Made by a program: the position numbers and the translations under genes. From the NCBI GenBank assembly GCA_022821145.1, contig JAJEEE010000047.1, positions 1 through 64,000 on the forward strand: a stretch of 64,000 nucleotides of DNA, read 5' to 3'. The stretch's first letter is position 1; every line of letters starts with the position of its first letter. This stretch comes from Acidobacteriota bacterium. Its GTDB lineage: Bacteria > Acidobacteriota > Terriglobia > 20CM-2-55-15. The notes beneath the pieces were generated by a model. That model was not told the origin of the DNA. It worked only from the letters and a program-made list of their open reading frames with translations, and ran no database searches. Positions 1-64,000 of the stretch are shown piece after piece.

Positions 1-1
1 G

Positions 2-832
2 GTCGACGGCGGCGGCCGCTTCGCCGGCATGGTCCCCCTGGTGGCGCTGGCGGCGGCCGACCCCGACGCGCCGGCGCGGCCACTGGCCCGCGCCGACGGG
101 CCTGTCGTCAAGGCGATGACGCCGCGCGAAGACGTCGTCGACCTGATGACGCGAACGCACACGGCCACGCTGCCGGTCATCGACGCGGACCGGCGGCTGC
201 TCGGCGTCGTGGGACACGACGCGCACACCGTGGCCATCGAAGCCGAAGCCACCAGCGGCGCGCAGACCATGGTCGGCGCCAGCGAAGACGAGGGCGCCCT
301 GTCGCCGGTCGGTTTCGCCGTCCGCAAGCGGCTGCCGTGGCTGCAGGTCAACTTGCTCACGGCGTTTCTGGCGGCGGCGGTCGTGGGCGTCTTCGAGGCG
401 ACCATCGCGCAGGTGACCGCGCTGGCCGTGCTTCTGCCGGTGGTCGCCGGGCAGTCCGGCAACACCGGGTCGCAGGCGCTGGCCGTGACCATTCGCGGTC
501 TGGCGCTGCGCGAGGTGCGGCTGCGGCACTGGCGGCGGGTCACGGTGAAGGAAGGCGTCGTGGGGCTGATCAACGGCCTGGGCGTGGCGCTCACGACGTC
601 GGCCGGCGTCTACGTCTGGAGCCGCTCGCCGGGTCTGACCGCCGTGATCGCGATCTCCATGGTGCTCTCGATGCTGGTCGCCGGGTTGGCCGGCGCCCTC
701 ATCCCAATGGGCCTGACCGCCATCCGACAGGACCCGGCCCAGTCGTCGTCGATCTTGCTGACCACGGTGACCGATATCGTCGGCTTCTTCAGTTTCCTGG
801 GTATAGCAACGTTGCTGTTGGCGTCGTTGTAG
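2..832 (+). CDS. mgtE: MgtE-family Mg2+ transporter, 5' end outside window
   Basis: The reading frame is open from the first bases of the window, so the N-terminal part is missing. The visible part starts inside a CBS-domain region (about residues 10-85, with VMTPRED-like and LPVID segments typical of CBS pairs). It continues into the membrane domain with several hydrophobic helices. The segment GQSGNTGSQ is the family signature that lines the Mg2+ pathway in MgtE. In the known family, cytoplasmic N and CBS domains gate a dimeric five-helix channel in response to intracellular Mg2+. The end is at TAG after LLLASL. The toxin-antitoxin locus downstream is unrelated. Confidence 0.9.
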   Translation, partial: VDGGGRFAGMVPLVALAAADPDAPARPLARADGPVVKAMTPREDVVDLMTRTHTATLPVIDADRRLLGVVGHDAHTVAIEAEATSGAQTMVGASEDEGALSPVGFAVRKRLPWLQVNLLTAFLAAAVVGVFEATIAQVTALAVLLPVVAGQSGNTGSQALAVTIRGLALREVRLRHWRRVTVKEGVVGLINGLGVALTTSAGVYVWSRSPGLTAVIAISMVLSMLVAGLAGALIPMGLTAIRQDPAQSSSILLTTVTDIVGFFSFLGIATLLLASL

Positions 833-924
833 CACACGTCAGCGCTGCACCGGATGGACCACGCGGCCCCTCATGGGTTACGCTTCCGGCAGCGTTCGAA
901 TCTCGACTGCAGGGAGGCGCCATC

Positions 925-1626
925 CTGGACGACTACGCGATATACGGCGGCCGGAGCCCGCAATACATTCCGACCTACAGCCCGGCGGAGGCCGCCCACT
1001 ATCTGCGGATTCCCGCCAACACCATTCGGTCGTGGGTGTACGGTCGACTGTACCCGACGGCCACGGGAACTCAACGGGCCAAGGCCCTCGTACGTCCGGC
1101 CGGCGAACGAGGGATGTTGTCCTTCGTCAACATGCTCGAACTGCATGTCCTTGGCGCGATTCGGCGGGAGCACCGTGTTCACATGAGGCAAATCCGGAGC
1201 GCTCTCGACTACTTGCGCCGGAAATCCGACAGTGCGCACCCACTCGTGGACGAGACCATGCAGACGGACGGCAAGCACTTGTTCGTCAGAGAGTACGGTC
1301 GACTGATTAACGCCTCTCGGCAGGGACAGGGCGCCATGGAAGAGATCCTCGACGCGCACCTCCGGCGTATCGTGCGCGACCGGCATGGTCTCGCGATCCG
1401 CCTGTACCCATTCACGCGTCGTGGAACCGACGGCCCGCGCCTTGTTTCGATCGACCCTCTCGTTGCCTACGGCCGGCCGGTAATCGCCGGCTCACGCGTC
1501 ACCACGGCGGATGTTGCCGATCGTTTCAAGGCCGGCGAGTCGCCCGAGCAACTCACGAAGGACTATGACCGGGCGCCGCAAGAAATCTGGGAAGCGATCC
1601 GCTGCGAACTCGACGCCGCTGCCTAG
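925..1626 (+). CDS. DUF433 antitoxin with N-terminal helix-turn-helix
   Basis: About 233 residues. An N-terminal MerR-like helix-turn-helix (YSPAEAAHYLRIPANTIRSW, residues ~16-35) would bind DNA. The C-terminal DUF433 domain (from SIDPLVAYGRPVIAGSRV) is typical of antitoxins paired with PIN-like toxins. No ATG, GTG or TTG lies at a sensible place after the mgtE stop. A strong ribosome site AGGAGGG-like AGGGAGG at 911-917 sits 7 nt before CTG at 925, so I take CTG (or ATC at 922) as start; this is inference. The 3' end overlaps the toxin gene by about 60 nt, as in co-translated toxin-antitoxin pairs. Confidence 0.75.
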   Translation: MDDYAIYGGRSPQYIPTYSPAEAAHYLRIPANTIRSWVYGRLYPTATGTQRAKALVRPAGERGMLSFVNMLELHVLGAIRREHRVHMRQIRSALDYLRRKSDSAHPLVDETMQTDGKHLFVREYGRLINASRQGQGAMEEILDAHLRRIVRDRHGLAIRLYPFTRRGTDGPRLVSIDPLVAYGRPVIAGSRVTTADVADRFKAGESPEQLTKDYDRAPQEIWEAIRCELDAAA

Positions 1627-2014
1627 GCGTCCACCAACGTTCTTCATCGACGAGTGTTTGGGTGGCCGCATTCTTGCGGCGGTTCTCGCACGGGAAGGTG
1701 TCGACGTCAAGTTGGCCCGGTCCGAATTCGCCGCAGGAACACCCGATTCCGAGTGGCTCCCCATCGTTGGCCAGCGCGGCTGGATAGTGCTTACCAAGGA
1801 TCGGCATATCCGAAGGCGAGAGCTTGAAATACAGGCCCTCGTACAGGCTCGCGTGCGGGCGTTCGTGCTGACGGCCGCTGACCTCACCGGACCGGACCAG
1901 GCAGACTCGTTCGTTCGAGCCCTGCCCAAGATACTTCGCATATGTCAACGGACGGAAGGACCGCTCATCGCAGCGGTCAGCGCCAAGGGAAGCGTACGAA
2001 AACTGCGGCTGTAG
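1565..2014 (+). CDS. PIN-like toxin (VapC45/DUF5615 type)
   Basis: 149 residues. After a basic N-terminal tail the segment FFIDECLGGRIL carries the first acidic residues of a PIN-like fold. WIVLTKDRHIRRRELE carries the later conserved Asp/Arg cluster. This arrangement is typical of VapC45/DUF5615 ribonuclease toxins encoded just after DUF433 antitoxins. The ATG at 1565 lies inside the antitoxin gene, giving a 62-nt overlap in a different frame. Expected to be a cytoplasmic RNA-cleaving toxin neutralised by the upstream protein. The target RNA cannot be read from sequence. Confidence 0.75.
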   Translation: MTGRRKKSGKRSAANSTPLPRRPPTFFIDECLGGRILAAVLAREGVDVKLARSEFAAGTPDSEWLPIVGQRGWIVLTKDRHIRRRELEIQALVQARVRAFVLTAADLTGPDQADSFVRALPKILRICQRTEGPLIAAVSAKGSVRKLRL

Positions 2015-2136
2015 CGTACACGCTGTTCACGGCGTACTACCCGATCTTCAGCAACCGGCGCGTCATCGGCCGCCTCCGTCAAGACGGTCCGTACGCGGAA
2101 CGGCGCCTTGATCGTATCGCCTGGCTCAAAGGTCAC
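1945..2136 (-). pseudogene. MazF/PemK-like toxin remnant
   Basis: The frame opens with GTG and FEPGDTIKAPF, which matches the first strand of MazF/PemK-type toxins (usually FxPGDxVxVPF). After that the match is lost. An alternative frame gives RTDR, as expected after PF in the family, then stop codons. The 3' part runs into the convergent PIN-toxin gene. I read this as the frameshifted, truncated 5' end of an mRNA-interferase gene. Its start overlaps the stop of the antitoxin-like frame at 2126-2136, the normal layout for such pairs. Confidence 0.4.
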
Positions 2137-2356
2137 CGTAGGCGTTCGTTTCGGCTTCGGAACGCCACTCGTCGAAAGTGCGGAACGGGTCGTCGGTCAG
2201 GGTCGTTCGATGCATCTTGACGAGCACAACTCTGCCATCGACGATCTTGTTCAGGATCTCGTTCCCGGGCGGCATGCACATCTTCACATTGCAGGGACAT
2301 GGCCTCCGCTGCGGCCACGGTCGCGAATGTTTTCGCCGCCCCGCGCGGGCAATCAC
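2126..2356 (-). pseudogene. AbrB/MazE-type antitoxin, probable remnant
   Basis: The C-terminal part contains VDGRVVLVKMHRTTL followed by DPFRTFDEWRSEAETNAYGDL-like sequence. It resembles the end of AbrB/MazE antitoxins, where an AbrB strand (DGRVVLRK) precedes a toxin-binding tail ending in EWxSEADxxAY. The N-terminal AbrB half is not recognisable in this frame, so it is probably frameshifted or lost. It precedes and overlaps the broken MazF/PemK-like frame. The start is uncertain (ATG at 2281 is possible). Confidence 0.4.
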
Positions 2357-2399
2357 GCGGGCGTCGTCCCGAATCGCTACGCGGTTTGCGGCCGCCCCA

Positions 2400-2957
2400 T
2401 CAGGGGAACGCCGGGTTCTTCCGGTAGTCGGCGAAGCGGGGAAGGTCCCGGTCGCGGTCGCTGAGGATGGGGCCGGCGACCGGCCAGGCGATGGCCAGGT
2501 CCGGGTCGTTCCACACGATGCCGCCCTCGCGGTCCGGGCGGTAGTAGCCGGTCTGCTTGTACTGCACCTCGCACGCGTCCTCGAGCGCCGCGAAGCCGTG
2601 CGCGAACCCGGCGGGAATCCACAACTGCTTCCGGTTCCCGGCGCTCAGTTCCAGGCCGTACCACTGGCCGAAGGTCGGCGACTGCGCCCTCAGGTCCACG
2701 GCGACGTCGTAGACCGTCCCCCGCGTGCAGCGGACGAGTTTCCCGACCGGGGCCCGGGCGTCCTGGTAGTGCAGTCCGCGGATGACGTTCCGCGCGGAAC
2801 GGGAATGGTTGTCCTGAACGAAGGACGCGTCGACGCCGGCCGACCGGAAATCGCGCGCGTTCCACGATTCGGTGAAGAAGCCCCGCTCATCCTGGAAACA
2901 GTCGGTCTCGACGACGAGCAGTCCCGCCAGCGGCGTTTCGGTCAACGTCGTCCGCAT
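2400..2957 (-). CDS. rfbC: dTDP-4-dehydrorhamnose 3,5-epimerase
   Basis: 185 residues, the usual length of RmlC. It epimerises C3 and C5 of dTDP-4-keto-6-deoxyglucose on the way to dTDP-L-rhamnose, a surface-polysaccharide sugar. Family features seen are ERGFFTESW, DNHSRSARNVIRGLHYQ (catalytic His in RGLHYQ), the DVAVDLR strand with the acidic partner of the catalytic dyad, and PAGFAHGF. The cupin barrel seems complete. No rfbA, rfbB or rfbD lies nearby, so the rest of the pathway is encoded elsewhere. It follows the cyclase gene on the same strand after 24 nt. Confidence 0.92.
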   Translation of the reverse strand: MRTTLTETPLAGLLVVETDCFQDERGFFTESWNARDFRSAGVDASFVQDNHSRSARNVIRGLHYQDARAPVGKLVRCTRGTVYDVAVDLRAQSPTFGQWYGLELSAGNRKQLWIPAGFAHGFAALEDACEVQYKQTGYYRPDREGGIVWNDPDLAIAWPVAGPILSDRDRDLPRFADYRKNPAFP

Positions 2958-2981
2958 GTCGGCGTCCGGGCGGCGGGGCGA

Positions 2982-3830
2982 TTACCGGACCAGGGCGAAC
3001 AGCCGGACGGGGCCGCCCGTGCCGCGCTCGATCTTGATCGGCGCGACGATCACCCAGGCGCCGCTCGCGGGCAGCATGGCCAGGTTGGCGGCGTTCTCGA
3101 TGTGGTACTTCCCCCGGCCGTGGCTGATGGCGTGGACCGCGAAGTCCGTCGAAAGGCCGTAGTCCACGCTGAGGGTGTCGATGCCGAGTCCGGCGACGTC
3201 GCGCCCGGTGACGAGCAGCTCGGCCGCGGCGGGCGAGAAGCCGGGAAAGTGCATCCGGCCTTCCTCGTCCGCGTTGCGGTAGCGTTCGAAATCGGCGAAC
3301 CTTTCCTCCCAGCCCGTGTACATGAACACGAGCGTCCCGGGCTCGATCGCGCCGTATTGGCGTTCCCAGGCCGTGACCACCTCGGCCGAGAGCTCGTAGT
3401 CGGGATTCAGGGCCACCGCGGCGCTCACGTCGATGACGGCGGCCGGCACGATCAACTGGGACGGCGGAATCTCATCGACGGCGATCTGCCCCTCGGCGAA
3501 GTGATTGGGCGCGTCCAGGTGGGTGCCCGTATGCTCGGCCATCGAGAATCGGCCCGAGAGCACGCCGTTCTCCTCCAGCGTCGCGAACGTCTCGTAGGCG
3601 AACGGTTCGTAGCCCTCGCCGGGCCAGTGGGGACTGGCGGCGTTCAGGGTATGCGTAAGGTCGACGATCCGCGTCCCGCGGGTGGCCAGTCCCTCGAGGA
3701 TGCCCGCGGGCGGCCGGACGACCGGCTGGGGTTGCTGGATTTCCTGGACGACCTCGCATCCCGTGGCCAGCGCGAGCAGAACGAGGCCCGCGGGCAAGCG
3801 GATCGACCGGGCGTGTTCTAATGTCCGCAT
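2982..3830 (-). CDS. Cyclase-family (kynurenine formamidase-like) lipoprotein
   Basis: 282 residues from the ATG at 3830. The N-terminus has a basic stretch, a hydrophobic segment and the lipobox LATGC, so it is probably exported and lipid-anchored. The enzyme part has DLTHTLNAASPHWPG and EHTGTHLDAPNHF, the HxGTHxDxPxHF metal-binding signature of the cyclase/KynB superfamily of metal-dependent amidohydrolases. The substrate is unknown; a secreted lipoprotein is unlikely to be housekeeping kynurenine formamidase. The start codon overlaps that of divergent folK in a CATG (3828-3831). A TTG at 3860 is an alternative start. Confidence 0.8.
   Translation of the reverse strand: MRTLEHARSIRLPAGLVLLALATGCEVVQEIQQPQPVVRPPAGILEGLATRGTRIVDLTHTLNAASPHWPGEGYEPFAYETFATLEENGVLSGRFSMAEHTGTHLDAPNHFAEGQIAVDEIPPSQLIVPAAVIDVSAAVALNPDYELSAEVVTAWERQYGAIEPGTLVFMYTGWEERFADFERYRNADEEGRMHFPGFSPAAAELLVTGRDVAGLGIDTLSVDYGLSTDFAVHAISHGRGKYHIENAANLAMLPASGAWVIVAPIKIERGTGGPVRLFALVR
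3817..3822 (+). promoter_or_regulatory. -10-like element, probable leaderless folK transcript
   Basis: TCTAAT lies 6 nt before the folK ATG at 3829 and there is no ribosome site. Transcription would start at or beside the start codon. Eight other genes in the window share this arrangement. Confidence 0.4.
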
Positions 3831-4350
3831 GGAGCGCTGCTTTCTGGCCCTGGGTTCCAACCTGGGCGACCGCGAAGCCCACCTTCGCGACGGCCTCGCC
3901 GAACTGGACGCCCGCGGAGTCCACGTGGTGCGGTCCGCGTCGGTCTACTCCACCGAACCCAAGGACGTCCCCTCGCAACCGTGGTTCCTGAACACGGCCG
4001 CGGAAGCCGAAACGCGCCTGGAACCCGCCGACCTGTTGCGAACGTGCCTGTCGATCGAGCGGCAGCACCTCCGGCGGCGATCGACGCCGAAAGGCCCCCG
4101 GACGCTCGACATCGACATCATCCTCTACGGGGACCGCGTGGTGCGGACCGCCGACTTGACGATACCGCATCCCCGCTACACCCGGCGGCGCTTCGTCCTG
4201 GAACCGCTGGCCGAAATCGCGCCGGGCGCCATCGATCCGATCGCCGGGCGGACCGTCGGGGAACTCCTCGCCACCCTCGACGACGACGCCGGCGTCACCG
4301 TCTGCCGTCGGCCGCTCTATCCGTGTCACTCTACTCAAAGACGCCCGTGA
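3829..4350 (+). CDS. folK: 2-amino-4-hydroxy-6-hydroxymethyldihydropteridine pyrophosphokinase (HPPK)
   Basis: 173 residues. HPPK transfers pyrophosphate from ATP to 6-hydroxymethyl-7,8-dihydropterin in folate synthesis. Signatures are FLALGSNLGDRE at the N-terminus and GPRTLDIDIILYGD (residues ~90-103), whose Asp pair binds Mg-ATP. The length is normal for a monofunctional enzyme. The start lies in a CATG shared with the divergent cyclase gene, and a -10-like TCTAAT directly precedes it. The 3' end overlaps the convergent transporter gene by 20 nt. Confidence 0.92.
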   Translation: MERCFLALGSNLGDREAHLRDGLAELDARGVHVVRSASVYSTEPKDVPSQPWFLNTAAEAETRLEPADLLRTCLSIERQHLRRRSTPKGPRTLDIDIILYGDRVVRTADLTIPHPRYTRRRFVLEPLAEIAPGAIDPIAGRTVGELLATLDDDAGVTVCRRPLYPCHSTQRRP

Positions 4351-5656
4351 CGCGCGCCTTTTTTTCGTCCACGAACCACAACAGGACGAATCCGACGATG
4401 AAGAACACGATCAGGGACAGGATGCCGGTCCGGGCCGACCCGGTCAACACGCCGGCCGCCCCGAACACGAAGGGGCCCCAGATGGCCGAGAACTTCGAGA
4501 ACACCGAGTAGAACCCGTAGAACTCGGCGCTGGCCTCGGTGGGAATCATCGATCCGTAGAGCGAGCGGCTCAGGGCCTGCGATCCGCCCAGGACGAAGCC
4601 GACGATCACGCCCATCACCAGGTACTGGCCGGCGGTCTGCATGTTGTAGGCGTAGACGACGATGCCCGCCCACACGGCAATGCTGGCCAGGACGGCGTTC
4701 TTGGTCCCCACGCGTTTCGCCAGCCGGGTGAACGCCACCGCCCCGATGGCGGCGACGATCTGGATCGTCAGCAGCGTGGCCATCAGGAACTCTTCCCCGA
4801 GCGACAGCGTTTCGGTTCCGTAGGTGGCGCCCAACTGGATCACGGTCTGGATGCCGTCGTTGTAGAACATGAACGCGATCAGGAACACGAGCAGGTGCTT
4901 GAACCGGCCCACGCGCACCGCCGTCCGCCAGGTTCGCGAAAACCCCAGCGCCGCGTAACCGACCGGACCCGGCAGCCGCCGGTACCGTTCGGGCAGGCGG
5001 CCCGCCGTCGAGTCGTCTCTCAGGTACTTGACCGTGAACAGGGTGAAACCCGCCCACCAGAGCCCGGCCATCGCCATCGACGCCTGGACCGCCTGCACCT
5101 GGGAAATGCCGATCCGCTCGCTGCCCAGCAACAGGAGCAGCGACACCGTGAACTGGACCGAACCGCCGATGTAACCGTAGACGTAGCCGCGGCCCGAGAC
5201 GCGGTCCATCTCCCCCTCGGACGCGATCGACGGCAGGAACGCGTCATAGAAGACGTTGGCGGCGACGAAACAGGTCTGGGCCGTGATGAAGAGCGCGAGC
5301 GTCCGCACCGTGCTGCCGGCCCCGGAGAAACAGAGCGGCACGGTGGCGGCGGCGCCCATGTAGGCGAAGAACAGCAGGAAGCGCTTGCGGGCGCCGGCGA
5401 AGTCGGCGATGGCGCCCAGCACGGGGGCTATCAGGAAGGTCAACCCGGCGGAGACGCCGATCGCGAAGGCGACGAGGGATCCGGGCGGGATGTCCACGCC
5501 CAGGAACCGGGCGCCCTCGGGGGCGATCGTCCGCACCATGAACGGCCCGATCAGCCCGGCCGATACGGTCAGGATGTAGGCGGAGTTCGCCCAATCGTAC
5601 ATGTACCAGCCGAACAGGTTGCGGGGGTCGTCCCTGGGCGGGATGGCGGCGTTCAT
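4331..5656 (-). CDS. MFS transporter, UMF1 (Atg22-like) family
   Basis: 441 residues with about 12 hydrophobic helices. The start FGWYMYDWANSAY and the loop ADFAGARKRF are typical of the UMF1/Atg22-like branch of the major facilitator superfamily. The substrate is unknown; eukaryotic Atg22 exports vacuolar amino acids, but that cannot be transferred here. It is the second gene of a pair. Its ATG overlaps the stop of the upstream hydrolase gene in an ATGA, so the two are probably translationally coupled. Confidence 0.85.
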   Translation of the reverse strand: MNAAIPPRDDPRNLFGWYMYDWANSAYILTVSAGLIGPFMVRTIAPEGARFLGVDIPPGSLVAFAIGVSAGLTFLIAPVLGAIADFAGARKRFLLFFAYMGAAATVPLCFSGAGSTVRTLALFITAQTCFVAANVFYDAFLPSIASEGEMDRVSGRGYVYGYIGGSVQFTVSLLLLLGSERIGISQVQAVQASMAMAGLWWAGFTLFTVKYLRDDSTAGRLPERYRRLPGPVGYAALGFSRTWRTAVRVGRFKHLLVFLIAFMFYNDGIQTVIQLGATYGTETLSLGEEFLMATLLTIQIVAAIGAVAFTRLAKRVGTKNAVLASIAVWAGIVVYAYNMQTAGQYLVMGVIVGFVLGGSQALSRSLYGSMIPTEASAEFYGFYSVFSKFSAIWGPFVFGAAGVLTGSARTGILSLIVFFIVGFVLLWFVDEKKARVTGVFE

Positions 5657-7041
5657 GGGGACCTCACCCACAGCGCGGCGAAGACCCAGGCCTGAACCAG
5701 CGTGGCGAACAGGGCCGCCGCCGCCGGCTCGCCGGTCTTGCGCGCGACGAAGGCGGACATCGAGGCGAGCACGAGCCAGAAACATAACACCAGGTGCATC
5801 GTCAGAACCAGCAGGGTCTCGGACCGGTCGAGCAGGAGGACGCCGGTGACGACGATGGGCCACAACAGGCCGCGCGTCGCCAGGAAGGCGCCCCACCGTC
5901 TGGCCGCCCCCGATATCCCGGCGAGCGTCTGCTCGTCGTGGAGAAACAGCGGAAACGCGGCGGCGGCCAGGACCGGCACGCGAAGCCACTGCGTTCCCGT
6001 GGGCATGACGTCCACGAAGCTGGACGCGATCAGGACGCCGAAGACGACGATGACGTACGCCGCGGCGGCGGCGGCGGCAGCCAGGCCGCGACGGGAGAGA
6101 GCGAAGCCGCGGCCGCGCCAGAGGAGAAGCCCCGCGATCAGGATGACTCCCAGCAGGTAGTCCGTGCCGAACACGCCCAGCCATTCCAACGGCCGCAGGA
6201 AATGCACGACGGCCACGGCCGCCACGCCGGCGAAGACGTACTGGACGATGCCGGATCCGATCCGCGGCGTCGCCGGCAGTCGATCGGTCGCGCCGTCGCG
6301 GCCCGCGAACGGCCACGCGAAGGGCAGCACCGAAGCCGCCAGCGTCATCAGGGCCAGCGCGCCCATCCGGCGTCCGGTCGCGACGGCGTCGTCGCGGCCG
6401 CCCATCCATCGAACCACGGCTCGAAGCCTCCGTGCACTGAACAGGGCGGTGGAATGCGCGCCCCACGGGTCCCTCCACCACATGGCGGCGCCCGTCACCG
6501 CGTCGATCACGCGCGGAATGCCGTCGTCGATGCGGGGGCTGTCGAAACGGCCGCTGACGACCAGGACGCGTTCCGCGCGGACTTCGTCGACCGGGACGGG
6601 CCCGGGGGAATACAGCACCAGGGTCCCGACGTCGCGGCCGGCGGCATGCTCGACCAGGAAGCCGCCGCCCATGGAGTGGCCGACCAGGATCGTGCCGGCG
6701 CCGAGCGTCTCGACCAGTTGCTCGACGACGCCGAGGGCGGCGCTCGAGGAGAGGCTTCCCGGCGAGTCACCGTGGCCCGGCAGGTCGACGAGATGGACGT
6801 CGAATCCCCCGTCGGCCATGGCCATGGCGGTGTGCCTCATCATCGCCTTGCCGGCGCCCACGCCGTGGAGCGCCAGGACCCGCCCCAGGGGTGGACCCTC
6901 CGGCGCGAAACGGACGAAGGGCGTGGGCGGCCGCGTCGGAAACACGCCGCGCGTCTCGGCGGGGCGCACCGTCCGTAACGTCACGAAACCGGCGCCGAAC
7001 GCGGCCGCGCACCCCGCGATGATGGCCAACCGAACACGCAC
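5653..7041 (-). CDS. Alpha/beta hydrolase fused to polytopic membrane domain
   Basis: 462 residues from GTG. After one N-terminal hydrophobic segment there is an alpha/beta-hydrolase domain: ALHGVGAGK (oxyanion region), DLPGHGDS, and the nucleophile elbow VGHSMGGG (Ser ~residue 122). A probable catalytic Asp lies in GRFDSPR and a His in WGAHS. From about residue 230 the sequence becomes a membrane domain with about seven hydrophobic helices and no motif I recognise. Esterase or lipase activity facing the periplasm is possible; the substrate is unknown. It overlaps the UMF1 transporter gene by 4 nt. Confidence 0.7.
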   Translation of the reverse strand: MRVRLAIIAGCAAAFGAGFVTLRTVRPAETRGVFPTRPPTPFVRFAPEGPPLGRVLALHGVGAGKAMMRHTAMAMADGGFDVHLVDLPGHGDSPGSLSSSAALGVVEQLVETLGAGTILVGHSMGGGFLVEHAAGRDVGTLVLYSPGPVPVDEVRAERVLVVSGRFDSPRIDDGIPRVIDAVTGAAMWWRDPWGAHSTALFSARRLRAVVRWMGGRDDAVATGRRMGALALMTLAASVLPFAWPFAGRDGATDRLPATPRIGSGIVQYVFAGVAAVAVVHFLRPLEWLGVFGTDYLLGVILIAGLLLWRGRGFALSRRGLAAAAAAAAYVIVVFGVLIASSFVDVMPTGTQWLRVPVLAAAAFPLFLHDEQTLAGISGAARRWGAFLATRGLLWPIVVTGVLLLDRSETLLVLTMHLVLCFWLVLASMSAFVARKTGEPAAAALFATLVQAWVFAALWVRSP

Positions 7042-7052
7042 AAGCGCGATGC

Positions 7053-7059
7053 TATACTA
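7053..7059. promoter_or_regulatory. Overlapping divergent -10 elements
   Basis: The sequence GCTATACTAC reads TATACT on the plus strand (7053-7058, toward rfaE2) and TAGTAT on the minus strand (7059-7054, toward the hydrolase gene). Both lie between the two divergent start codons. Confidence 0.5.
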
Positions 7060-7089
7060 CCCGCCCGGCGAAGGGCGCTCACACCCGTC

Positions 7090-7572
7090 ATGTCCACCGC
7101 CAAAATCAAGCCGATCGACGACGCCGCGGCCGTCGCGCGCGAGGTCCGGGACGCCGGCGGGACCGTGGTGATGACGAACGGCTGCTTCGACATCCTGCAC
7201 CCCGGCCATATCGAGCTGCTCGAACGCGCCCGCGACGCGGGCGACCTGCTCGTCGTCGCCCTGAACAGCGACGGCTCGACACGGCGTCTCAAGGGCGCGG
7301 GCCGGCCCGTCTTCGAACAGCTCGAGCGCGCGGAAATCCTGGCGGCCCTGGAAAGCGTGGACGTCGTCTGCGTCTTCGACGCCGACACGCCGCTCGATAC
7401 GATCCTGGCGATCCGCCCGGACGTGCTCGTCAAGGGCGCGGACTGGAAGGAGAAGGGCATCGTGGGCCGCGCGGAGGTCGAGGGTTGGGGCGGCCGCGTC
7501 GTCGCGCTGGACCTGGTGGAGGGCCAGTCCACGTCCGGAATACTGGAGCGCGTCCTCGAGCGGCGCTCGTAA
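7090..7572 (+). CDS. rfaE2: D-glycero-beta-D-manno-heptose 1-phosphate adenylyltransferase
   Basis: 160 residues, the size of the stand-alone C-terminal half of HldE. It adenylates heptose 1-phosphate to ADP-heptose for lipopolysaccharide inner core. Signatures are the nucleotidyltransferase motif NGCFDILHPGHIELL (HxGH), the LNSDGSTRRLKG loop, and LVKGADWKEKGIVG. No kinase half (rfaE1) is present, so the function is split. A -10 TATACT lies about 30 nt upstream. The stop overlaps the mfd start in TAATG. Confidence 0.92.
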   Translation: MSTAKIKPIDDAAAVAREVRDAGGTVVMTNGCFDILHPGHIELLERARDAGDLLVVALNSDGSTRRLKGAGRPVFEQLERAEILAALESVDVVCVFDADTPLDTILAIRPDVLVKGADWKEKGIVGRAEVEGWGGRVVALDLVEGQSTSGILERVLERRS

Positions 7573-10500
7573 TGGATCGGAGCGCCGCCCGGCTGCGGGA
7601 GACGCTTTCGGGCATCTGGGATCCGGCCGAGCTCCGGCGGATCGCCTCCGAAGTGCTCAAGCGGGAATCGCCGGTCCGCGTGTCGGGCCTCGGCGGCCCC
7701 ATGCGGGGCCTGTTCGCCGCCCGGATGTGGTCCGAGTTCCGGCGGCCGCTGGTGATCGTCGCCTCCGACCCCTCGGAAACCGACCGCCTGCGGACCGACA
7801 CCGTCTACTTCCACCAGCAGTTGAACGAACGGGGCGCGGACCGCGTCTCCGCCTTCCCCGCCTGGGACAACGACCCCTATTCGGGATTGGGAACGCACGC
7901 CGACGTGGAACGGACGCGGGCGTCGACGCTATGGCGCCTGCGCTCGGAAGCGGCCGACATCGTCGTGACATCGGCCCGGGCCCTCGCCAGCCGCCTGCCC
8001 GAGCCTGCGGACTTCGACACCTGCGGACTCGGAATAGACGCCGGCGACGAGCTGTCGCAGGAACTGATGCTGGACCACCTGGAACGGGCCGGATACGTCC
8101 GGCAGGAACCGGTCTCGACCGTCGGCGAGTACTCGCGGCGGGGCGGCATCGTCGACGTCTTCTCGCCGCTCGCCCCGTATCCCGCGCGCATCGAGTTCTT
8201 CGGCGACAGCGTCGACTCGATTCGCCGGTTCGATCCCGACGACCAGCGCTCGATCGGACCGTTGCGGCACATCGACGTCCTTCCGATGCGGGAACGCATC
8301 GTTTCCGGTCCGATCATCCGGCAATGGGCCGCCCAGGCCCGGCGCCGGTGGAGGGACGAACGCCACCAGGACGAGCTGCGCGCCCGGCTGGCTCTCGCCG
8401 ACGACGGCGCGCCGTTCGAAGGTTGGCCGTTCCTGATACCGGCGGCGGCGCCGCTCACGGCCGGACTGACCGATTACCTCGACGCCGGCGTGCTCGTCGT
8501 CGACGAACCCGGCGTTCTCTTCGAGGCGTACGGCCGCTACTTCGACGTTCTCGCCGAGAGGTACGCGCAGACCGATCGGGCCGGGGGCCTGGCGCTGCCG
8601 CCCGACAGCCTGTTCCGTCCGCCCGACGAGCTTCGAAGCCTTGTGGAGGCGAGGTGCTCGCTCCGCCTGGAGGAACTGGGCGCGGCCGGCGAGGAGTTCC
8701 ACGTGATCTCGCAGCCCGCGCGCCGCTTCCACGGCCGGATGCGCGAGATGGTCGAGACCGTCCGGGCGTCGTGGGAAGCCGGGCGTCAGGTGGTGCTTCT
8801 GGGAAGCACGAACGGAATGGCCGAGCGCCTGCGGGACATCCTGCGCGAGTACGAGGTCCCGTTTCGCACGGAGTTCGGCGAATCCGACCCGAGTCCGAAA
8901 CCGGCCGCGGGCCGCGCGCCGCTGATCGCCGTCGGACGCGTGTCGGAGGGGTTCCGGCTCCCGGACATCGGCGTCGAGGTGTTCGCCGAGACCGACATCC
9001 TGGACGAGTCCGAGCACTTCGTCGGCCCGGCGCGGCGTCCGTCGGCGACGGCGGCGTTCCTGTCCGATCTGGAGGACCTGAAGATCGGCGCCTACGTCGT
9101 CCACGTCGACCACGGCATCGGCCGGTACGAGGGCGTCGCCACGATCCACGACCGCGAGTGCCTGCGGCTGTCCTACGAGAACGGCGACGCGCTGTACGTG
9201 CCCCTGGAGCGCCTGGACCTGGTTCGGAAGTACGCGTCCAGGGAGGGCGCCCATCCGAAACCGGATCGTCTGGGCGGCACGACCTGGGCGCAGCGCAAGG
9301 CGCGCGTCCGGCGGGCCATTCGCGACATGGCCGAGGAACTGCTCCAGCTCTACGCCGAACGCCGTGTCGCCGTCGGGCACGCCTATCCGCCGGACTCGGC
9401 CTGGCAGAAGGAATTCGACGACGCGTTCCCCTACGAGCCGACGGACGATCAACTGGCCGCGATCGCCGACATCAAGCGCGACATGGAGGCCCCCGCGCCG
9501 ATGGACCGCCTCGTATGCGGCGACGTGGGGTACGGCAAGACCGAGGTGGCGATGCGGGCGGCGTTCAAGGCCGTCGACGCCGGCAAGCAGGTCGCCGTGC
9601 TCGCGCCGACGACCGTGCTTTGCTTCCAGCACTTCGAGACGCTGAAGGAACGGTTCGCCGCGTTTCCGGTGACGATCGCCATGCTCAGCCGCTTCGTGCC
9701 GCCGAAGGAGAGGACGCAGGTGGTGGCCGACGCCGGAAGCGGCAAGGTCGACATCCTGGTCGGCACGCACCGCCTGCTGTCCAAGGACGTCGAGTTTCGC
9801 GACCTGGGCCTGCTCGTCATCGACGAGGAGCAACGGTTCGGGGTCGCGCACAAGGAACGCCTCAAGAGGATCCGGAAACAGGTCGACGTGATCACGATGA
9901 CGGCGACGCCCATTCCCCGGACCCTGCACATGGCGCTGACCGGGCTCCGGGACATGTCGGTGATCGAGACCCCGCCGCGCGACCGTCTGGCGATCCGGAC
10001 CTCGGTGCTCGAGTTCAACCCGATCGTGGTCGAGAACGCGATCGAGGAAGAGCTGGAGCGGGCCGGGCAGGTCTACTTCGTCCACAACCGGGTGGGATCG
10101 ATCTACTCGATGGCCAGCTACATCCAGAAAATCTGCCCGCGCGCCCGCGTCGAGGTCGGCCACGGGCAGATGAGCGAGCGGGAGCTGGAGCGGGTGATGC
10201 TGCGGTTCATGCGCCACGAGTTCGATGTCCTGGTGGCGACGACGATCATCGAGAACGGCCTGGACATCCCCCTGGCCAACACCATGCTGATCAACCGCGC
10301 CGACCGGTACGGCCTGGCCGAGCTGTACCAGCTCCGGGGACGCGTGGGCCGGTCGAATCGGCGGGCCTACGCCTACCTGCTGATCGCCTCGGACAAGACG
10401 CTGACCCCCATCGCGCGGCGGCGGCTGGCGGCCATCCGGGAGTTCAGCGAGCTCGGCGCGGGTTTCCGGATCGCGGCGCTCGACCTGGAGCTGCGCGGCG

Positions 10501-11048
10501 CCGGCAACCTGCTCGGCGGCCAGCAGCACGGTCACATCGAGGCGATCGGCTTCGACCTGTATTGCCAGATGCTGGAGCGGACGATCGAGGAAGTGCGCAC
10601 CGGGGAGGCGCCGCCGGAAGTGGAAACGTCCATCAACCTGAAATCCGACCTGAAGATACCGCCCGATTTCGTCGCCGACGAGGCGCTTCGGCTGCGAATC
10701 TATCGGGGAATCGCGTCGTGCCGCACCGAGGCGGACGTCGACTCCCGCTACCGGGACCTGGAAGACCGCCTCGGCCGGTTGCCGTCCCCGGTCGAGAACC
10801 TGCTGGAATACGCTCGGCTCCGCGTGCTGGGACGCGCCCTCGGCGCACGCTCGATCGACCGGAAGCGGGACCGCGTGGAAATCGCCTTCGCGCCCGAGGC
10901 CCGGATCGAACCGGAGCGGATCGTCCAGCTCGTGGAACGCAACCCCGACGTGGGTTTCATGCCCCCGGCCACGCTCCACGTCTCGGCGGCCGAGGGAGCG
11001 GGGCGCGTCTTCGACCGTATCCAGACCGTGCTCCGCGAGCTTACTTGA
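7572..11048 (+). CDS. mfd: Transcription-repair coupling factor
   Basis: 1158 residues, normal for Mfd. The protein removes RNA polymerase stalled at lesions and recruits UvrA. In order: an N-terminal UvrB-like region (FPAWDNDPYSGLG, GEYSRRGGIVDVFSP), the RNA-polymerase-interaction domain starting at YVVHVDHGIGRYEG (~residue 510), and a RecG-like SF2 motor with Walker A GDVGYGKTE (~650), DEEQRFGV (~750) and TATPIPRT. The C-terminal TRCF domain closes the protein. The ATG at 7572 overlaps the rfaE2 stop and is preferred over upstream in-frame starts inside rfaE2. Confidence 0.97.
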   Translation: MDRSAARLRETLSGIWDPAELRRIASEVLKRESPVRVSGLGGPMRGLFAARMWSEFRRPLVIVASDPSETDRLRTDTVYFHQQLNERGADRVSAFPAWDNDPYSGLGTHADVERTRASTLWRLRSEAADIVVTSARALASRLPEPADFDTCGLGIDAGDELSQELMLDHLERAGYVRQEPVSTVGEYSRRGGIVDVFSPLAPYPARIEFFGDSVDSIRRFDPDDQRSIGPLRHIDVLPMRERIVSGPIIRQWAAQARRRWRDERHQDELRARLALADDGAPFEGWPFLIPAAAPLTAGLTDYLDAGVLVVDEPGVLFEAYGRYFDVLAERYAQTDRAGGLALPPDSLFRPPDELRSLVEARCSLRLEELGAAGEEFHVISQPARRFHGRMREMVETVRASWEAGRQVVLLGSTNGMAERLRDILREYEVPFRTEFGESDPSPKPAAGRAPLIAVGRVSEGFRLPDIGVEVFAETDILDESEHFVGPARRPSATAAFLSDLEDLKIGAYVVHVDHGIGRYEGVATIHDRECLRLSYENGDALYVPLERLDLVRKYASREGAHPKPDRLGGTTWAQRKARVRRAIRDMAEELLQLYAERRVAVGHAYPPDSAWQKEFDDAFPYEPTDDQLAAIADIKRDMEAPAPMDRLVCGDVGYGKTEVAMRAAFKAVDAGKQVAVLAPTTVLCFQHFETLKERFAAFPVTIAMLSRFVPPKERTQVVADAGSGKVDILVGTHRLLSKDVEFRDLGLLVIDEEQRFGVAHKERLKRIRKQVDVITMTATPIPRTLHMALTGLRDMSVIETPPRDRLAIRTSVLEFNPIVVENAIEEELERAGQVYFVHNRVGSIYSMASYIQKICPRARVEVGHGQMSERELERVMLRFMRHEFDVLVATTIIENGLDIPLANTMLINRADRYGLAELYQLRGRVGRSNRRAYAYLLIASDKTLTPIARRRLAAIREFSELGAGFRIAALDLELRGAGNLLGGQQHGHIEAIGFDLYCQMLERTIEEVRTGEAPPEVETSINLKSDLKIPPDFVADEALRLRIYRGIASCRTEADVDSRYRDLEDRLGRLPSPVENLLEYARLRVLGRALGARSIDRKRDRVEIAFAPEARIEPERIVQLVERNPDVGFMPPATLHVSAAEGAGRVFDRIQTVLRELT

Positions 11049-11076
11049 GCTATCCTCTTCTTCTGCGGAGGTGACG

Positions 11077-12111
11077 ATGACCAAAGCCGCCTGGGCGCTG
11101 TCGGCCGCGATGGCGCTGCCGCCGGCCGCGCCGGCCCAGACCCTGTTCGACGAGATCATCGCCGTCGTGAACAACGACGTCATCCTGAAGTCCGAGCTCG
11201 AGCTGCAGCGGTCGACGCTCGAGACGGCGCTCATCGAGCAATTGGAGGGCGCCGAGCTCCTCGAGGCCATCGAGGAGGGCCAGGCCAACCTGTTGCGGGA
11301 CATGATCGATCAGAGCCTGCTGGTGCAGAAGGCCGAGGAGTTCGGCATCGACGGCGACCTGGAAGTCGTGCGCACGATGGAGCAGCTCCGGCAGGACTAC
11401 GACTTCGAAACGCTGGAAGACCTGGAAGCCGCCATCGTCGCCCAGGGCGACTCGGTGGAAGAATACCGGGAGATGATCCGGACGCGTTACGTGGCCGAAG
11501 TGCTGCTGGGCCAGGAGGCCTACCGGCAGATCATCATCACGACCGAGGAAGCCCGGGAATACTACGAAGCCAACACCGAGGAATTCGACAGCCCGCCGGG
11601 CGTGCGGATCCAGGAGATCGTCGTTCTCAAGGACCCGAACGATCCGGACGGCGAGGAGAAGCGGGCCAAGGCGGAGGCCGCGCTCGCGCGCGTGCGGGAC
11701 GGCGAGGACTTCCAGGAAGTCGCCTTCGAGGAGTCCGAGGTCTCCACGGCCGAGCTCGGCGGCGACCTGGGGTTCTTCGAAACCGGCGCATTGAGCCCGA
11801 TCTACGCCGAGCCGGCCGCCGACTTGGGACGGAACGAGGTCAGCGAGATCATCGATCTGCCCGACGCGTACCTGATCCTGAAGCTCGTCGACCGCCACGA
11901 CGGCGGCATCCGCGTGTTCGAGCTGGCCATGAACGAAATCCAGCAGTACCTGGCGAGCCTCGAGTATCCCGAGGCGAGACGGACCTATATCGAGGAACTG
12001 CGCGCCGAAAGCTTCATCGAAGTCAAGGACGGGTACGTGGACACCGGCGCATCCCCCGACGCGGCCGCGTCCCCGGACACGGCCGCGTCCCCTGACGCGG
12101 GCGAGGAATAG
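11077..12111 (+). CDS. SurA-like periplasmic peptidyl-prolyl isomerase
   Basis: 344 residues. A signal peptide ending near PAAPAQT is followed by a SurA N-terminal chaperone domain (DEIIAVVNNDVILKSELE, a conserved start of SurA/PrsA-type proteins). A parvulin domain follows (~residues 175-285, with AELGGDLGFFETGALSP). SurA escorts outer-membrane proteins across the periplasm. The ATG at 11077 is chosen because GCGGAGG lies 5 nt upstream. The tail is a low-complexity run of SPDAAA/SPDTAA repeats ending in GEE. It may be co-transcribed with mfd. Confidence 0.88.
   Translation: MTKAAWALSAAMALPPAAPAQTLFDEIIAVVNNDVILKSELELQRSTLETALIEQLEGAELLEAIEEGQANLLRDMIDQSLLVQKAEEFGIDGDLEVVRTMEQLRQDYDFETLEDLEAAIVAQGDSVEEYREMIRTRYVAEVLLGQEAYRQIIITTEEAREYYEANTEEFDSPPGVRIQEIVVLKDPNDPDGEEKRAKAEAALARVRDGEDFQEVAFEESEVSTAELGGDLGFFETGALSPIYAEPAADLGRNEVSEIIDLPDAYLILKLVDRHDGGIRVFELAMNEIQQYLASLEYPEARRTYIEELRAESFIEVKDGYVDTGASPDAAASPDTAASPDAGEE
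12059..12105 (+). repeat. Tandem 18-bp repeat in the 3' end of the surA-like gene
   Basis: Two and a half copies of an 18-bp unit around GACGCGGCCGCGTCCCC encode SPDAAASPDTAASPDA. A low-complexity disordered tail is likely and copy number could vary by slippage. Confidence 0.5.
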
Positions 12112-12127
12112 GGGGCCGCGGCCCGGC

Positions 12128-12397
12128 GTGCGCCTGGACCAGTTCCTGAAATGGAGCCGCGTCATACCCCGCCGCTCGATGGCGAAAGCGGCCTGTGACG
12201 CGCGCCGGGTCCGCGTGAACGGCCTCGTGGCCCGGCCGGGCCGGGCGGTGAAACCCGGCGACGTGGTTCGCCTGGACTTGCCGCGCCGCGTGATGCGGTT
12301 GCGCGTGGCCGCCGTCCCCGACCGGGCGCCGGGCAAATCCGAAGCCGGAACGTTGACGGAAATCCTCGAGAACCGGCCGAAAGACCTCGACGCGTGA
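12128..12397 (+). CDS. S4-domain RNA-binding protein (Hsp15-like)
   Basis: 89 residues from GTG. The whole protein is an S4 RNA-binding domain: RLDQFLKWSRVIPRR, then ARRVRVNGLVARPGRAVKPGD. Small S4 proteins of the Hsp15/YabO type bind ribosomal RNA, Hsp15 acting in rescue of stalled 50S subunits. This copy lacks most of the basic C-terminal tail of E. coli Hsp15, so only the general RNA-binding role is safe. Its TGA overlaps the GTG start of the next gene. Confidence 0.8.
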   Translation: MRLDQFLKWSRVIPRRSMAKAACDARRVRVNGLVARPGRAVKPGDVVRLDLPRRVMRLRVAAVPDRAPGKSEAGTLTEILENRPKDLDA

Positions 12398-12771
12398 TCA
12401 CGCTCACACCGCTCGAACTGGCCGTCATGAAGTCGCTGTGGGGGAGGCGTTCCGCGCCGGTCAAGGACGTGCGGCTGGACCTGCTGCCGGAGCGCGAGCT
12501 CGCCTACACGACGGTCATGACCGTCATGGACCGCATGTTCAAGAAGGGCCTGCTGCGACGAACCAAGAAGTCGCGCGCGCACGTCTACGAGCCGGTGCCC
12601 ACCGAGGCCCAGGCGCGCGCCGACGCCGTCGACGGTCTCGTGGACAGCTTCTTCGAAGGGTCCGAATCCCGGCTGAAGGCCTACCTGGGCGGGGACGAGG
12701 AACCGCCGCCGGCAGCCGACGACTCCCCGCCGAGAGCCTCCCCCGTAGCCATCGACGACTCTCTGCTGTAA
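12394..12771 (+). CDS. BlaI/MecI/CopY-family transcriptional regulator
   Basis: 125 residues from GTG overlapping the upstream stop. The winged helix is clear: TPLELAVMKSLW at the start and YTTVMTVMDRMFKKGLLRR (recognition helix and wing). In the family a dimer represses operons and is usually cleaved after signalling by a BlaR1-type membrane protease. No BlaR1 partner is encoded here. The C-terminus past residue 95 is acidic and proline-rich (GGDEEPPPAADDSPP) and may be disordered. The regulon is unknown. Confidence 0.85.
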   Translation: MITLTPLELAVMKSLWGRRSAPVKDVRLDLLPERELAYTTVMTVMDRMFKKGLLRRTKKSRAHVYEPVPTEAQARADAVDGLVDSFFEGSESRLKAYLGGDEEPPPAADDSPPRASPVAIDDSLL

Positions 12772-12776
12772 GACGG

Positions 12777-14777
12777 TCAATCGCGCCGGCGCCGGTCGCG
12801 ATCGATCGCCCGAAGGGTCTCCAGTTCGGACTCGGCCGCATCCAACGCCTGCCGCAGCGCGTCGAGCTCGGCGTCCCGTTCGGAGGCGACCCGGCCGATC
12901 TCGGCCCGCGCGGCATCCAGGCGCGACCGGAGATCCGCGGCCACGGCCTGAAGCTCCAGGAGCGGGCCGAGCCCCACCGCTCGAGAGGCGCCGGGAAACT
13001 CGGCGCGCATGTCTTCGAGGATGCGGCGCGCCGCGGCCGCGTCGTGCAGCGGACTGTCGGGCAGCGCGTGAATCAGCGCGAGCCGGTAGAACGCCTCCTC
13101 GCGATCGATCGCGATGCGCGGATCGGTCACCTCGAGCGCGCGCCGGTACGCGCGGGCGGCCGTCTCGTAATCGCCCTCGGCGAACGCGATGCCGGCCGGG
13201 ATCGACGGGTCCGGCTCGGGCGGGACCGGCGCCGGCGCACTGGGCCCGCAGGCGGCCAACGCCAGCCACGCGGCCACGGCTCCGGAGACGGCGGCCGCGC
13301 GCTGGATCTTCTTCGGCGGCGCCTTCCGGGCGCCAGGCAGCAAGAGCCGGAAGACGCTGCCGCCTCCCGGGTTGTCCTCTACCCAGACGCGGCCGCCGTG
13401 CGCGTCCACGATCCCGCGCGATATCGCCAGCCCCAGGCCCGCGCCCCCGCCGGCATGCCCGGAACCGCCGGGACGCACCTGCTGGAACCGCCCGAAGACA
13501 CGTTCCTTGTAGGCATCGGGAATGCCCGGGCCGGCGTCGGCGACGGAGACCTCGACGCCTCCCCGCGGCGCGATCCGCTCCGGAGGGGCCGGATCGACAC
13601 GGATCGCGATCGTGGAGCCGCGCGGCGCGAACTTCATGGCGTTGTCCACGACGTTGCCGATGACCTGCACGATGCGGTCCCGATCGCAGCGGACCGCCTT
13701 CACGCCATCGGCGACGTCGAGCGTGGTCGCGAGCCCGCGTTCCTCCAGAGCCGGCGCGAACTCCTCGAGCGTGGCGCGGATGAGCGCGGCGGCGTCCTCG
13801 TTCCGCATCTCGTAGGTGATGGTCCCGGCGTCCATCCGCGCCAGGTCCAGCAGACCGCCCACCATGGACGACAGGCGCCGCGAGCTGCGGATCGAGAGTT
13901 CCAGCAACCGCCGCTGCTCGGCGTTCAGCGGCCCGGGCACCTCGTCCAGGAGCAGCCGCACGATCTCCCGCGACGCGGCGATCGGCGACTTCAACTCGTG
14001 CGACACCGACGAGACGAAGTCCTTCTTCAACCGATCCAGCCCCTCCAACCGGTCCGCCATGCGGTTGAAGCTTCGGGCCAGCTCGCCGAACTCGTCGTTC
14101 CGGTCTTCCGGGATCCGGCGCCCGAGCCGGCCGGCGCCCAGCCAACGCGTGCCTTCCATGAGGCGGCCGAGCCCTCCCGAGATCGAACGCACGATGGGAA
14201 ACGCGACGGCGGCCGAGAGCAGCAGCGCCGTTCCCGCCAGGATCCACGAAACCCGCGTCGCCTGCCGGTCGATGCCGGCCGAAGCGGCGAGATGACGTTC
14301 CACCTCGGCGGCCGATGACGCGTGGAGCCCGTCCACCTGGCTGAACAGGCGGCGGAACCGGTCTTCGAGACGGGCCGGCAGCCACGTGTAGCCGGCCGGC
14401 GGCGGGGCGCCGCGGGCGGACTCGACGGCGTCGGCGAGCTCACGCCAACCCGCGCGCAGGCGCTCCAGCGCCGCGCGTTCCGCTTCGGACGGGTCGAGCG
14501 CCTCCAGGGCCGCGAGCGTGCGCTCGAACGCCGCGCGGCTCTCGGCCAGCTCCACGCCGTACCCGCCCACCATCAGGTCCTTGGAAACGAACTCCTCGGT
14601 GTCCAGGAGGGTCTCGTCGAGGCGAATGGCCAGCGACGCGGCCGGAAAGTAGGTGAGCGACAGGTCGTTGCTGATGGTCCGCATCCGGTGGACGAGCGTC
14701 CACTGGTACGCCAGCGCGCCCAGGGTCAGCGCCGCCAGGACCCCGTAGCCCGCGACGATGCGCGTCGATACCCTCAT
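12777..14777 (-). CDS. Sensor histidine kinase fused to QseG-like lipoprotein module
   Basis: 666 residues. Two membrane helices (~8-30 and ~177-196) flank a helical sensor domain. HAMP follows, then HisKA with SSVSHELKSP (phospho-acceptor His ~260), then HATPase with VVDNAMKFAP, DAGPGIP and GLGLAISRG. This resembles QseE/GlrK. The frame continues without a stop into RKAPPKKIQR, a hydrophobic stretch and LALAACGPS (Cys ~510), which looks like a complete lipoprotein signal peptide. A TPR-like and coiled-coil region (to 666) follows, like QseG. In Enterobacteria QseE, QseG and QseF are separate genes. Start ATG overlaps the regulator stop (ATGA). A lost stop codon by error is possible. Confidence 0.85.
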   Translation of the reverse strand: MRVSTRIVAGYGVLAALTLGALAYQWTLVHRMRTISNDLSLTYFPAASLAIRLDETLLDTEEFVSKDLMVGGYGVELAESRAAFERTLAALEALDPSEAERAALERLRAGWRELADAVESARGAPPPAGYTWLPARLEDRFRRLFSQVDGLHASSAAEVERHLAASAGIDRQATRVSWILAGTALLLSAAVAFPIVRSISGGLGRLMEGTRWLGAGRLGRRIPEDRNDEFGELARSFNRMADRLEGLDRLKKDFVSSVSHELKSPIAASREIVRLLLDEVPGPLNAEQRRLLELSIRSSRRLSSMVGGLLDLARMDAGTITYEMRNEDAAALIRATLEEFAPALEERGLATTLDVADGVKAVRCDRDRIVQVIGNVVDNAMKFAPRGSTIAIRVDPAPPERIAPRGGVEVSVADAGPGIPDAYKERVFGRFQQVRPGGSGHAGGGAGLGLAISRGIVDAHGGRVWVEDNPGGGSVFRLLLPGARKAPPKKIQRAAAVSGAVAAWLALAACGPSAPAPVPPEPDPSIPAGIAFAEGDYETAARAYRRALEVTDPRIAIDREEAFYRLALIHALPDSPLHDAAAARRILEDMRAEFPGASRAVGLGPLLELQAVAADLRSRLDAARAEIGRVASERDAELDALRQALDAAESELETLRAIDRDRRRRD

Positions 14778-16147
14778 CGTCCCGCCGCGGACACGCGCCT
14801 GTCCGCCTCGTAGCGGTGGAGCTTGTTGCGAATCGTCTTGACGTCCAGACCCAGCAGGCGCGCCGCTTCGGCCTTGTTGTCGCCCGCCATCTCCAGCGTC
14901 TTCAGGATCAGGGCCTTCTCGGCGTCCTCGAGCGTCGTGCCGCCGATCGGGAAGACCAGCTCGGTGGCGCCGGGCAGCCGCGACTCCCGGATGTAGGGCG
15001 GCCAGTGCCGGTCCTCGATCCACGGCCCGTCGGCCAGAACGACCGCGCGCTCGATGACGTTCCTCAACTCGCGGACATTGCCCGGCCAGGGGTGTTTCTT
15101 CAGCCGCTCGACGGACGATTCGCGCAGGCCCTCGGCCGGCGCGGCGTGCTTCGCGCGGAAGACGTCCAGAAAGTGTTGCGCCAGGAGCGGGATATCGCCC
15201 GGACGCTCCCGGAGCGCCGGCAGCTCGATCGTGAACACGGCGAGCCGGTAATAGAGGTCTTCGCGGAAACGCCCGTCGCGGACGGCCTGCGCGGGGTCGA
15301 CGTTGGTGGCCGCGATGACGCGCACGTCGAACTCGATCTCCCGGCGCCCGCCGATGCGCCGCACCCGCTGATCGTTCAGGACACGCAGCAGCTTGGGCTG
15401 GAGCGCCATCGGCATTTCGCCGATCTCGTCCAGGAACAGCGTCCCGCGGTGGGCCAATTCCAGGCAGCCCGGCCGCGTATCGAGCGCGCCTGTGAACGCG
15501 CCCTTTTCGTGTCCGAAGAACTCGCTCTCGGCCAGGCCTTCCGGAACGGCCGCGGCGTTGACGGCCACGAACGGCTGCGCCCGCCGCCGGCTGAGGTCAT
15601 GGATGCGCCGGGCCGCCAGCTCCTTCCCGGTCCCGCTCTCGCCGGTGACGATCACCGGCGTGTCGGCGCCGGCCACGCGCTCGATCAGGTCGAACACGGA
15701 GCGCATGGCCCGGCTCTCGCCGATGAAGCCGTCGCTGCCGGCGACCTTGCCGCTGAGCCGCCGCGACCGGAGCCGCGATTCGACGTCCCGCGCCGCTTCG
15801 TCGACGAGCGCCCTCAGCCGGCCGTAGTCCAGGGGCTTGGTCAGGAAGTCGCGCGCGCCGTGCTTCATGGCCTCGACCGCGTCGTCGATTCCGCCCTCGG
15901 CCGTCACGAGCAGGACGTGGCAGTGCGGGTCGTCCCGCTTGAGCGCACGGAGCAGGTCCAGGCCGGACAACTCCGGCATGACGAGGTCCGTGACCACTAT
16001 GTCGGGATCGAACTCCCGCGCCGCGCCGCGCCCCGCGGCGCCGTCCGGCGCGCTCCGGACCTCGAAGCCCCAGCTCTTCAGGCGCAACTCCAGCGCCGCG
16101 CGCATGGCCGCGTCATCCTCGACGACGAGCACTCTCGATGTTCTCAA
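14774..16147 (-). CDS. Sigma-54-dependent response regulator (QseF/GlrR-like)
   Basis: 457 residues. Receiver domain (~5-118) with acidic pocket VVEDD and phospho-acceptor Asp ~54 (VTDLVMPELSG). AAA+ domain with Walker A GESGTGKE (~166) and the sigma-54-contacting GAFTGA loop (~217). C-terminal Fis-type helix-turn-helix (NKAEAARLLGLDVKTIRNKL). Such regulators open RNA polymerase-sigma-54 complexes after phosphorylation. The partner kinase is encoded next, overlapping by 4 nt. The TTG start is preceded by GGGAGAGG. A textbook -24/-12 promoter lies about 150 bp away, upstream of the divergent gene. Confidence 0.93.
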   Translation of the reverse strand: MRTSRVLVVEDDAAMRAALELRLKSWGFEVRSAPDGAAGRGAAREFDPDIVVTDLVMPELSGLDLLRALKRDDPHCHVLLVTAEGGIDDAVEAMKHGARDFLTKPLDYGRLRALVDEAARDVESRLRSRRLSGKVAGSDGFIGESRAMRSVFDLIERVAGADTPVIVTGESGTGKELAARRIHDLSRRRAQPFVAVNAAAVPEGLAESEFFGHEKGAFTGALDTRPGCLELAHRGTLFLDEIGEMPMALQPKLLRVLNDQRVRRIGGRREIEFDVRVIAATNVDPAQAVRDGRFREDLYYRLAVFTIELPALRERPGDIPLLAQHFLDVFRAKHAAPAEGLRESSVERLKKHPWPGNVRELRNVIERAVVLADGPWIEDRHWPPYIRESRLPGATELVFPIGGTTLEDAEKALILKTLEMAGDNKAEAARLLGLDVKTIRNKLHRYEADRRVSAAGR

Positions 16148-16301
16148 CGCGCCTCTCCCTCAGGCCCGCGGCCCGAGCCTCACTCTATTGTGGTGCGAAC
16201 GCCGCCGAAGCGGGAATTATTTCCGGTTTCCCGGCCGGGACGCCTCGCGCGGGCGAACCGGAATCGGACGTAACTCGCTGAGAACACACGCCGGACGCGT
16301 T

Positions 16302-16318
16302 TGGCACGCCTCGTGCAA
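16302..16318 (+). promoter_or_regulatory. Sigma-54 (-24/-12) promoter
   Basis: TTGGCACGCCTCGTGCAA starts at 16301. The GG (16303-16304) and GC (16315-16316) elements are separated by exactly 10 bp and the flanks match consensus TGGCACG and TGCA. Transcription would start near 16328 and give a leader of about 100 nt before the gene at 16432. A GGAA-N4-TTCC inverted repeat near 16215-16226 upstream could be an activator site (speculative). Confidence 0.8.
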
Positions 16319-16431
16319 CGAAGCGGGGCGAGGCGGGAGCCGGCCGAAATCCACAATAAGCCGTTCACCGGCCCCCCGATACGGCGCGTCGGCCGGTTCC
16401 CGCCCGGAGAACGCGACATACGGAGGTCGAC

Positions 16432-17454
16432 ATGAGGTTCACAAGCCTGCTGGGTCCCGAGGACCCGAAACGGAAGCCCACGCGCAACGACATCGAGAAA
16501 GGCGCTCGCCCGGGAACGCCCAAAACGGCATCCGGTCTGGGCGTCTTCGCCCTCTGGGCCGCGGTCGGAATTCTGGCGGCCCTCTTCACATTCACCGCCC
16601 GTTCGGGCTTCGAGCGGCTGGAGGCCGGGGAGGCGCGGCTGGCCGAGACGGCGGACGCCGCCGCGGTCGAGGCGGTCGGAACGCGGCTGGATTCCCTGGA
16701 CCGGCGTCTTTCGACCGTGGCCGGCCGTGTACCGAACGCGGAGGTCATGGAACGGTTGAGCGCGCGCGTCTCGGCCGTCGAGTCGTCCCTCACGCGGGGG
16801 TTGGCCTCCGTACGCGGCGACATCGCCGAGATCCGGGAGGCCGACGACGACGTCGAATGGCGTATCCAGGCCGGGGTCGAGGACGCCGCGTCCCCGATTC
16901 GGGAACGGCTGGCGGCCCTGGAAGCGGCCGAGCAGTCCCGGATGGCGGAGCTGGCGGTCCTGGAAGACAAGCTCGTGGACGAGATCGAGTCCGTCGGTTT
17001 CGACCTGGCGTTCGAGATGGACCTCGAGCGCCGGCGTGACGACGCCCGCACCGCGGGTCTGGCGAACCGCCTGGCGGGCGCCGAGCGCCGTCTCGACGTC
17101 GTCGCGTACGCCGTCGACAAGGATCGCGTCGATTTCGAAACGTACACGGACTTCAACGAGGAGATCGCGCCCGGCATCGTCCTGCGCCTCACGCGCGTGG
17201 ACCGCCGCCTTCAACGCATCGGCGGCTGGATCTGGCTCGTGCCCGAGGCGCGCTTCCTGCGGATCGACGATCACCCGATCCAGCGTTCCCTGGTGTTCTA
17301 CACCCACCAGGACGACCGGCCCCACGAGTTGGTCTTCACGCGCGTGACCGAGACGGCCGCCGTCGGATTCGTGCGGCTGCCGTCGGAATCGGTCGTGGAG
17401 TCGGCGGACGCGTCCTGGGATGCGCCGCCGGTCGCCACCGTCCTGAACGACTGA
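16432..17454 (+). CDS. Unknown membrane-anchored coiled-coil protein
   Basis: 340 residues; I do not recognise the family. A short polar N-terminus with GPEDPKRKPTRNDIEKG is followed by one hydrophobic helix (~residues 35-55). A long heptad-rich segment follows (~58-240, with LDSLDRRLSTVAGRV, RLSARVSAVESSL). The C-terminal ~100 residues look globular (IGGWIWLVPEARFLRIDDHP, VFYTHQDDRPHELVFTRV). A ribosome site ACGGAGG precedes the ATG. It lies downstream of a sigma-54 promoter and divergent from the sigma-54-dependent regulator gene, so it is probably a target of that system. Confidence 0.8.
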   Translation: MRFTSLLGPEDPKRKPTRNDIEKGARPGTPKTASGLGVFALWAAVGILAALFTFTARSGFERLEAGEARLAETADAAAVEAVGTRLDSLDRRLSTVAGRVPNAEVMERLSARVSAVESSLTRGLASVRGDIAEIREADDDVEWRIQAGVEDAASPIRERLAALEAAEQSRMAELAVLEDKLVDEIESVGFDLAFEMDLERRRDDARTAGLANRLAGAERRLDVVAYAVDKDRVDFETYTDFNEEIAPGIVLRLTRVDRRLQRIGGWIWLVPEARFLRIDDHPIQRSLVFYTHQDDRPHELVFTRVTETAAVGFVRLPSESVVESADASWDAPPVATVLND

Positions 17455-17478
17455 CGGCGGAGGCGGGGCGCGGCGGCG

Positions 17479-18267
17479 CTACTTCCGGAACAGCGCGTCG
17501 TAGAGCTGCTTGCGCCCCACGCCCAGCCGTTGGGCGGCCAGCTTCAGGATCGCCGGCCGCGTCATCGTGGAGAGGTCGACCGGCCCGCCCTCCGGTTCAT
17601 CGGTTCCCGCCGCGCCTTCGACGACGATCACGGACTCGCCGCGTTCGGACACGCGCTCGAGGATCCGCCCGATGGGACCGTGGACGTACTCTTCGTGGAA
17701 CTTCGTCATTTCACGCCCAAGGAAGGCCGTGCGGTCGCCCAGCAGGTCCCGCATGTCGGACAGGGCGGCCCGCAGCCGGTGCGGGGCCTCGTAGAAGACC
17801 AGGGTGGCGGTCTCCGAACGCAGGCTTTCGAGCCGCCGGCGGCGGGCGTCCTTCCGCGGGGGCAGGAAACCGACGAAGAGGAACGCGTCGGTGGGCAGTC
17901 CCGAGACGGACAGGGCGGCGGTCAACGCCGACGCGCCGGGCACCGGAACGACCGGCGCGCCGATCGAACGGCACGCCCGAACGACGCGGTAGCCGGGATC
18001 GGAAACCGTCGGCGTTCCACTGTCGGAAACCAGCGCCAGCGAAGCGCCGCGCGCGATCCGGCGCGCCAGCGCGTCGGCCTTCGCGGCTTCGTTGTAGTCG
18101 TGGCAGCTCTCCAGTTTCCCCTGGATACCGTAACGCGACAGGAGCTTGCGCGTGTGTCGCGTATCCTCGCACAGGATCCCGTCAGCGGCGCGCAACACGG
18201 CCTCGGCACGGTGAGTCCAGTCGTCGAGGTTGCCGATCGGCGTTGCAACGACATAAAGGGCGCCCAT
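17479..18267 (-). CDS. rsmI: 16S rRNA (cytidine1402-2'-O)-methyltransferase
   Basis: 262 residues. The SAM-dependent enzyme methylates C1402 in the ribosomal P site. Signatures are LYVVATPIGNLDDWTHRA at the N-terminus, CEDTRHTRKLL, LVSDSGTPTVSDPG and PVPGASALTAALSVSGLP of the tetrapyrrole-methylase fold, and FVGFLPPRK. Length and order match RsmI. The C-terminal tail (PAILKLAAQRLGVGRKQLYDAL) is the small helical domain of the family. A GGGGGGAA ribosome site precedes the ATG. It follows galU at 13 nt. Confidence 0.95.
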   Translation of the reverse strand: MGALYVVATPIGNLDDWTHRAEAVLRAADGILCEDTRHTRKLLSRYGIQGKLESCHDYNEAAKADALARRIARGASLALVSDSGTPTVSDPGYRVVRACRSIGAPVVPVPGASALTAALSVSGLPTDAFLFVGFLPPRKDARRRRLESLRSETATLVFYEAPHRLRAALSDMRDLLGDRTAFLGREMTKFHEEYVHGPIGRILERVSERGESVIVVEGAAGTDEPEGGPVDLSTMTRPAILKLAAQRLGVGRKQLYDALFRK

Positions 18268-18280
18268 CGTTCCCCCCGGA

Positions 18281-19207
18281 CTACAGCTTCAACGATTCGA
18301 GGTATTCCCGGAACTCGGCGCCCAGGTCGTCCCGCTTGAGCGCGAGTTCGACCGTGCCCTTCAGGAAGCCGAGCTTGTCGCCCGCGTCGTAGCGGGCGCC
18401 CTCGAACCGGTAGGCGTACACCGGCTCGGTCTCGATCAGCCGACGGATGGCGTCGGTCAGCTGGATCTCGCCGCCCCGGCCGGGCGGCGTCTCCTCCAAC
18501 GCGGCGAAGATACCGGGGGTCAGGATGTAGCGGCCGATGATGGCCAGATTGGACGGGGCCTCCGTCGGGGACGGTTTCTCGACGACGTCCTCGACGCGCG
18601 CCCGCCGCGGATCGTCGGCGTCGGCGGGACCCTCCCGAACGATCCCGTACCGGGACACTTCGGACGGGGGCACCTCCGACGCCGCGACGATCGAGCACCC
18701 GAGCGCGCGGTAGGCCGCCATCATCTGCGCGAGGCACGGCACGTCGGCGTCGATGACGTCGTCGCCCAGCACGACGGCGAACGGCTCGTCGCCGACCGCG
18801 TCGCGCGCGCACGCGATGGCGTGTCCCAGTCCCAGGGCCTGCCGCTGGCGCACGTACGTCACGCGGGCCATGTTCGAGATGCGGCGGATCTCTTCGAGTG
18901 GGTCCGTGCGGCCGCGTTCGGCCAGCACGGTCTCGAGCTCGCCGGAAACGTCGAAGTGACCCTCGATCGCGTCCTTGCCGCGGCCGGTGACGATCGTGAC
19001 ATGCCGGATGCCGGAATCGACGGCTTCCTCGACCGCGTACTGGATGAGCGGCTTGTCGATGAGGGGCAGCATTTCCTTCGGCTGCGCCTTGGTCGCCGGC
19101 AGAAACCGCGTGCCCCACCCGGCCGCCGGCAGAACGGCCCGGCGAATCGGCGCCGCGCCGGCGTTTCGCTCCCGGGTCGCGCGGGCTCCAGGCGGCGGTT
19201 CGTTCAA
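18281..19207 (-). CDS. galU: UTP-glucose-1-phosphate uridylyltransferase
   Basis: 308 residues. GalU makes UDP-glucose for surface glycans. The nucleotide-binding start VLPAAGWGTRFLPATKAQPK is diagnostic. VVLGDDVID, VEKPSPTEAPSNLAIIGRY and the substrate loop near DAGDKLGFLKG also match. The likely start is TTG at 19207, which overlaps the lepB stop as TTGA; no better start exists before the conserved domain. It forms an operon with yqeY, lepB and rsmI. Confidence 0.95.
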   Translation of the reverse strand: MNEPPPGARATRERNAGAAPIRRAVLPAAGWGTRFLPATKAQPKEMLPLIDKPLIQYAVEEAVDSGIRHVTIVTGRGKDAIEGHFDVSGELETVLAERGRTDPLEEIRRISNMARVTYVRQRQALGLGHAIACARDAVGDEPFAVVLGDDVIDADVPCLAQMMAAYRALGCSIVAASEVPPSEVSRYGIVREGPADADDPRRARVEDVVEKPSPTEAPSNLAIIGRYILTPGIFAALEETPPGRGGEIQLTDAIRRLIETEPVYAYRFEGARYDAGDKLGFLKGTVELALKRDDLGAEFREYLESLKL

Positions 19208-19995
19208 CGGATCAACGTGCCGGTGCGGAACCAGCGGGTCTGGCCGAAGAAGTTGGCCGCGACCGATGCGTATCCGCGGACGCGGTCCAGCAGGGAGCGT
19301 CGGCCCGGCGTGTAGGCTCCGCCTTCGAACGACCAGTACACGAACAACGGCTTGCCGATGACGTCGCCGTGGCTGACGAAGCCCCACGCCCGGCTGTCGC
19401 GGCTGTTGTCGCGGTTGTCGCCCATGACGAAGTACGCGTCGTCGGGAACGGTGACCGGCCCGAAGTTGTCGCGGCCCATCAACCCGCTCCCCAGGAAAGC
19501 GTTTGCGCGATAGACGTGCGTGTCGACGTGAATCTTGTACGGCTCGTCCAACACCGCCCCGTTGACGCGGACGATCTTCTCGCGGATCTCGACGACGTCG
19601 CCGCCGACGCCGACGATGCGCTTGACGAACGGCACGGGGCCGCCGTCGGGCGCGCGGAACGCCACGATATCGCCCTGCTCCAGGGACCGCGCGGGCAGGA
19701 CCGGTTGCACGAAGCGGGGGTAATTCGCCGGGAAGGCCAGCTTGTCCAGGAAGAAGTGGTCGCCGACCAGGATCGTCGGCTTCATCGATTCGGTCGGGAC
19801 CTGCGTGGCCTGCGCGACGAAGTTGGTGAACAGCAGCACGAACGCGATCGTGAAGACCAAGCTCTCGGTCCATTCCCGCAGCGCGCCCTTTCCCCCGCGC
19901 GGCGAATCGTCGTCGACGGCGTCGGGAGACTCTTCGGACGGAAGCGCGGCCGGGACCGGATCGTTGCCGGGGATTTCCGGTTCGGCGTCCGGCAT
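19204..19995 (-). CDS. lepB: Signal peptidase I
   Basis: 263 residues. A long acidic cytoplasmic N-terminus is followed by one membrane helix (~46-62). Box B carries the nucleophile Ser (VPTESMKPTI, ~70), box D the general-base Lys (PFVKRIVGVGGD, ~125) and box E GDNRDNSRDSRAWG. The enzyme cleaves signal peptides on the outer face of the inner membrane. ATG at 19995 overlaps the yqeY stop (TGATG); a GTG at 19998 is an alternative. The N-terminal extension before the helix is longer than usual. Confidence 0.95.
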   Translation of the reverse strand: MPDAEPEIPGNDPVPAALPSEESPDAVDDDSPRGGKGALREWTESLVFTIAFVLLFTNFVAQATQVPTESMKPTILVGDHFFLDKLAFPANYPRFVQPVLPARSLEQGDIVAFRAPDGGPVPFVKRIVGVGGDVVEIREKIVRVNGAVLDEPYKIHVDTHVYRANAFLGSGLMGRDNFGPVTVPDDAYFVMGDNRDNSRDSRAWGFVSHGDVIGKPLFVYWSFEGGAYTPGRRSLLDRVRGYASVAANFFGQTRWFRTGTLIR

Positions 19996-20441
19996 CACGC
20001 CAGCGTCTCCCGCACCCGTCGGCTGACGCGGCCGCCGTCGACGGTCTTGCCGGCCAGCCGCGCCAGCGTGGCCTTCATGACGGGGCCCATGTCCTTCGGA
20101 CTCGACGCGCCGGTCTCGGCGATGGCGGCGGCGATCGCCTCCCCTATTTCCGCGTCCGAGGCCGGCGCCGGGAGATAGGTCTCCAGGATGGCGATCTCGG
20201 CCTCCTCCTTGCGCGCCATGTCCTCGCGCCCGCCGTTCCGGAACTGGGCGGCCGCGTCGCGGCGTTGCTGCACCAGCGCGTTGAGCACGCCGGCGGCGGC
20301 CGCCTCCGACAGTTCGTCGCCGGTCTCCACCCGCTTGTTGTGGAGCGCGGCCTTGGCCATGCGCAGGGTGCTCAGGCGCGCGGCCTCCTTGCGCCGCATG
20401 GCCGCCACCATGTCGGTCTGAATCTGTTCGCTGAGCGGCAT
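19995..20441 (-). CDS. yqeY: GatB/YqeY domain protein
   Basis: 148 residues, all one YqeY domain: LSEQIQTDMVAAMRRKEAARLSTLRM at the start, then GREDMARKEEAEIAILETYLP and the C-terminal GKTVDGGRVSRRVRETL. The domain resembles the tRNA-binding tail of GatB, but a stand-alone role is not firmly known. A -10-like TAGCGT lies 6 nt before the ATG and overlaps the edge of the inverted-repeat element upstream. Confidence 0.9.
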   Translation of the reverse strand: MPLSEQIQTDMVAAMRRKEAARLSTLRMAKAALHNKRVETGDELSEAAAAGVLNALVQQRRDAAAQFRNGGREDMARKEEAEIAILETYLPAPASDAEIGEAIAAAIAETGASSPKDMGPVMKATLARLAGKTVDGGRVSRRVRETLA

Positions 20442-20451
20442 CGGCCGACGC

Positions 20452-20615
20452 TAGGAGCCTGCGGTGGAATCCCGCGTCGCACCGAGACCGGTGAGGCGCC
20501 CGTCCGGCAAGGCGCGAGTAGGGAGCCTATTCCCGATATGTGACCGGCGAGCCACGCGGTCCAGACGGGATGCATCGCCGGTCGAATGCAGCAGGGGCTC
20601 CACCGCAGGCTCCTA
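20452..20615. mobile_element. MITE-like element with 15-bp inverted repeats and TA flanks
   Basis: GGAGCCTGCGGTGGA (20454-20468) and its exact reverse complement (20599-20613) bound a 160-bp segment with no gene. A TA dinucleotide lies directly outside each end (20452-20453 and 20614-20615), as expected for a target duplication by a Tc1/mariner or IS630-type transposase. The centre holds no recognisable coding sequence. It sits between yqeY and the HNH nuclease gene. Alternatively it is a conserved regulatory or terminator structure. Confidence 0.65.
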
Positions 20616-21140
20616 TAGATCGAGCTCGACGTTCCAGTACAGGTAGTCCCGCCAGCTCTCCGGGGGGGACTGGATCCGGAACCGGATGTGGACCGCCGGC
20701 AGCCACTTGGGCTCGATGGGTTCGCGGACGAGCCGCATGCCGGCCTGGGCGGGCGTTCGCCCTCCCTTCCTGTGGTTGCACCGGAAGCAGGCCGTCACGA
20801 TGTTGTCCCACTTCTTCCGGCCGCCGCGAGCCACGGGCACGACGTGGTCGAAGGTGAGATCCTCGGTCGGGAACCGCTTGCCGCAGTATTGACAGGTGTA
20901 GTCGTCGCGGGCGTAGATGTTCGCGCGCGAGAACTTCACGCGGTTGCGGTGCTTGACGCCGACGTACTTGACGAGCCGGCACACCGACGGGAGCCGGAGC
21001 GAGAACGTGATACTGCGAATCTCCTGCTCGTACTCGTCGATGACCTCGACCTTGCCCGCGAAGAGGAGCGTCACCGCCTTCTTCCACGAGATGATCCGAA
21101 GCGGCTCGTACGACGCGTTCAGTAGCAGTGTCGCCTGCAT
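20613..21140 (-). CDS. HNH endonuclease family protein
   Basis: 175 residues. A central HNH fold is seen: CQYCGKRFPTEDLTFDHVVP, then RGGRKKWDNIVTACFRCNHRKGG. Two CxxC pairs bind zinc and the DH pair plus N/H form the metal-dependent nuclease site. The N-terminus VLLLNASYEPLRIISWKKAV-like sequence is typical of stand-alone McrA-like HNH proteins common in bacteria; the biological role is unclear. The ATG at 21140 fits this start. The stop TAG spans the border of the inverted-repeat element, so the last codons may have been altered by insertion. A TTGACA -35 lies at 21197-21192. Confidence 0.88.
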   Translation of the reverse strand: MQATLLLNASYEPLRIISWKKAVTLLFAGKVEVIDEYEQEIRSITFSLRLPSVCRLVKYVGVKHRNRVKFSRANIYARDDYTCQYCGKRFPTEDLTFDHVVPVARGGRKKWDNIVTACFRCNHRKGGRTPAQAGMRLVREPIEPKWLPAVHIRFRIQSPPESWRDYLYWNVELDL

Positions 21141-21247
21141 GACGTCCGATGAACCCCCAACCCAACCAGTCTGAAAGCCGGTCCGCGGCGTTGTCAAGGG
21201 CTTTCCAAGCGGACTCCCGGCTCCCGGCGGGGCTTGGCCGATGCTGC

Positions 21248-21253
21248 TACAAT
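21248..21253 (+). promoter_or_regulatory. -10 element of larE-purD-purE
   Basis: TACAAT at 21248-21253, about 20 nt before the larE ATG. A TTGACA on the other strand at 21197-21192 serves the divergent HNH gene. No clear -35 is seen for larE. Confidence 0.45.
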
Positions 21254-21273
21254 AGCGCGTTCCCGTCAGGCTC

Positions 21274-22107
21274 ATGAACGATCGTCGGACAGAGAAGGAA
21301 ACCGCGCTCCGGCGCATTCTGTCGGAGATGGAATCGTGCATCGTCGCCTTCAGCGGCGGCGTCGACAGCGCATACCTCGCCGTGGTGGCGCGCGAGGAAC
21401 TGGGCGATCGAACGCTGGCCGTCACGGCCGAAAGCCCCAGCTATTCCGCCCACCAGCGCGCCATGGCGGTCGATGTGGCCGCCGGACACGGACTGCGGCA
21501 CGAGTTCATCCGTTCCGCGGAGCTGGACAACCCCGACTACGCCGGGAACCCCGTCAACCGCTGCTACTTCTGCAAGACCGAGCTGTACACGCGGTTGGAC
21601 GCCATGGCCCGGGACCGGGGGTTCCGGTGGGTCGTGGACGGCAACAACCGCGACGACACGGCCGATCACCGGCCGGGACGCGAAGCCGGACGCGAGCTGG
21701 GGGTCCGTAGCCCCCTGATCGAAGCCGGGCTCGGCAAGTCCGACATCCGGGAGCTGTCCCGCGCCCGCGGACTGGCCACCTGGGACGCGCCGGCCTCGGC
21801 CTGCCTCGCGTCGCGCATTCCCTACGGGTCGCCCGTCACGACGGAGAAGCTCGGGATGATCGACCGCGGGGAAGCCGTTCTGCGCGCGATGGGATTCCGC
21901 CAGAGCCGCGTGCGGCACCACGGCGACGTGGCGCGCATCGAGATCGAACGCGACGAAATGGCGCGCGCCCTCAACGTCCCGGCGTTCGAGCGGCTATCGG
22001 CGGAGTTCCGGGCCATCGGGTTCCGGTTCGTCGCCGTCGACGTGGACGGCTACCGGACGGGCGCGCTCAACGAGCCGCTCCACCGGATCGAGGTCGGCCG
22101 GGAGTGA
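21274..22107 (+). CDS. larE: LarE-like ATP-dependent sulfur transferase
   Basis: 277 residues. PP-loop pyrophosphatase motif AFSGGVDSAYLA (~24-35) adenylates the substrate. NRCYFCKTELY and the DAPASACLASRIPYG segment follow, where LarE of Lactobacillus has its sacrificial cysteine. In lactate racemase maturation LarE thiolates pyridinium mononucleotides to build the nickel pincer cofactor. No larB, larC or larA lies nearby. It is the first gene of an operon with purD and purE, and the purD GTG overlaps its stop. Confidence 0.85.
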   Translation: MNDRRTEKETALRRILSEMESCIVAFSGGVDSAYLAVVAREELGDRTLAVTAESPSYSAHQRAMAVDVAAGHGLRHEFIRSAELDNPDYAGNPVNRCYFCKTELYTRLDAMARDRGFRWVVDGNNRDDTADHRPGREAGRELGVRSPLIEAGLGKSDIRELSRARGLATWDAPASACLASRIPYGSPVTTEKLGMIDRGEAVLRAMGFRQSRVRHHGDVARIEIERDEMARALNVPAFERLSAEFRAIGFRFVAVDVDGYRTGALNEPLHRIEVGRE

Positions 22108-23366
22108 GGGTCCTTGTCGTCGGCTCCGGCGGGCGGGAGCACGCCCTGGTGGACGCGATCCGGCAAAGCCCCAAGGCTTCGCGCCTGTTTGCCGCCCCGG
22201 GCAACGGCGGTACCCGCGCGCACGCCGAACCGGCGGCGATCGCGCCCGACGACGTCGAGGGGCTGGCCACTTTCGCCGAAAACAACGCGATCGACGTCAC
22301 CGTCGTCGGCCCGGAAGCGCCGCTCAGCCTGGGCATCGTCGACCGGTTCCGGGCCCGGCAACTCGGCGTCATCGGCCCGGCGGCGGACCTGGCCCGCATC
22401 GAGGGCAGCAAGACCTTCACCAAGCGGCTCTGCTCGGCCCAAGGGCTGCCGACCGCGGCCTACACGGTGTGCTCGACGGCGGAGGAGGCCTACGGCGTGC
22501 TCGAGGCTTCGGCCTACCCCACGGTCGTCAAGGCCGACGGCCTGGCCGCCGGAAAGGGCGTCGTCGTGGCCGAAACGCCCGACGAGGCCCGCCGCGCGGT
22601 CGGCGACTTCATGGAGCGCCGGACGCTGGGCGAGGCCGGTTCCACGGTGGTCATCGAGGAGTGTCTCGAAGGCGAGGAAGCGTCTTTCCACGTCTTCGCC
22701 GACGGCGTGGACTTCCAGCCCATGGTCGCGTCCCGGGATCACAAGCGGCGTTTCGAGGGCGACACCGGACCCAATACCGGCGGCATGGGCGCATACTCGG
22801 ACGACGCGATCCTCTCCTCCGAGTTGCGTCGCGACGTGATCGACGGCTTGATCCGGCCCACGCTCGACGCGGTGGGCGCCTACACGGGCATCCTCTACGC
22901 CGGGCTGATGCTGACGCGCGAGGGCCCGAAGCTGCTGGAGTACAACGTGCGGTTCGGCGATCCCGAGACGCAGGTCATCCTGCCGCGCCTGGAGACCGAC
23001 CTCCTGGACGTGTTCGCGGCGATGATCGACCATCGGCTGTCCGATGTCGAGCTGGCCTGGAAACCCGGCGCATCGGCGTCCGTCGTCCTGGTCGCCGACA
23101 CGTATCCGGGGAACGTGGAGAAGGGACGAAGAATCAGCGGCCTCGAAGCGGCCGCGCGAATGGACGGCGTGACCGTCTTCCACGCGGGCACCCGCTGGGA
23201 GGACGGCCACGTTTACACGAACGGCGGCCGCGTTCTGAACGTCACGGCCGTGGGTGAACGGCTCGACGACGCGCTGGAGAAGGCCTATGCCGCGGCCGAC
23301 GCGATCGACTTCGAGGGCAAGGCCTGCCGGCGCGATATCGGGCAGAAAGGACTGAAGAGACAATGA
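22104..23366 (+). CDS. purD: Phosphoribosylamine-glycine ligase
   Basis: 420 residues, typical length. PurD joins glycine to phosphoribosylamine in purine synthesis. It begins VLVVGSGGREHALVDAI (N-domain). The ATP-grasp domain has VVKADGLAAGKGVVVAE and EEASFHVFADG. GPNTGGMGAYSDDA and EYNVRFGDPETQV carry the metal and nucleotide ligands. GTG start overlaps the larE stop (GTGA). Confidence 0.97.
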   Translation: MRVLVVGSGGREHALVDAIRQSPKASRLFAAPGNGGTRAHAEPAAIAPDDVEGLATFAENNAIDVTVVGPEAPLSLGIVDRFRARQLGVIGPAADLARIEGSKTFTKRLCSAQGLPTAAYTVCSTAEEAYGVLEASAYPTVVKADGLAAGKGVVVAETPDEARRAVGDFMERRTLGEAGSTVVIEECLEGEEASFHVFADGVDFQPMVASRDHKRRFEGDTGPNTGGMGAYSDDAILSSELRRDVIDGLIRPTLDAVGAYTGILYAGLMLTREGPKLLEYNVRFGDPETQVILPRLETDLLDVFAAMIDHRLSDVELAWKPGASASVVLVADTYPGNVEKGRRISGLEAAARMDGVTVFHAGTRWEDGHVYTNGGRVLNVTAVGERLDDALEKAYAAADAIDFEGKACRRDIGQKGLKRQ

Positions 23367-23878
23367 CGGACCGAAACCCTGCCGTGGGGATACTGATGGG
23401 GAGCGACTCGGACCTGCCGGTGATGAGCGCCGCGATCGAGACGCTGGAGGAGTTCGGCGTACCCGCCGAGGTCGAGGTGGTCAGCGCCCACCGTTCGCCG
23501 GCCCGCTCGGCCGAGTACGCGCGGACGGCGCGCGAACGCGGTCTGCAGGTCATCATCTGCGGGGCGGGCGCGGCCGCGCACCTGGCGGGCGTGATCGCGG
23601 CCGAAACGACGGTTCCCGTCATCGGCGTGCCCATCGACAGCTCTCCGCTGAAGGGTTTCGACTCGCTGATGTCGACGGTGCAGATGCCGCCCGGCATCCC
23701 GGTGGCGACGATGGCCGTCGGCCGCGCGGGCGCGGCCAACGCCGCGCTGTTCGCGATCCAGATCCTTTCGACCGCCAACGCCGGGCTGGTCGAGAAGATG
23801 GGCGCCCACAAGAGGAAGCTGGCCGAGGGCGTGGCCCGGAAGAACGCGCGCCTTCAGGAGAAACTGGCCGAGGGTTGA
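23363..23878 (+). CDS. purE: N5-carboxyaminoimidazole ribonucleotide mutase
   Basis: 171 residues. GILMGSDSDLPVM and VVSAHRSPAR are the class I PurE phosphate and carboxylate-binding motifs, with the catalytic His in SAHRSP. GAGAAAHLAGVIAA is the active-site loop. The reaction is rearrangement of N5-CAIR to CAIR. ATG overlaps the purD stop. PurK is not nearby. A LarB identity (PurE-like domain) was considered because of larE but length and motifs are those of PurE. Confidence 0.95.
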   Translation: MTDRNPAVGILMGSDSDLPVMSAAIETLEEFGVPAEVEVVSAHRSPARSAEYARTARERGLQVIICGAGAAAHLAGVIAAETTVPVIGVPIDSSPLKGFDSLMSTVQMPPGIPVATMAVGRAGAANAALFAIQILSTANAGLVEKMGAHKRKLAEGVARKNARLQEKLAEG

Positions 23879-23884
23879 GCCGCG

Positions 23885-25219
23885 ATGCCGGAAGGACGAT
23901 TCCACGTCGCCAACTTCGGTTGCCGCGCCTCGCAGTCGGACGGCGCCGCCATCGAGGACGCGCTCGTCCGCGAGGGCGCGGCCCGCGCCGCGTCGCCGTT
24001 CGACGCCGACGTCGTCGTCATCAACTCGTGCACGGTGACCGAGGAAGCCGACCGCGACGTCGACCGGTTGATCCGCCGCATGAGCCGGCGCAGACCCGGC
24101 GCGCGCATCGTGGTCACCGGATGTTACGCGCAGCGCTCGCCCGCCGGGTTGGCGGCCATGCCCGGCGTCCGGTCCGTCGTCGGCAACTCCCACAAGTCCC
24201 ATGTACCGGCCCTGGCGCTGGAAGCGCTGAACGACCCCGCCGGAGACGGCCGCTCCGAGGTCTTCTGCAGCGACGTCTTCGAAAGCCCGGCCGCTGCGCC
24301 GGCGCCGGGCTCGGCGGGCCGGACGCGCGCCGTCGTCAAAGTGCAGGACGGCTGCGACGCCCGCTGTTCCTTCTGCATCATCCCCGCCGTTCGGGGCCCG
24401 GGCCGCAGCCTGGACCCGGCCGCCGTCGTCGAGCGCGTGGCCGGCCTGATCGAGGGCGGCCGCCGCGAGGTCGTGTTCTCGGGGATTCACCTGGGCGCCT
24501 ACGGCCGCGACCTCCGGCCGCGCACGCCGCTTGCGGCCTTGATCCGGCGGACGCTGGACGCGCTGCCGGGCCTGGAGCGCCTGCGGCTGAGCTCGATCGA
24601 GCCGCGGGAAATGAGCGCGGAAATCGTCGAGCTGGTCGCCGCCGAACCCCGAATCGCCGCGCACCTGCACGTACCGTTGCAGAGCGGTTCGGCGCGCGTG
24701 CTCCGAAGGATGCGGCGCCCCTACGGCCCGGCCGATTACCGGGACCTCGTCCGGCGCATCCGCGCCGCCATTCCCGACGCCGCCATCGGCGCCGACGTGA
24801 TGGTCGGCTTTCCGGGCGAGACCGACGACGAGTTCCTCGAAACGTTCCGGCTGATCGAGGCGTCGCCGCTGACCTATCTGCACGTCTTCCCGTTCTCGGC
24901 GCGCCCCGGGACGCCGGCCGCGGCCATGCCGGATCCCGTGCCGCGCCACGTCGCCCGGTTTCGCGGACACCGTCTCCGGCGCCTGATCGCCGAGAAGAAC
25001 GCGGCGTTCCGCCGATCGTTCGTCGGACGCGAGCTGGACGTCCTGGTTCTGGACGACGACGCCCGGAACGGTCGGAGGGCCGGCCTCACCGACAACTTCA
25101 TCCGGGCGCGCGCCCCCGAGGGTCTGGCGGTGAACCGGTGGCACGCCGTACGGGTGACGAGCCTCGACGAGGCCGGGATCACCGTCGACACGTTTGACCC
25201 GGGCGGCCGCACCGCGTAA
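23885..25219 (+). CDS. mtaB: tRNA t6A37 methylthiotransferase
   Basis: 444 residues. Order is UPF0004 domain (NFGCRASQSDG, NSCTVTEEAD, GCYAQRSPA with three cluster cysteines), radical SAM domain with QDGCDARCSFC (CxxxCxxC), and a C-terminal TRAM domain. MtaB adds a methylthio group to N6-threonylcarbamoyl-adenosine 37 in tRNAs reading ANN codons. The short third-cysteine spacing and NFGCRASQ favour MtaB over MiaB and RimO. It follows purE by 6 nt. Confidence 0.9.
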   Translation: MPEGRFHVANFGCRASQSDGAAIEDALVREGAARAASPFDADVVVINSCTVTEEADRDVDRLIRRMSRRRPGARIVVTGCYAQRSPAGLAAMPGVRSVVGNSHKSHVPALALEALNDPAGDGRSEVFCSDVFESPAAAPAPGSAGRTRAVVKVQDGCDARCSFCIIPAVRGPGRSLDPAAVVERVAGLIEGGRREVVFSGIHLGAYGRDLRPRTPLAALIRRTLDALPGLERLRLSSIEPREMSAEIVELVAAEPRIAAHLHVPLQSGSARVLRRMRRPYGPADYRDLVRRIRAAIPDAAIGADVMVGFPGETDDEFLETFRLIEASPLTYLHVFPFSARPGTPAAAMPDPVPRHVARFRGHRLRRLIAEKNAAFRRSFVGRELDVLVLDDDARNGRRAGLTDNFIRARAPEGLAVNRWHAVRVTSLDEAGITVDTFDPGGRTA

Positions 25220-25252
25220 CATTCGGCCATTCCATCGACGGTTCGGAGACCG

Positions 25253-26368
25253 ATGAAATACCGTGTTTCGATCGGCGCGGCGTTGGCCGCGGCGTTTCTT
25301 GCCGCCGGGGCCGACGCGGCCCACCACGCGCTCGGCGCGAAGTTCGACCCGTCCCGGCCGGTCGCGATCACGGGCACGGTCACCAAGGTCGATTGGCTGA
25401 ACCCCCACGTGCACATCTTCCTCGAGGTCGGCAGCGGCCCGGACACCGTGGCCTGGGCGGTGGAGTTGGAAAGCCGGATCGATTTGGGGCGCAGCGGTTG
25501 GACCGGCGACGAGCTGGCCGTCGGCGACGTCATCCGCGTCGAAGGCCCCTCGGCCCGCAACGAGACGCCGCAGGTGTGGGGCGAATCCGTCGTGCGCGCC
25601 GAAGACGGAGCGCGGCTCTACACGCTGACCGAGGCGGCCGCGATCCCACCCATCGCCGAGGCGCGTCCGACGCCGAGATGGCCGGACGGAACGCCCCGTC
25701 TGGGGCCGGAGCCGGGTGAACGGGGTTACTGGGGCAGGCCCGGCCTCACGTCGTTGATGGAAACCGGCGTGGAGGCCGACGTCGACGCCGACGGTCTCCT
25801 TGCCGACATCGCCGACGTCGATCGCGTCGCGCCGTTCCGCCAATGGGCCCGCGACCTGTACGCCGTCCGGCAGCGTGACGGCCTGAAGGACGATCCCCTG
25901 TTCCTCTACTGCAAGCCGCCGGGCGGGCCGCGGCAGTTCCAACTGCCCCAGGGCGTGCAGTTCGTTCAGGAACCGTACCGCGAGCGCATCTGGGTGATGA
26001 TCGGAGGCGGCAACCACAACTGGCGCTTCATCCACCTGGACGGGCGCGACCCGATGGATCCGGCGCAGCCCGACTTCGGCCATCCGCTCTACTACGGGCG
26101 GGCCGTCGCCGAGTGGGAGGGGGATACGCTGGTCGTCGAGACCATCGATTTCAACGAGGATTTCTGGTTCTCCAACGGCGGGCTGCCGCACACCGAACAG
26201 TTGCGGCTGATGGAGCGGATCACGCGGCCGGACCACGACACGCTCGAGTACGAGGTGACGATCGACGATCCGGGCGCCTACACCCGGCCGTGGACGGCCG
26301 CCTGGACGCTGGAGTGGATTCCGGGAGACGAACTCCCGCGCTACTTCTGCCAGGACAACCGACCCTAG
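25253..26368 (+). CDS. Secreted DUF6152-type fused protein
   Basis: 371 residues. Signal peptide to about ADAAHH. The N-terminal DUF6152-like beta domain (25-125) has HHALGAKFDPSRPV, GTVTKVDWLNPHVHI and WAVELES. The C-terminal domain carries WEGDTLVVETIDFNE, LPHTEQLRLMERITR and TIDDPGAYTRPW, ending with FCQDN. Function is unknown. The family is abundant in Acidobacteriota and probably periplasmic. The next two genes encode the same two domains separately. Confidence 0.75.
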   Translation: MKYRVSIGAALAAAFLAAGADAAHHALGAKFDPSRPVAITGTVTKVDWLNPHVHIFLEVGSGPDTVAWAVELESRIDLGRSGWTGDELAVGDVIRVEGPSARNETPQVWGESVVRAEDGARLYTLTEAAAIPPIAEARPTPRWPDGTPRLGPEPGERGYWGRPGLTSLMETGVEADVDADGLLADIADVDRVAPFRQWARDLYAVRQRDGLKDDPLFLYCKPPGGPRQFQLPQGVQFVQEPYRERIWVMIGGGNHNWRFIHLDGRDPMDPAQPDFGHPLYYGRAVAEWEGDTLVVETIDFNEDFWFSNGGLPHTEQLRLMERITRPDHDTLEYEVTIDDPGAYTRPWTAAWTLEWIPGDELPRYFCQDNRP

Positions 26369-26370
26369 TT

Positions 26371-26376
26371 ATGATT
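26371..26376 (+). promoter_or_regulatory. Candidate -10 for the 26.4-28.1 kb gene group
   Basis: TATGAT at 26371-26376 lies in the gap after the fused gene, with a strong ribosome site GGGAGGG (26425-26431) before the ATG at 26438. Confidence 0.35.
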
Positions 26377-26437
26377 TGACTTGAACGCCGTATTCGCCAA
26401 CACTCGATACCGATTCCGACCGACGGGAGGGAAGCCG

Positions 26438-26839
26438 ATGGGACTGCGAACCCTGGCGTGTCTGGCCGCCGTCAGCATCGTGGCCGCGTCCGCGCGACCG
26501 GCTGCGTCGCACCATGCGTTCGCCACCGAGTTCGACGCCAACAAGCCGGTGACCGTCACCGGTTACGTTACCCGGATTCAGTGGACGAACCCGCACACGT
26601 GGATCTACGTCAACGTCCCCGACGAGGAGGGCAACCTCGAGAACTGGGGCCTGGAGATGGGCTCTCCGATCGCGCTCTACGCTAACGGATGGAGCCGCGA
26701 TTCGCTCCAGCTCGGCGAGGAAGTCGAGGTGGAGGGCAGCCTGGCCCGTGACGGCAGCAACCGCGTGAACGCCCGGACGGTGTTGATCAAGCGGACGGGC
26801 GAGCTGTTCGGCGCGGCGTCGAGCCAGCCGGGTCAGTAG
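26438..26839 (+). CDS. Secreted DUF6152 single-domain protein
   Basis: 133 residues. Signal peptide followed by HHAFATEFDANKPVTVTG, RIQWTNPHTWIYV, NWGLEMGSP and LGEEVEVEGSLARDGS. These match the N-terminal domain of the fused paralogue. The conserved HH after the signal peptide and the WTNPH motif may bind metal or ligand (inference). ATG at 26438 is chosen for the GGGAGGG site and the signal peptide. The next gene, 6 nt away, encodes the matching C-terminal domain. Confidence 0.75.
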   Translation: MGLRTLACLAAVSIVAASARPAASHHAFATEFDANKPVTVTGYVTRIQWTNPHTWIYVNVPDEEGNLENWGLEMGSPIALYANGWSRDSLQLGEEVEVEGSLARDGSNRVNARTVLIKRTGELFGAASSQPGQ

Positions 26840-26845
26840 AGGCCG

Positions 26846-27715
26846 ATGATGCGCATCCGGCATGTCACGACCGCGGCGGCGGCCGCCCTCGTCCTGGCGT
26901 CCGGGGCCGTTCCGCTGCTGGCCCAGGCCGACGAGGACCTGCTGAACGATCCCCGGCCCGCGCCGCGCTGGCCCGACGGACGCGTGAATTTCGGAGCCCC
27001 TCCCGGAGAGTCGGGCATCTGGCAGCCCTGGGGACGGCCGCTGCTGGCCGACCCGGTGGGGATCCCGATCACCGTCAACGACCGGCAGGGCCGGGCCGCG
27101 TTCTCGGGCCCCCCGTTCGCCGGCAAGCCAACCGAGGACGACGTGCCGTTCCAGCCCTGGGCGCGCGCGATGTACGCCTACCGGGAGACCAACCTCTACG
27201 AGCCGTACATCCGCTGCAAGCCTTCGGGCGGCGCCCGTCTGTACATCAGCCCCTTCGGCGTCGAGTTCGTCGACCAACCGGAAACGCAGACGATCCTGCA
27301 GTTCGACGGCAACCTGCACACGTGGCGCATCATCTACATGGACGGCCGCGAACATCCCGAAGACCTCCAGCCGAGCTACTACGGCCATTCCATCGGACAC
27401 TGGGAAGGCGACACGCTGGTCGTCGACACGGTCGGCTTCAACGAACGCTTCTGGATCGACCGGCAGGGCATCCCGCACACCGACCGGCTACACCTGGTCG
27501 AACGGTTCACGCGCGAGAGCTTCGGAGCGATGAAGTACGAGATGATCATCGACGACCCCGGCGCGTACACCGACACATGGACGACGGGGTTCTATCTGCG
27601 TTGGGAGCCGGAGGAAGTCCTCTACGAGTACATCTGCCAGGAGAACAACCAGGCGATCGCCCTGGAAATGGATCCGTCGCGCCCGATCGAGCGCGTCTAC
27701 CAGTTCGTTCCGTAG
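26846..27715 (+). CDS. Secreted protein, C-terminal domain of the DUF6152 family pair
   Basis: 289 residues with a signal peptide ending near LLAQA. Motifs match the second domain of the fused paralogues: RPAPRWPDGRVNFG, GHWEGDTLVVDTVGFNE, IPHTDRLHLVERFTR, IIDDPGAYTDTW, EYICQENN. No known enzyme motif. Split here from the DUF6152 domain, which the preceding gene encodes; the pair probably works as a complex. Confidence 0.7.
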   Translation: MMRIRHVTTAAAAALVLASGAVPLLAQADEDLLNDPRPAPRWPDGRVNFGAPPGESGIWQPWGRPLLADPVGIPITVNDRQGRAAFSGPPFAGKPTEDDVPFQPWARAMYAYRETNLYEPYIRCKPSGGARLYISPFGVEFVDQPETQTILQFDGNLHTWRIIYMDGREHPEDLQPSYYGHSIGHWEGDTLVVDTVGFNERFWIDRQGIPHTDRLHLVERFTRESFGAMKYEMIIDDPGAYTDTWTTGFYLRWEPEEVLYEYICQENNQAIALEMDPSRPIERVYQFVP

Positions 27716-27716
27716 G

Positions 27717-28106
27717 ATGAATCGAAGACGGCGCGTCGCGGCCCTCGTCCTCGCCTGCCCATGGATCGCCGCCACCCTGGCGGCCCAGGAAGGCCATCCG
27801 TTGACCGGCGCCTGGTACGGTGAATGGGGACCGGAAGGCGACCGGCGCCAGGTGACGCTGGTCATGTCCTTCGACGGGACGGACGTGACCGGGATCATGG
27901 ACCCCGGACCCGCTTCCGCGGCGGTCCGGGCGCTCCTGGACTCCACGGACTGGACCGTGCGTATCGAGGCGGTGAGGCAGGACGGAACGGCGACCTATGT
28001 GGCCGAGGGCGTCATCGCCGACGTGGGCTCCCGCAACCGCAGCATATCCGGCACGTGGCAGGTCGGCGACAGCGTGTCGAGCTTCACCATTCGGCGGGAA
28101 GACTGA
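27717..28106 (+). CDS. Small secreted protein of unknown function
   Basis: 129 residues with a basic start (NRRRRVAAL) and signal peptide cut near LAAQE. The mature part is beta-rich (LTGAWYGEWGPEGDRRQVTLVM, SGTWQVGDSVSSFTIRRED) and lipocalin-like in flavour, but I do not recognise the family. The ATG overlaps the previous stop region by 1 nt spacing, so it belongs to the same operon. Confidence 0.6.
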   Translation: MNRRRRVAALVLACPWIAATLAAQEGHPLTGAWYGEWGPEGDRRQVTLVMSFDGTDVTGIMDPGPASAAVRALLDSTDWTVRIEAVRQDGTATYVAEGVIADVGSRNRSISGTWQVGDSVSSFTIRRED

Positions 28107-28115
28107 AACGCGCGT

Positions 28116-28733
28116 TCACGGCGCGTCCGCCAGCCCCCATTCCTCGAGCCACGCGCGCATCTGCGTGATCTCGTTCCGCTGCTCGACGAGGATCTCCTCG
28201 ACCAGGACGGCCAGCCCGTAGGGACGGCGGCCGTTGGCCAACTGCTGCCGCTGTTGCGCCTGGGACATGTCGATGGCGCCCTGGTGGTGGTGGATCATGC
28301 CCTCCAGCCAGAGCCGCTCGAACTCCGCTCCGGAGGCGGCCTCCAGCGCCGCCATCTGGGCGCTCGACAACATGCCGGCCATGGGCGGGTCCCCGTCGGG
28401 GGAGTGGTCGGGCATGGGCAGCCCGCGCGCCGCGGCCAGCCCCATCAGCGACCGCATCTGGGCGATCTCGGCCGCCTGCGCCCTCAGGACGTAGCCGGCG
28501 AAACGAACGAACTCTTCCCGGCCGGTCCGCTCCGGCACCATCCGGGACATGACGACGGCCTGCTCGTGGTGGACCGTCATGTGGTCGAGGAACATCAGGT
28601 CCTGCTCGTTGAACAACAGCGCCGCGGCCGGTGGATCGGTCTGCGCGGGCGCGGCCGGGCCGGCAGCCGGCGCCGATGCGGCCATCAGGACCGTGAGCGC
28701 CGGAACGATCATCGGATTCGAAGCGCCTCGCAT
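28116..28733 (-). CDS. DUF305 family protein
   Basis: 205 residues with a signal peptide. The ferritin-like DUF305 helices show DHMTVHHEQAVVMSRM and a second copy, EGMIHHHQGAIDMSQ. Paired HH..Q motifs in each half suggest metal binding; some family members occur with copper-resistance genes. An AAGGAG site precedes the ATG. It follows the LVIVD-type gene by 31 nt on the same strand and may be co-transcribed. Confidence 0.8.
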   Translation of the reverse strand: MRGASNPMIVPALTVLMAASAPAAGPAAPAQTDPPAAALLFNEQDLMFLDHMTVHHEQAVVMSRMVPERTGREEFVRFAGYVLRAQAAEIAQMRSLMGLAAARGLPMPDHSPDGDPPMAGMLSSAQMAALEAASGAEFERLWLEGMIHHHQGAIDMSQAQQRQQLANGRRPYGLAVLVEEILVEQRNEITQMRAWLEEWGLADAP

Positions 28734-28764
28734 GGCGTGACTCCTTGGGCGGCCGTCACCCGGA

Positions 28765-30699
28765 TCAATGGGGGCTCGTGCGGTTGGACGAATAGATGCC
28801 GTCCGGCAGCAGCTCGTCGGCGCGCGGGCCGGTGTACTTCAACACGTGCAACCCGGTGTGATTGTCCCCCACGTAGATCAGGCCGTTGTGGAGATCGGGA
28901 TAGGACATGACGTCCCCCCACGGCACCGGGCGCGCGTGGCCGACTTCCCTCGGGTTGAAGGGATTCGAGATGTCGATCGCCCGGACGCCCTGCCCCAGCC
29001 AGTTGACGAAGACCAGGTTCTCCAGCACGGTCGGGTTGTGCGCGTGCATCATCGGCCGGATCGTCGCGCCGGGCGGCACGGGTTGCGCCAGGCAGTTCTC
29101 GACGATGCTGTCCGACATCGCGTGGCCGCCGATCATCATGGGGGAGATCTCGGACTCCACGTTGATGATCCGAAGGCTCCGTTCCGGGCATGGGCCGAAC
29201 GGCCATTCCTCGGTGATGACGACGTAGGCGGGCCGCCCGTCCGCGTTCGAGCCCGACAGCGACGGCCGGTTCGGGACCGGGACCGCGCTGTGGACGCTGA
29301 CGGACGCGACGAACGGCGGCGCGAAGTCGAACCGGGACCGTTCCTCGAGCCGCGTGTACCGCACCAGCTTCCGGGCGTCGGACATGTCGGAGGCGAGCAT
29401 CGCCAACAGGCCGGGGTCGGAGTTGAGAACGGGATGCACGCAATCGTTGGCCGCCTCGGGGAGCCGCCCCACGTCGACCAGGCCGCCCACCACGCCGTCG
29501 ACCCAGACGTTGGTCGAGCTGGGATTGCAGACGGCGCCGGAGGCCAGGTCGGCGTTCGTGTTGTTGGCGATCATGGCGGTGTTCAGGATGTACATACCGG
29601 CCGTGCCGCCCGCCGAGTAGAATCGCTCGCCGTCGTCCGACATCGCTCCGGAATGCAGGTCGTTGCCCTGGGACGGTTGCGACGCGCCCGGGCGTCCCCA
29701 CTGGTCGGTCAGGTGGCTGTAGTCGGGAAAGCGTCCGTCCGAGAACAGGCCGGTCGCGTCGGGCGCCTCGTCGCGCACGGGGCCGCCGACTTCTTCCAGC
29801 GTGAACGACGCCAGGAAGACCGGCTCGTCGAGCACCGCTCCGGTCGTCTCGTCCGTGACGGCCGTGAAGACCAGGTCCTCTTCCTGCGAGCCGTAGGTCT
29901 GCGAGATGACGACGAAACGATTGGCATTGTCCGGATCGTGCCAGAGATAGAATTCGTGCGCCAGGACCCCGGCCGCCGTCGCGCCTTCGTCCATCGGCAG
30001 GCACGTTTCGGGATCCAGCGTGTACACGATCACGTCGCCGCCGGTGCCCGTGGCCGCCGAGCGCGCCATGAGCATGCGCTCGACGCCGTCCGTCGACGTG
30101 TACCCGTACGGACGCAGCTCCCGGTCGCGCACGGCCGTGTCGCGGGTGACGGTCATCAACTGGGGCATCGTGCCGATCTCGACCGGCGGGTCGTTCTCCG
30201 GATCGTCCTGGATCCGGAAGATCCGGACGTCGCGGGTGACGCCGGGACCGGTCGTGTTGGTCGAGTTGCTCCGCCCCCAGTACAGGCACTGGCCGGCGAT
30301 TCCGAGACCCGTCGAGCCCCACCCGGTCGGGAAGCCGTCCAGATCGCCGCCCGACCACTCGCCGGTGTCGGGGTCCAGCTCCGACGGGGCCGTGGGCAGC
30401 CAGTGCAGCCACTCGAAGTTGGCGAACAGCCCCAGCCGCTCGGCGGCCACGAACGCCCCGGCGTGCGCGTCCTCCGGCGACGACGTCGCATCCAGGTTCC
30501 CGGACGCGTCCAGGCGGCCGCCCGGCAACTCCGCGAAGGGTATGTCGAACGTGTCGAAGGTGACCGGCACGCAGCGGACCGGATCCTCGAGCGCGGGGTC
30601 CTCGCAGAGCTCGGGCGCGCCGCCCGCACCCTGACGGGGCGCGGCTCCAGCAATGCCGGTCAACAGTGAGAGCGTCAGAATCATCCCTTGCAATCGCAT
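28765..30699 (-). CDS. Large secreted LVIVD/beta-propeller-type protein
   Basis: 644 residues. Signal peptide LTLSLLTGIAGAAP at the start. It contains LVIVD-like strands (VFVNWLGQGVRAIDISNPFNP, GLIYVGDNHTGLHVLKY) of surface beta-propellers and several Cys. The ATG at 30699 has GGAGG upstream, which fixes the start against longer frames. Function unknown; probably extracellular or periplasmic. It is divergent from the DUF6152-type gene at 30845. Confidence 0.65.
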   Translation of the reverse strand: MRLQGMILTLSLLTGIAGAAPRQGAGGAPELCEDPALEDPVRCVPVTFDTFDIPFAELPGGRLDASGNLDATSSPEDAHAGAFVAAERLGLFANFEWLHWLPTAPSELDPDTGEWSGGDLDGFPTGWGSTGLGIAGQCLYWGRSNSTNTTGPGVTRDVRIFRIQDDPENDPPVEIGTMPQLMTVTRDTAVRDRELRPYGYTSTDGVERMLMARSAATGTGGDVIVYTLDPETCLPMDEGATAAGVLAHEFYLWHDPDNANRFVVISQTYGSQEEDLVFTAVTDETTGAVLDEPVFLASFTLEEVGGPVRDEAPDATGLFSDGRFPDYSHLTDQWGRPGASQPSQGNDLHSGAMSDDGERFYSAGGTAGMYILNTAMIANNTNADLASGAVCNPSSTNVWVDGVVGGLVDVGRLPEAANDCVHPVLNSDPGLLAMLASDMSDARKLVRYTRLEERSRFDFAPPFVASVSVHSAVPVPNRPSLSGSNADGRPAYVVITEEWPFGPCPERSLRIINVESEISPMMIGGHAMSDSIVENCLAQPVPPGATIRPMMHAHNPTVLENLVFVNWLGQGVRAIDISNPFNPREVGHARPVPWGDVMSYPDLHNGLIYVGDNHTGLHVLKYTGPRADELLPDGIYSSNRTSPH

Positions 30700-30797
30700 G
30701 CCATGCCTCCTGGCCCATCGTCGATCATACGCCTCGGGTCCATCGTCGAGGAGATGTTCCCCGGACTTTCCGTGCGTCCCGCGTTCGTGACGTTTCG

Positions 30798-30826
30798 TTG
30801 ACCTCCCGGTCGAGCTGTAGTCTGAT
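30798..30826 (+). promoter_or_regulatory. Promoter of the 30.8-31.9 kb gene
   Basis: TTGACC (30798-30803), 17 bp spacer, TCTGAT (30821-30826), 18 nt before the ATG at 30845. Confidence 0.5.
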
Positions 30827-30844
30827 TGCACCCAGGAACCGGAC

Positions 30845-31873
30845 ATGACGACAGGGATCACGCTGGCAGGACTCCTCGCGCTCTCGGCGCCGGCGGCCGC
30901 CCACCACAGCGACGCCGCTCTGGACATGAACGCGGTCGTCACCTTCGAGGGTACCGTCACCGAGTATACGATGCGCAATCCCCACGCCTATTTCACGGTG
31001 GAAGCCGTCAACCCGGCGGGCGAAAGCGTCGAGTGGACCGTGCAGATGGCCTCGGCGCTCACGATCGGGCGGCGTGGCTGGGCGCGCGATTCCCTGTCGT
31101 TCGGCGACCGGGTGACGGTGAACGTCCGCCCGGCCCGCGACGGGCGACCGTACGGCCTGCTGGTTTCGGTCGAGCGCGACGGGCGGCCCGTCGTCTCGCC
31201 GCCGGGCGCCGGCCGCGGCGCCGTCGCGACGACGCCCGCCGCGACGTCCCTGGCGGGCGTCTGGATCGTCGATCGGGCAAGCCTGGGTCCCGACTATCCC
31301 GGCGGATTGGATCAACTCATGATCCGGGAGCTGCGCCTGACCGAGCGGGGCCGGATCGCCGAGGCCGAGTACAGCCAGAACGACCCGGACAATCCCGAGC
31401 TGGCGTGCATGACGAAGCCGACGCCCGGCGGGATCGTCTACACGGACCTCTACCCGATGCAGATCGAGGTCATCGAGGACGAAGACGTCGTGATGATCCG
31501 CAGCCAGTACTTCGACCAGGAGCGCACGGTCTACATGGACGGCCGGCCCCATCCCGACGACGGCCAGCGCACGCACGAGGGTCACTCGATCGGCCGCTGG
31601 GAAGGCGACGTGCTCGTCGTGGACACGGCGAACTTCGCGGACAACCGGTCGCCCTACCAGAACGGCATTCCGTCCGGCGCCCGGAAGCACGTGGTCGAGC
31701 GTTACCGGTTGCACGAGGACGGCCGGCGCCTGACCGTCGAGTTCACCCTGGAAGACCCGGACTACATCGCCGAGCCGATGACGCACACCCGGGACCTGCT
31801 CTATGCGCCGCACCTGGAGTTGACGCCGTTCGACTGCGACCCGGAAGCGACCCGCCGCTACCTGCCCCAGTGA
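30845..31873 (+). CDS. Secreted DUF6152-type fused protein
   Basis: 342 residues. Short signal peptide, then HHSDAALDMNAVVTFEG, EYTMRNPHAYFTV and WTVQMASALT of the DUF6152 domain. A glycine/alanine linker (~118-130) leads to the second domain with IGRWEGDVLVVDTANFAD, IPSGARKHVVERYRL and TLEDPDY. The second domain lacks the usual C-terminal CQ..N end but has FDCDPE. Third fused or split version of the pair in the window. Function unknown. Confidence 0.72.
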   Translation: MTTGITLAGLLALSAPAAAHHSDAALDMNAVVTFEGTVTEYTMRNPHAYFTVEAVNPAGESVEWTVQMASALTIGRRGWARDSLSFGDRVTVNVRPARDGRPYGLLVSVERDGRPVVSPPGAGRGAVATTPAATSLAGVWIVDRASLGPDYPGGLDQLMIRELRLTERGRIAEAEYSQNDPDNPELACMTKPTPGGIVYTDLYPMQIEVIEDEDVVMIRSQYFDQERTVYMDGRPHPDDGQRTHEGHSIGRWEGDVLVVDTANFADNRSPYQNGIPSGARKHVVERYRLHEDGRRLTVEFTLEDPDYIAEPMTHTRDLLYAPHLELTPFDCDPEATRRYLPQ

Positions 31874-31886
31874 GACAGCGGCCGGA

Positions 31887-32267
31887 CTATACCGATTCCA
31901 GAACGACGACGGCCGCCGAAACCCGCCGGTCGTGCGTGAGGGAGACGTGAAACCGGCCCGCGCCGAGTTCGCGCGCCCGTGCCAGCGCGCCGCCGTGCAG
32001 AACGAGACGGGGTTGCCCCGAAGAGAGGCGCTCGACCTCGACATCCTTCCAGCGGACGCCCCGCGCCCAACCCGTCCCCAGGGCCTTGAACGCGGCTTCC
32101 TTGGCGGCGAACCTTGCGGCGAAGTGAATGGGGGGGTGCGCCGCGCCCTGGCAGTAGACGGCTTCCCCGGGGGTGAAGATGCGTGAAACGAACCGGCCGG
32201 CAAAGCGTTCGAGCGAGTTCGCGATACGCTCGTTCTCGATCACGTCGATGCCGATGCCGATGACCAC
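31887..32267 (-). CDS. acpS: Holo-[acyl-carrier-protein] synthase
   Basis: 126 residues. GIGIDVIENERI has the Mg2+ Asp and RFAAKEAAFKALG has the Glu and CoA-binding Lys. AcpS moves 4'-phosphopantetheine from CoA to the acyl carrier protein. GTG start. Its promoter must lie in the short gap to the divergent pgeF gene. Confidence 0.93.
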   Translation of the reverse strand: MVIGIGIDVIENERIANSLERFAGRFVSRIFTPGEAVYCQGAAHPPIHFAARFAAKEAAFKALGTGWARGVRWKDVEVERLSSGQPRLVLHGGALARARELGAGRFHVSLTHDRRVSAAVVVLESV

Positions 32268-32314
32268 GTTTGGCTCCGTTCCGTCTCCCGGATGACGCCC
32301 GTCGAGAAGCAGCC

Positions 32315-33025
32315 ATGTTACACACGCGGACGCGCTCCCACATCACGTTTCTGACCGCGCCCGTGCTGGAGGCCATACCGGGCGTGGTGCACGCGTTCTC
32401 GACCCGGCGCCCGGACCCGGATGACGGCTTCGCCGCCGTCGCGGGCATGGACGGGTGGCCGGCGGTGCGGCTCCGGCAGATCCACTCCGACCGGGTGCAC
32501 TGGGTGGCCGGGGGCCGGCTCCCGGACGCGCCGCTGGAAGGAGACGCGGCCGGAACCGCGCTTCCGGGCGTCGCCCTCGGCGTGAGAACGGCCGACTGCG
32601 TGCCCGTGCTGATCGCGGATCGCGCGGGAACCGTCGTGGCCGCCGCCCACGCCGGCTGGCGCGGAACCGCGGCCGGAGTGGTTCGCCGGACCGTCGATCG
32701 GATGGCCTCCGAATGGGGTGTGGCCGCCGCCGACCTCGCCGCGGCCGTCGGGCCGCACATCGGCGTCTGTTGCATGGAAGTCGGCGAAGATGTCGTGGAT
32801 CGATTCGACCAACCCGAAGTCTTCGTGCGGCGTTCCGAGTGGCCCAGGCCACATCTCGACCTCGCCGCGGCCAATCGCGCCCAACTCGTGGCGGCCGGCG
32901 TGCCAGCGGATCGCGTCGAGGTCTCGACGCTGTGCACCCGGTGCCGCCCCGACCTGTTCCATTCCTACCGCCGCGACGGCAAGGGCGCGGGCCGCATGCT
33001 GTCCCTCATCGGCCGGGCGCCGTGA
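32315..33025 (+). CDS. pgeF: YfiH/PgeF multicopper-like purine phosphorylase/polyphenol oxidase
   Basis: 236 residues. The family binds zinc; motifs are RQIHSDRVHW, VRTADCVPVLIAD (Cys ligand), AAAHAGWRGTAAG (His ligand) and GPHIGVCCMEVGEDV. Known members act as purine nucleoside phosphorylase/adenosine deaminase or in peptidoglycan editing. ATG at 32315 is the natural start before the conserved domain. GTG of pcm overlaps the stop. Confidence 0.9.
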   Translation: MLHTRTRSHITFLTAPVLEAIPGVVHAFSTRRPDPDDGFAAVAGMDGWPAVRLRQIHSDRVHWVAGGRLPDAPLEGDAAGTALPGVALGVRTADCVPVLIADRAGTVVAAAHAGWRGTAAGVVRRTVDRMASEWGVAAADLAAAVGPHIGVCCMEVGEDVVDRFDQPEVFVRRSEWPRPHLDLAAANRAQLVAAGVPADRVEVSTLCTRCRPDLFHSYRRDGKGAGRMLSLIGRAP

Positions 33026-33687
33026 CGGGAGCGGCCCGGCGGCCGGAACGCGAGGCCATGGTGGCGCGCCAGATCCGATCGCGCGGGGTCCGTAACGCGG
33101 CCGTGCTGACGGCTCTCCTCCGGATTCCACGGCACGAGTTCGTCCCCGAGGACGCCCGGCCCGACGCCTACGCCGACTCGCCCCTGCCGATCGGCGACGG
33201 CCAGACCATCTCGCAGCCGTACGTCGTCGCCCGGATGACGGAAATGCTCGATGCGCGGCCCGGCCGCCGCATCCTGGAAGTCGGAACCGGATCCGGCTAC
33301 CAGACCGCCGTCCTGGCCGAGCTTGGCGGCGAGGTGTATTCGATCGAGGCCCGGGAGCCGCTGCTCGACACGGCGCGGGCGACCCTGGAACGGCTCGGCT
33401 ACGACCGCGTCCGGTTCCGGCACGGGGATGGCGCGGCGGGGTGGCCCGAATTCGCCCCGTTCGAGGGCATCATCGTCACGGCGTGCGCGAGTGAAGTACC
33501 GGGCGCGCTCGCCGGCCAGTTGGCGGCCCCGGGCCGGATGGTCGTCCCCATCGGAGTGGCCGGTGGCGAGCAGCGGCTCGTGACCGTGACGCGGAACGCG
33601 AACGGGGAAATGGACATCGCCGAAGGTCTTCCGGTACGATTCGTCATGATGACCGCATGGAAAGGGGGCAGCGAATCGAACCGATGA
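33022..33687 (+). CDS. pcm: Protein-L-isoaspartate O-methyltransferase
   Basis: 221 residues. It methylates isoaspartyl residues with SAM, starting their repair. Signatures are AYADSPLPIGDGQTISQPYVVA (substrate region), RILEVGTGSGYQTAVLAE (SAM motif I) and the conserved ITEP-like C-terminal strands. GTG start overlaps pgeF by 4 nt. Its TGA overlaps the ATG of the selenoprotein gene (ATGA). Confidence 0.93.
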   Translation: MTGAARRPEREAMVARQIRSRGVRNAAVLTALLRIPRHEFVPEDARPDAYADSPLPIGDGQTISQPYVVARMTEMLDARPGRRILEVGTGSGYQTAVLAELGGEVYSIEAREPLLDTARATLERLGYDRVRFRHGDGAAGWPEFAPFEGIIVTACASEVPGALAGQLAAPGRMVVPIGVAGGEQRLVTVTRNANGEMDIAEGLPVRFVMMTAWKGGSESNR

Positions 33688-34196
33688 AATCGACGAGTAA
33701 CCTCTTGACGGCGGCGCTCGTGGCGACGGTCTGGCCGGCCATGGCCCAGGACGCGCCGCCCGCGCCGAATATCTCCGGTATGGCCGTGCAGGGCATGATG
33801 TTCGACCTGAACAATTTCAGGGGCGACAAGAACGTCCTGGTCGTGTTCTACCGGATGCACAACTGACCGTTCTGTCAGGCGCAGCTCGGCGAGCTGCAAG
33901 CGAGCTACGAAGAGATACGGAACCTGGACGCGGAAGTCGTCGCCCTGAGCGCGGACATCCCGGCCCAGGCCACGGTGACCGCCTCGGAGCTGGGGGTCAC
34001 CTATCCGATCCTGTCCGATTCGCCGCGCCGGTTCATCCGCGACTACGGGGTCCTGCATCCGCAGGAAGGGATCGCGCGGCCGTCGCTGTTCATCCTGAAC
34101 CGCGACGGGGGCCTGGAATGGAGCTATATCGGGGTGAACGCATCGGATCGGCCTCCGATCGACACCGTTCTGGACGAACTCCGGGCCCTGCAGTAG
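33684..34196 (+). CDS. Thioredoxin-fold peroxiredoxin-like selenoprotein (UxxC)
   Basis: 170 residues when the in-frame TGA at 33864-33866 is read as selenocysteine. A signal peptide (KSTSNLLTAALVATVWPAMA) makes it exported. The active site reads FYRMHN-U-PFC, where AhpC/TSA-type relatives have FYRxxWCPFC. The rest continues in the same frame as a normal thioredoxin fold: AQLGELQASYEEI, TYPILSDSPRRFIRDYGV, ARPSLFILNRDG (cis-Pro region). A perfect 7-bp hairpin GCAGCTC-GGC-GAGCTGC (33881-33897) follows. ATGA overlap with pcm sets the start. A plain nonsense mutation would not preserve the long downstream frame. Confidence 0.85.
33864..33866 (+). other. Selenocysteine UGA codon 61
   Basis: TGA in frame between AAC and CCG-TTC-TGT, giving Asn-Sec-Pro-Phe-Cys. 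Downstream frame stays open for 110 codons. Confidence 0.8.
33881..33897 (+). promoter_or_regulatory. Candidate bacterial SECIS hairpin
   Basis: Seven perfect base pairs with the apical loop GGC, whose first base lies 22 nt after the UGA. Known bacterial SECIS elements lie about 16-37 nt downstream with a G among the first two loop bases; both rules are met. Confidence 0.7.
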
Positions 34197-34246
34197 CGGC
34201 ATCCGGCGCCTCCCGGTCCGGCCGGACGGGCGCCGCACGGGCGTGT

Positions 34247-34252
34247 TACCAT
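34247..34252 (+). promoter_or_regulatory. -10-like element, probable leaderless ferredoxin transcript
   Basis: TACCAT lies 7 nt before the ferredoxin ATG at 34260, with no ribosome site. Confidence 0.45.
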
Positions 34253-34259
34253 CCGTTTC

Positions 34260-34670
34260 ATGGGTGGTCGCAATCCCTACTTCGACGAGTTGGAGGGCAT
34301 CGAAGCTCCGACTCGAAAGTACACCGTCACGTTCCTGCCGATGAACGTCACCGTCGAGGTCGACCCGGACGCGTTGCCGTACGGCGAAACGGGGTTGCCC
34401 GGAAGCCTTCTCGACATCGCGCTGAAGCACGGCGTCGACGTGGACCATGCGTGCGGCGGCGTCTGCGCCTGCTCCACCTGCCACTGCATCGTCGAGACGG
34501 GCGAAGAGACCGTTTCCGAAATGAGCGACGGCGAAGAGGACCAGCTCTCCTACGCGCCCGGTCTCACTCCGTCGAGCCGCTTGGCATGCCAGTCCGTGGC
34601 CAACGGATCGTCGGACCTGGTCGTCACCATTCCGGACTGGAACCGGAACGCCGTCCGGGAATCCCACTGA
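34260..34670 (+). CDS. [2Fe-2S] ferredoxin, ISC type
   Basis: 136 residues. DHACGGVCACSTCHCIVETGEE carries three cluster cysteines (C-x5-C-x2-C) and RLACQ the fourth, the pattern of adrenodoxin/Fdx-type ferredoxins of the ISC pathway. The N-terminal ~20 residues and the tail after VVTIPDWN are slightly longer than in E. coli Fdx. No isc genes lie nearby. The start has a -10-like TACCAT 7 nt upstream. Confidence 0.9.
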   Translation: MGGRNPYFDELEGIEAPTRKYTVTFLPMNVTVEVDPDALPYGETGLPGSLLDIALKHGVDVDHACGGVCACSTCHCIVETGEETVSEMSDGEEDQLSYAPGLTPSSRLACQSVANGSSDLVVTIPDWNRNAVRESH

Positions 34671-34686
34671 CACCGATTGATTTGTG

Positions 34687-34715
34687 TTGACCCCGTCTCG
34701 GCCGATGACTGAGAC
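34687..34715 (+). promoter_or_regulatory. Candidate promoter of the VWA gene
   Basis: TTGACC (34687-34692) and a weak -10 TGAGAC/GAGACT near 34710-34716 at 17-18 bp spacing, just upstream of ATG 34726. Confidence 0.35.
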
Positions 34716-34725
34716 TACCGCCATC

Positions 34726-35718
34726 ATGACAACCCACCGGTGGTGGTCGAAAGCCCTCGTCGCAGCGTGTTGCGCCGCGGCGCCGGCCGCGGGATGGACG
34801 CAGGACGCCGGGGACGCGTCCGGAACCGTCGAAAGCGTCCCGGACGAAACCCTCGACCTTTTCAGCCTGCAGGTCGACGTGCCGCTGGTCAACGTGACCG
34901 CGACGGTCCTGGACTTGTCGGGCGAGTACGTGGAAGGCCTCGCCGATGACAACTTCTCGATATTCGAAGACGGCGTCGAACAGCAGGTCGCGTTCTTCTC
35001 GCACGACGTCAACGTGCCGGTCAGCCTGGGAATCCTCGTCGACGTCAGCGGCAGCATGCGTTACAAGATTCAGCAGTCCCTGCAGACGGCGCGCGAGGTG
35101 GCCATGGCCCTGTCGCCCGACGACGAGGTCTTCATCGTCACGTTCGCCGACGATTCCAACGTTCTGACCGACTTCACCCGGAGCGGACCGCACATTCCGG
35201 AGATCTTTCGCGGCGTCCGCACCGGCGGGGACACGCACCAGTTCGACGCGATCGGCCTGGCGCTCCGGATGATGGAGAACGCGCGGCACCAGAAGAAGGT
35301 GCTGCTGCTGCTGACCGACGGTTTCGACACCCGGAGCCGGCTCCGGATCGAGGACGTGGACGAGCTGCTGAAGGAGTCGGAGGTGCTGGTCTATGCGATC
35401 GGCATCGACGACGACGACGAGGATCCCGAGGTCGCCCGGCGCACGCGGTATCACGTGTACCACTACATGCTCGCGCGGCTGACCGACGTGACCGGGGGCC
35501 GCGCGTTCCGGATCTACACGGGCCGGCGCTATGCGCTCCAGAGCCTGGCGGAGATACTGCTGGAGGAACTGCACCAGCAATACACGCTCAGCTACTATCC
35601 GACGAACCCCGTCCTGGACCAGACCTGGCGCGAGATCCGCGTGCGTCTGGACGACCCGTCCGCGACCGTGCGCCACCGGACGGGATACTATTCCGGCGAC
35701 CCCGTCCGCGTCGAGTGA
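34726..35718 (+). CDS. VWFA-domain protein, acidobacterial type
   Basis: 330 residues with a signal peptide ending near AGWTQDA. FSLQVDVPLVNVTATVLD and the FSIFEDGVEQQVAFFSH region form the N-terminal beta domain seen in the acidobacterial VWFA-related family (TIGR03436 type). The VWA domain follows with the MIDAS LVDVSGSMRYKIQ, later T/D residues (FADDSN, LLLTDGFDTRS). A C-terminal domain ends near TGYYSGDPVRVE. Metal-dependent adhesion or complex assembly outside the cell is likely. ATG 34726 gives the best signal peptide. Confidence 0.88.
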   Translation: MTTHRWWSKALVAACCAAAPAAGWTQDAGDASGTVESVPDETLDLFSLQVDVPLVNVTATVLDLSGEYVEGLADDNFSIFEDGVEQQVAFFSHDVNVPVSLGILVDVSGSMRYKIQQSLQTAREVAMALSPDDEVFIVTFADDSNVLTDFTRSGPHIPEIFRGVRTGGDTHQFDAIGLALRMMENARHQKKVLLLLTDGFDTRSRLRIEDVDELLKESEVLVYAIGIDDDDEDPEVARRTRYHVYHYMLARLTDVTGGRAFRIYTGRRYALQSLAEILLEELHQQYTLSYYPTNPVLDQTWREIRVRLDDPSATVRHRTGYYSGDPVRVE

Positions 35719-35748
35719 ACCGCGGTTCGTGGACGTTCCCTCAACGGC

Positions 35749-35770
35749 GGCGGCCAACCGCCGTCACGCA
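35749..35770 (+). promoter_or_regulatory. Hairpin just upstream of csrA
   Basis: ACGGCGG-CGGCCAA-CCGCCGT forms a perfect 7-bp stem ending 6 nt before the csrA ATG. It could end the VWA transcript or mask the ribosome site. There is no T-tract. Confidence 0.45.
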
Positions 35771-35776
35771 ACACCG

Positions 35777-36025
35777 ATGCTCATTGTCACCCGAAAGAAA
35801 GACGACCGGCCGATCGTCGGGAACGACATCGAGACACACGTGCTCCGGATCGGCCGCGACAACGTTCGCCTCGGCGTCAAGGCGCCCCGCCACGTCTCCA
35901 TCTACAGGCACGAGATCTACGAAGAGTCCACGGACGCGACCGTTGCGGAGAGCGAGCCTCCCGCCTTGGAGCCCGAGGGGAGCGGGTCGGATTTCACGGG
36001 CGGGACGCCCGAAACGAAACCGTAG
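35777..36025 (+). CDS. csrA: CsrA carbon storage regulator homologue
   Basis: 82 residues. LIVTRKKDDRPIVGNDIETHVLRIGRDNVRLGVKAPRHVSIYRHEIYEE aligns along the entire CsrA core: the start LxLxRK, I(G)DDI strand, GxxVRLGIxAP and VxVxRxEIY. The C-terminal ~25 residues are acidic (ATVAESEPPALEPEGSG) and longer than in E. coli. CsrA dimers bind GGA in mRNA leaders and control translation or decay. The gene lies between the VWA gene and vapBC. Confidence 0.85.
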   Translation: MLIVTRKKDDRPIVGNDIETHVLRIGRDNVRLGVKAPRHVSIYRHEIYEESTDATVAESEPPALEPEGSGSDFTGGTPETKP

Positions 36026-36112
36026 TCGTTTCGAGCCCAAGACGGTGTGGGCGACCGGTGACGCAGGAGTCATGTCCCCGGCGCGTTCCGCGCGGCCCTC
36101 CCACGATATGGC

Positions 36113-36141
36113 TTGCCCGTATCGTGCATGATGGGTAGTAT
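36113..36141 (+). promoter_or_regulatory. vapBC promoter and operator
   Basis: TTGCCC (36113-36118), 17 bp, TAGTAT (36136-36141), then 6 nt to the GTG start: probably leaderless. The near-palindrome ATCGTGCATGAT (36121-36132) lies between the two boxes, where a VapB operator would be expected. Confidence 0.55.
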
Positions 36142-36147
36142 GGGTCC

Positions 36148-36396
36148 GTGAAGACGACAATCGAGATCCAGGACGCGCTTCTGGTGCGGGCGAAACGATA
36201 CGCCAAGCGGAACGGCCGCCCCCTGCGCGCCGTGGTCGAGGAAGGGCTCCGACTGGTTCTTTCGACTACGGCAACCCATTCCCGGTATCGGCTGCCGGAC
36301 ATGAGCGTCGGCGACCCGAACGATCCCGATCCTCTCGAGGCGTATTCGTGGCAAGACCTCCGCGACATGATTTACGGCGACCCGGAAGCGCCGTGA
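36148..36396 (+). CDS. vapB: VapB-family antitoxin
   Basis: 82 residues from GTG. KTTIEIQDALLVRAKRYAKRNGRPLRAVVEEGLRLVL is a ribbon-helix-helix DNA-binding domain of the VapB/DUF2191 type. The tail GDPNDPDPLEAYSWQDLRDMIYG would insert into the toxin. It overlaps vapC by 4 nt (GTGA). The start has a -10-like TAGTAT 6 nt before it. Confidence 0.88.
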   Translation: MKTTIEIQDALLVRAKRYAKRNGRPLRAVVEEGLRLVLSTTATHSRYRLPDMSVGDPNDPDPLEAYSWQDLRDMIYGDPEAP

Positions 36397-36839
36397 TCGC
36401 CGTTGACACGAACCTCCTCGTCTACGCCCACCGAGGGGAATCTCGCGTACACGATCCGGCTCTCGCCATCATGCGCCGACTTGCAGAGGGTGACGACGCA
36501 TGGGCGATTCCATGGCCATGTTGCTACGAATTCCTCAGCGTCGTGACGAACCGTCGAATCTGGAAGGACAGGGCCTCGACGGTCGAGGAGGCGTGGAGTC
36601 AGCTTGACGCATGGACCTCGTCGCCATCGAGTCGGCTGTTGGGCGAGACCGGCGATTTCCTGGACCTGTTGGGCGGGTTCGTCCAGCGACCGCGTGTGCA
36701 CGGACCGGTGGTCCATGACGCTCGGATCGCCGCACTATGCGTCGCCCACGGGGCCGAAACACTGCTGACTCGCGACCGCGACTTTTCGCTGTTCCCGGAG
36801 CTTCGGACGCGCGATCCGTTCGCGCCGAGACGGTCCTGA
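36393..36839 (+). CDS. vapC: VapC PIN-domain ribonuclease toxin
   Basis: 148 residues from GTG overlapping vapB. VIAVDTNLLVYAHR holds the first catalytic Asp, a Glu lies in CCYEFLSVV, and HDARIAALCVAHG and TRDRDFSLF supply the later Asp residues, so the four-acid PIN site is intact. Expected to cleave tRNA or rRNA. Intact pair, unlike the truncated PIN gene at 63.1 kb. Confidence 0.9.
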   Translation: MIAVDTNLLVYAHRGESRVHDPALAIMRRLAEGDDAWAIPWPCCYEFLSVVTNRRIWKDRASTVEEAWSQLDAWTSSPSSRLLGETGDFLDLLGGFVQRPRVHGPVVHDARIAALCVAHGAETLLTRDRDFSLFPELRTRDPFAPRRS

Positions 36840-36875
36840 GTCCGCCTTCGGCGTCTTCCCGCTCCGGAAACCGCG

Positions 36876-37760
36876 TCAGGGACCGGTGACTTCGAGGCCC
36901 TCGGCGCGCAGGAGGTCGATCACGCTGTCCGCTCCGGACATGTGGGCCGCGCCGACCGCGATGAAGTGACTGCCCGAACCCGCCAGCGTCTCCGTGATCG
37001 CCTCGACCCAGTTCCGGTTTCGATTGATCAGCAACGCCTCGTGCACTTCGGGCGCCGTGTCGCGCATCGCCTCGTTCATGACCGCGTCGATCGCCGCGAC
37101 GTCGCCGTCCGCCCAGGAGTCGACCAGATCGTCGACCATCTGGTCCAACTCGTCGAACATGACGAGGGTCTGCTCGAGCGAGGCGGCCTGGATCTCCTGC
37201 GGCAGCTCCGCCAGGAATCGGATCTGCTGCTCGATCGTCTCGAAATACGCTACGGTTTTCCCGTCCGCGTTCGCCTGTTCCCAGAGCACGAAATCCACGC
37301 CGGACGCCGGGTCGTATCCGTGTGCCTGCAAGGCCGCCAGACTCAACGTCAGCTCGACCATCCACGGCCGCATGGGTTCCAGGGCGGCGGCCGGGAGTCC
37401 GAGCCCGGCCGCGATCTCGGCGAGCGAAGCGGCGGCCTCCTCGCTGATCTGAGACGAAAGCGTTTCGCCCGGCGCGTTCATGCCGTACTGGAGAACCAGC
37501 GAGGCGGCTTCGACCTGCGCGGCCGGGTCGGCCGCCGGGGCCTCGAACCAGATCGTGTCGGCGGCTTCGAACGCGGCCGTGATAGCCTCGGTCCGCCACT
37601 CGAGCTCGGGGGGCAGCACGTGCACCGTGCCGAAAATGTAGATTTCGGAGTCTTCGTCCGACAGGACCCAGATGGCGGGATCGGCAACGGCGGGAGCCGA
37701 CGCGCCGACGGCGGCGACGGCGATGGGGAGGATCAACTTGAGCTTGAACGGAAACCGCAT
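36876..37760 (-). CDS. TraB/GumN family protein
   Basis: 294 residues with a signal peptide ending at VADPAI. The family start WVLSDEDSEIYIFGTVHVLP and the conserved C-terminal HFIAVGAAHMSGADSVIDLL are seen. Related to the Tiki/EreA-type fold with a GxxH pair that can bind metal. The function in bacteria is unclear. An AGGAAGG site precedes the ATG. Divergent from the fusion gene at 37851. Confidence 0.88.
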   Translation of the reverse strand: MRFPFKLKLILPIAVAAVGASAPAVADPAIWVLSDEDSEIYIFGTVHVLPPELEWRTEAITAAFEAADTIWFEAPAADPAAQVEAASLVLQYGMNAPGETLSSQISEEAAASLAEIAAGLGLPAAALEPMRPWMVELTLSLAALQAHGYDPASGVDFVLWEQANADGKTVAYFETIEQQIRFLAELPQEIQAASLEQTLVMFDELDQMVDDLVDSWADGDVAAIDAVMNEAMRDTAPEVHEALLINRNRNWVEAITETLAGSGSHFIAVGAAHMSGADSVIDLLRAEGLEVTGP

Positions 37761-37850
37761 CGATGCCTTCCTTTCCTGCACGCGATATCGCGTGGACGCT
37801 TTCCAGCGGGCGGTGCAACCCACCCGCGACATAGACAACGGGAGACGTCC

Positions 37851-39212
37851 ATGATAACGGAAAAGCGGATCGGCGTGCTTCACCCCGGCGAGATGGGCGT
37901 CTCCGTCGCGGCCGCCGCCCGGAACAGCGGTTTCGACGTCCTGTGGGCTTCGGACCGACGGAGCGAGGCAACGCGCCGGCGGGCCGCATCCCACGGTCTG
38001 CGTGACGCCGGGACCGTCGAACGCCTCGCCGAGGAATGTCCGATCATCGTGGGCGTCTGCCCGCCCGACGCGGCCGACGCTGTGGCGGACGCCGTGCTCG
38101 ACGCCGGGTTCCGGGGCGTCTACGTCGACGCCAACGCCATTCGGCCCGAGCGTTCGGTCGCGATGGCCGAGCGGATGGCCGCCCAGGGCGTGCGCTTCGT
38201 CGACGGGGGCATCGTCGGCGAGCCGGCATGGCGGACCGGCACGACATGGCTGCACCTGTCGGGCGAAGCCGCCGAGGAGGTGGCCGACTGCTTCGCCGCC
38301 GGACCGATCCGGACAACGATTCTGGGCGATACCATCGGCCGGGCCTCGGCCCTCAAGATGTGTTTCGCCGCCAACACGAAGGGAGCGACCGCGCTGCTGG
38401 CCGGGGTCCTCGCCACGGCCGACCGCCTGGGGGTCCGCAAGGCGCTCGAGGTCCAGTGGGACGCATGGAAACCGGGTTACGCGGCGCAGGCGGCGGACCG
38501 GGTGCGCGGCGCCGCCCCCAAGGCATGGCGATTCGCCGGCGAAATGGATGAAATCGCGGCCACGTTCCGCGCCGCGGGGATGCCGGACGGATTTCATGCC
38601 GCCGCGGGCGAGGTGTATTCGCGCCTGGCGGGATACAAGGATGTCGAGACGGCCCCGGAACTCGCGGATGTGCTCGCGACGCTCGGGGCGGACGACGAGC
38701 CCGGCCCACAGGTCTCGGAGTCCGGGGAGCCGTTTCACATTCGTCCGGCGGGCCGGGGCGACATCGGCGACCTCCTGCGGCTGATCCGCGGCCTGGCGGA
38801 GTACGAGAAACTGGCGCACGCCGTGGAGGCGACCGAGGACGCCATCGAACGGACGCTGTTCGGTCCGAGGCCGGCGGCCGAAGCGCTGCTCGCGTTCCAC
38901 GGAAACGACGCCGTCGGGATGGCGATCTTCTTTCCAACGTATTCGACGTTCCTGGCGCAGCCGGGGCTCTACCTGGAGGATCTGTTCGTCGTACCGGGCT
39001 GGCGGGGCCACGGCCTCGGGCGCCGGCTCCTGGCGCGCGTGGCCTCCATCGCCGTCGAGCGCGGCTGCGGCCGCTTCGAATGGGCGGTCCTGGACTGGAA
39101 CACGCCGGCGATCGACTTCTACAGGAAGAAGGGGGCTCGCGTGCTCGACGAATGGAAGCTGTGCCGCGTCACCGGCCGGGCGCTCCGCGAACTGGCCGAA
39201 CGCGCGGCGTGA
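37851..39212 (+). CDS. 6PGDH-like dehydrogenase fused to SSAT-like acetyltransferase
   Basis: 453 residues. Residues 1-~285 form an NAD(P)-binding beta-hydroxyacid-dehydrogenase-like module (IGVLHPGEMGVSVAAAAR, GVCPPDAADAVADAV, DGGIVGEPAW) with a helical DUF1932-like domain. An acidic linker (~290-305) leads to a GNAT domain: LEDLFVVPGWRGHGLGRRLL (acetyl-CoA loop) and EWAVLDWNTPAIDFYRKKGA, closely like diamine/thialysine N-acetyltransferases. Both halves look complete with no stop between. The two activities would act on related amines or acids (inference). A ribosome site GGGAGA precedes the ATG. Confidence 0.85.
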   Translation: MITEKRIGVLHPGEMGVSVAAAARNSGFDVLWASDRRSEATRRRAASHGLRDAGTVERLAEECPIIVGVCPPDAADAVADAVLDAGFRGVYVDANAIRPERSVAMAERMAAQGVRFVDGGIVGEPAWRTGTTWLHLSGEAAEEVADCFAAGPIRTTILGDTIGRASALKMCFAANTKGATALLAGVLATADRLGVRKALEVQWDAWKPGYAAQAADRVRGAAPKAWRFAGEMDEIAATFRAAGMPDGFHAAAGEVYSRLAGYKDVETAPELADVLATLGADDEPGPQVSESGEPFHIRPAGRGDIGDLLRLIRGLAEYEKLAHAVEATEDAIERTLFGPRPAAEALLAFHGNDAVGMAIFFPTYSTFLAQPGLYLEDLFVVPGWRGHGLGRRLLARVASIAVERGCGRFEWAVLDWNTPAIDFYRKKGARVLDEWKLCRVTGRALRELAERAA

Positions 39213-39236
39213 CCCGGCGCCGGGGCGCCTTCCGGG

Positions 39237-39242
39237 TACAAT
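39237..39242 (+). promoter_or_regulatory. -10 element, probable leaderless microprotein transcript
   Basis: TACAAT lies 7 nt before the ATG at 39250; no ribosome site. Confidence 0.5.
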
Positions 39243-39249
39243 GGCCGGC

Positions 39250-39384
39250 ATGAAGTGCGATCTCTGTACCGAGGACGACGGCGCCGGCATCCACTATCAC
39301 GCCTTCATCGACGGCAAGCACTACTGGGTCTGCGAAGCCTGCAAGAAGCAGCGCAACCTCGAGTCCGAGCACACCGACGAGTAG
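39250..39384 (+). CDS. 44-residue zinc-ribbon microprotein
   Basis: The product starts with KCDLCTEDDGAGIHYH, continues AFIDGKHYWVCEACKKQ and ends near ESEHTDE. Two CxxC knuckles about 25 residues apart suggest one bound zinc. It has its own -10-like TACAAT 7 nt upstream and lies 10 nt before the radical SAM gene. I know no named family. Too short for routine gene finders but codon use and the paired CxxC support it. Confidence 0.7.
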   Translation: MKCDLCTEDDGAGIHYHAFIDGKHYWVCEACKKQRNLESEHTDE

Positions 39385-39394
39385 GCGGCGGCTG

Positions 39395-40846
39395 ATGGAC
39401 CTCCGGCCGCGATGGAAGTCCCGCCTCGACCGGGCCGGTTTCGCCGTCCAACGCGTTCTGCCCTCCCGCCTGAAGGACCCCTTGCTCGCCGACGCCGAGA
39501 CGGCGCTCGGGTCCATCGGCGGGAAGCGGGCGTTCATGCGGTTCGCCGACGCGTTCCGGTCGAAGCTGTTCGAACGCCTGGCCGCGGCTTACGGCGACGA
39601 CCTGTTCGCGAAACTCCTCGCGGTGAAGCTGTCGAACCTGGCCGTGGCCCAACACCACTACCGCCGCCGGCACGCGGACCTGGTGGCGCGGCCGGTGCAG
39701 CTCACCGTGGATCCGACCAACGCGTGCCAATTGGCCTGCCCGGGTTGCGTCCACACGGCGAACCCGGAACGCCGCGAGCTGTTCGACTGGCCGCGCCTGG
39801 CCATGCCCGCGTCCGTTCACGACGCGTTCCTGGAGCGCACCGGTCCGTTCGCCTTCTCGACGCTGCTGTACAACTACGGCGAGCCGCTCCTGCACAAGGA
39901 CTTCCCAGAGTTCGTGCGCTCGGCCAAGCGGTTCCTCCTGTTCACGCACACGTCGACGAACCTGTCGATGCCGTTGCCCGACACCGACGCCCTGGTGGCC
40001 TCCGGCCTGGACCGGATCGTCTGCTCGATCGACGGCGCGACGCAGGACGTCTACGCCCGCTACCGCCGGAGCGGCAACCTGGAGATGGTCCTCGACAACG
40101 TCCGGCGGCTGGTGGCCGCCCGGAAGCGGTCCGGCCGGCGCACGCCGTACCTGGTCTGGCAGTTCCTGACATTCCGCCACAACGCCCACCAGGTCCGCGA
40201 CGCCATCCGGACGGCGCGCGCGCTTGGGGTGGACGAGGCGCACATCGAAACGCCGTTCGGCGTCGAGCACGACGATGCGGACATCCAGGCCGTCACGGTC
40301 CGGGAGCGGGGCCGGCATGTCTTCGCGCGATGGGACGGGAACTGGTGCTCGAAACGGGAACGGCGCGGGGTCGAAACCGCGGCCCCCGCCATCGAACGGG
40401 AGTTCGCGCGCTCCTGGGAGGAACGATTCGACGACGAGACCGGTGGCGCGGAGGAACCATCGCGCGGCGCCGCGCCCACGTGCGACTGGCTGTACCAGAA
40501 CGTGACGCTGGACGGGGCGCGGCGCGTCCTGCCGTGCTGCATGGCGCCGGAAAAGACGGACAAGCCGCTCGTGTTCGCGCGTTTCGGACTCGACGACGGA
40601 GACCGGCTCCCGAATCCGGCCAACACGCCGATGGCCTTTCGCGCGCGCCTGGCCTTCGGCGACCGCGCGGACTACGACGCGCGCGCGCAGGATCTTCCGG
40701 CGGCGGAAAAGCCCTTCTGCGCGGAATGCAGGGAGAAACCGCCCCCGTACCATCTGAACAACATCGCCGGCGACGTGTGGGCCCTGGACGAGGCGCGCGC
40801 GTTGCCGCGAAAGCTGGCCGCGGCGTTGACCGGCTGGAAGCGGTAA
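39395..40846 (+). CDS. Radical SAM protein with SPASM-type C-terminus
   Basis: 483 residues. TVDPTNACQLACPGCVH holds the CxxxCxxC motif for the SAM-binding [4Fe-4S] cluster. The C-terminal region has CDWLYQNVTLDG, RRVLPCCMAP and PFCAECREKPP, cysteines of a SPASM or twitch-type auxiliary-cluster domain. Such enzymes often modify peptides or polysaccharides. No obvious precursor peptide is nearby except the 44-residue zinc-ribbon gene immediately upstream. The substrate is unknown. Confidence 0.88.
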   Translation: MDLRPRWKSRLDRAGFAVQRVLPSRLKDPLLADAETALGSIGGKRAFMRFADAFRSKLFERLAAAYGDDLFAKLLAVKLSNLAVAQHHYRRRHADLVARPVQLTVDPTNACQLACPGCVHTANPERRELFDWPRLAMPASVHDAFLERTGPFAFSTLLYNYGEPLLHKDFPEFVRSAKRFLLFTHTSTNLSMPLPDTDALVASGLDRIVCSIDGATQDVYARYRRSGNLEMVLDNVRRLVAARKRSGRRTPYLVWQFLTFRHNAHQVRDAIRTARALGVDEAHIETPFGVEHDDADIQAVTVRERGRHVFARWDGNWCSKRERRGVETAAPAIEREFARSWEERFDDETGGAEEPSRGAAPTCDWLYQNVTLDGARRVLPCCMAPEKTDKPLVFARFGLDDGDRLPNPANTPMAFRARLAFGDRADYDARAQDLPAAEKPFCAECREKPPPYHLNNIAGDVWALDEARALPRKLAAALTGWKR

Positions 40847-40871
40847 GAACCGCTGACCGCCCGGCGGCGGC

Positions 40872-41873
40872 TCATTCCCGGCAGCGCCTGAAGAAACGGA
40901 CCACGCTGAAACCGACGATCTCCCGAAACGGCGCCATCCCCATCGTGTAGTGCCCGCAAGGCAACACCAACCGCCGGTGAGCGACATCGTGCCGGTCGAA
41001 GGCCTCGAACGCGGTCCGCGTGAGGTCGTACGGAAAGGAGAGGTCGTACTTGCCGACGATGCACAGCATCGGACGCCGGCTTCCGGCGAGCCGCGGGACG
41101 AACGGCAGGGGACTGATCGGGGTCCAGAACCGCCGCAATTCCTCGAGGCCGACCTCGGACTCCATGGACGCGCGCACATGCGAGGTCGACAGGCCGCGCC
41201 AGACGACGTCCGCGAACAGGGTCGACACGTGGATGAAGGCGTTCGACACCAGCCGCGGATCGTGAGCCATCGCCAGGAACCCGATGCTCGATCCGATGCT
41301 CGTGCCCAGCACGCCCAGCCGTGAATATCCCCGCGATTCGAGCCAGTCGGCGGCCCGCCGGACATCGAGAATCGCCTGGCGGTTCGTCGCGATGGTCTGC
41401 CCGATGTTGGGGCCCACCAGGTGTTCCGCCCGCTCCATGTGGTCCGGGCGGCGCTCGTCGTGATACGGGAGGCTCATCCGAAGGGTCGAGACGCCGAAGC
41501 GCTGGAGAACGCGGCACAACCCGATGTGGCTGCCCGGCTGGGCGTTCCACTGCGGCAGGACGATGACGGCCAGCGGCCCCCCGGCTTCGAAGAACCGCGC
41601 GCGAACGACGTTGTTGACCGCGTGCGGCGTCCGCACCGGGCTGGGGAAGCTCAATCGGAAGCCGTCGAACGTGTAGTCGCCGGTCGGCTCCGCGCTGAAG
41701 TAGCCGTCGCTGTCGGCGAGCGCGGCGTTGACGTATCGATCCAGCGCGGCCCTCGGATCGGTCCCGTTGGACGGATCGAGATGCTCGACGCCCCATTCGA
41801 ACGGGCGGGGACGGCGGTTGGTGTCACGGGCATGCCAGCCTCGCTCGCGGCGCTCGATGTAATGTCGCAGCAT
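40872..41873 (-). CDS. Alpha/beta hydrolase (ABHD18-like)
   Basis: 333 residues without a signal peptide. LAVIVLPQWNAQPGSH holds the oxyanion region and LGVLGTSIGSSIGFLA the nucleophile elbow (GTSIGS). An acid in VGKYDLSFP and His in LPCGHYTMG complete the triad. Overall order resembles the ABHD18 family of large hydrolases. Substrate unknown. It lies after the FAD/FeS dehydrogenase on the same strand. Confidence 0.78.
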   Translation of the reverse strand: MLRHYIERRERGWHARDTNRRPRPFEWGVEHLDPSNGTDPRAALDRYVNAALADSDGYFSAEPTGDYTFDGFRLSFPSPVRTPHAVNNVVRARFFEAGGPLAVIVLPQWNAQPGSHIGLCRVLQRFGVSTLRMSLPYHDERRPDHMERAEHLVGPNIGQTIATNRQAILDVRRAADWLESRGYSRLGVLGTSIGSSIGFLAMAHDPRLVSNAFIHVSTLFADVVWRGLSTSHVRASMESEVGLEELRRFWTPISPLPFVPRLAGSRRPMLCIVGKYDLSFPYDLTRTAFEAFDRHDVAHRRLVLPCGHYTMGMAPFREIVGFSVVRFFRRCRE

Positions 41874-41891
41874 ACCGGCCGGTCCGAGTCG

Positions 41892-44747
41892 TTACGGGAC
41901 GGCGGCGCGCATGGACACGGCGTGGAAGAGCGCCTCGGCCGGATGCAGAGGTCTCCGCCCGGTGGCGTCGGCGATTTGCTGCCGGCACGAGACGCCGGGC
42001 GTAACGATCAGGGTTCCGGGCGACGCGTCCAGCGCGGGCAGCAACCTCCGGCGTCCGACGGCGAGGGACAGGTCGTAGTGCTCCCGCTCGTATCCGAACG
42101 ATCCGGCCATGCCGCAACACCCCGAATCGATTTCGTCCACATCGTAGGCGGCTCCCAGTACGTTCTTGAGAGGTCCGCTTCCGATGAGCGCCTTCTCGTG
42201 GCAATGGGTGTGCAGCAACGCCTTCGGCCGGCTGGCGCGATAACGGACCTTCCAGCGGCCCGCCCGCGTCTCGCGGTCGATGAACTCTTCGAGCAGGAAC
42301 GTCGAGGCGGCCACTTCGCGCGCCTCCGGTTCGGACACGAGGTCCATGTACTCGTCGCGGAACGTCAACATGCAACTCGGCTCGCATCCGACGACGGTGT
42401 AACCCCGCGACACCCACGGATGCAGCGCGCGGACGTTCGAACGCGCCATCGCGCGCGCCGTCTCCGCCAGCCCCTTCGAGATCAACGGCCGGCCGCAGCA
42501 GTCGCGGTCCGCGAGCCGGACCTCGTAGCCGGCGGCTTCCAGCAGCGCCGTGGCCGCCCGTCCGATCTCGGGATGGTTGTAGTTCATGAACGTGTCATGG
42601 AAGAGCACGACCCGTCCCACGACGTCGCCGGTTTCGGACAAGCGCCGTTTCCGGAACCAGGACTCGAAGGTCCGCTCCGCGAATGCCGGCAGCGTCCGCC
42701 GTTCGTCGATCCCGATCCAGCGGTCCAGCCAGCGCCTCGGGACCGGATGCGCCAACAGCCGGTTCGACAGCCCCGGAGCCCGGGACGCCCAGCGGCTCAG
42801 CCTGTGGATGTGACCGAAGATCAGCGATCGGAGCGGCGTGCCGTTCGTGTCGTTGTACTGCGCCAGGAACTCGTACTTCAACTTGGCCACATCGACCGCC
42901 GACGGGCATTCGGCCTTGCAGGCCTTGCATTCCAGGCACAGATCCAGCGCGTCGTGCAGGTTGCGGCCGGTCCATTGCTCCGGGGGCAGCTTGCCCGACA
43001 GCACCTCGCGCATCAGGTTGGCGCGGCCGCGCGTGGAATGGGCCTCGTCGCGCGTCGCCATGTAGGACGGGCACATCGTGCCGTTGTTCACCTTTCGGCA
43101 CACGGCCATGCCGTTGCACATCTCGACGGCGGCCGCCAGCCCGCCCTCCCGGGAGAAATCGTAGTGGGTCGCGACGTGAACGGTTTCGTACCGCTCGCCG
43201 AACCGCAGGTTGGCGTCCATGGGCGGCGCGTCGACGATCTTTCCGGGATTCATCCGGCAGTCCGGGTCGAAAGCACGCTTGACCTGTTGGAACGCCCGGT
43301 AGACGGCGGTTCCGAACAACCTCTCGTTCAGGTGGCTTCGCGCGAGCCCGTCGCCGTGCTCGCCGCTCATGGCGCCCCCGAACTCCATGACCAGTTCCGC
43401 GATCTCCATGGTCATGTCCGTCATCTTCCGGATTTCGGACGGCCGCTTCGTGTCGATCAGCGGCCGGATGTGGAGGCAGCCCACGCTGGCGTGGCCGTAG
43501 TACCCGGCGCTGGTGTCGTACTTGCGGATGACGTCGCGGAACCGGGTGAAGAACTCCGGGAGCCGATCGGGCAGCACGGCGCAGTCTTCCACGAACGCGA
43601 TGGGCTTCCGCTCCCCCCGCGTCCCCAGCAGCAGGCCGAGTCCGGCCTTGCGCAGCTTCCAGACCCGGTCCTGTCCCGGGCCGTCGAGCGCCCGGGGATA
43701 GGCGTAGCCGAGCCCCTCCTTCCGGAGCGCCGCCTCCAGCCCGTCCAGCTTCGCCGCCAGCTCCGCGTCGCCGTCCCCGTAGAACTCGACCAGCAGGATG
43801 GCTCCGGGCCGGCCCTCGATGAACCCGATCTCGCGCGAGAACTCCAGGGAGCCGCGCGCCAGATCGAGCACCATCTCGTCCACCAGCTCGATGGCGGAGG
43901 GCCCGAACGGCAGGATGACTTCGCTGGCGCGGATGGCGTCCACGATGTCCTCGAAGTGGACCGTCATCAACGCGGTGGCGCGCGGTCGCGGCTCGATGCG
44001 GACCTTCGCGCGATGCACCATGCCGAGCGTTCCCTCCGAGCCCACGATCAGCTTGGCGAGATTGAACTTGCCGTTGCGAACGAACTCGTCGAGGTTGTAG
44101 CCGGTCACCCGCCGCATCAGGCGCGGGAAACGCGCCTCGATCTCGCCGCGATCGAGATCGACGATCTCGGCGATCCGGCCTTCCAGACCGCCGCGGCGCC
44201 GCGCCTCGTCGAAGCCGATCTCCTTGAACAGTCGCCGCTCGCCGGACGCCAGGACCGCATCGACCTCCAGGACATGGTCGATCGTCTTGCCGTAGAGGAT
44301 CGAATGCGAACCGGCGGAGTTGTTGCCGATCATCCCGCCGATGGTGGCGCGGTTGGCGGTCGACGTGTCCGGCCCGAACAGGTAGCCCATCGGTTTCAGG
44401 TGCAGGTTGAACTGCTCCTGGACGACCCCGGGCTCGACCCAGGCCCAGCCGTCCTCCGTGTTGACCTCGAGGACGCGGTTCAGGTACTTGGAACCGTCGA
44501 TGACGACGGCGTGTCCGACGGTCTGTCCCGCCAGGCTGGTGCCGCCGCCCCGCGGGAGGACCGGCGCGTCGAACTCGGCGGCCGCTTCCATCGCGGCGAA
44601 GACGTCTTCCGGCGTACGTGGAACGACCACGCCGATGGGCATGATCTCGTAGATGCTGGCGTCGGTGCTGTAGAGGAGGCGGGACGCTTCGTCGAATCGG
44701 ACATCGCCGTCGACGCGCTCCTTCAACGCGGCTTCCAGGTCGTGCAT
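41892..44747 (-). CDS. FAD/[4Fe-4S] D-2-hydroxyacid dehydrogenase (D-lactate type)
   Basis: 951 residues. The N-terminal half is an FAD-binding PCMH domain (VVVPRTPEDVFAAM, LPRGGGTSLAGQ, GMIGNNSAGSHS) and FAD-oxidase C domain with GHASVGCLHIRP. The C-terminal half has two [4Fe-4S] sites (MCPSYMATRDE; CLECKACKAECP) and two CCG domains (DCCGRPLISKG; SGCCGMAGSFG). This is the YdiJ/GlcD-GlcF fusion architecture that oxidises D-lactate, glycolate or D-2-hydroxyglutarate into the quinone pool. ATG at 44747 is chosen because a -10-like TACACT sits 8 nt upstream; the longer GTG frame starts before it. Confidence 0.9.
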   Translation of the reverse strand: MHDLEAALKERVDGDVRFDEASRLLYSTDASIYEIMPIGVVVPRTPEDVFAAMEAAAEFDAPVLPRGGGTSLAGQTVGHAVVIDGSKYLNRVLEVNTEDGWAWVEPGVVQEQFNLHLKPMGYLFGPDTSTANRATIGGMIGNNSAGSHSILYGKTIDHVLEVDAVLASGERRLFKEIGFDEARRRGGLEGRIAEIVDLDRGEIEARFPRLMRRVTGYNLDEFVRNGKFNLAKLIVGSEGTLGMVHRAKVRIEPRPRATALMTVHFEDIVDAIRASEVILPFGPSAIELVDEMVLDLARGSLEFSREIGFIEGRPGAILLVEFYGDGDAELAAKLDGLEAALRKEGLGYAYPRALDGPGQDRVWKLRKAGLGLLLGTRGERKPIAFVEDCAVLPDRLPEFFTRFRDVIRKYDTSAGYYGHASVGCLHIRPLIDTKRPSEIRKMTDMTMEIAELVMEFGGAMSGEHGDGLARSHLNERLFGTAVYRAFQQVKRAFDPDCRMNPGKIVDAPPMDANLRFGERYETVHVATHYDFSREGGLAAAVEMCNGMAVCRKVNNGTMCPSYMATRDEAHSTRGRANLMREVLSGKLPPEQWTGRNLHDALDLCLECKACKAECPSAVDVAKLKYEFLAQYNDTNGTPLRSLIFGHIHRLSRWASRAPGLSNRLLAHPVPRRWLDRWIGIDERRTLPAFAERTFESWFRKRRLSETGDVVGRVVLFHDTFMNYNHPEIGRAATALLEAAGYEVRLADRDCCGRPLISKGLAETARAMARSNVRALHPWVSRGYTVVGCEPSCMLTFRDEYMDLVSEPEAREVAASTFLLEEFIDRETRAGRWKVRYRASRPKALLHTHCHEKALIGSGPLKNVLGAAYDVDEIDSGCCGMAGSFGYEREHYDLSLAVGRRRLLPALDASPGTLIVTPGVSCRQQIADATGRRPLHPAEALFHAVSMRAAVP

Positions 44748-44755
44748 CAGTCGGG

Positions 44756-44761
44756 AGTGTA
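44756..44761 (-). promoter_or_regulatory. -10-like element for the FAD/FeS dehydrogenase
   Basis: Minus-strand TGCTACACT; hexamer TACACT (44761-44756) is 8 nt before ATG 44747. Confidence 0.4.
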
Positions 44762-44786
44762 GCACCCGGAACGGGGGCGCCGGGGA

Positions 44787-45758
44787 TCAGGGACCGGTCG
44801 CCCCCTCGGCGGCGCGCGCCGCGGCGAGAATGTTCGCCATCGAGTAGTTGCCCTCGTGGCAGGCGTATTCGTACAGGGGCCCCGCGCTCCGCGTCATCGG
44901 GATCTCACCCGACCAGGGCGATTCGAACGACTCCGGGTCGTCGACGGTGAACTCGTAGAGGAGCGTGTCGGCGCCGGTTCGGGTGAAGCGCTCCACGACT
45001 CGCAGGTTGCGGCCGGCGCCGCGGAAGTTGGTCCGGTCGGTGAAGTGGGTGGTTTCGACCACCAGCGTGTCGCCGTCCCACCGTCCTCGCGAGTCGCCCA
45101 GCCACTGCCGGACGCTGTCATGGAGGCGCGGCCCCTCGACCAGGGGGATGATGCGGACGTCGTGGATCATCTCGATCAGGATCACGACGTGGTCCCGCGT
45201 CTGGACGATCTGGTAGTTGTTGTTGTAGCCGGCCGGCAGCATGGGCGGCCCGTTGTTGCCCCGGGTGATGCAGCGGTCGGCGAGCGAACGGTCCTCGGGA
45301 CCGTCGGCGGGCCGCAACCGCCGGGCTTCGGCGCGCTGGGCGGCGCGCTCCCGCGCGGCCGGCGTCAGCGGCGGAATGCGGCCGTCCGGAGGATCCACGA
45401 TCAGCGACGTTCGCCGCGTCGATACCGTCGTCGTGCCCCGGTCCCACCAGAAGTCGTTGTAACCGGTCCGGAGGTCGGCCTCGGGATCGGCGCCGCGGCG
45501 GTCGCCGTGCGTGCGCTCGCGCGCCCGGCGCGCGTACTCGGCGGCTTCCTCCTCGGTCAGGAACTCGGTGTCGGCCAGGTCCGCGGGCCGTTCCAGGGGC
45601 GTGACGGTCGAATTCGTCCAGATCCCCTGAAGGTCCGGACGGCCGTCCGCCGTGCGCGGGAAGGACCCGTCCGCAGCCTGACCCGCGGCCGCCGACAGCG
45701 GCGCGATGAACGCCGCGAGCGTCACCGCCGTCCGGCACAGCACGCCGCGGCGCCTCAT
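44787..45758 (-). CDS. Secreted paralogue of the DUF6152-linked C-terminal domain
   Basis: 323 residues. Signal peptide near SAAAGQA. FPRTADGRPDLQGIW at the start, then a charged spacer (EEEAAEYARRARERTH). The conserved domain shows GRWDGDTLVVETTHFTD, RNLRVVERFTR, TVDDPESFESPW and YEYACHEGN. It has no DUF6152 domain, but the operon holds one (46586-46975). The ATG overlaps the previous stop (ATGA). Confidence 0.72.
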   Translation of the reverse strand: MRRRGVLCRTAVTLAAFIAPLSAAAGQAADGSFPRTADGRPDLQGIWTNSTVTPLERPADLADTEFLTEEEAAEYARRARERTHGDRRGADPEADLRTGYNDFWWDRGTTTVSTRRTSLIVDPPDGRIPPLTPAARERAAQRAEARRLRPADGPEDRSLADRCITRGNNGPPMLPAGYNNNYQIVQTRDHVVILIEMIHDVRIIPLVEGPRLHDSVRQWLGDSRGRWDGDTLVVETTHFTDRTNFRGAGRNLRVVERFTRTGADTLLYEFTVDDPESFESPWSGEIPMTRSAGPLYEYACHEGNYSMANILAAARAAEGATGP

Positions 45759-46567
45759 AAGGGCGAGTCCCTCAGTCCTTCCGCGCACGCGAACTCGCGG
45801 AGCTCGTCGTTCGGAGGGTACGCTCGCCGGTAGGTGCGCGTGATCTCCCACGGCTCCTCCAACGCAATCGGATCGCGCACGGTGATGCGGTCTTCCAGGA
45901 TGTCGGTGTCGATGAAGCGGATCCGCTCGGTGACGGTCATCTCCTCGCTGTGCGGCGACGAGTTGTCGATGAAGGAGTTCGTGGTGAGGGCCACGGTTTC
46001 CACGATGAGCGTGTCGCCTTCCCATCGGCCGGTGGAATAGCCCGCGTAGGTCGGATCGTCCAGGACGTCGCCGGAGGGCTCGCGGCCGTCCAGGTAGACG
46101 CGCCTCAGGGCGTCCTGCCATTCGCTGAAGAACGTGATCTTGTCCGCGTTCTGCATGATCTCCATGCCGTAGGCCATGGACATCATCGCCGGCATCCCCG
46201 GCGGCAGGCAGTTGGCGATGTTGTCGAACTCGTAGGACCCGGCCATTCGCGATTCCCGGATCGCTTCCCACTGCGCCATGTACTCCGGCGTGAGCCGGGG
46301 GGCGTTGGGCGAACGGCCGGTCGACAGGTCCGACGTCGGCGCGGACCGAGTCGGCGGGGGCAACGGCTCACCGGGCTCGGGCGCGGGGCCCGCGCCGCGC
46401 CCCCGGCCCCCGGCCGGATTGAACGGGTAGTACACGCCCGTGAAATCCGGAGGGCTCGCCGCGGACGACTCCGCCGGGGCGTTCTCCGGTGCGGCGCAAC
46501 CGGCCGCCGACAGGATCATGAAAGCGAGGGCGCAGGCGCCCCCATCGACGATGGTGCGTGTCTTCAT
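45755..46567 (-). CDS. Lipoprotein with the same C-terminal domain
   Basis: 270 residues. Lipobox LSAAGC (Cys ~24), then a proline/glycine-rich linker, then the conserved domain with TGRWEGDTLIVETVALT, EEMTVTERIRFIDTD and TVRDPIALEEPW, FACAEG. A lipid anchor distinguishes it from its soluble paralogues. It is the middle of a three-gene operon with the DUF6152 protein upstream. A ribosome site GGAGACT precedes the ATG. Confidence 0.72.
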   Translation of the reverse strand: MKTRTIVDGGACALAFMILSAAGCAAPENAPAESSAASPPDFTGVYYPFNPAGGRGRGAGPAPEPGEPLPPPTRSAPTSDLSTGRSPNAPRLTPEYMAQWEAIRESRMAGSYEFDNIANCLPPGMPAMMSMAYGMEIMQNADKITFFSEWQDALRRVYLDGREPSGDVLDDPTYAGYSTGRWEGDTLIVETVALTTNSFIDNSSPHSEEMTVTERIRFIDTDILEDRITVRDPIALEEPWEITRTYRRAYPPNDELREFACAEGLRDSPL

Positions 46568-46585
46568 TCGAGTCTCCTCGCCCGC

Positions 46586-46975
46586 CTACTGAAAGAAGTT
46601 CGGCGAGTTGCCCAGCACCGTTCCGTCTTCCTTGGTGACCCGGGCGATGATGCCGATCGGGCTGCCGTCCTTCGCCGGACTCGCGTGGACCGTGACCCGG
46701 TCGCCGGCCTCCAGTACCGTGCGGCTCCAGCCGGCCCGCCGCAGTATGCCGGGAGCGCGCCCCTCGACGGCCCATTCCTGCGGGTCGCCGCTCTCGTCCT
46801 CCACCGTCATGTAGAGCCAGGTGTGCGGGTTGGACCAGCGCCACTCCGTGACCACGCCGACCAGCGTGATGATCTCGTCCACCTGGTAGGCCGAGTTGCT
46901 GTGGTGGGGCGCCGCCGGGCGGGCGAGGGCAACCACGGCCAGGGCCGTCCCCAGAACCATCGAGCCGACTTTCAT
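46586..46975 (-). CDS. Secreted DUF6152 single-domain protein
   Basis: 129 residues. Signal peptide VLGTALAVVALARPAAP then HHSNSAYQVDEIITLVG, EWRWSNPHTWLYMTVED and VEGRAPGILRRAGW. It matches the DUF6152 domain of the 26.4 kb paralogue. A GGAGG site precedes the ATG. It starts the operon with the two C-domain paralogues (45755, 44787). Confidence 0.75.
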   Translation of the reverse strand: MKVGSMVLGTALAVVALARPAAPHHSNSAYQVDEIITLVGVVTEWRWSNPHTWLYMTVEDESGDPQEWAVEGRAPGILRRAGWSRTVLEAGDRVTVHASPAKDGSPIGIIARVTKEDGTVLGNSPNFFQ

Positions 46976-46993
46976 ATCAGGACCTCCAAGCCG

Positions 46994-47212
46994 CTACGGC
47001 ATCCCGCACATGCCGGGTTGGTCGGCGCCGCACGCGCCGCACCCCGGCCCGTCGACGGCGGGCTCGCCGCCGCCGGCGACGGCAAAGACCGACAGCTTCT
47101 TTTCCACGTTCGCGCTCGCGCATTCGGCGCAGGGCGCCGGCGTCGTCGACGCCGGGACGATCTTCTCGAATTCCGCTCCGCAGTCGATGCACACGTATTC
47201 GAACAAGGGCAT
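46994..47212 (-). CDS. FmdB-family zinc-ribbon protein
   Basis: 72 residues. PLFEYVCIDCGAEFEKIV and APCAECASANVEKKL carry the CxxC pairs of the FmdB putative regulator family. A glycine/cysteine tail GCGACGADQPGMCG adds four more cysteines. FmdB was named in formamidase operons; its mechanism is unknown. It lies 5 nt from the TolB-like gene upstream and 18 nt from the DUF6152 gene downstream. Confidence 0.85.
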   Translation of the reverse strand: MPLFEYVCIDCGAEFEKIVPASTTPAPCAECASANVEKKLSVFAVAGGGEPAVDGPGCGACGADQPGMCGMP

Positions 47213-47217
47213 GACGA

Positions 47218-48318
47218 TCACTCCACCCAATCGGCGATGAAGACGTTGGTGTTTCCGGGATCTTCGGCGAACCGGTTCGAGGCGAACAGCAACTGCGAGC
47301 CGTCGGGGCTGAAGATCGGGAAGCCGTCGAACGCCTCGTCGAAGGTCAGCCGCTCCAGGCCGGTTCCATCGATTCCGATCATGTAGAGCTCGAAGTTGGG
47401 AACCCGGGGATTCTCGTTGTCCATGTCCGAGGCGAAGATGATCTTCTCGCCGCCGGGATGGAAGAACGGCGCCCAGTTGGCGCCTCCGATCGAGGTCAGT
47501 TGGCGCTTCTCGCTGCCGTCGGCGCGCATCACCCAGATCTCCAGGTTGTCGGGCATGACCAGGTCCCGGGCGAGCAGATCGTCGTAGGCGGCCATCGCCT
47601 CGGGGTCCGTCGGGTGATGCGCGCGGTACACGATCCACTGGCTGTCGGGCGAGAAGAAGGCGCCGCCGTCGTAGCCGCGCTCGAAGGTCAGACGCGTCTG
47701 CCCGCTGCCGTCGACGTTCATCGTGTAGATTTCCAGGTCGCCGTCCCGCGTCGAGGTGAAGACGATCTTCTCGCCGTCGGGCGACACGGTGCCTTCGGCG
47801 TCGTAGCCGTCCGCGTCGGTCAGGCGAACAAGGCCGGAGCCGTCGGCGTTCGCGGAGAAGATGTCGAAGGACCGGTAGAGCGGCCAGACGTATCCGGCCG
47901 AAGGATCGGGCTCGGGCGGGCATTCCGGACCGCCCAGGTGCGTCGACGCATAGATGATCCGGCCGTCCGCCGTGTAGTAGCCGCACGTGGTGCGGCCTTC
48001 CCCCGTCGATACCATGCGCAGATCGGACCCGTCCAGGTTCATCGTGTACTGCTGGTCGCACGCGCCCCCGTCGCGCGTGGACTGGAAGACGATGCGCTCC
48101 CCGTCGAACGAAAAGTACGCTTCCGCGTTCTCCCCGCCGAACGTCAACTGCCGGATGTTCCGCAGATGGACCTCGTCGGGGTGCGACGGGACGGCGCGGG
48201 CCGTGGGCGCGGACGCCGCCTCTCCGGACGCACGCGGAGAGTCCGCATCCTCGGCGCCCGAACACGCGCCGGCAATGGGCCAGAGAGCGATCAACAGGAC
48301 TCGACCGCGGCGATTCAT
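47218..48318 (-). CDS. TolB-like beta-propeller (PD40) lipoprotein
   Basis: 366 residues. Lipobox IAGACSG near residue 19. Repeated PD40 blades: RQLTFGGENAEAYFSFDGERIVF, VRLTDADGYDAEGTVSPDG, TRLTFERGYDGGAFFSPDSQ, ERLTFDEAFDGFPIFSPDGS. A six-bladed propeller is likely. Periplasmic propellers of this type bind peptides or scaffold complexes. ATG overlaps the peptidase stop, so the two may work together. Confidence 0.88.
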   Translation of the reverse strand: MNRRGRVLLIALWPIAGACSGAEDADSPRASGEAASAPTARAVPSHPDEVHLRNIRQLTFGGENAEAYFSFDGERIVFQSTRDGGACDQQYTMNLDGSDLRMVSTGEGRTTCGYYTADGRIIYASTHLGGPECPPEPDPSAGYVWPLYRSFDIFSANADGSGLVRLTDADGYDAEGTVSPDGEKIVFTSTRDGDLEIYTMNVDGSGQTRLTFERGYDGGAFFSPDSQWIVYRAHHPTDPEAMAAYDDLLARDLVMPDNLEIWVMRADGSEKRQLTSIGGANWAPFFHPGGEKIIFASDMDNENPRVPNFELYMIGIDGTGLERLTFDEAFDGFPIFSPDGSQLLFASNRFAEDPGNTNVFIADWVE

Positions 48319-50159
48319 CGCGCCTCCAGGGTGACGTCGGCCTCGATCCGCGCGTCTCCGCGCATGACCGCGACGGGCACCGTGTCGCCGGGCTGCTGCG
48401 ACTGGAGCGCATAGGTGAAGTCGTACAGGTTGCCGACGCGGTTTCCGTTGAACTCGACCAGGATGTCGCCGGCCGCGAAACCGGCCAGGGCCGCCGGGCT
48501 CCCCGGGTTGACGTCGGCGAACATCACGCCGTCGACTTCCGTGAAATCCGGAATGGAACCGAAGTACGGACCGTAGCCGCCCCCGCTTCCGGAGACCGGC
48601 CGCGGCTCCTCGACTCGCGTATAGAGCGGACGCTCGGCCTGATTGGCGAGCCGGCCCATTGCGCGATAGGCGACGCGGAGCACCTGCAGCGCCCCGTCCG
48701 CGTCGACCTTGTCGGCGGTATCCGTGGGCTTGTGGTAGTCCCCGTGAAGACCCGAGAAGAAGAACAGCACCGGCACTTCCTTGATGTTGAACGGCATGTG
48801 GTCGCTGCCGCCCATGCCCGAATCGGAGAAGTCGAGCTGGAGCCCGGTGTCGTTGACGCTTTCGAGCAACTCGGCCAGACCCGTGCCCGTCCCCACGCCG
48901 CTGGCGTAGACGCGGTCGTCGCGGAGCCGGCCGATCATGTCCAGGTTGATCATGGCCGCGACGTTCTCGAGCGGGATCGTCGGCTGGTTCACGAAGTGGT
49001 TCGAGCCGAGCAGCCCGATTTCTTCTCCCGAGAACCCCATGAACAGAAGCGAACGGCCGAAGGCGCCGCGGTTTTCCGAAGCCGCGCGGGCCAGCTCGAG
49101 CATGCCCGCCGTGCCGGACGCGTTGTCGTCCGCGCCGTGATGGATCCGCCCCTCGCCGTCGGACGCCAACGAGAACTCGCCGTCCAGACCGAGATGATCG
49201 TAGTGCGCGCCCACGACGATCCATTCCTCGCGCAGCTCCGGATCGGAGCCCTCGATCCGGGCGATGACGTTACGGAGCGGCGACCGGACGCGGCTGACGT
49301 CGGCCGTGATTCCGGCCGCGCTGCCCGGCGCCTCGAACGATCGCGGGGCCAGATCCGCGTCGATGGCCCGCTGCGTCTCGACGAGGTCGAAACCGAGGCC
49401 GGCGAAGTAGTCGATCATCGGTTCCGTGCGGACATAGGCCGCGGCCAGCCCCGAGTCGTCGCCCGTCGTGCCCTCGGCCGTTGCGAGCAGTTCCTGCGCG
49501 TCCGGCGCGGGCTGGTTGGGATCCAGGATGAACAGGATCCCCGCGGCGCCGTGCTGCTTCGCGTTGATGACCTTGTTCATCAGCGACGCGTGGATGGTGA
49601 AGTCGGCGCCGGCGAACGGGCTCTCCGGATCGTCCTGCCGGGGCTCGTGACGAAAGGCGACGGCGATCTTGCCGTCCACGTCCACGCCGCCGTAGTCGTC
49701 CCAGTGCATCTCGGGCGCCGTGATGCCGTATCCGACGAATACCAGCTCGCCCGACGCGGCTCCGGCGGCGGACAGCTTCAGCGGCGCGAAGTCCACCATC
49801 GGCGTCAGGGTCCGCGAACCCAGCGTCAGCGCGCTCGCATCCCCCAGCGCGGCGTCCGTCGTGGCCTCGAAACCCTGAAAATAGGAGCCGTCCTCGCCCG
49901 CCGGCTCCAGCCCCCGCAGGCGAAACTGGTCGGCGAGATAGCCGGCGGCCTCTTCCAGTTCCCGCGAGCCGTTTCCGCGGCCCATCATGTCGGGCGACGC
50001 CAGGTGGCGGACGTGCTCGAGGTACAGGTCGCGCGAGAACTCGGCCGCGGCGTCCGTGGACGTCTGCGCCGCGGGCGCCGGCACGAGCGTCAGCGCCACG
50101 ACGGCGGCCGCGGCGAGAACTCCGACGGCCACGGCGATCGGATAGTGTCTGGGTTGCAT
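48315..50159 (-). CDS. M28 metallopeptidase with PA and PDZ domains
   Basis: 614 residues with an N-terminal hydrophobic signal. A PA-type insert (~90-260) precedes the M28 core: AHYDHLG, HHGADDNASGTAGMLEL, GFSGEEIGLLGSNHF, NLDMIGRL and HKPTDTADK supply the two-zinc ligands. A C-terminal PDZ domain (VNPGSPAALAGFAAGDILVEFNG) follows. Exported aminopeptidase likely, degrading peptides outside the inner membrane. ATG 50159 has a -10-like TATGAT 7 nt upstream; a longer in-frame start at 50195 is less likely. Confidence 0.9.
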   Translation of the reverse strand: MQPRHYPIAVAVGVLAAAAVVALTLVPAPAAQTSTDAAAEFSRDLYLEHVRHLASPDMMGRGNGSRELEEAAGYLADQFRLRGLEPAGEDGSYFQGFEATTDAALGDASALTLGSRTLTPMVDFAPLKLSAAGAASGELVFVGYGITAPEMHWDDYGGVDVDGKIAVAFRHEPRQDDPESPFAGADFTIHASLMNKVINAKQHGAAGILFILDPNQPAPDAQELLATAEGTTGDDSGLAAAYVRTEPMIDYFAGLGFDLVETQRAIDADLAPRSFEAPGSAAGITADVSRVRSPLRNVIARIEGSDPELREEWIVVGAHYDHLGLDGEFSLASDGEGRIHHGADDNASGTAGMLELARAASENRGAFGRSLLFMGFSGEEIGLLGSNHFVNQPTIPLENVAAMINLDMIGRLRDDRVYASGVGTGTGLAELLESVNDTGLQLDFSDSGMGGSDHMPFNIKEVPVLFFFSGLHGDYHKPTDTADKVDADGALQVLRVAYRAMGRLANQAERPLYTRVEEPRPVSGSGGGYGPYFGSIPDFTEVDGVMFADVNPGSPAALAGFAAGDILVEFNGNRVGNLYDFTYALQSQQPGDTVPVAVMRGDARIEADVTLEAR

Positions 50160-50166
50160 GCGCACG

Positions 50167-50172
50167 ATCATA
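50167..50172 (-). promoter_or_regulatory. -10 element, probable leaderless peptidase transcript
   Basis: Minus-strand TATGAT (50172-50167) is 7 nt before ATG 50159. Confidence 0.5.
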
Positions 50173-50799
50173 GCCAGAACTCCGCGGGGGGGCAACGAAA
50201 CGAACGGAGTCGTGCCTCGTGTGGCGGCCTATGAACTCGTTAGAAGACCGCCTTCGACAACCGCTCAGAGCCCATGGATCGCGCCGCGATCAGTCGTTCC
50301 GCGACGGCACGTGTGGTTCCGGTGCGGAGAGACGCGCCATCCGAGGTCCGTCCAGTCCTGGATGGCTACGGCGATCACGACCGCCGGGACCACGAATGCG
50401 GTCATGGTTCAGCTCTCGTTAGTCGCGGTCTGGAAGGAAACAGGTTTTCCCGAGCACCGCGATTCCGCGACGTGGGAATGTCGGATCTGGCCGAATGCCG
50501 TCGGAAGCGGCGCTCCGACCGACACTCGATCCGGCCATTCGTGATATCGCCGGCAACGGGCGACCTCCCAACCGGGAATGTGCGCGGAATGCCGGAGGAC
50601 CGCCTCCTGAATCTCCGTGCCGTCGAATCGCTTCACATCCCTATTGATCCGCAAGGTTGCCAGCGTCTCAACGAATCCAGCAATCAGACCGGTCATGGCA
50701 TTTGTCCAAATACGTTCCTACCTGCTCCGCAGTAACCTCGGCGTCTTTGCCGCATGACAGTCCGACCCGAAGTACCGAGCGAACGTCAGGACGGGACCG
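50173..50799. other. Gene-poor stretch between M28 gene and hicAB
   Basis: About 630 bp with no recognised gene. A minus-strand frame at 50409-50696 (see that entry) and a short minus-strand frame just after the hicB stop with CGKDAEVTAEQVG and DKCHDRSDC could be fragments of a degraded gene. I see no inverted repeats, insertion-sequence end or RNA gene. Confidence 0.4.
50409..50696 (-). CDS. Hypothetical 95-residue frame, possibly a gene fragment
   Basis: Starts TGLIAGFVETLATLRINRDV and includes DGTEIQEAVLRHSAHIPGW. I do not recognise it. Codon third positions are less GC-rich than in neighbouring real genes and no ribosome site is clear. It may be a remnant of accessory DNA next to hicAB. 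Confidence 0.25.
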   Translation of the reverse strand: MTGLIAGFVETLATLRINRDVKRFDGTEIQEAVLRHSAHIPGWEVARCRRYHEWPDRVSVGAPLPTAFGQIRHSHVAESRCSGKPVSFQTATNES

Positions 50800-51126
50800 T
50801 TACGAGAGCTTGCTGGATACGAACCGGTTCAGGCTGACGCCCGATTCCGCCGCCCGAATCGCCAACATCCGGTGAACCTCGGGCGGAACACGGACGACGA
50901 ACTTTCCGCTGAACGGCCGACTCGAAATCGGTTCCGGCACGGGATCGCCGCTTCGCTCCATCTCGTCCAGAACTTGCCTGACCAGAACGCGAATTCCACT
51001 CAGAGCTTTCTCCGGCGTACTCGCGAGCCAACTCAGGCTGGGAAACTCCGCACAGAGGCCGACGTGCTCGCGATCGTCCTCGGACCAAGTGACTCGATAC
51101 GTGTAACGATCAATGGTCTTTGCCAT
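50800..51126 (-). CDS. hicB: HicB-family antitoxin
   Basis: 108 residues. The N-terminal HicB fold has YTYRVTWSEDDREHVGLCAEFPSLSWLA. The C-terminal ribbon-helix-helix has FVVRVPPEVHRMLAIRAAESG and VSLNRFVSSKL. It would bind the toxin and the operator. It overlaps the hicA 3' end by 17 nt in another frame. Toxin-first order is usual for HicAB. Confidence 0.85.
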   Translation of the reverse strand: MAKTIDRYTYRVTWSEDDREHVGLCAEFPSLSWLASTPEKALSGIRVLVRQVLDEMERSGDPVPEPISSRPFSGKFVVRVPPEVHRMLAIRAAESGVSLNRFVSSKLS

Positions 51127-51367
51127 GGGACTCCAATCGTCGAATCGCCCACAGCACCTGTCGGACCTGATAGGTCTTGGCTCGTCCCCGGGCGTTCTGA
51201 ATGTTCACGCGGGGATCGCCCGTCCAGGGTGTGTGGTAGACCCGGTGACTCGTCGCAGAGATTCGAGCCTTGCCGAAGTAATGGTCGCAGACCTTGCACA
51301 GGTCCCTGAAGCGGACGCCGGCCGGGTTCCGCTGCATCCCCGACACGATCTCGTCGATCGACGCCAC
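51110..51367 (-). CDS. hicA: HicA-family toxin
   Basis: 85 residues from GTG. VRFRDLCKVCDHYFGKARISATSHRVYHTPW and the GRAKTYQVRQVLWAI helix match the double-stranded-RNA-binding-domain fold of larger HicA proteins; a His (TSHRVY) takes the place of the usual catalytic His. Expected mRNA interferase. A -10-like TACTAT lies 6 nt before the GTG. Confidence 0.8.
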   Translation of the reverse strand: MASIDEIVSGMQRNPAGVRFRDLCKVCDHYFGKARISATSHRVYHTPWTGDPRVNIQNARGRAKTYQVRQVLWAIRRLESHGKDH

Positions 51368-51373
51368 GACCGA

Positions 51374-51379
51374 ATAGTA
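51374..51379 (-). promoter_or_regulatory. -10 element of hicAB, probable leaderless transcript
   Basis: Minus-strand TACTAT (51379-51374) then 6 nt to GTG 51367. Confidence 0.45.
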
Positions 51380-51436
51380 TCATTAATGGAACCACGCCTG
51401 ACGGTCCAATGTGCGTCTGCGACGGAATTCATGTCC

Positions 51437-51742
51437 TCAATCCGCGCCGTGCGGCAAGACGACGCCTTCGTCGGCGAACTCCTCCAGCGTCTCGGGGTTC
51501 TTCCGGATCGCGCGGACGACCGACCGCTCCGCCACGTACTCCAGCAGGAGGCCGTAGGGCACGATGCCGCCGAAGACCAGGAAGCTGGCGATGTAGTAGC
51601 GATAGTAGACCAGCGCCAGCGGAACGAAGATGAAGAGCAGCATCAGGCGGTGCAGCACGGCGCCGGGGACGGTGCGCGTGCGCCACCAGTAGGACGCTTC
51701 CTTGCGGAGGACCCGGAAACCGGGCTCAGGCGCTGGGGGCAT
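51437..51742 (-). CDS. Small membrane protein of unknown function
   Basis: 101 residues. Two hydrophobic helices (LMLLFIFVPLALVYYRYYIA and SFLVFGGIVPYGLLLEYVAE) with a charged C-terminus (RKNPETLEEFADEGVV). No family recognised. It overlaps the end of the winged-helix gene by 17 nt, so it is probably co-transcribed. An earlier in-frame ATG at 51760 is also possible. Confidence 0.6.
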   Translation of the reverse strand: MPPAPEPGFRVLRKEASYWWRTRTVPGAVLHRLMLLFIFVPLALVYYRYYIASFLVFGGIVPYGLLLEYVAERSVVRAIRKNPETLEEFADEGVVLPHGAD

Positions 51743-53000
51743 TCGCGACCCGCGGCGCATCCCAGGTCGCCTGCAGGTCCCGTATCCCGGTCGACGGGCT
51801 GCTCGCGAGCCCGTTGGACGGACCTCGAATCTCGCCCAGATCGTTCTTGATGAAGCGGGCCAGCCGGGCCGCCCGCTTCTCGATGAGCGATCGCGCGTCC
51901 GACGGAAAACCGTCTTCGAACAGGACGAAGTCGAGCGCGCCGCCGCCGGAGGCGTCCCATTCCCAGATGCCGACGACCTCGCCGTCGCACAGCACCGTGG
52001 CCATGGGGTCCCTCAGCATCCGCCCGCCCAGCCGCGCGAATGGCTTTTCCGCGTGCTCGGGGCGCATGAATCGGGACGCGATCTCGCGTTGACCCTTGAG
52101 GAAGACGTCGCGGAACGGAATCAAGTTGACGACCGGGCTCTTGGGCTTGAAGTCCACGAGTTCCTGCAACTGCGGAGCCGGAATCAGGAACTCGTCCGGG
52201 CTGCCGGCGATCGCGACGCGTTCCAGCTTGGGCTCGACGGCCTCCGCCGCCCGCATCGCGTCGGTCACGTGGAGACCGGACCACCACGCGAAGTCCTTGA
52301 CCCGCGCCGGGCCCTCGGTCGCGAAATACCGGGCGGCCAGCGCCGCGCCGGCCGGCTCGGGCTTGAGCTCGAACGCGTCCACCTCGGGCAGCAGGCTCGT
52401 CAGGAGAGCGAACTCGTGGTCCGGCGTGTCCAGCCGCCCATCCGTCTGGACCTTGACGATCCGGCCTTCTTCCCCGAGCAGGTGGATCGCCAGGCGCAGG
52501 CTCCCGGTCATGCCGATGCGCCGCAGCGTCGACGGGAACTCACGAACGAGGCCGGAGGGAACGCCGTCGCGAATGGTCGTCTCGGTCTTCGGCCCGGACT
52601 CGAGGCAGCCGAGGACGGCGGACTTGAGCCGGTCCATCTCCGGCCGCGCGAGCGGCAGCATGTCCTCGGCCTGCGCCGCCAGGTCGGTGAAGGTTCGCGC
52701 GCGGATCCGGAGCGCGATGGGAACGTCCTCGACCGGGACGAGCATGGTGTTTCCACGGAGCGTGTCCAACGGGACCAGCGTCCGCTCCTCGAAGACGCTC
52801 CGGTCCAGCGTCGACGGACGGAAACCGGACATGCGGGCCCAGAGGGAGACGTAGGGCGTGGAGCCGCCCGGCGAGTAGATCCAACCGACGGACCGGATCA
52901 GATCGACGAGGCCGCGGCCCCGGAAGGGACGATCGAGCCACTGCCTGTGCATGCGCCACGCGTTGAGTCGCTCGACCGGGAACGGCTTCGTCCGTCTCAT
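51726..53000 (-). CDS. Winged-helix (HTH_42/AlkZ-like) family protein
   Basis: 424 residues. The three tandem winged helices and beta domain of the YcaQ/AlkZ superfamily fit well: LDTLRGNTMLVPVEDVPIALR, ARYFATEGPARVKDFAWWSGL, and VLCDGEVVGIWEW. In catalytic DNA-glycosylase members a QxQ or QxD motif follows the first helix; here that position reads VGWIYSPGGSTPYVSLW, with no Gln pair. It may therefore bind DNA without glycosylase activity or use another residue (inference). Confidence 0.75.
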   Translation of the reverse strand: MRRTKPFPVERLNAWRMHRQWLDRPFRGRGLVDLIRSVGWIYSPGGSTPYVSLWARMSGFRPSTLDRSVFEERTLVPLDTLRGNTMLVPVEDVPIALRIRARTFTDLAAQAEDMLPLARPEMDRLKSAVLGCLESGPKTETTIRDGVPSGLVREFPSTLRRIGMTGSLRLAIHLLGEEGRIVKVQTDGRLDTPDHEFALLTSLLPEVDAFELKPEPAGAALAARYFATEGPARVKDFAWWSGLHVTDAMRAAEAVEPKLERVAIAGSPDEFLIPAPQLQELVDFKPKSPVVNLIPFRDVFLKGQREIASRFMRPEHAEKPFARLGGRMLRDPMATVLCDGEVVGIWEWDASGGGALDFVLFEDGFPSDARSLIEKRAARLARFIKNDLGEIRGPSNGLASSPSTGIRDLQATWDAPRVANAPSA

Positions 53001-53085
53001 GGCCGGTGTCGCCGTTCCCTGTCCTTGATCTCGATCATGCGGGCATGCGCCTTCCCGCCGGCTTCCCGGACCGTGTCCCGGGTGC

Positions 53086-53091
53086 TACACT
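53086..53091 (+). promoter_or_regulatory. Candidate -10 for the VOC gene
   Basis: TACACT at 53086-53091 in the gap before the VOC gene (ATG 53171), preceded by GTGC as extended -10. Confidence 0.35.
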
Positions 53092-53170
53092 CGGTGTCTC
53101 GACGGGAGTCCCGATTCTAGCAGCCCGCGTCGGAATTCGCCACCGGGCCGCGGAACTTCAACACGCCGCC

Positions 53171-53569
53171 ATGTCGACGATTCCCAGAATGATCGGGCTG
53201 CGGCACGCCGCGTTGCGTGTCAGGGACGTCGACCGCTCCGTCGCCTTCTACCGGACGATGTTCGGCATGGAACTGGAGTGGAGGCCGGACGCCGACAACG
53301 CGTATCTCACTTCCGGAACCGACAACCTGGCGTTGCACGGCCTCCCTCCGGGACACGAGCCCGGCGCGCCGCAAACGCTCGATCATATCGGTTTCGTCGT
53401 CCGGAACGCCGAAGACGTGGACCGCTGGGCCGAGCACGTGACGTCACGGGAATGGCCGCTCGAAGAAGCGCCCAGGACTCACCGCGACGGCGCGCGCTCC
53501 TTCTACCTCAAGGATCCGGACGGCATACTGATCCAGGTGATCCACCACCCGCCGATCAGCGATCCGTGA
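53171..53569 (+). CDS. VOC-family (glyoxalase-like) protein
   Basis: 132 residues. IGLRHAALRVRDVDRSVAFYRTMFG starts the first beta-alpha-beta module with a metal His. LDHIGFVVRNAEDVDRW starts the second. DPDGILIQVIHH carries a Gln where many metalloenzymes have Glu. A dioxygenase, lyase or resistance role cannot be chosen. ATG 53171 precedes the conserved domain. Confidence 0.8.
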   Translation: MSTIPRMIGLRHAALRVRDVDRSVAFYRTMFGMELEWRPDADNAYLTSGTDNLALHGLPPGHEPGAPQTLDHIGFVVRNAEDVDRWAEHVTSREWPLEEAPRTHRDGARSFYLKDPDGILIQVIHHPPISDP

Positions 53570-53590
53570 CCCCACCGGCCTCGGTCGTGT

Positions 53591-53597
53591 TATAAAC
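53591..53597 (+). promoter_or_regulatory. -10 and ribosome site before the acyl-CoA ligase gene
   Basis: TTATAAA at about 53590-53596, followed by ACGGAGGTTTTCC with a strong GGAGG before the ATG at 53625. Confidence 0.5.
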
Positions 53598-53624
53598 TCG
53601 CACCTGAAACGACGGAGGTTTTCC

Positions 53625-55079
53625 ATGCCCTTCATCTCCGAGATGTTCGATCAGGCGGTGGCGAAACACGGCGGCCGCACGGCGCTGGTCGACGAGGCCG
53701 GCCGCTCGTGGACGTTCGGTGAGCTGGACGACGAAGTCCAGCGGCTCACGGCCCGGATTCGCAGCGAGGTCCCAGGCAACGCGGTCGGAATCCTGCTGCT
53801 GAATTCCGGGCGCTACCTGGTGTCGATGCTGGCCGTATGGCGGGCCGGAAAGACGGCGGTGCCCCTGAACTACCTGCTGCCGCCCCAGGATCTCGGCTTC
53901 ATCCTGAAGGACTCGGGAATGTCCGGGCTGATCGCTTCCGGCTTCTTCAACGAGGCGTTGACGAAGATCCGGCCTCTGTTCGGAGACCGCGGCACGATCC
54001 TGATGGCCGACGCCCCCGATTTCCTGGCGCCGGAGGCCGCCCCGGCGGCGGCGGCGGACCAGGACCCGGCGCTGTTCCTGTACACGTCCGGGACGACGGG
54101 ACGGCCCAAGGGCGTGGTCCTCACCCACGAGAACCTGCTCGCGAACGTCAAGTCGTGCCAACAGGCCGGGGATTTCGACGAGAAGGACAGCTTCCTGTGC
54201 CTCCTTCCCTTCTTCCACACCTACGCGATCACGGGCACGTTCCTGCTGCCCATGCTCCACGGGGCCAAGATGGTCCTGCTGGACCGGTTCCAGCCCGTGA
54301 AGGTCCTGAACCTGATCGCGGCCCACGGGATCACGTGTTTCCTGGCCATCCCGTCGATGTACCGCGTTCTGGCCGCCACCGAAGAGCCCGCCGACGTCAG
54401 CTCGCTGCGGTTCCCCATATCGGGCGGCGAACCGCTGCCGGTGGCGGTGGCCGAAGCTTTCCGCGCGCGGCTCGGGGTGGACATCTTCGAAGGCTACGGC
54501 CAGACCGAGGCGGCGCCCGTCGTCTCTCTCAATGTCCCGGGCGCCCGCAAGCTGGGAACGGTGGGACGGGCGCTGCCGAACGTCGAAATGGCGATCTGGA
54601 ACGACGAGGGAGCGCCGGTCCCGACCGGAGAAGTCGGCGAGATCATGGTGCGCGGGAACAACGTCATGGCCGGTTACCGCAATCTTCCGGAGGAAACGGC
54701 GCGGACCGTCACCGACGGATGGCTCCATACCGGCGACCTCGGGCACATGGACGCGGACGGGTACGTGACGATCACGGGACGGAAGAAGGACCTCATCATC
54801 TCCGCCGGCGAGAATATCTATCCCCGCGAGATCGAGGAAGCCCTCGTCCAGCATCCGGGTGTGAAGGAAGCGGCCGTCATCGGCGTCGCGGACGAGGTCC
54901 GGGGCGAAGTTCCGAAAGCGTTCGTGATCGGTCAGGAGGGGACGGCGCTCGACGACAAGGAACTGCGCAGCTTCTGCCGGGAGCGGATGGCGGCCTACAA
55001 GGTCCCGCGCATCTTCGAGATCGTCCCGGATTTGCCGCGGAACCCGACCGGGAAAGTCCTGAAAAGGATGCTCAAGTAA
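53625..55079 (+). CDS. AMP-dependent acyl-CoA ligase
   Basis: 484 residues. The P-loop-like [20 protein letters not shown] binds ATP. EGYGQTEAAPVVSLN and TGDLGHMDADGYVTITGRKKDLII are core motifs of the ANL superfamily. The catalytic Lys lies in RNPTGKVLKRML at the end. It activates a fatty or related acid to acyl-AMP and then acyl-CoA. It is shorter than E. coli FadD and closer to medium/long-chain ligases of actinobacterial type. Confidence 0.9.
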   Translation: MPFISEMFDQAVAKHGGRTALVDEAGRSWTFGELDDEVQRLTARIRSEVPGNAVGILLLNSGRYLVSMLAVWRAGKTAVPLNYLLPPQDLGFILKDSGMSGLIASGFFNEALTKIRPLFGDRGTILMADAPDFLAPEAAPAAAADQDPALFLYTSGTTGRPKGVVLTHENLLANVKSCQQAGDFDEKDSFLCLLPFFHTYAITGTFLLPMLHGAKMVLLDRFQPVKVLNLIAAHGITCFLAIPSMYRVLAATEEPADVSSLRFPISGGEPLPVAVAEAFRARLGVDIFEGYGQTEAAPVVSLNVPGARKLGTVGRALPNVEMAIWNDEGAPVPTGEVGEIMVRGNNVMAGYRNLPEETARTVTDGWLHTGDLGHMDADGYVTITGRKKDLIISAGENIYPREIEEALVQHPGVKEAAVIGVADEVRGEVPKAFVIGQEGTALDDKELRSFCRERMAAYKVPRIFEIVPDLPRNPTGKVLKRMLK

Positions 55080-55095
55080 CGGCCGGGCGGCCCGC

Positions 55096-55123
55096 TTGAT
55101 TTCGGTTGGACGGCATGTATAAT
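55096..55123 (+). promoter_or_regulatory. Promoter of the 7Fe ferredoxin gene
   Basis: TTGATT (55096-55101), 16 bp spacer, TATAAT (55118-55123); leader of about 50 nt with AAGGAGA before the ATG at 55178. Confidence 0.65.
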
Positions 55124-55177
55124 GACTTCCGCTGAACGCCGGTATCCGATCCGTCATACCAGTCGAAGGAGATCGCA

Positions 55178-55447
55178 ATGACCTACATCATCGGTTCGCC
55201 CTGCATCGACACCAAGGACACGGCTTGCGTCGATGCCTGCCCGGTGGACTGCATCCATCCGAAGTCGGACGAGGACGGTTTCGAGGAGACCCAACTGCTG
55301 TTCATCAACCCCGAAGAGTGTATCGACTGCGGCGCATGCGAGCCGGCATGCCCGGTGTCGGCCATCTGGCCCGAGGACAGCGTGCCCGAGGAAGAGCAGC
55401 AGTACATTGCGATGAACTACGAGTACTTCGGCCAGACCGCGCCGTAG
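55178..55447 (+). CDS. fdxA: 7Fe/8Fe ferredoxin (FdxA-like)
   Basis: 89 residues. The N-terminal cluster has GSPCIDTKDTACVDACPVDC, and CIDCGACEPACPVSAIWP is the second, classic CxxCxxCxxxCP. The long spacing in the first site is that of [3Fe-4S]/[4Fe-4S] FdxA-type ferredoxins. Acidic C-terminal tail. It has its own promoter and terminator, so it is monocistronic. Confidence 0.92.
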   Translation: MTYIIGSPCIDTKDTACVDACPVDCIHPKSDEDGFEETQLLFINPEECIDCGACEPACPVSAIWPEDSVPEEEQQYIAMNYEYFGQTAP

Positions 55448-55476
55448 CGCGCTTCCGAACAATCTCCGATCGATGG

Positions 55477-55508
55477 ACGGGTGGCCCGCGGGCCGCCCGT
55501 TTTGTTTT
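55477..55508 (+). terminator. Rho-independent terminator after fdxA
   Basis: ACGGGTGGCCC (55477-55487) pairs with GGGCCGCCCGT (55490-55500) in 11 base pairs including one G-U, loop GC, followed by TTTTGTTTT. It ends the ferredoxin transcript. Confidence 0.85.
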
Positions 55509-55555
55509 CGGGAGCCCTTGGTTTATTCTCCGTGCGCCCCGATGAGGAGACGTCC

Positions 55556-57511
<1,956 letters not shown>

Positions 57512-57518
57512 GCCGCAA

Positions 57519-58421
57519 GTGAGAGTCGGCTTCATCGGCCTGGGAATCATGGGCCGGCCCATGGCGTTGAACCTGGTTCGGGCCGGCTACCGTCTCACGG
57601 TTCACAACCGAAGTCAGGGCGGCGTGGACGCCCTGGCGGCCGCCGGCGCGCGGCGCGCCGTCTCTCCGAAGGAGGTGGCCGCCGCGTCGGACGTCGTCAT
57701 TACCATGCTGCCCGATTCTCCCGACGTCGAGCAGGTCGTGCTCGGGACCGACGGCCTTATCGACGGCGTCCGGTTCGGCACTCTGCTCGTCGACATGAGC
57801 ACGATCAATCCCCTGGTGTCCCGCAAGCTCGGCGACGCCATGGCGGCGCGGGGAGCCGCCATGCTCGACGCCCCGGTGAGCGGTGGAGAGAAGGGCGCCG
57901 TCGACGGCGCCTTGTCGATCATGGTCGGAGGCGAGAGCCGCGACGTCGAACGGGCCCGGCCGTTGTTCGACGTCATGGGACGGACCGTCACGCACATGGG
58001 ACCGCTCGGCAGCGGCGGCTTCACGAAGCTGGCGAATCAGATCATCGTCGCGGTCAACCTGAGCGCCATCGGCGAGGCGCTGGTGCTGGGCGCCCGGTCG
58101 GGCGTGGATCCCGAGAAGATGATCCAGGCGCTGTCGGGCGGCATGGCGGCCAGCCGATGCCTGGAAATGAAGGGCGGGAAGATCCTCTCCGGCGATTTCG
58201 AGCCCGGATTCAAGATCGACCTGCACGCCAAGGACCTGCGACTCGTGCGTCAGACAGCCGACGCCCTGGGCGTGGCCATTCCCACGACGGCGCTGGTCGA
58301 GCAGTACCTCACCGCGTTGAGGACCCGCGGCAAGGGCGGAGAGGATCACTCCGCGATCATCCGCTTCTTCGAGGACCTGGCGGGAATCGAGGTCCGAAAC
58401 GGCGCCGGCGGCGGCTACTGA
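57519..58421 (+). CDS. 3-hydroxyisobutyrate dehydrogenase / tartronate semialdehyde reductase family
   Basis: 300 residues from GTG. GFIGLGIMGRPMALNLV is the NAD(P)-binding start; DAPVSGGEKGAVDGALSIMVGG is the substrate motif; GSGGFTKLANQIIVAVNLSAIGEAL holds the catalytic Lys. It reduces or oxidises 2-hydroxy-3-oxopropionate or 3-hydroxyisobutyrate. The exact substrate cannot be read. Its last nucleotides overlap the convergent 58415 gene. Confidence 0.9.
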   Translation: MRVGFIGLGIMGRPMALNLVRAGYRLTVHNRSQGGVDALAAAGARRAVSPKEVAAASDVVITMLPDSPDVEQVVLGTDGLIDGVRFGTLLVDMSTINPLVSRKLGDAMAARGAAMLDAPVSGGEKGAVDGALSIMVGGESRDVERARPLFDVMGRTVTHMGPLGSGGFTKLANQIIVAVNLSAIGEALVLGARSGVDPEKMIQALSGGMAASRCLEMKGGKILSGDFEPGFKIDLHAKDLRLVRQTADALGVAIPTTALVEQYLTALRTRGKGGEDHSAIIRFFEDLAGIEVRNGAGGGY

Positions 58422-58921
58422 ACCGTCCGCGCGTAGTTGAGGTAACTCTCGGCCGAGGCCTCCAGCGTATCGAGATACTGGGGCCAGGACTCGGGCGTGT
58501 AACCGACGGGCGCTTCGGTCGACCGCAACTCGCCGATGACGGCAATGGCGCGTTCCCCGTACTCGATCGCCGCGGCGACGTCTTCCCGGGTCAAGGCCAG
58601 GTTGTAGGTCAACGCGATGAGGGCCTCGACGTTGTCCTCCTCCTCGTCCAGCAGCTTGCGCGCGTACTCCATCGCGTTGGCCGAGTCCTGTTCCTGGTTG
58701 TAGATGTTCATGATCATCGTGAGAATCTGAACATGAACGGGCGAGCCGGGAAACTCGCTCTCGAACCGTATGGACAACTCGAGCCGCTCGCTATTGCTGG
58801 CGGCGGCCTCGATCTGCCCGAAGAGTTCGTCTTCCGGGGTGCCGGCGATGAGCTGGGCCGAAGCTCCGGCCGCGAATACCGGCAAGAGGACGAGGGCGCC
58901 CGCGAGACATTGGACTTTCAT
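58415..58921 (-). CDS. Secreted TPR-like protein of unknown function
   Basis: 168 residues. Signal peptide LAGALVLLPVFAAGASA. The mature part is all-helical: TPEDELFGQIEAAASNSERLELS, HVQILTMIMNIYNQEQ, NAMEYARKLLDEEEDNVEALIALTYNLA, AIEYGERAIAV. It resembles degenerate TPR repeats. A ribosome site AGGAG precedes the ATG. Confidence 0.7.
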   Translation of the reverse strand: MKVQCLAGALVLLPVFAAGASAQLIAGTPEDELFGQIEAAASNSERLELSIRFESEFPGSPVHVQILTMIMNIYNQEQDSANAMEYARKLLDEEEDNVEALIALTYNLALTREDVAAAIEYGERAIAVIGELRSTEAPVGYTPESWPQYLDTLEASAESYLNYARTVQ

Positions 58922-58988
58922 CGTTCTAACGCTCCTGTGAGCCGCAATTTAGCAGAATTCTCGGAGAGAATTCACGAAATTTTGACCG

Positions 58989-60209
58989 TCACTCCGGTCC
59001 CTCGCCGGCGAATCGACGCGCGACGTAGTCGTCGAGAATCGCCGTGAACTCGGCCACGATGGATTCGCCCTTCAACGTGGTCATCAGCCGGGAGTCGACG
59101 TAGACCGGCGCCTTGGGCTCTTCGCCGGTCCCGGGCAGCGAAATGCCGATGTCCGCATGCTTGGACTCGCCCGGGCCGTTGACCACGCAACCCATCACCG
59201 CGACCCGCAACTCCTCGACGCCGGGATACCGCGACTTCCAAACCGGCATCCGCCGATCCAGGTACGCGTCGATCTCGGCCGCCATCTCCTGGAACAGCGT
59301 GCTCGTCGTCCGGCCGCATCCGGGGCACGCGGTGACCGCGGGCGCGAACCGGCGCAGGTCCAGGCTCTGCAGGATGTCGCGCGCCACGCGGACCTCCTCG
59401 GTCCGGTCGCCTCCGGGCTCGGGCGTCAGGCTGACGCGGATCGTGTCTCCGATCCCCTCCTGGAGGAGCACCGCCAGGGCCGCGGCGCTCCGGACCGTCC
59501 CCCGGCGTCCCATCCCCGCCTCGGTCAATCCGAGATGCAAGGGACAGTCGGTCTGGCGCGACAGCTCACGGTACACCTCGATCAGGTCCTGAACCTGAGA
59601 CACCTTCGCGCTGAGAATGACGGCGTTCCCCGGGAGGCCGCAGGACTCGGCGACAGCGACCGAATCGAGCGCGCTGCGCACCATGGCCTCGAGAGTCACG
59701 CCCCGGGCGTCCTTGGGCTCGGCGCGCGCAGCGTTCTCGTCCATCAGGCGCGTAACGAGCGCCTGGTCGAGCGAGCCCCAGTTGACGCCGATGCGGACCG
59801 GCTTGCCGTTGTCGCGCGCGATGCCGACGATCGTCTGGAAGTTCCGGTCGTCCTTCTGTCCGATGCCGACGTTGCCGGGATTGATGCGGTACTTGGCCAG
59901 GGCCCGGGCGCATTCGGGGAAGTCCCGGAGCAGGACGTGGCCGTTGTAGTGGAAGTCGCCGACGATGGGGACGTCCAGGCCGGCGTCGTGCAGCCGCTCG
60001 ACGATCTCGGGGACCGCGGCGGCCGCCGCCGGCGTGTTGACGGTGACGCGCACCAGCTCGGACCCCGCCAGCGCCAGGTCGTGGACCTGCCGGGCGGTGG
60101 TCTCGGCGTCCGCCGTGTCGGTGTTGGTCATGGACTGGACGACGATCGGATTCCGCCCTCCGACCGGTACGCCGCCCACGTCCACGATGCGTGTCTCGCG
60201 TCGTCTCAC
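58989..60209 (-). CDS. ispG: 4-hydroxy-3-methylbut-2-enyl diphosphate synthase
   Basis: 406 residues from GTG. IspG makes HMBPP in the non-mevalonate pathway. The [4Fe-4S] ligands lie in [15 protein letters not shown] and [28 protein letters not shown] and [12 protein letters not shown] are conserved. Length and single TIM-barrel plus C-terminal domain match bacterial IspG. The promoter is probably in the 50-nt gap to hom. Confidence 0.97.
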
Positions 60210-60261
60210 GTCTGGCTTCCTTTCGCGCGCTCTCGCCCGGACCGGCGCGAACGCTCGATGG

Positions 60262-61221
60262 TTAATCTAGCACCGCCGTTTCCTGCGGCACATACATGTT
60301 CAGGATCTCACGCGTGATCGCCGCGGCCATCTCCCTGCGTCCCGACGCGCCGCCCATGATCGTGATCTTTCCCATCTCCACCGTCTCGAACTCGACGATC
60401 TTCTCGGTGCCCCGGATCCCGTGAAAGGGATCGTCCTTGCTGTAGAGCTTCGGGCCGACCTGGATCGAGGCGCCGTCATAGACGCCGACCAGCTTCCAGG
60501 CCCGTCCGGAAGCGATGGCCACCTGGGGGTCGACATCCCGTATCCCTTGAACGCGGATGTCGTCCAGGTGGAAGTTCGACCCCGTCGCGGCGTTGACCAT
60601 GATGATCATCTTGGCCGCCGTGTCGACGCCCTCGATGTCCTGGTCCGGATCGGGTTCCGCGATCTCCATCGCGACGGCCTTGGCCAGGGACTCGTCGAAG
60701 GACCGTCCCGCTTCCATTTCCGTCAGGATCAGGTTGGTCGTGCTGTTGGCCGCGGCCCGCATTCGAGTCAGCGTCGCGCCCCGGAGGTCGCGGACCGCCG
60801 TATTGACCGCGGGAAACACGCCGTCGATGCAGAAGTGAAACTTCGCTCCGGATGCGTGCGCCTGCGAGTTGAGATCGCGGTAGGCGGCCACCAGCGGCCC
60901 CTTGTTCACCGTCAAGACATCGATGCCCCGTTCCAGCGCCGTCTTCAACAGCGTCGTCGCCGGCTCGCCGTCGGGATAGACGCTCGGGAGCGCTTCGATG
61001 ACCACGTCGGCGTCCTCGATCGGGTCGATTCCGGACTCGTAGCGCAGCGCGTCGGGGTCGAGGGCGACCGTCTCTTCTCCCCGCCACACGCCGGCGCGCC
61101 GGAGGACGCCGACGACGCGCAGGTCGATCGGATAGTCGCGCTTCGGCCAGTATTCGAGCAGTCCGCGCACGACGTTCCCGGCGCCCAGGAAGGCCACGCG
61201 CAACGTGCGCTCCGACGTCAT
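60262..61221 (-). CDS. hom: Homoserine dehydrogenase
   Basis: 319 residues. NAD(P)-binding [14 protein letters not shown] start, [11 protein letters not shown] with the conserved Lys, [13 protein letters not shown], and [25 protein letters not shown], the substrate site. It lacks the C-terminal ACT domain and the aspartokinase module, as in short archaeal-type enzymes. The reaction joins lysine, threonine and methionine synthesis. The ATG has a -10-like TACCAT 6 nt upstream. Confidence 0.88.
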
Positions 61222-61227
61222 GGCGCC

Positions 61228-61233
61228 ATGGTA
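61228..61233 (-). promoter_or_regulatory. -10 element, probable leaderless hom transcript
   Basis: Minus-strand TACCAT (61233-61228) then 6 nt to ATG 61221. Confidence 0.45.
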
Positions 61234-61267
61234 CACTCGCTGCGGTCTAAACCACGCCCCCGGATCG

Positions 61268-61669
61268 ATGTTTGGCGTCCCGCTCCACCGGTTGATCATC
61301 TATCTGCCCGTCGTCCTTTCGGTTGCGGCGCTGGCCATGGACGCCTGGGCCGCGGCGTCGGGGGCGCCGCGCGCCCACGCCGTCGGCTCGCGCCTCTCGA
61401 AGTGGGCCGCGTTGACGGCGCTGGCGGCGGTGGCCAGCGGCTTCAGCCTGGCCGGGGGGTCCGGCGTCGGGAGCCGCGGCGGGGTCACCGGACACGCGGC
61501 GCTGGGTTCGGCCGCCGCGATCGTCCTGGCGGCCTTCGCCTACGCGCGGTATGCCGCCGAGAACCGCGGCGAGGGTCCCGACGAAGCCTACTCCGGACTC
61601 TGGATGGCGGCCGAGATACTGGCCGTGGTCCTGGTGGCGGCCGCCGCCCTCGTCGGCTTCGGCCTGTGA
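61268..61669 (+). CDS. Small membrane protein (DUF2231-like)
   Basis: 133 residues with about four hydrophobic helices; starts FGVPLHRLIIYLPVVLSV with a conserved PLHR-like stretch found in DUF2231 proteins. Positively charged loops between helices. Role unknown. ATG 61268. Divergent from hom and convergent with the selenoprotein operon. Confidence 0.65.
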   Translation: MFGVPLHRLIIYLPVVLSVAALAMDAWAAASGAPRAHAVGSRLSKWAALTALAAVASGFSLAGGSGVGSRGGVTGHAALGSAAAIVLAAFAYARYAAENRGEGPDEAYSGLWMAAEILAVVLVAAAALVGFGL

Positions 61670-61694
61670 CGCGAGAGCGCCCGGGTCCGGCCCC

Positions 61695-62384
61695 CTACGG
61701 GTCGACGGCGTAGTCCCGCTCGACAAGCGTTCCGGGTTCGGCCGGGTACTTCAAGAGTTCCAGGGCGTCGGCGAGAACCCGCGACTGGAGACGAGCCTCC
61801 CCCGGCCGGCCCAGCGACTGCCCGATCGGGAACGGCTTGGGACGGAGCGCGCGCGGGGGCCCGGCCTGTTCGGACTCCTCCGGCGAAACCGTGATCAGAA
61901 CCGTCGAGATTCCCAGGCATTCAATGGCGCGCTGTATCGTGACGACCGTCCGATGACAGAGCGGTCAGCCGCCGGTGAGCACGACCGCGTCGGGCCGCGT
62001 CCGCGCCACGGCTTCGGCGATCTCCCAACTGGTCTCTTCCTTGAGCCTTCGCAGTTGGGTGGTCAGGCCCATGGAAAAATGCGTTTCGGCCACCTTGCGG
62101 AACAGGCCGTCCTGCTGAAGCGCTCTCAGGCGATCGACGGGGAACACGCAGTTGATGTCGGCGTCGGCCGCCGTCGTGTCGTAGTGGCCCGCCGACACGC
62201 GCAGGTCCGATGCGGCCGCGTCCCCGGGTATGGCGCGGAAGGTCGGATCGTTGTCGCCGAACGGCTCGCCGCCCTCCGGATGGACGCCGGCCGTGGTGAC
62301 CAACCCGATGCGGGAGTCTCCCAGGGCCCGCTTGAACGGGGTGTAGGGGACGCAGGCTCGGGCGATTTGAGGGGCCGCGGACAT
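61695..62384 (-). CDS. GrdB-like selenoprotein (glycine/betaine/sarcosine reductase B family)
   Basis: 229 residues with the in-frame TGA at 61967-61965 read as selenocysteine (residue 140). The start RACVPYTPFKRALGDSRIGLVTTAGVH and PDAVVLTGG-U-PLCHRTVVTIQRAIE are typical of the GRDB/selenoprotein B family, where Sec lies in a UxxC after a Gly pair. Downstream frame is open for 90 codons with good sequence (ECLGISTVLITVSPEE, PKPFPIGQSLGRPGE). It is half the length of clostridial GrdB, so it is a short relative, not a full reductase. A hairpin follows the UGA. It lies 50 nt after the peroxiredoxin gene. Confidence 0.85.
61932..61959 (-). promoter_or_regulatory. Candidate bacterial SECIS hairpin (GrdB-like gene)
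   Basis: CTGT-C-ATCGGAC pairs with GTC-A-CGATACAG in 11 base pairs with two single bulges, apical loop GGTC. The loop starts 18 nt after the UGA with G first. Confidence 0.75.
61965..61967 (-). other. Selenocysteine UGA codon 140
   Basis: TGA in frame between GGC and CCG-CTC-TGT, giving Gly-Gly-Sec-Pro-Leu-Cys. Confidence 0.8.
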
Positions 62385-62434
62385 GGATCGACGAACGGCA
62401 CGGGACCCGGGGGTCCCATGCCGCCCCCGCCGGA

Positions 62435-62914
62435 TCAGTCGTCGAGTTTCTTCAATTCCTCGAACAGCACGGAATTCTTGGGCTGGTCGCCGATCTCGTG
62501 CACGTCGACATAGCGGATCACGCCCTGCTTGTCGACGATGAAGATCGCGCGCTCGGAAAATCCTTCCCGGCGCAGGACATTGTATTGAAGGGCCACGTGT
62601 CCGTGCGGAAAGAAATCGCTCAACAGCGGATAGGACAGTCCGCCGAGCGATTCCGCCCACGCCTTGTTGCTGAAGATCGAATCGATGCTGATGCCCATGA
62701 CCTGGGCATCGTACCGGTCGAACTCGGAGAGATCCTCCTCGTACGCCGGCATCTGCAGGGTTCAGACCGGAGTGAACGCAACGGGGTAGAAGGCGATGAC
62801 GACGTTCTTCTTCCCCTTGAAGCTGGACAGCGTGACTTCCGTGTCCAGGTGCGAGTTGAGCGTGAAGTCGGGCGCCGCGTCACCCACCTTGAGCTCGTTT
62901 GTCGGGTTCGGCAT
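62435..62914 (-). CDS. Selenocysteine peroxiredoxin
   Basis: 159 residues with TGA at 62764-62762 read as selenocysteine (residue 51). The sequence PNPTNELKVGDAAPDFTLN, then VVIAFYPVAFTPV-U-TLQMPAYEEDL shows a classic peroxiredoxin where TPVC holds the peroxidatic cysteine. The rest continues: GISIDSIFSNKAWAES, YPLLSDFFPHGHVA, RAIFIVDKQGVIRYV. Clostridial PrxU proteins have the same TxxU replacement. An AGAGGAGA site precedes ATG 62914. Co-transcribed with the GrdB-like gene. A -35-like TTGAGC and -10-like TATCCG are possible upstream. Confidence 0.9.
62726..62738 (-). promoter_or_regulatory. Candidate bacterial SECIS hairpin (peroxiredoxin gene)
   Basis: GGAG-GATCT-CTCC: four base pairs, which can be extended by tandem G-A pairs and one C-G. 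The loop starts 28 nt after the UGA with G first. Weaker than the other two hairpins. Confidence 0.5.
62762..62764 (-). other. Selenocysteine UGA codon 51
   Basis: TGA in frame in TPV-U-TLQ, at the peroxidatic cysteine position. Confidence 0.85.
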
Positions 62915-63098
62915 GAAATCTCCTCTCTGGTCAGTTGCGCCGCCCGGCCCGTGGTGACCGGCGACCGGATAGGATAAGCAATCTCCGGCTCAAAATCACC
63001 CCCTGCGCGGATTTCGGTGACGCACGGTTGCGGCACCCCAATGCCTTGTCGTACAGGCGAGAGCTGGACCCAAGCTTTTCGAAGCGGCCGCGTACCGG

Positions 63099-63227
63099 TT
63101 ACGCTCGCGGCCGGTCGCCCGAACCACGTTCGTGCGCTGCAACCGCCAGTGGACGGTCCGCATCGGTCAGAGCGGCGGGCGCTTCCATGAGCTTGTAGAG
63201 ATACGTCGTGTCGAGGAGGACCTGCAC
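63099..63227 (-). pseudogene. VapC-type PIN toxin, truncated after ~40 residues
   Basis: GTG start 3 nt after the antitoxin stop. VQVLLDTTYLYKLMEAPAAL is the first PIN strand with the first catalytic Asp, then the frame ends at TAA after residue 42 (normal ~120-140). No continuation of the PIN domain was seen in other frames downstream. Probably a toxin inactivated by deletion. Confidence 0.6.
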
Positions 63228-63230
63228 GGC

Positions 63231-63512
63231 CTACTCGTCGCGTTCGTCGTCCAGTCGGAGGACATGGCGGCTGAGCACGGAATCGTGGAAGGCCGCTTCC
63301 ATGGCGTCCACTTCGTCCGGCGGCGCGTTCTCGATCCCCAGGCGGCGTCGCGCCGCTTCCAGCTTCTCGAAATCGATCCCGCCGCGACGGTCGCAGCGCA
63401 CAAGCTCCGCGGCAGGCCGCCCATGCTTCGTGATGATCACACGCTCGCCGTTACGGGCGGCCGCGACCAGTTCGGAGAGCCGTGCTTTCGCGTCGCGAAT
63501 GGCAAGTTCCAT
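63231..63512 (-). CDS. Phd/YefM-family antitoxin
   Basis: 93 residues. ELAIRDAKARLSELVAAARNGERVIITKHGRPAAELV is the Phd/YefM DNA-binding fold. The C-terminal tail (ENAPPDEVDAMEAAFHDSVL) binds the toxin in relatives. It remains intact although its PIN partner is truncated. Start at 63512 is the natural family start; a GACTGGAG ribosome site lies upstream. Confidence 0.85.
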   Translation of the reverse strand: MELAIRDAKARLSELVAAARNGERVIITKHGRPAAELVRCDRRGGIDFEKLEAARRRLGIENAPPDEVDAMEAAFHDSVLSRHVLRLDDERDE

Positions 63513-63679
63513 GACGGGTGGCTCCAGTCGTTCTGCCGTTGTCATCACTTTGCCCCGGAGCGGCGGCGCATTCAAGACCGTATCGTGACCACATCGTTCA
63601 TAACGAGGCGTGACCGAACGGATCGGGTTCGACTTCAGCGCCGTCGGCGGCCACGTCCGATTCGGCCGCGCCCGCGGCG

Positions 63680-64000
63680 TCACTCCGGAGTCAACCAGCC
63701 GAGAACGACGAACCCGCCGACGAGCAACAGGAGAAAGACGATCGCCAGGATCTCGAAGTACCGGTCGATGAACACTCGAATCCGCGCCCCGAACGCGCGG
63801 ATCAGAGCGCCGATCAGGAAGTAGCGCAGCGAGCGCATCGCGGCCGACGTCGCAATGAAGACGCCGAAGTTCACGTCGAACACGCCGGCCGTGATCGTCG
63901 CCACCTTGTACGGGATGGGCGTGAGCGCGGCCGCGGCGACGGCCAGCGCGTTGTATTCGTCGTACAGCTCCGCGATGCGCGCGTAGTGGCCTTCGTAACC
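63680..64000 (-). CDS. YqaA/DedA-type membrane protein, N-terminus outside window
   Basis: At least 106 residues; the frame runs off the window end. LTPIPYKVATITAGVFDVNFGVFIATSAAMRSLRYFLIG is the conserved VTT/SNARE-associated region (TPIPY..TI..G) of the YqaA/DedA family, with a C-terminal helix ILAIVFLLLLVGGFVVLG. Homologues take part in membrane homeostasis and may flip polyprenyl or phospholipids. Role here unknown. Confidence 0.85.
   Translation of the reverse strand, partial: GYEGHYARIAELYDEYNALAVAAAALTPIPYKVATITAGVFDVNFGVFIATSAAMRSLRYFLIGALIRAFGARIRVFIDRYFEILAIVFLLLLVGGFVVLGWLTPE

Follow-up and report, generated by a model that had tools for sequence, protein, structure and literature searches.

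A sigma-54 promoter and a constrained leader upstream of an unnamed coiled-coil protein, and a proposed three-component envelope regulatory unit in an acidobacterial class

It is proposed that the gene for a coiled-coil membrane protein (CC) and its structured 5' leader are driven from a sigma-54 promoter by a divergently encoded response regulator belonging to a sigma-54-dependent three-component envelope regulatory unit; as a whole explanation we consider this probable. The unit lies in the window, a stretch of 64,000 nucleotides of Acidobacteriota DNA, and its features are collected in Table 1. It is best read as an envelope sensor of the QseE/QseG/QseF kind with envelope proteins as its sigma-54 output. 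The comparisons confirm and strengthen the original prediction that the -24/-12 motif is, on sequence evidence, a real sigma-54 promoter, and the original interpretation, which is partly supported, now extends beyond the single gene to a family found across the class.

Table 1. Positions of the proposed regulatory unit in the window
Feature	Position	Strand	Description	Basis
Lipoprotein-like segment	12777..13307	-	Lipobox LALAAC, TPR-like, coiled coil; fused in frame to kinase	
Histidine kinase part	13308..14777	-	Two TM helices, helical periplasmic part of about 140 aa, HAMP, HisKA, HATPase	
Response regulator	14774..16147	-	Receiver, sigma-54 AAA+ (GAFTGA), HTH_8; divergent from CC	
IHF-like site (candidate)	16271..16283	-	TCTCAGCGAGTTA on the minus strand	Two mismatches to WATCAANNNNTTR
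-24/-12 sigma-54 promoter	16302..16317	+	TGGCACGCCTCGTGCA, preceded by T	Motif match, congener identity, family-wide spacing peak
5' leader	16328..16431	+		Two-species alignment
Leader hairpin	16332..16404	+	Arms 16332-16347 and 16389-16404, 16 nt, 94% complementary; smaller hairpin in loop	
CC gene	16432..17454	+	340 aa; N-terminal tail, TM helix (aa ~37-57), coiled coil to aa 228, beta domain	
CC C-terminal beta domain part	17116..17385	+	aa 229-318, most conserved part of the family	Family alignment, structure model

The promoter reads TGGCACG-N5-TGCA, combining the TGG-N9-TGC core and the GG-N10-GC spacing of sigma-54 promoters with near-consensus TGGCACG and TGCA elements. Its sequence, its strand and the gap of exactly 10 nt between GG and GC are as originally described, but TGGCACG and TGCA are separated by 5 nt rather than 4. 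It is located on the strand of the CC gene, 130 nt ahead of an ATG that has a GGAGG ribosome site, and by the rule that transcription begins about 12 nt past the GC, the predicted start is near 16328. The pattern TGGCACGN5TGCW, with no mismatch allowed, occurs only here in the window, and the 4.18-Mb genome has two exact matches vs 18 for the control pattern read backwards. The element is identical in G001, the only congener, in a comparison in which the stretch just upstream aligns poorly and the flanks have diverged. The genome encodes a full-length RpoN of 505 aa, as the original prediction demanded; none of the three sigma-54 domains of Pfam (AID, core-binding and DNA-binding) is missing from it. 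Upstream of the promoter, the IHF-like site has a counterpart at the same place in G001 with one mismatch; weak when taken alone, it is supported as a candidate by its position and by the family enrichment described below. An inverted repeat (16221-16235/16249-16263), considered as a possible activator site, is also present upstream, with arms that are poorly kept in the congener, and a QseF-type site (TGTN12ACA) is absent within 150 nt upstream of the promoter in either species.

The predicted coiled-coil membrane protein was recovered as a protein with one TM helix and a long coiled coil, to which the beta domain is an addition. Searches of CC against Pfam and NCBIfam gave sub-threshold matches only, none above a curated cut-off. 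In the AlphaFold2 model, residues 37-97 and 103-228 are helical and residues 231-316 form an eight-strand beta domain of high confidence (mean pLDDT 87 when the domain is modelled alone). Foldseek returned no match at E <= 0.001 for the whole model or for the beta domain alone, and the best VIA-align row for the domain is the periplasmic beta region of CcsBA (ResB-type; 7s9y), which superposes with Z 10.0 and 2.2 A over 81 residues, the next unrelated rows (Z 8.2 and 7.5) being modestly below it. Sequence similarity to CcsBA/ResB was not found and a ResC-like part is absent, and the modelled likeness may reflect no more than an arrangement that is common among folds. The TM helix is preceded by basic residues that suggest an N-in topology, which would place the coiled coil and the beta domain in the periplasm, and CC probably serves the envelope as a structural component or scaffold. 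A search with the single CC sequence found relatives in 22 of 101 related genomes, and a profile search built from 25 relatives found the family in 297 of the 299 genomes of the class, mostly in 1 to 7 copies each. Common to its members are a short N-terminus, a single TM helix and a coiled coil, and F, G and P are invariant in their C-terminal domain. The class is called acidobacterial here because the only named locus, that of G001, comes from a MAG labelled Acidobacteria bacterium p16x33bins.48, the sole match in a single-protein scan of the named genomes.

Two independent marks of activator-dependent sigma-54 promoters, spacing and IHF sites, agree in the CC family. For 131 members picked by protein similarity alone, the 350 nt upstream of the TM helix were surveyed for TGG-Nk-TGC; the motif occurs 51 times at k = 9 vs 4 to 21 times (mean about 10) at 19 other spacings and 11 times on the reverse strand. 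A promoter score of at least 13.5 is reached by 21 regions on the forward strand, none on the reverse strand and about 2 in shuffles. Related genomes are not independent, so that the promoter and IHF ratios serve as guides rather than exact probabilities. When the 30 members with the clearest sites were compared with the 62 lacking a site, the IHF consensus with at most one mismatch was found within 100 nt upstream in 12 of the former (1.6 expected) and the perfect consensus in five (0.03 expected), its centre often 19 to 37 nt before the TGG; the 62 members without the promoter have it in three (1.9 expected), which is no excess. The promoter is absent in some members. A strong sigma-54 site in G015, TGGCACACTGGTTGCT, stands 106 nt before an operon of an OmpA-type coiled-coil lipoprotein gene and two CC-family genes (L032:6456-9842, plus strand). 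In the f6 genomes CC itself has no promoter and follows the OmpA-lipoprotein gene, before which the other candidate promoters have middling scores (12.2 to 13.3) and are only suggestive.

The divergent gene encodes the sigma-54-dependent regulator that had been predicted (receiver, Sigma54_activat at 229 bits and HTH_8), and the GAFTGA motif intact in its translation makes an enhancer-binding activator available to the promoter. Its stop codon is overlapped by the start codon of the kinase. The kinase and the lipoprotein-like segment form a single fused chain (12777-14777, minus strand) that keeps a signal-peptide-like stretch and the lipobox, with no ATG between the parts. Occurrence of the fusion in both species of the genus (the lipobox of G001 is LALAGC) supports a kinase-lipoprotein partnership like that shown for QseE and QseG (PMC6075780). 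In f1 (g3 and g4), f6 and f7, regulator, kinase and TPR/coiled-coil lipoprotein form an operon in which the lipoprotein is a separate gene. This set adjoins an OmpA-family coiled-coil lipoprotein gene and then CC in the f6 genomes G015, G023 and G030; a related regulator gene lies upstream of the OmpA-lipoprotein and CC pair in G037, an OmpA-lipoprotein gene is near the set in G049 and G055, and one comes after the lipoprotein gene of the set in g3 and g4 of f1. The adjacency of the regulator set to CC and/or OmpA-lipoprotein genes recurs in several genera in differing orientations, and in the genus of the window CC is divergent from the regulator and has its own promoter. These OmpA-type neighbours of the family and of the set point to the envelope, the likely theme in the original prediction. 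The regulator gene and the promoter of G001 are separated by genes for a HicA_toxin protein and for a DUF1902 protein, the latter a probable HicB-type antitoxin (L029:2706-3200, minus strand), an arrangement not seen in the window; the promoter and leader of G001 are intact despite this insertion.

The plan of the unit resembles that of QseE/QseG/QseF (GlrK/YfhG/GlrR) with glmY and rpoE in Enterobacteriaceae (PMC6075780). In both, a single operon encodes a sigma-54 response regulator, an envelope lipoprotein and a kinase whose periplasmic part is helical and about 140 aa long; a sigma-54 target gene adjoining the operon, a probable IHF involvement and an envelope theme are further shared features. 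However, the regulator scores 340.6 bits against a cut-off of 763 for the curated GlrR model, the TGTN12ACA sites of QseF targets are absent upstream of the CC promoter, the lipoprotein is of the TPR/coiled-coil type and fused to the kinase, unlike QseG, and in place of GlmY the output is a gene for an envelope protein, preceded by a structured leader, no Rfam family reaching its gathering score in the window. Orthology to QseEGF was considered and rejected because the regulator falls short of the curated cut-off and QseF sites are absent, so that the "homologous" of the original prediction becomes "analogous", with the same regulator-kinase-lipoprotein plan; by analogy, the best-supported view is that the unit works like QseE/G/F yet is, by the tests made, not its ortholog. 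The OmpA-family peptidoglycan-binding lipoproteins are, like CC, coiled-coil envelope proteins encoded beside the regulator set, often in one operon with CC, but CC has a TM anchor instead of a lipid and ends in an unnamed beta domain in place of the OmpA domain. Control of the cell exterior through sigma-54 is already well established (PMC3162934), and a literature search on sigma-54 promoters in Acidobacteria returned nothing on the subject.

We propose that the kinase and its lipoprotein partner, here in one chain, would read an envelope cue, possibly envelope stress, and that the kinase would phosphorylate the response regulator. The latter would bind on the upstream side of the divergent promoter and, probably helped by a bend in the DNA at the IHF-like site, open the RpoN polymerase at 16302-16317. 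The resulting transcript would start near 16328 with a hairpin leader, probably stabilising the mRNA or tuning its translation, and its product would be a coiled-coil protein that is anchored in the inner membrane, carries its beta domain in the periplasm and probably has a structural or scaffolding role in the envelope. In this scheme we infer the acting regulator, the signal, the role of the leader, the topology and the structural role of CC.

Promoter and leader (16300-16405) are 97% identical between the two species, whereas the CC gene reaches 84% and the kinase and regulator genes 88%; this stretch of 105 nt opens with the -24 element, stops about 25 nt short of the ATG and is at the 96th percentile among 105-nt windows of an 11-kb, mostly coding, two-species alignment. 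The predicted 5' end precedes its hairpin (MFE -53.2 kcal/mol, z -2.8) by 4 to 5 nt. The long-hairpin fold and the 97% identity beside a gene at 84% argue that the leader RNA itself is constrained. Across the family, the sigma-54 leaders of 34 members have a mean z of -1.09 vs -0.20 for 131 control leaders, a contrast owed largely to the genus of the window and to g31 (three genomes). The promoter-leader DNA, sought in 151 genomes, was fully matched only in the congener. In Rfam searches, no family reached the gathering score in the window, and selected loci examined at E up to 0.5 had no relevant match. In E. coli ompA, a hairpin at the 5' terminus is known to protect the mRNA, and by analogy such protection would be the simplest role for this leader. 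The original contrast of a small RNA in enterobacteria with a protein here is too simple for a leader that is more conserved than the gene and strongly structured.

These properties of the leader also bear on what the promoter mainly makes. If the leader RNA were the main product, either as a small RNA like GlmY or as a 5' switch, and the protein arose by read-through, the greater conservation of the leader, its strong hairpin and the more structured leaders of the family would be accounted for; we nevertheless judge this quite unlikely, as the hairpin is followed by no terminator-like U run, a good ribosome site and a conserved ORF lie downstream, Rfam gives no match and, among the 151 genomes searched, the leader is not found outside the genus. 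A somewhat less doubtful, still speculative variant is that one transcript of a class-wide unit has two outputs, the envelope protein and a constrained hairpin leader RNA, the RNA being either a trans-acting one or a regulated 5' switch; if true, an acidobacterial three-component envelope sensor would join an RNA arm and a protein arm in one unit.

A more serious competitor of the proposed unit, although we would give it only a minor chance, accepts the promoter and puts it under another sigma-54 activator of the cell, the divergent regulator being adjacent incidentally. The genome encodes at least eight related sigma-54 activators, the congener has its insertion between regulator and promoter, and in many genomes, including those of other families, the promoter-bearing CC gene is away from a regulator of the divergent type, which means that other activators may serve CC. 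Against an incidental adjacency stands the recurrence of the regulator set beside CC and/or OmpA-lipoprotein genes in several genera and in differing orientations. As to the promoter itself, a chance match with CC transcribed from another promoter was weighed as well; one match to a motif can never be proof, and the IHF-like site of the window has two mismatches. This reading was rejected on conservation and spacing statistics and appears very improbable: the genome has just one further exact match, the congener keeps the element unchanged between flanks that have diverged, and the fixed-spacing and IHF statistics stand against it. Enrichment of GG-N10-GC upstream of the CC family across the class makes the promoter more than chance. 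The proposed unit, with the divergent regulator acting on CC, is the reading we retain.

The CC family occurs in nearly every sampled genome of the class without a Pfam or NCBIfam name or a known function, and the recurrent sigma-54 and IHF signals are a first handle on it, with many members under activator-dependent control and neighbours that point to the envelope. A nearly universal family with recurring sigma-54 promoters points to an overlooked envelope-control system in the acidobacterial class, and both the RpoN targets of the class and the function of CC become directly testable in its culturable members.

The genome search for further promoters of this kind, suggested with the original prediction, gave one other exact match to TGGCACGN5TGCW, an intergenic site on contig C34 (L242:1501-1516, plus strand) 226 nt ahead of the gene for a small secreted helix-hairpin-helix protein, with its own long GC-rich leader and another sigma-54 activator gene close by. 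In the region L055:7300-11731 (minus strand), the rpoN gene is located between an LptB-like ABC ATPase gene and HPF-like and RapZ-like genes (named from sequence); RapZ is the partner of GlmY/GlmZ in E. coli.

Follow-up and report, generated by a model that had tools for sequence, protein, structure and literature searches.

Our data strongly support the existence of a selenoprotein gene in an acidobacterial genome. The UGA at position 33864 is almost certainly read as selenocysteine (Sec) by means of a downstream hairpin, and the product is a redoxin built on a peroxiredoxin (Prx) scaffold. The computed evidence comprises the conservation of the frame, the Sec machinery of the genome, the SECIS features downstream of the UGA and the fold. 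"The window" denotes the whole stretch of 64,000 nucleotides that was analysed, and all coordinates without a contig name refer to it.

Results

The recoded frame

The features discussed here are located as follows.

33022-33687, + strand: upstream ORF, which we take from family knowledge to be pcm (L-isoaspartate methyltransferase), with GTG 33022 as candidate start
33684-34196, + strand: selenoredoxin gene (AhpC/TSA fold, UPFC motif), 170 residues, ATG to TAG, from Pfam, the AlphaFold2 model and orthologues
33684-33749, + strand: probable N-terminal signal peptide (MKSTSNLLTAALVATVWPAMA-QD), read from the sequence
33864-33866, + strand: UGA as selenocysteine Sec61, first residue of UPFC, from conservation and Sec machinery
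33873-33875, + strand: Cys64 (TGT), predicted partner of Sec61, invariant in 8 orthologues
33881-33897, + strand: upper hairpin of the bacterial SECIS, GCAGCUC-GGC-GAGCUGC, from position, synonymous freezing, covariation and published criteria
34260-34670, + strand: downstream neighbour ending at TGA, presumably a [2Fe-2S] ferredoxin, named from family knowledge

The frame 33684-34196 (+) contains exactly one in-frame stop, the TGA at codon 61 of 170, in the translated context ...VVFYRMHN-U-PFCQAQLGEL.... The first-pass annotation had placed this single TGA where relatives have CxxC, and indeed UPFC (residues 61-64) aligns with the CGPC of a Cys redoxin from the same genome. Its count of 110 open codons after the TGA needs a small correction: the frame is open, with 109 sense codons followed by TAG. 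Its view that the fold continues past the TGA is borne out by the Pfam AhpC-TSA model, which the read-through frame matches across the TGA over residues 26-146 with 90.1 bits (cut-off 26), placing the redoxin within the AhpC/TSA family. GC3 of the frame is 0.92 upstream of the TGA and 0.85 downstream. A hydrophobic N-terminus is common to all eight redoxin orthologues, and judged by its sequence the redoxin probably carries a Sec-type signal peptide, i.e. is extracytoplasmic.

Fold and active site

The AlphaFold2 model of the redoxin (pTM 0.71, mean pLDDT 73.6, residues 1-25 low) places residue 61 directly before the first long helix. Its closest solved folds are AhpE, a 1-Cys peroxiredoxin of M. 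tuberculosis (1xvw/4x0x/5id2), and Bcp4 (3hjp), with Z about 21-22 and rmsd 1.8-1.9 over 146 residues. A sequence alignment with AhpE pairs Sec61 with the Thr of TxxC and Cys64 with the peroxidatic Cys; Pro133, in the cis-Pro position, aligns with the catalytic Arg of peroxiredoxins. AhpE thus combines TxxC with Arg, whereas the window redoxin combines UxxC with Pro. The classical peroxiredoxin signature (PxxxT/SxxC plus catalytic Arg) is missing: the redoxin reads RMHNUPFC, with Sec at the Thr position and Pro133 at that of Arg. In an alignment of six TGA redoxins and two Cys homologues, UxxC/CxxC always goes with Pro and TxxU/TxxC always with Arg, a pairing that separates predicted thioredoxin-like from predicted peroxiredoxin-like active sites.

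Because the UxxC motif is accompanied by Pro133 where true peroxiredoxins have Arg, the alignment favours a putative Prx-like thiol:disulfide oxidoreductase over a classical peroxidase. That the selenoprotein is mainly a peroxidase is possible although rather unlikely; AhpE and Bcp4 are themselves peroxiredoxins, but the positions of Sec61 and Pro133 oppose this assignment, and the active site they form resembles that of thioredoxin/ResA. Thiol:disulfide oxidoreductases of the ResA/TlpA type, which are exported, share the CxxC-like motif and the cis-Pro position with the redoxin. Unlike them, the redoxin is nearer to peroxiredoxins in sequence and has its first Cys replaced by Sec.

Conservation of the TGA and the genetic code

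The same TGA is found in all eight orthologues of the GTDB family (the window gene and seven others, 51-94% identity). In a congeneric genome (contig JAJEDW010000200.1 of an Acidobacteria MAG) the gene is 94% identical and has the same TGA, and the six further orthologues of this family, whose aligned parts are 51-59% identical, keep it. One TGA at this site also occurs in eight remoter relatives from other parts of the phylum. Compared with the congeneric gene, Ka/Ks is 0.23 upstream of the TGA and 0.09 downstream, where the sequence is thus under purifying selection.

The source genome (4.18 Mb, 99.3% complete, an 89-contig draft) was searched family by family, and selA, selB, selC and selD were all found above curated cut-offs. 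A tRNA-Sec(UCA) lies on contig C21 (75.1 bits, cut-off 47), where ARAGORN concurs with tRNA-SeC(tca), and the genome encodes SelA (545 bits), SelB (380 bits) and SelD (360 bits). The first-pass annotation had made its reading of the TGA as selenocysteine depend on the genome not lacking all Sec machinery; with tRNA-Sec, SelA, SelB and SelD in place, the TGA conserved in 8/8 orthologues and the SECIS features described below, that reading is supported. Within the window itself no Rfam match reached the gathering threshold and ARAGORN reported no tRNA.

Under table 11 the frame ends at the TGA, and automatic annotation would tend to label the gene truncated or a pseudogene. A true nonsense mutation, leaving a pseudogene or a 60-residue fragment, is nevertheless extremely improbable, given the identical TGA in every orthologue, the Ka/Ks of 0.09 over strongly conserved downstream residues and the Sec machinery of the genome. 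No more credible is a reassignment of UGA (e.g. to Cys or Trp) for which no SECIS would be needed. In-frame TGAs do occur in several genes of the genome; the code, however, is not reassigned, because UGA terminates pcm and the adjoining ferredoxin in the window as well as three orthologues of the redoxin (L048, L052 and L053), which contain UGA inside the gene and again as their own stop. The view of the first-pass annotation that most neighbouring genes use UGA as a normal stop is thereby upheld. Furthermore, the genome has 16 AhpC/TSA matches, 10 of which are free of TGA, and when the 64 kb were scanned for frame composition, two in-frame TGAs were convincing, both of them in redoxins. Of six candidates in the window that passed on composition, the other four were rejected by eye as wrong frames or boundaries between genes. 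That the TGA is an error for TGC/TGT made in sequencing or assembly is conceivable in a draft, but this explanation is the least probable and practically negligible, because seven other, independent assemblies carry the same TGA, and five further redoxins of the same genome have a TGA at a redox-active position.

The predicted SECIS hairpin

A 7-bp hairpin with loop GGC had been noted 22 nt downstream of the TGA, and our folding recovers it at 33881-33897 with the loop at 33888-33890 and an energy of -10.1 kcal/mol; the spacing from UGA to loop is 21 nt, the loop beginning at nt 22. The bacterial SECIS model specifies an apical loop of 3-9 nt with a G in its first two positions, an upper stem of 4-16 bp, an energy of at most -7.5 kcal/mol and 16-37 nt from UGA to apical loop (PMC13188914). 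With its GGC loop, 7 bp, -10.1 kcal/mol and 21 nt, the hairpin agrees with the model on all four counts.

Against shuffles, the region folds with an energy that is ordinary for its composition (z -0.19). An unremarkable total folding energy is expected in GC-rich coding DNA. When synonymous codons of the window gene were shuffled, 2% of the shuffled sequences attained the energy of the hairpin, a result that taken alone is suggestive. The case for the hairpin rests on its position, on frozen synonymous sites and on covariation. Across the eight orthologues the degenerate stem codons are invariant in 4/4 cases versus 2/50 elsewhere (Fisher P = 4.7e-5), the comparison set being the 50 other degenerate codons with invariant amino acid, 48 of which vary; the sole silent change inside the hairpin lies in the loop. 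Among 15 redoxins, selected on the presence of a hairpin at this distance (a choice that itself favours pairing), 99% of cells are paired, 4/7 pairs have changed on both sides and the covariation score is 0.386, versus at most 0.06 for slid controls. The stem is invariant among the close orthologues, and the covariation comes only from the more distant redoxins.

From these results we infer the following course for Sec insertion, export and catalysis. SelB carrying Sec-tRNA(UCA) would bind the hairpin some 21 nt downstream of UGA 33864, and the ribosome would then insert selenocysteine there rather than stop. The resulting 170-residue redoxin on its peroxiredoxin scaffold would probably work outside the cytoplasm. 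Sec61 would act as the nucleophile and Cys64 would resolve it, giving a Se-S bond; this selenenylsulfide would be reopened by a reductant. Its likely role would be to reduce oxidised protein thiols and perhaps peroxides as well.

Gene neighbourhood

The TGA stop of pcm overlaps the ATG of the redoxin (ATGA, 33684-33687), and the first-pass annotation had linked the two genes. This tie is weak: pcm adjoins the redoxin in 3/8 orthologous loci (the window, the congener and L051), and pcm was dropped as a functional partner since the adjacency is not conserved. A [2Fe-2S] ferredoxin follows the redoxin in 6/8 of these loci and yfiH/pgeF is near it in 7/8.

Other recoded redoxins in the genome

Each of the remaining 6 AhpC/TSA matches (16 in all) carries exactly one TGA. 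Three of them form a UxxC set (UPFC of the window gene, UPNC on contig C22 and UPYC on C70) and three a TxxU set (TPVU in the window, TGGU on C61 and TPGU on C21). The idea that all six TGAs stand at the peroxidatic Cys was dropped: in the alignment the three of the UxxC set occupy the first CxxC position, and the three of the TxxU set that of the peroxidatic Cys.

The TPVU gene is a putative second selenoprotein in the window (62444-62887, - strand; TGA 62764-62762), an AhpC/TSA peroxiredoxin with FTPVUT. The RNA downstream of its TGA folds with -23.2 kcal/mol (z -1.91) and a weak apical stem. The UPYC redoxin (L029, G000:C70:102421-102888) has a SECIS stem identical to the hairpin stem of the UPFC gene, and its longer frame runs into a second domain which by eye is DsbD N-terminal-like. 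A Bcp/PrxQ-type peroxiredoxin with DTPGUT (L025, G000:C21:29853-30233) shares its contig with the tRNA-Sec gene, at a distance of about 6 kb. The other two are a recoded redoxin with FTGGUT and a probable signal peptide (L033, G000:C61:173594-173965) and one with WUPNC (L028, G000:C22:8579-8968).

Discussion

Prx-like selenoproteins of the UxxC type entered the literature in 2005 (PMC1088965) and again in 2006 (PMC1794560), and the redoxin therefore belongs to a known kind, being a further member of a family known since then; a 2026 review lists such proteins as predicted with high confidence (PMC13188914). With the Prx-like thiol:disulfide oxidoreductase selenoproteins (PF00578, UxxC/UxxU; PMC1088965, PMC1794560, PMC13188914) it shares the AhpC/TSA fold, UxxC in place of TxxU, a downstream SECIS and a bacterial host. 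Unlike the named members, the window subgroup has HNUPFC (UGFC in sister genera) and scores above no NCBIfam cut-off, the window redoxin has a probable signal peptide, and its acidobacterial host encodes a heme-copper oxidase. The best NCBIfam match is the SelL-related redox protein (NF040769), which has the same Prx-like scaffold; since this closest model, with 54.4 bits, stays below its curated cut-off of 120, no named NCBIfam model covers the redoxin. No relatives were found among the viral contigs searched, and plasmid relatives are remote (<32% identity among the matches listed).

SelA scores above cut-off in 217 of 299 sampled genomes of the class, and many genomes of the class have TGA redoxins. 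Among the matches listed, selA accompanies a TGA redoxin in 86 of 88 class genomes (hand count); the two genomes without selA are 77-81% complete. In several class genomes two TGA redoxin genes are direct neighbours in a stretch of about 1 kb (G012:C11:198-1158, L069; G062:C66:2930-3918; G099:C33:38276-39262, L074; G083:C93:79209-80225), which suggests tandem seleno-redoxin gene pairs.

Published surveys list few selenoproteins for this group, namely 4 for Acidobacteria (PMC1794560) and 3 in one acidobacterial genome (PMC12013277), and a literature search covering mostly papers outside subscription turned up no study devoted to acidobacterial selenoproteins. Sec use in Acidobacteriota, a common phylum, thus looks under-reported. 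Because the source genome encodes a heme-copper oxidase, selenium chemistry here probably coexists with oxygen; moderate interest attaches to the breadth of Sec redoxins across the class and to their occurrence in such a genome. According to a review, aerobic bacteria rarely retain selenoproteins (PMC13188914). We see about even chances that much of the class, oxygen-respiring members included, has a selenium-dependent redox defence made up of a wide range of seleno-redoxins, in part TxxU+Arg peroxidases and in part UxxC+Pro thiol:disulfide oxidoreductases, several of which are exported. If true, such a class-wide defence would contradict the view that aerobes rarely keep selenoproteins.
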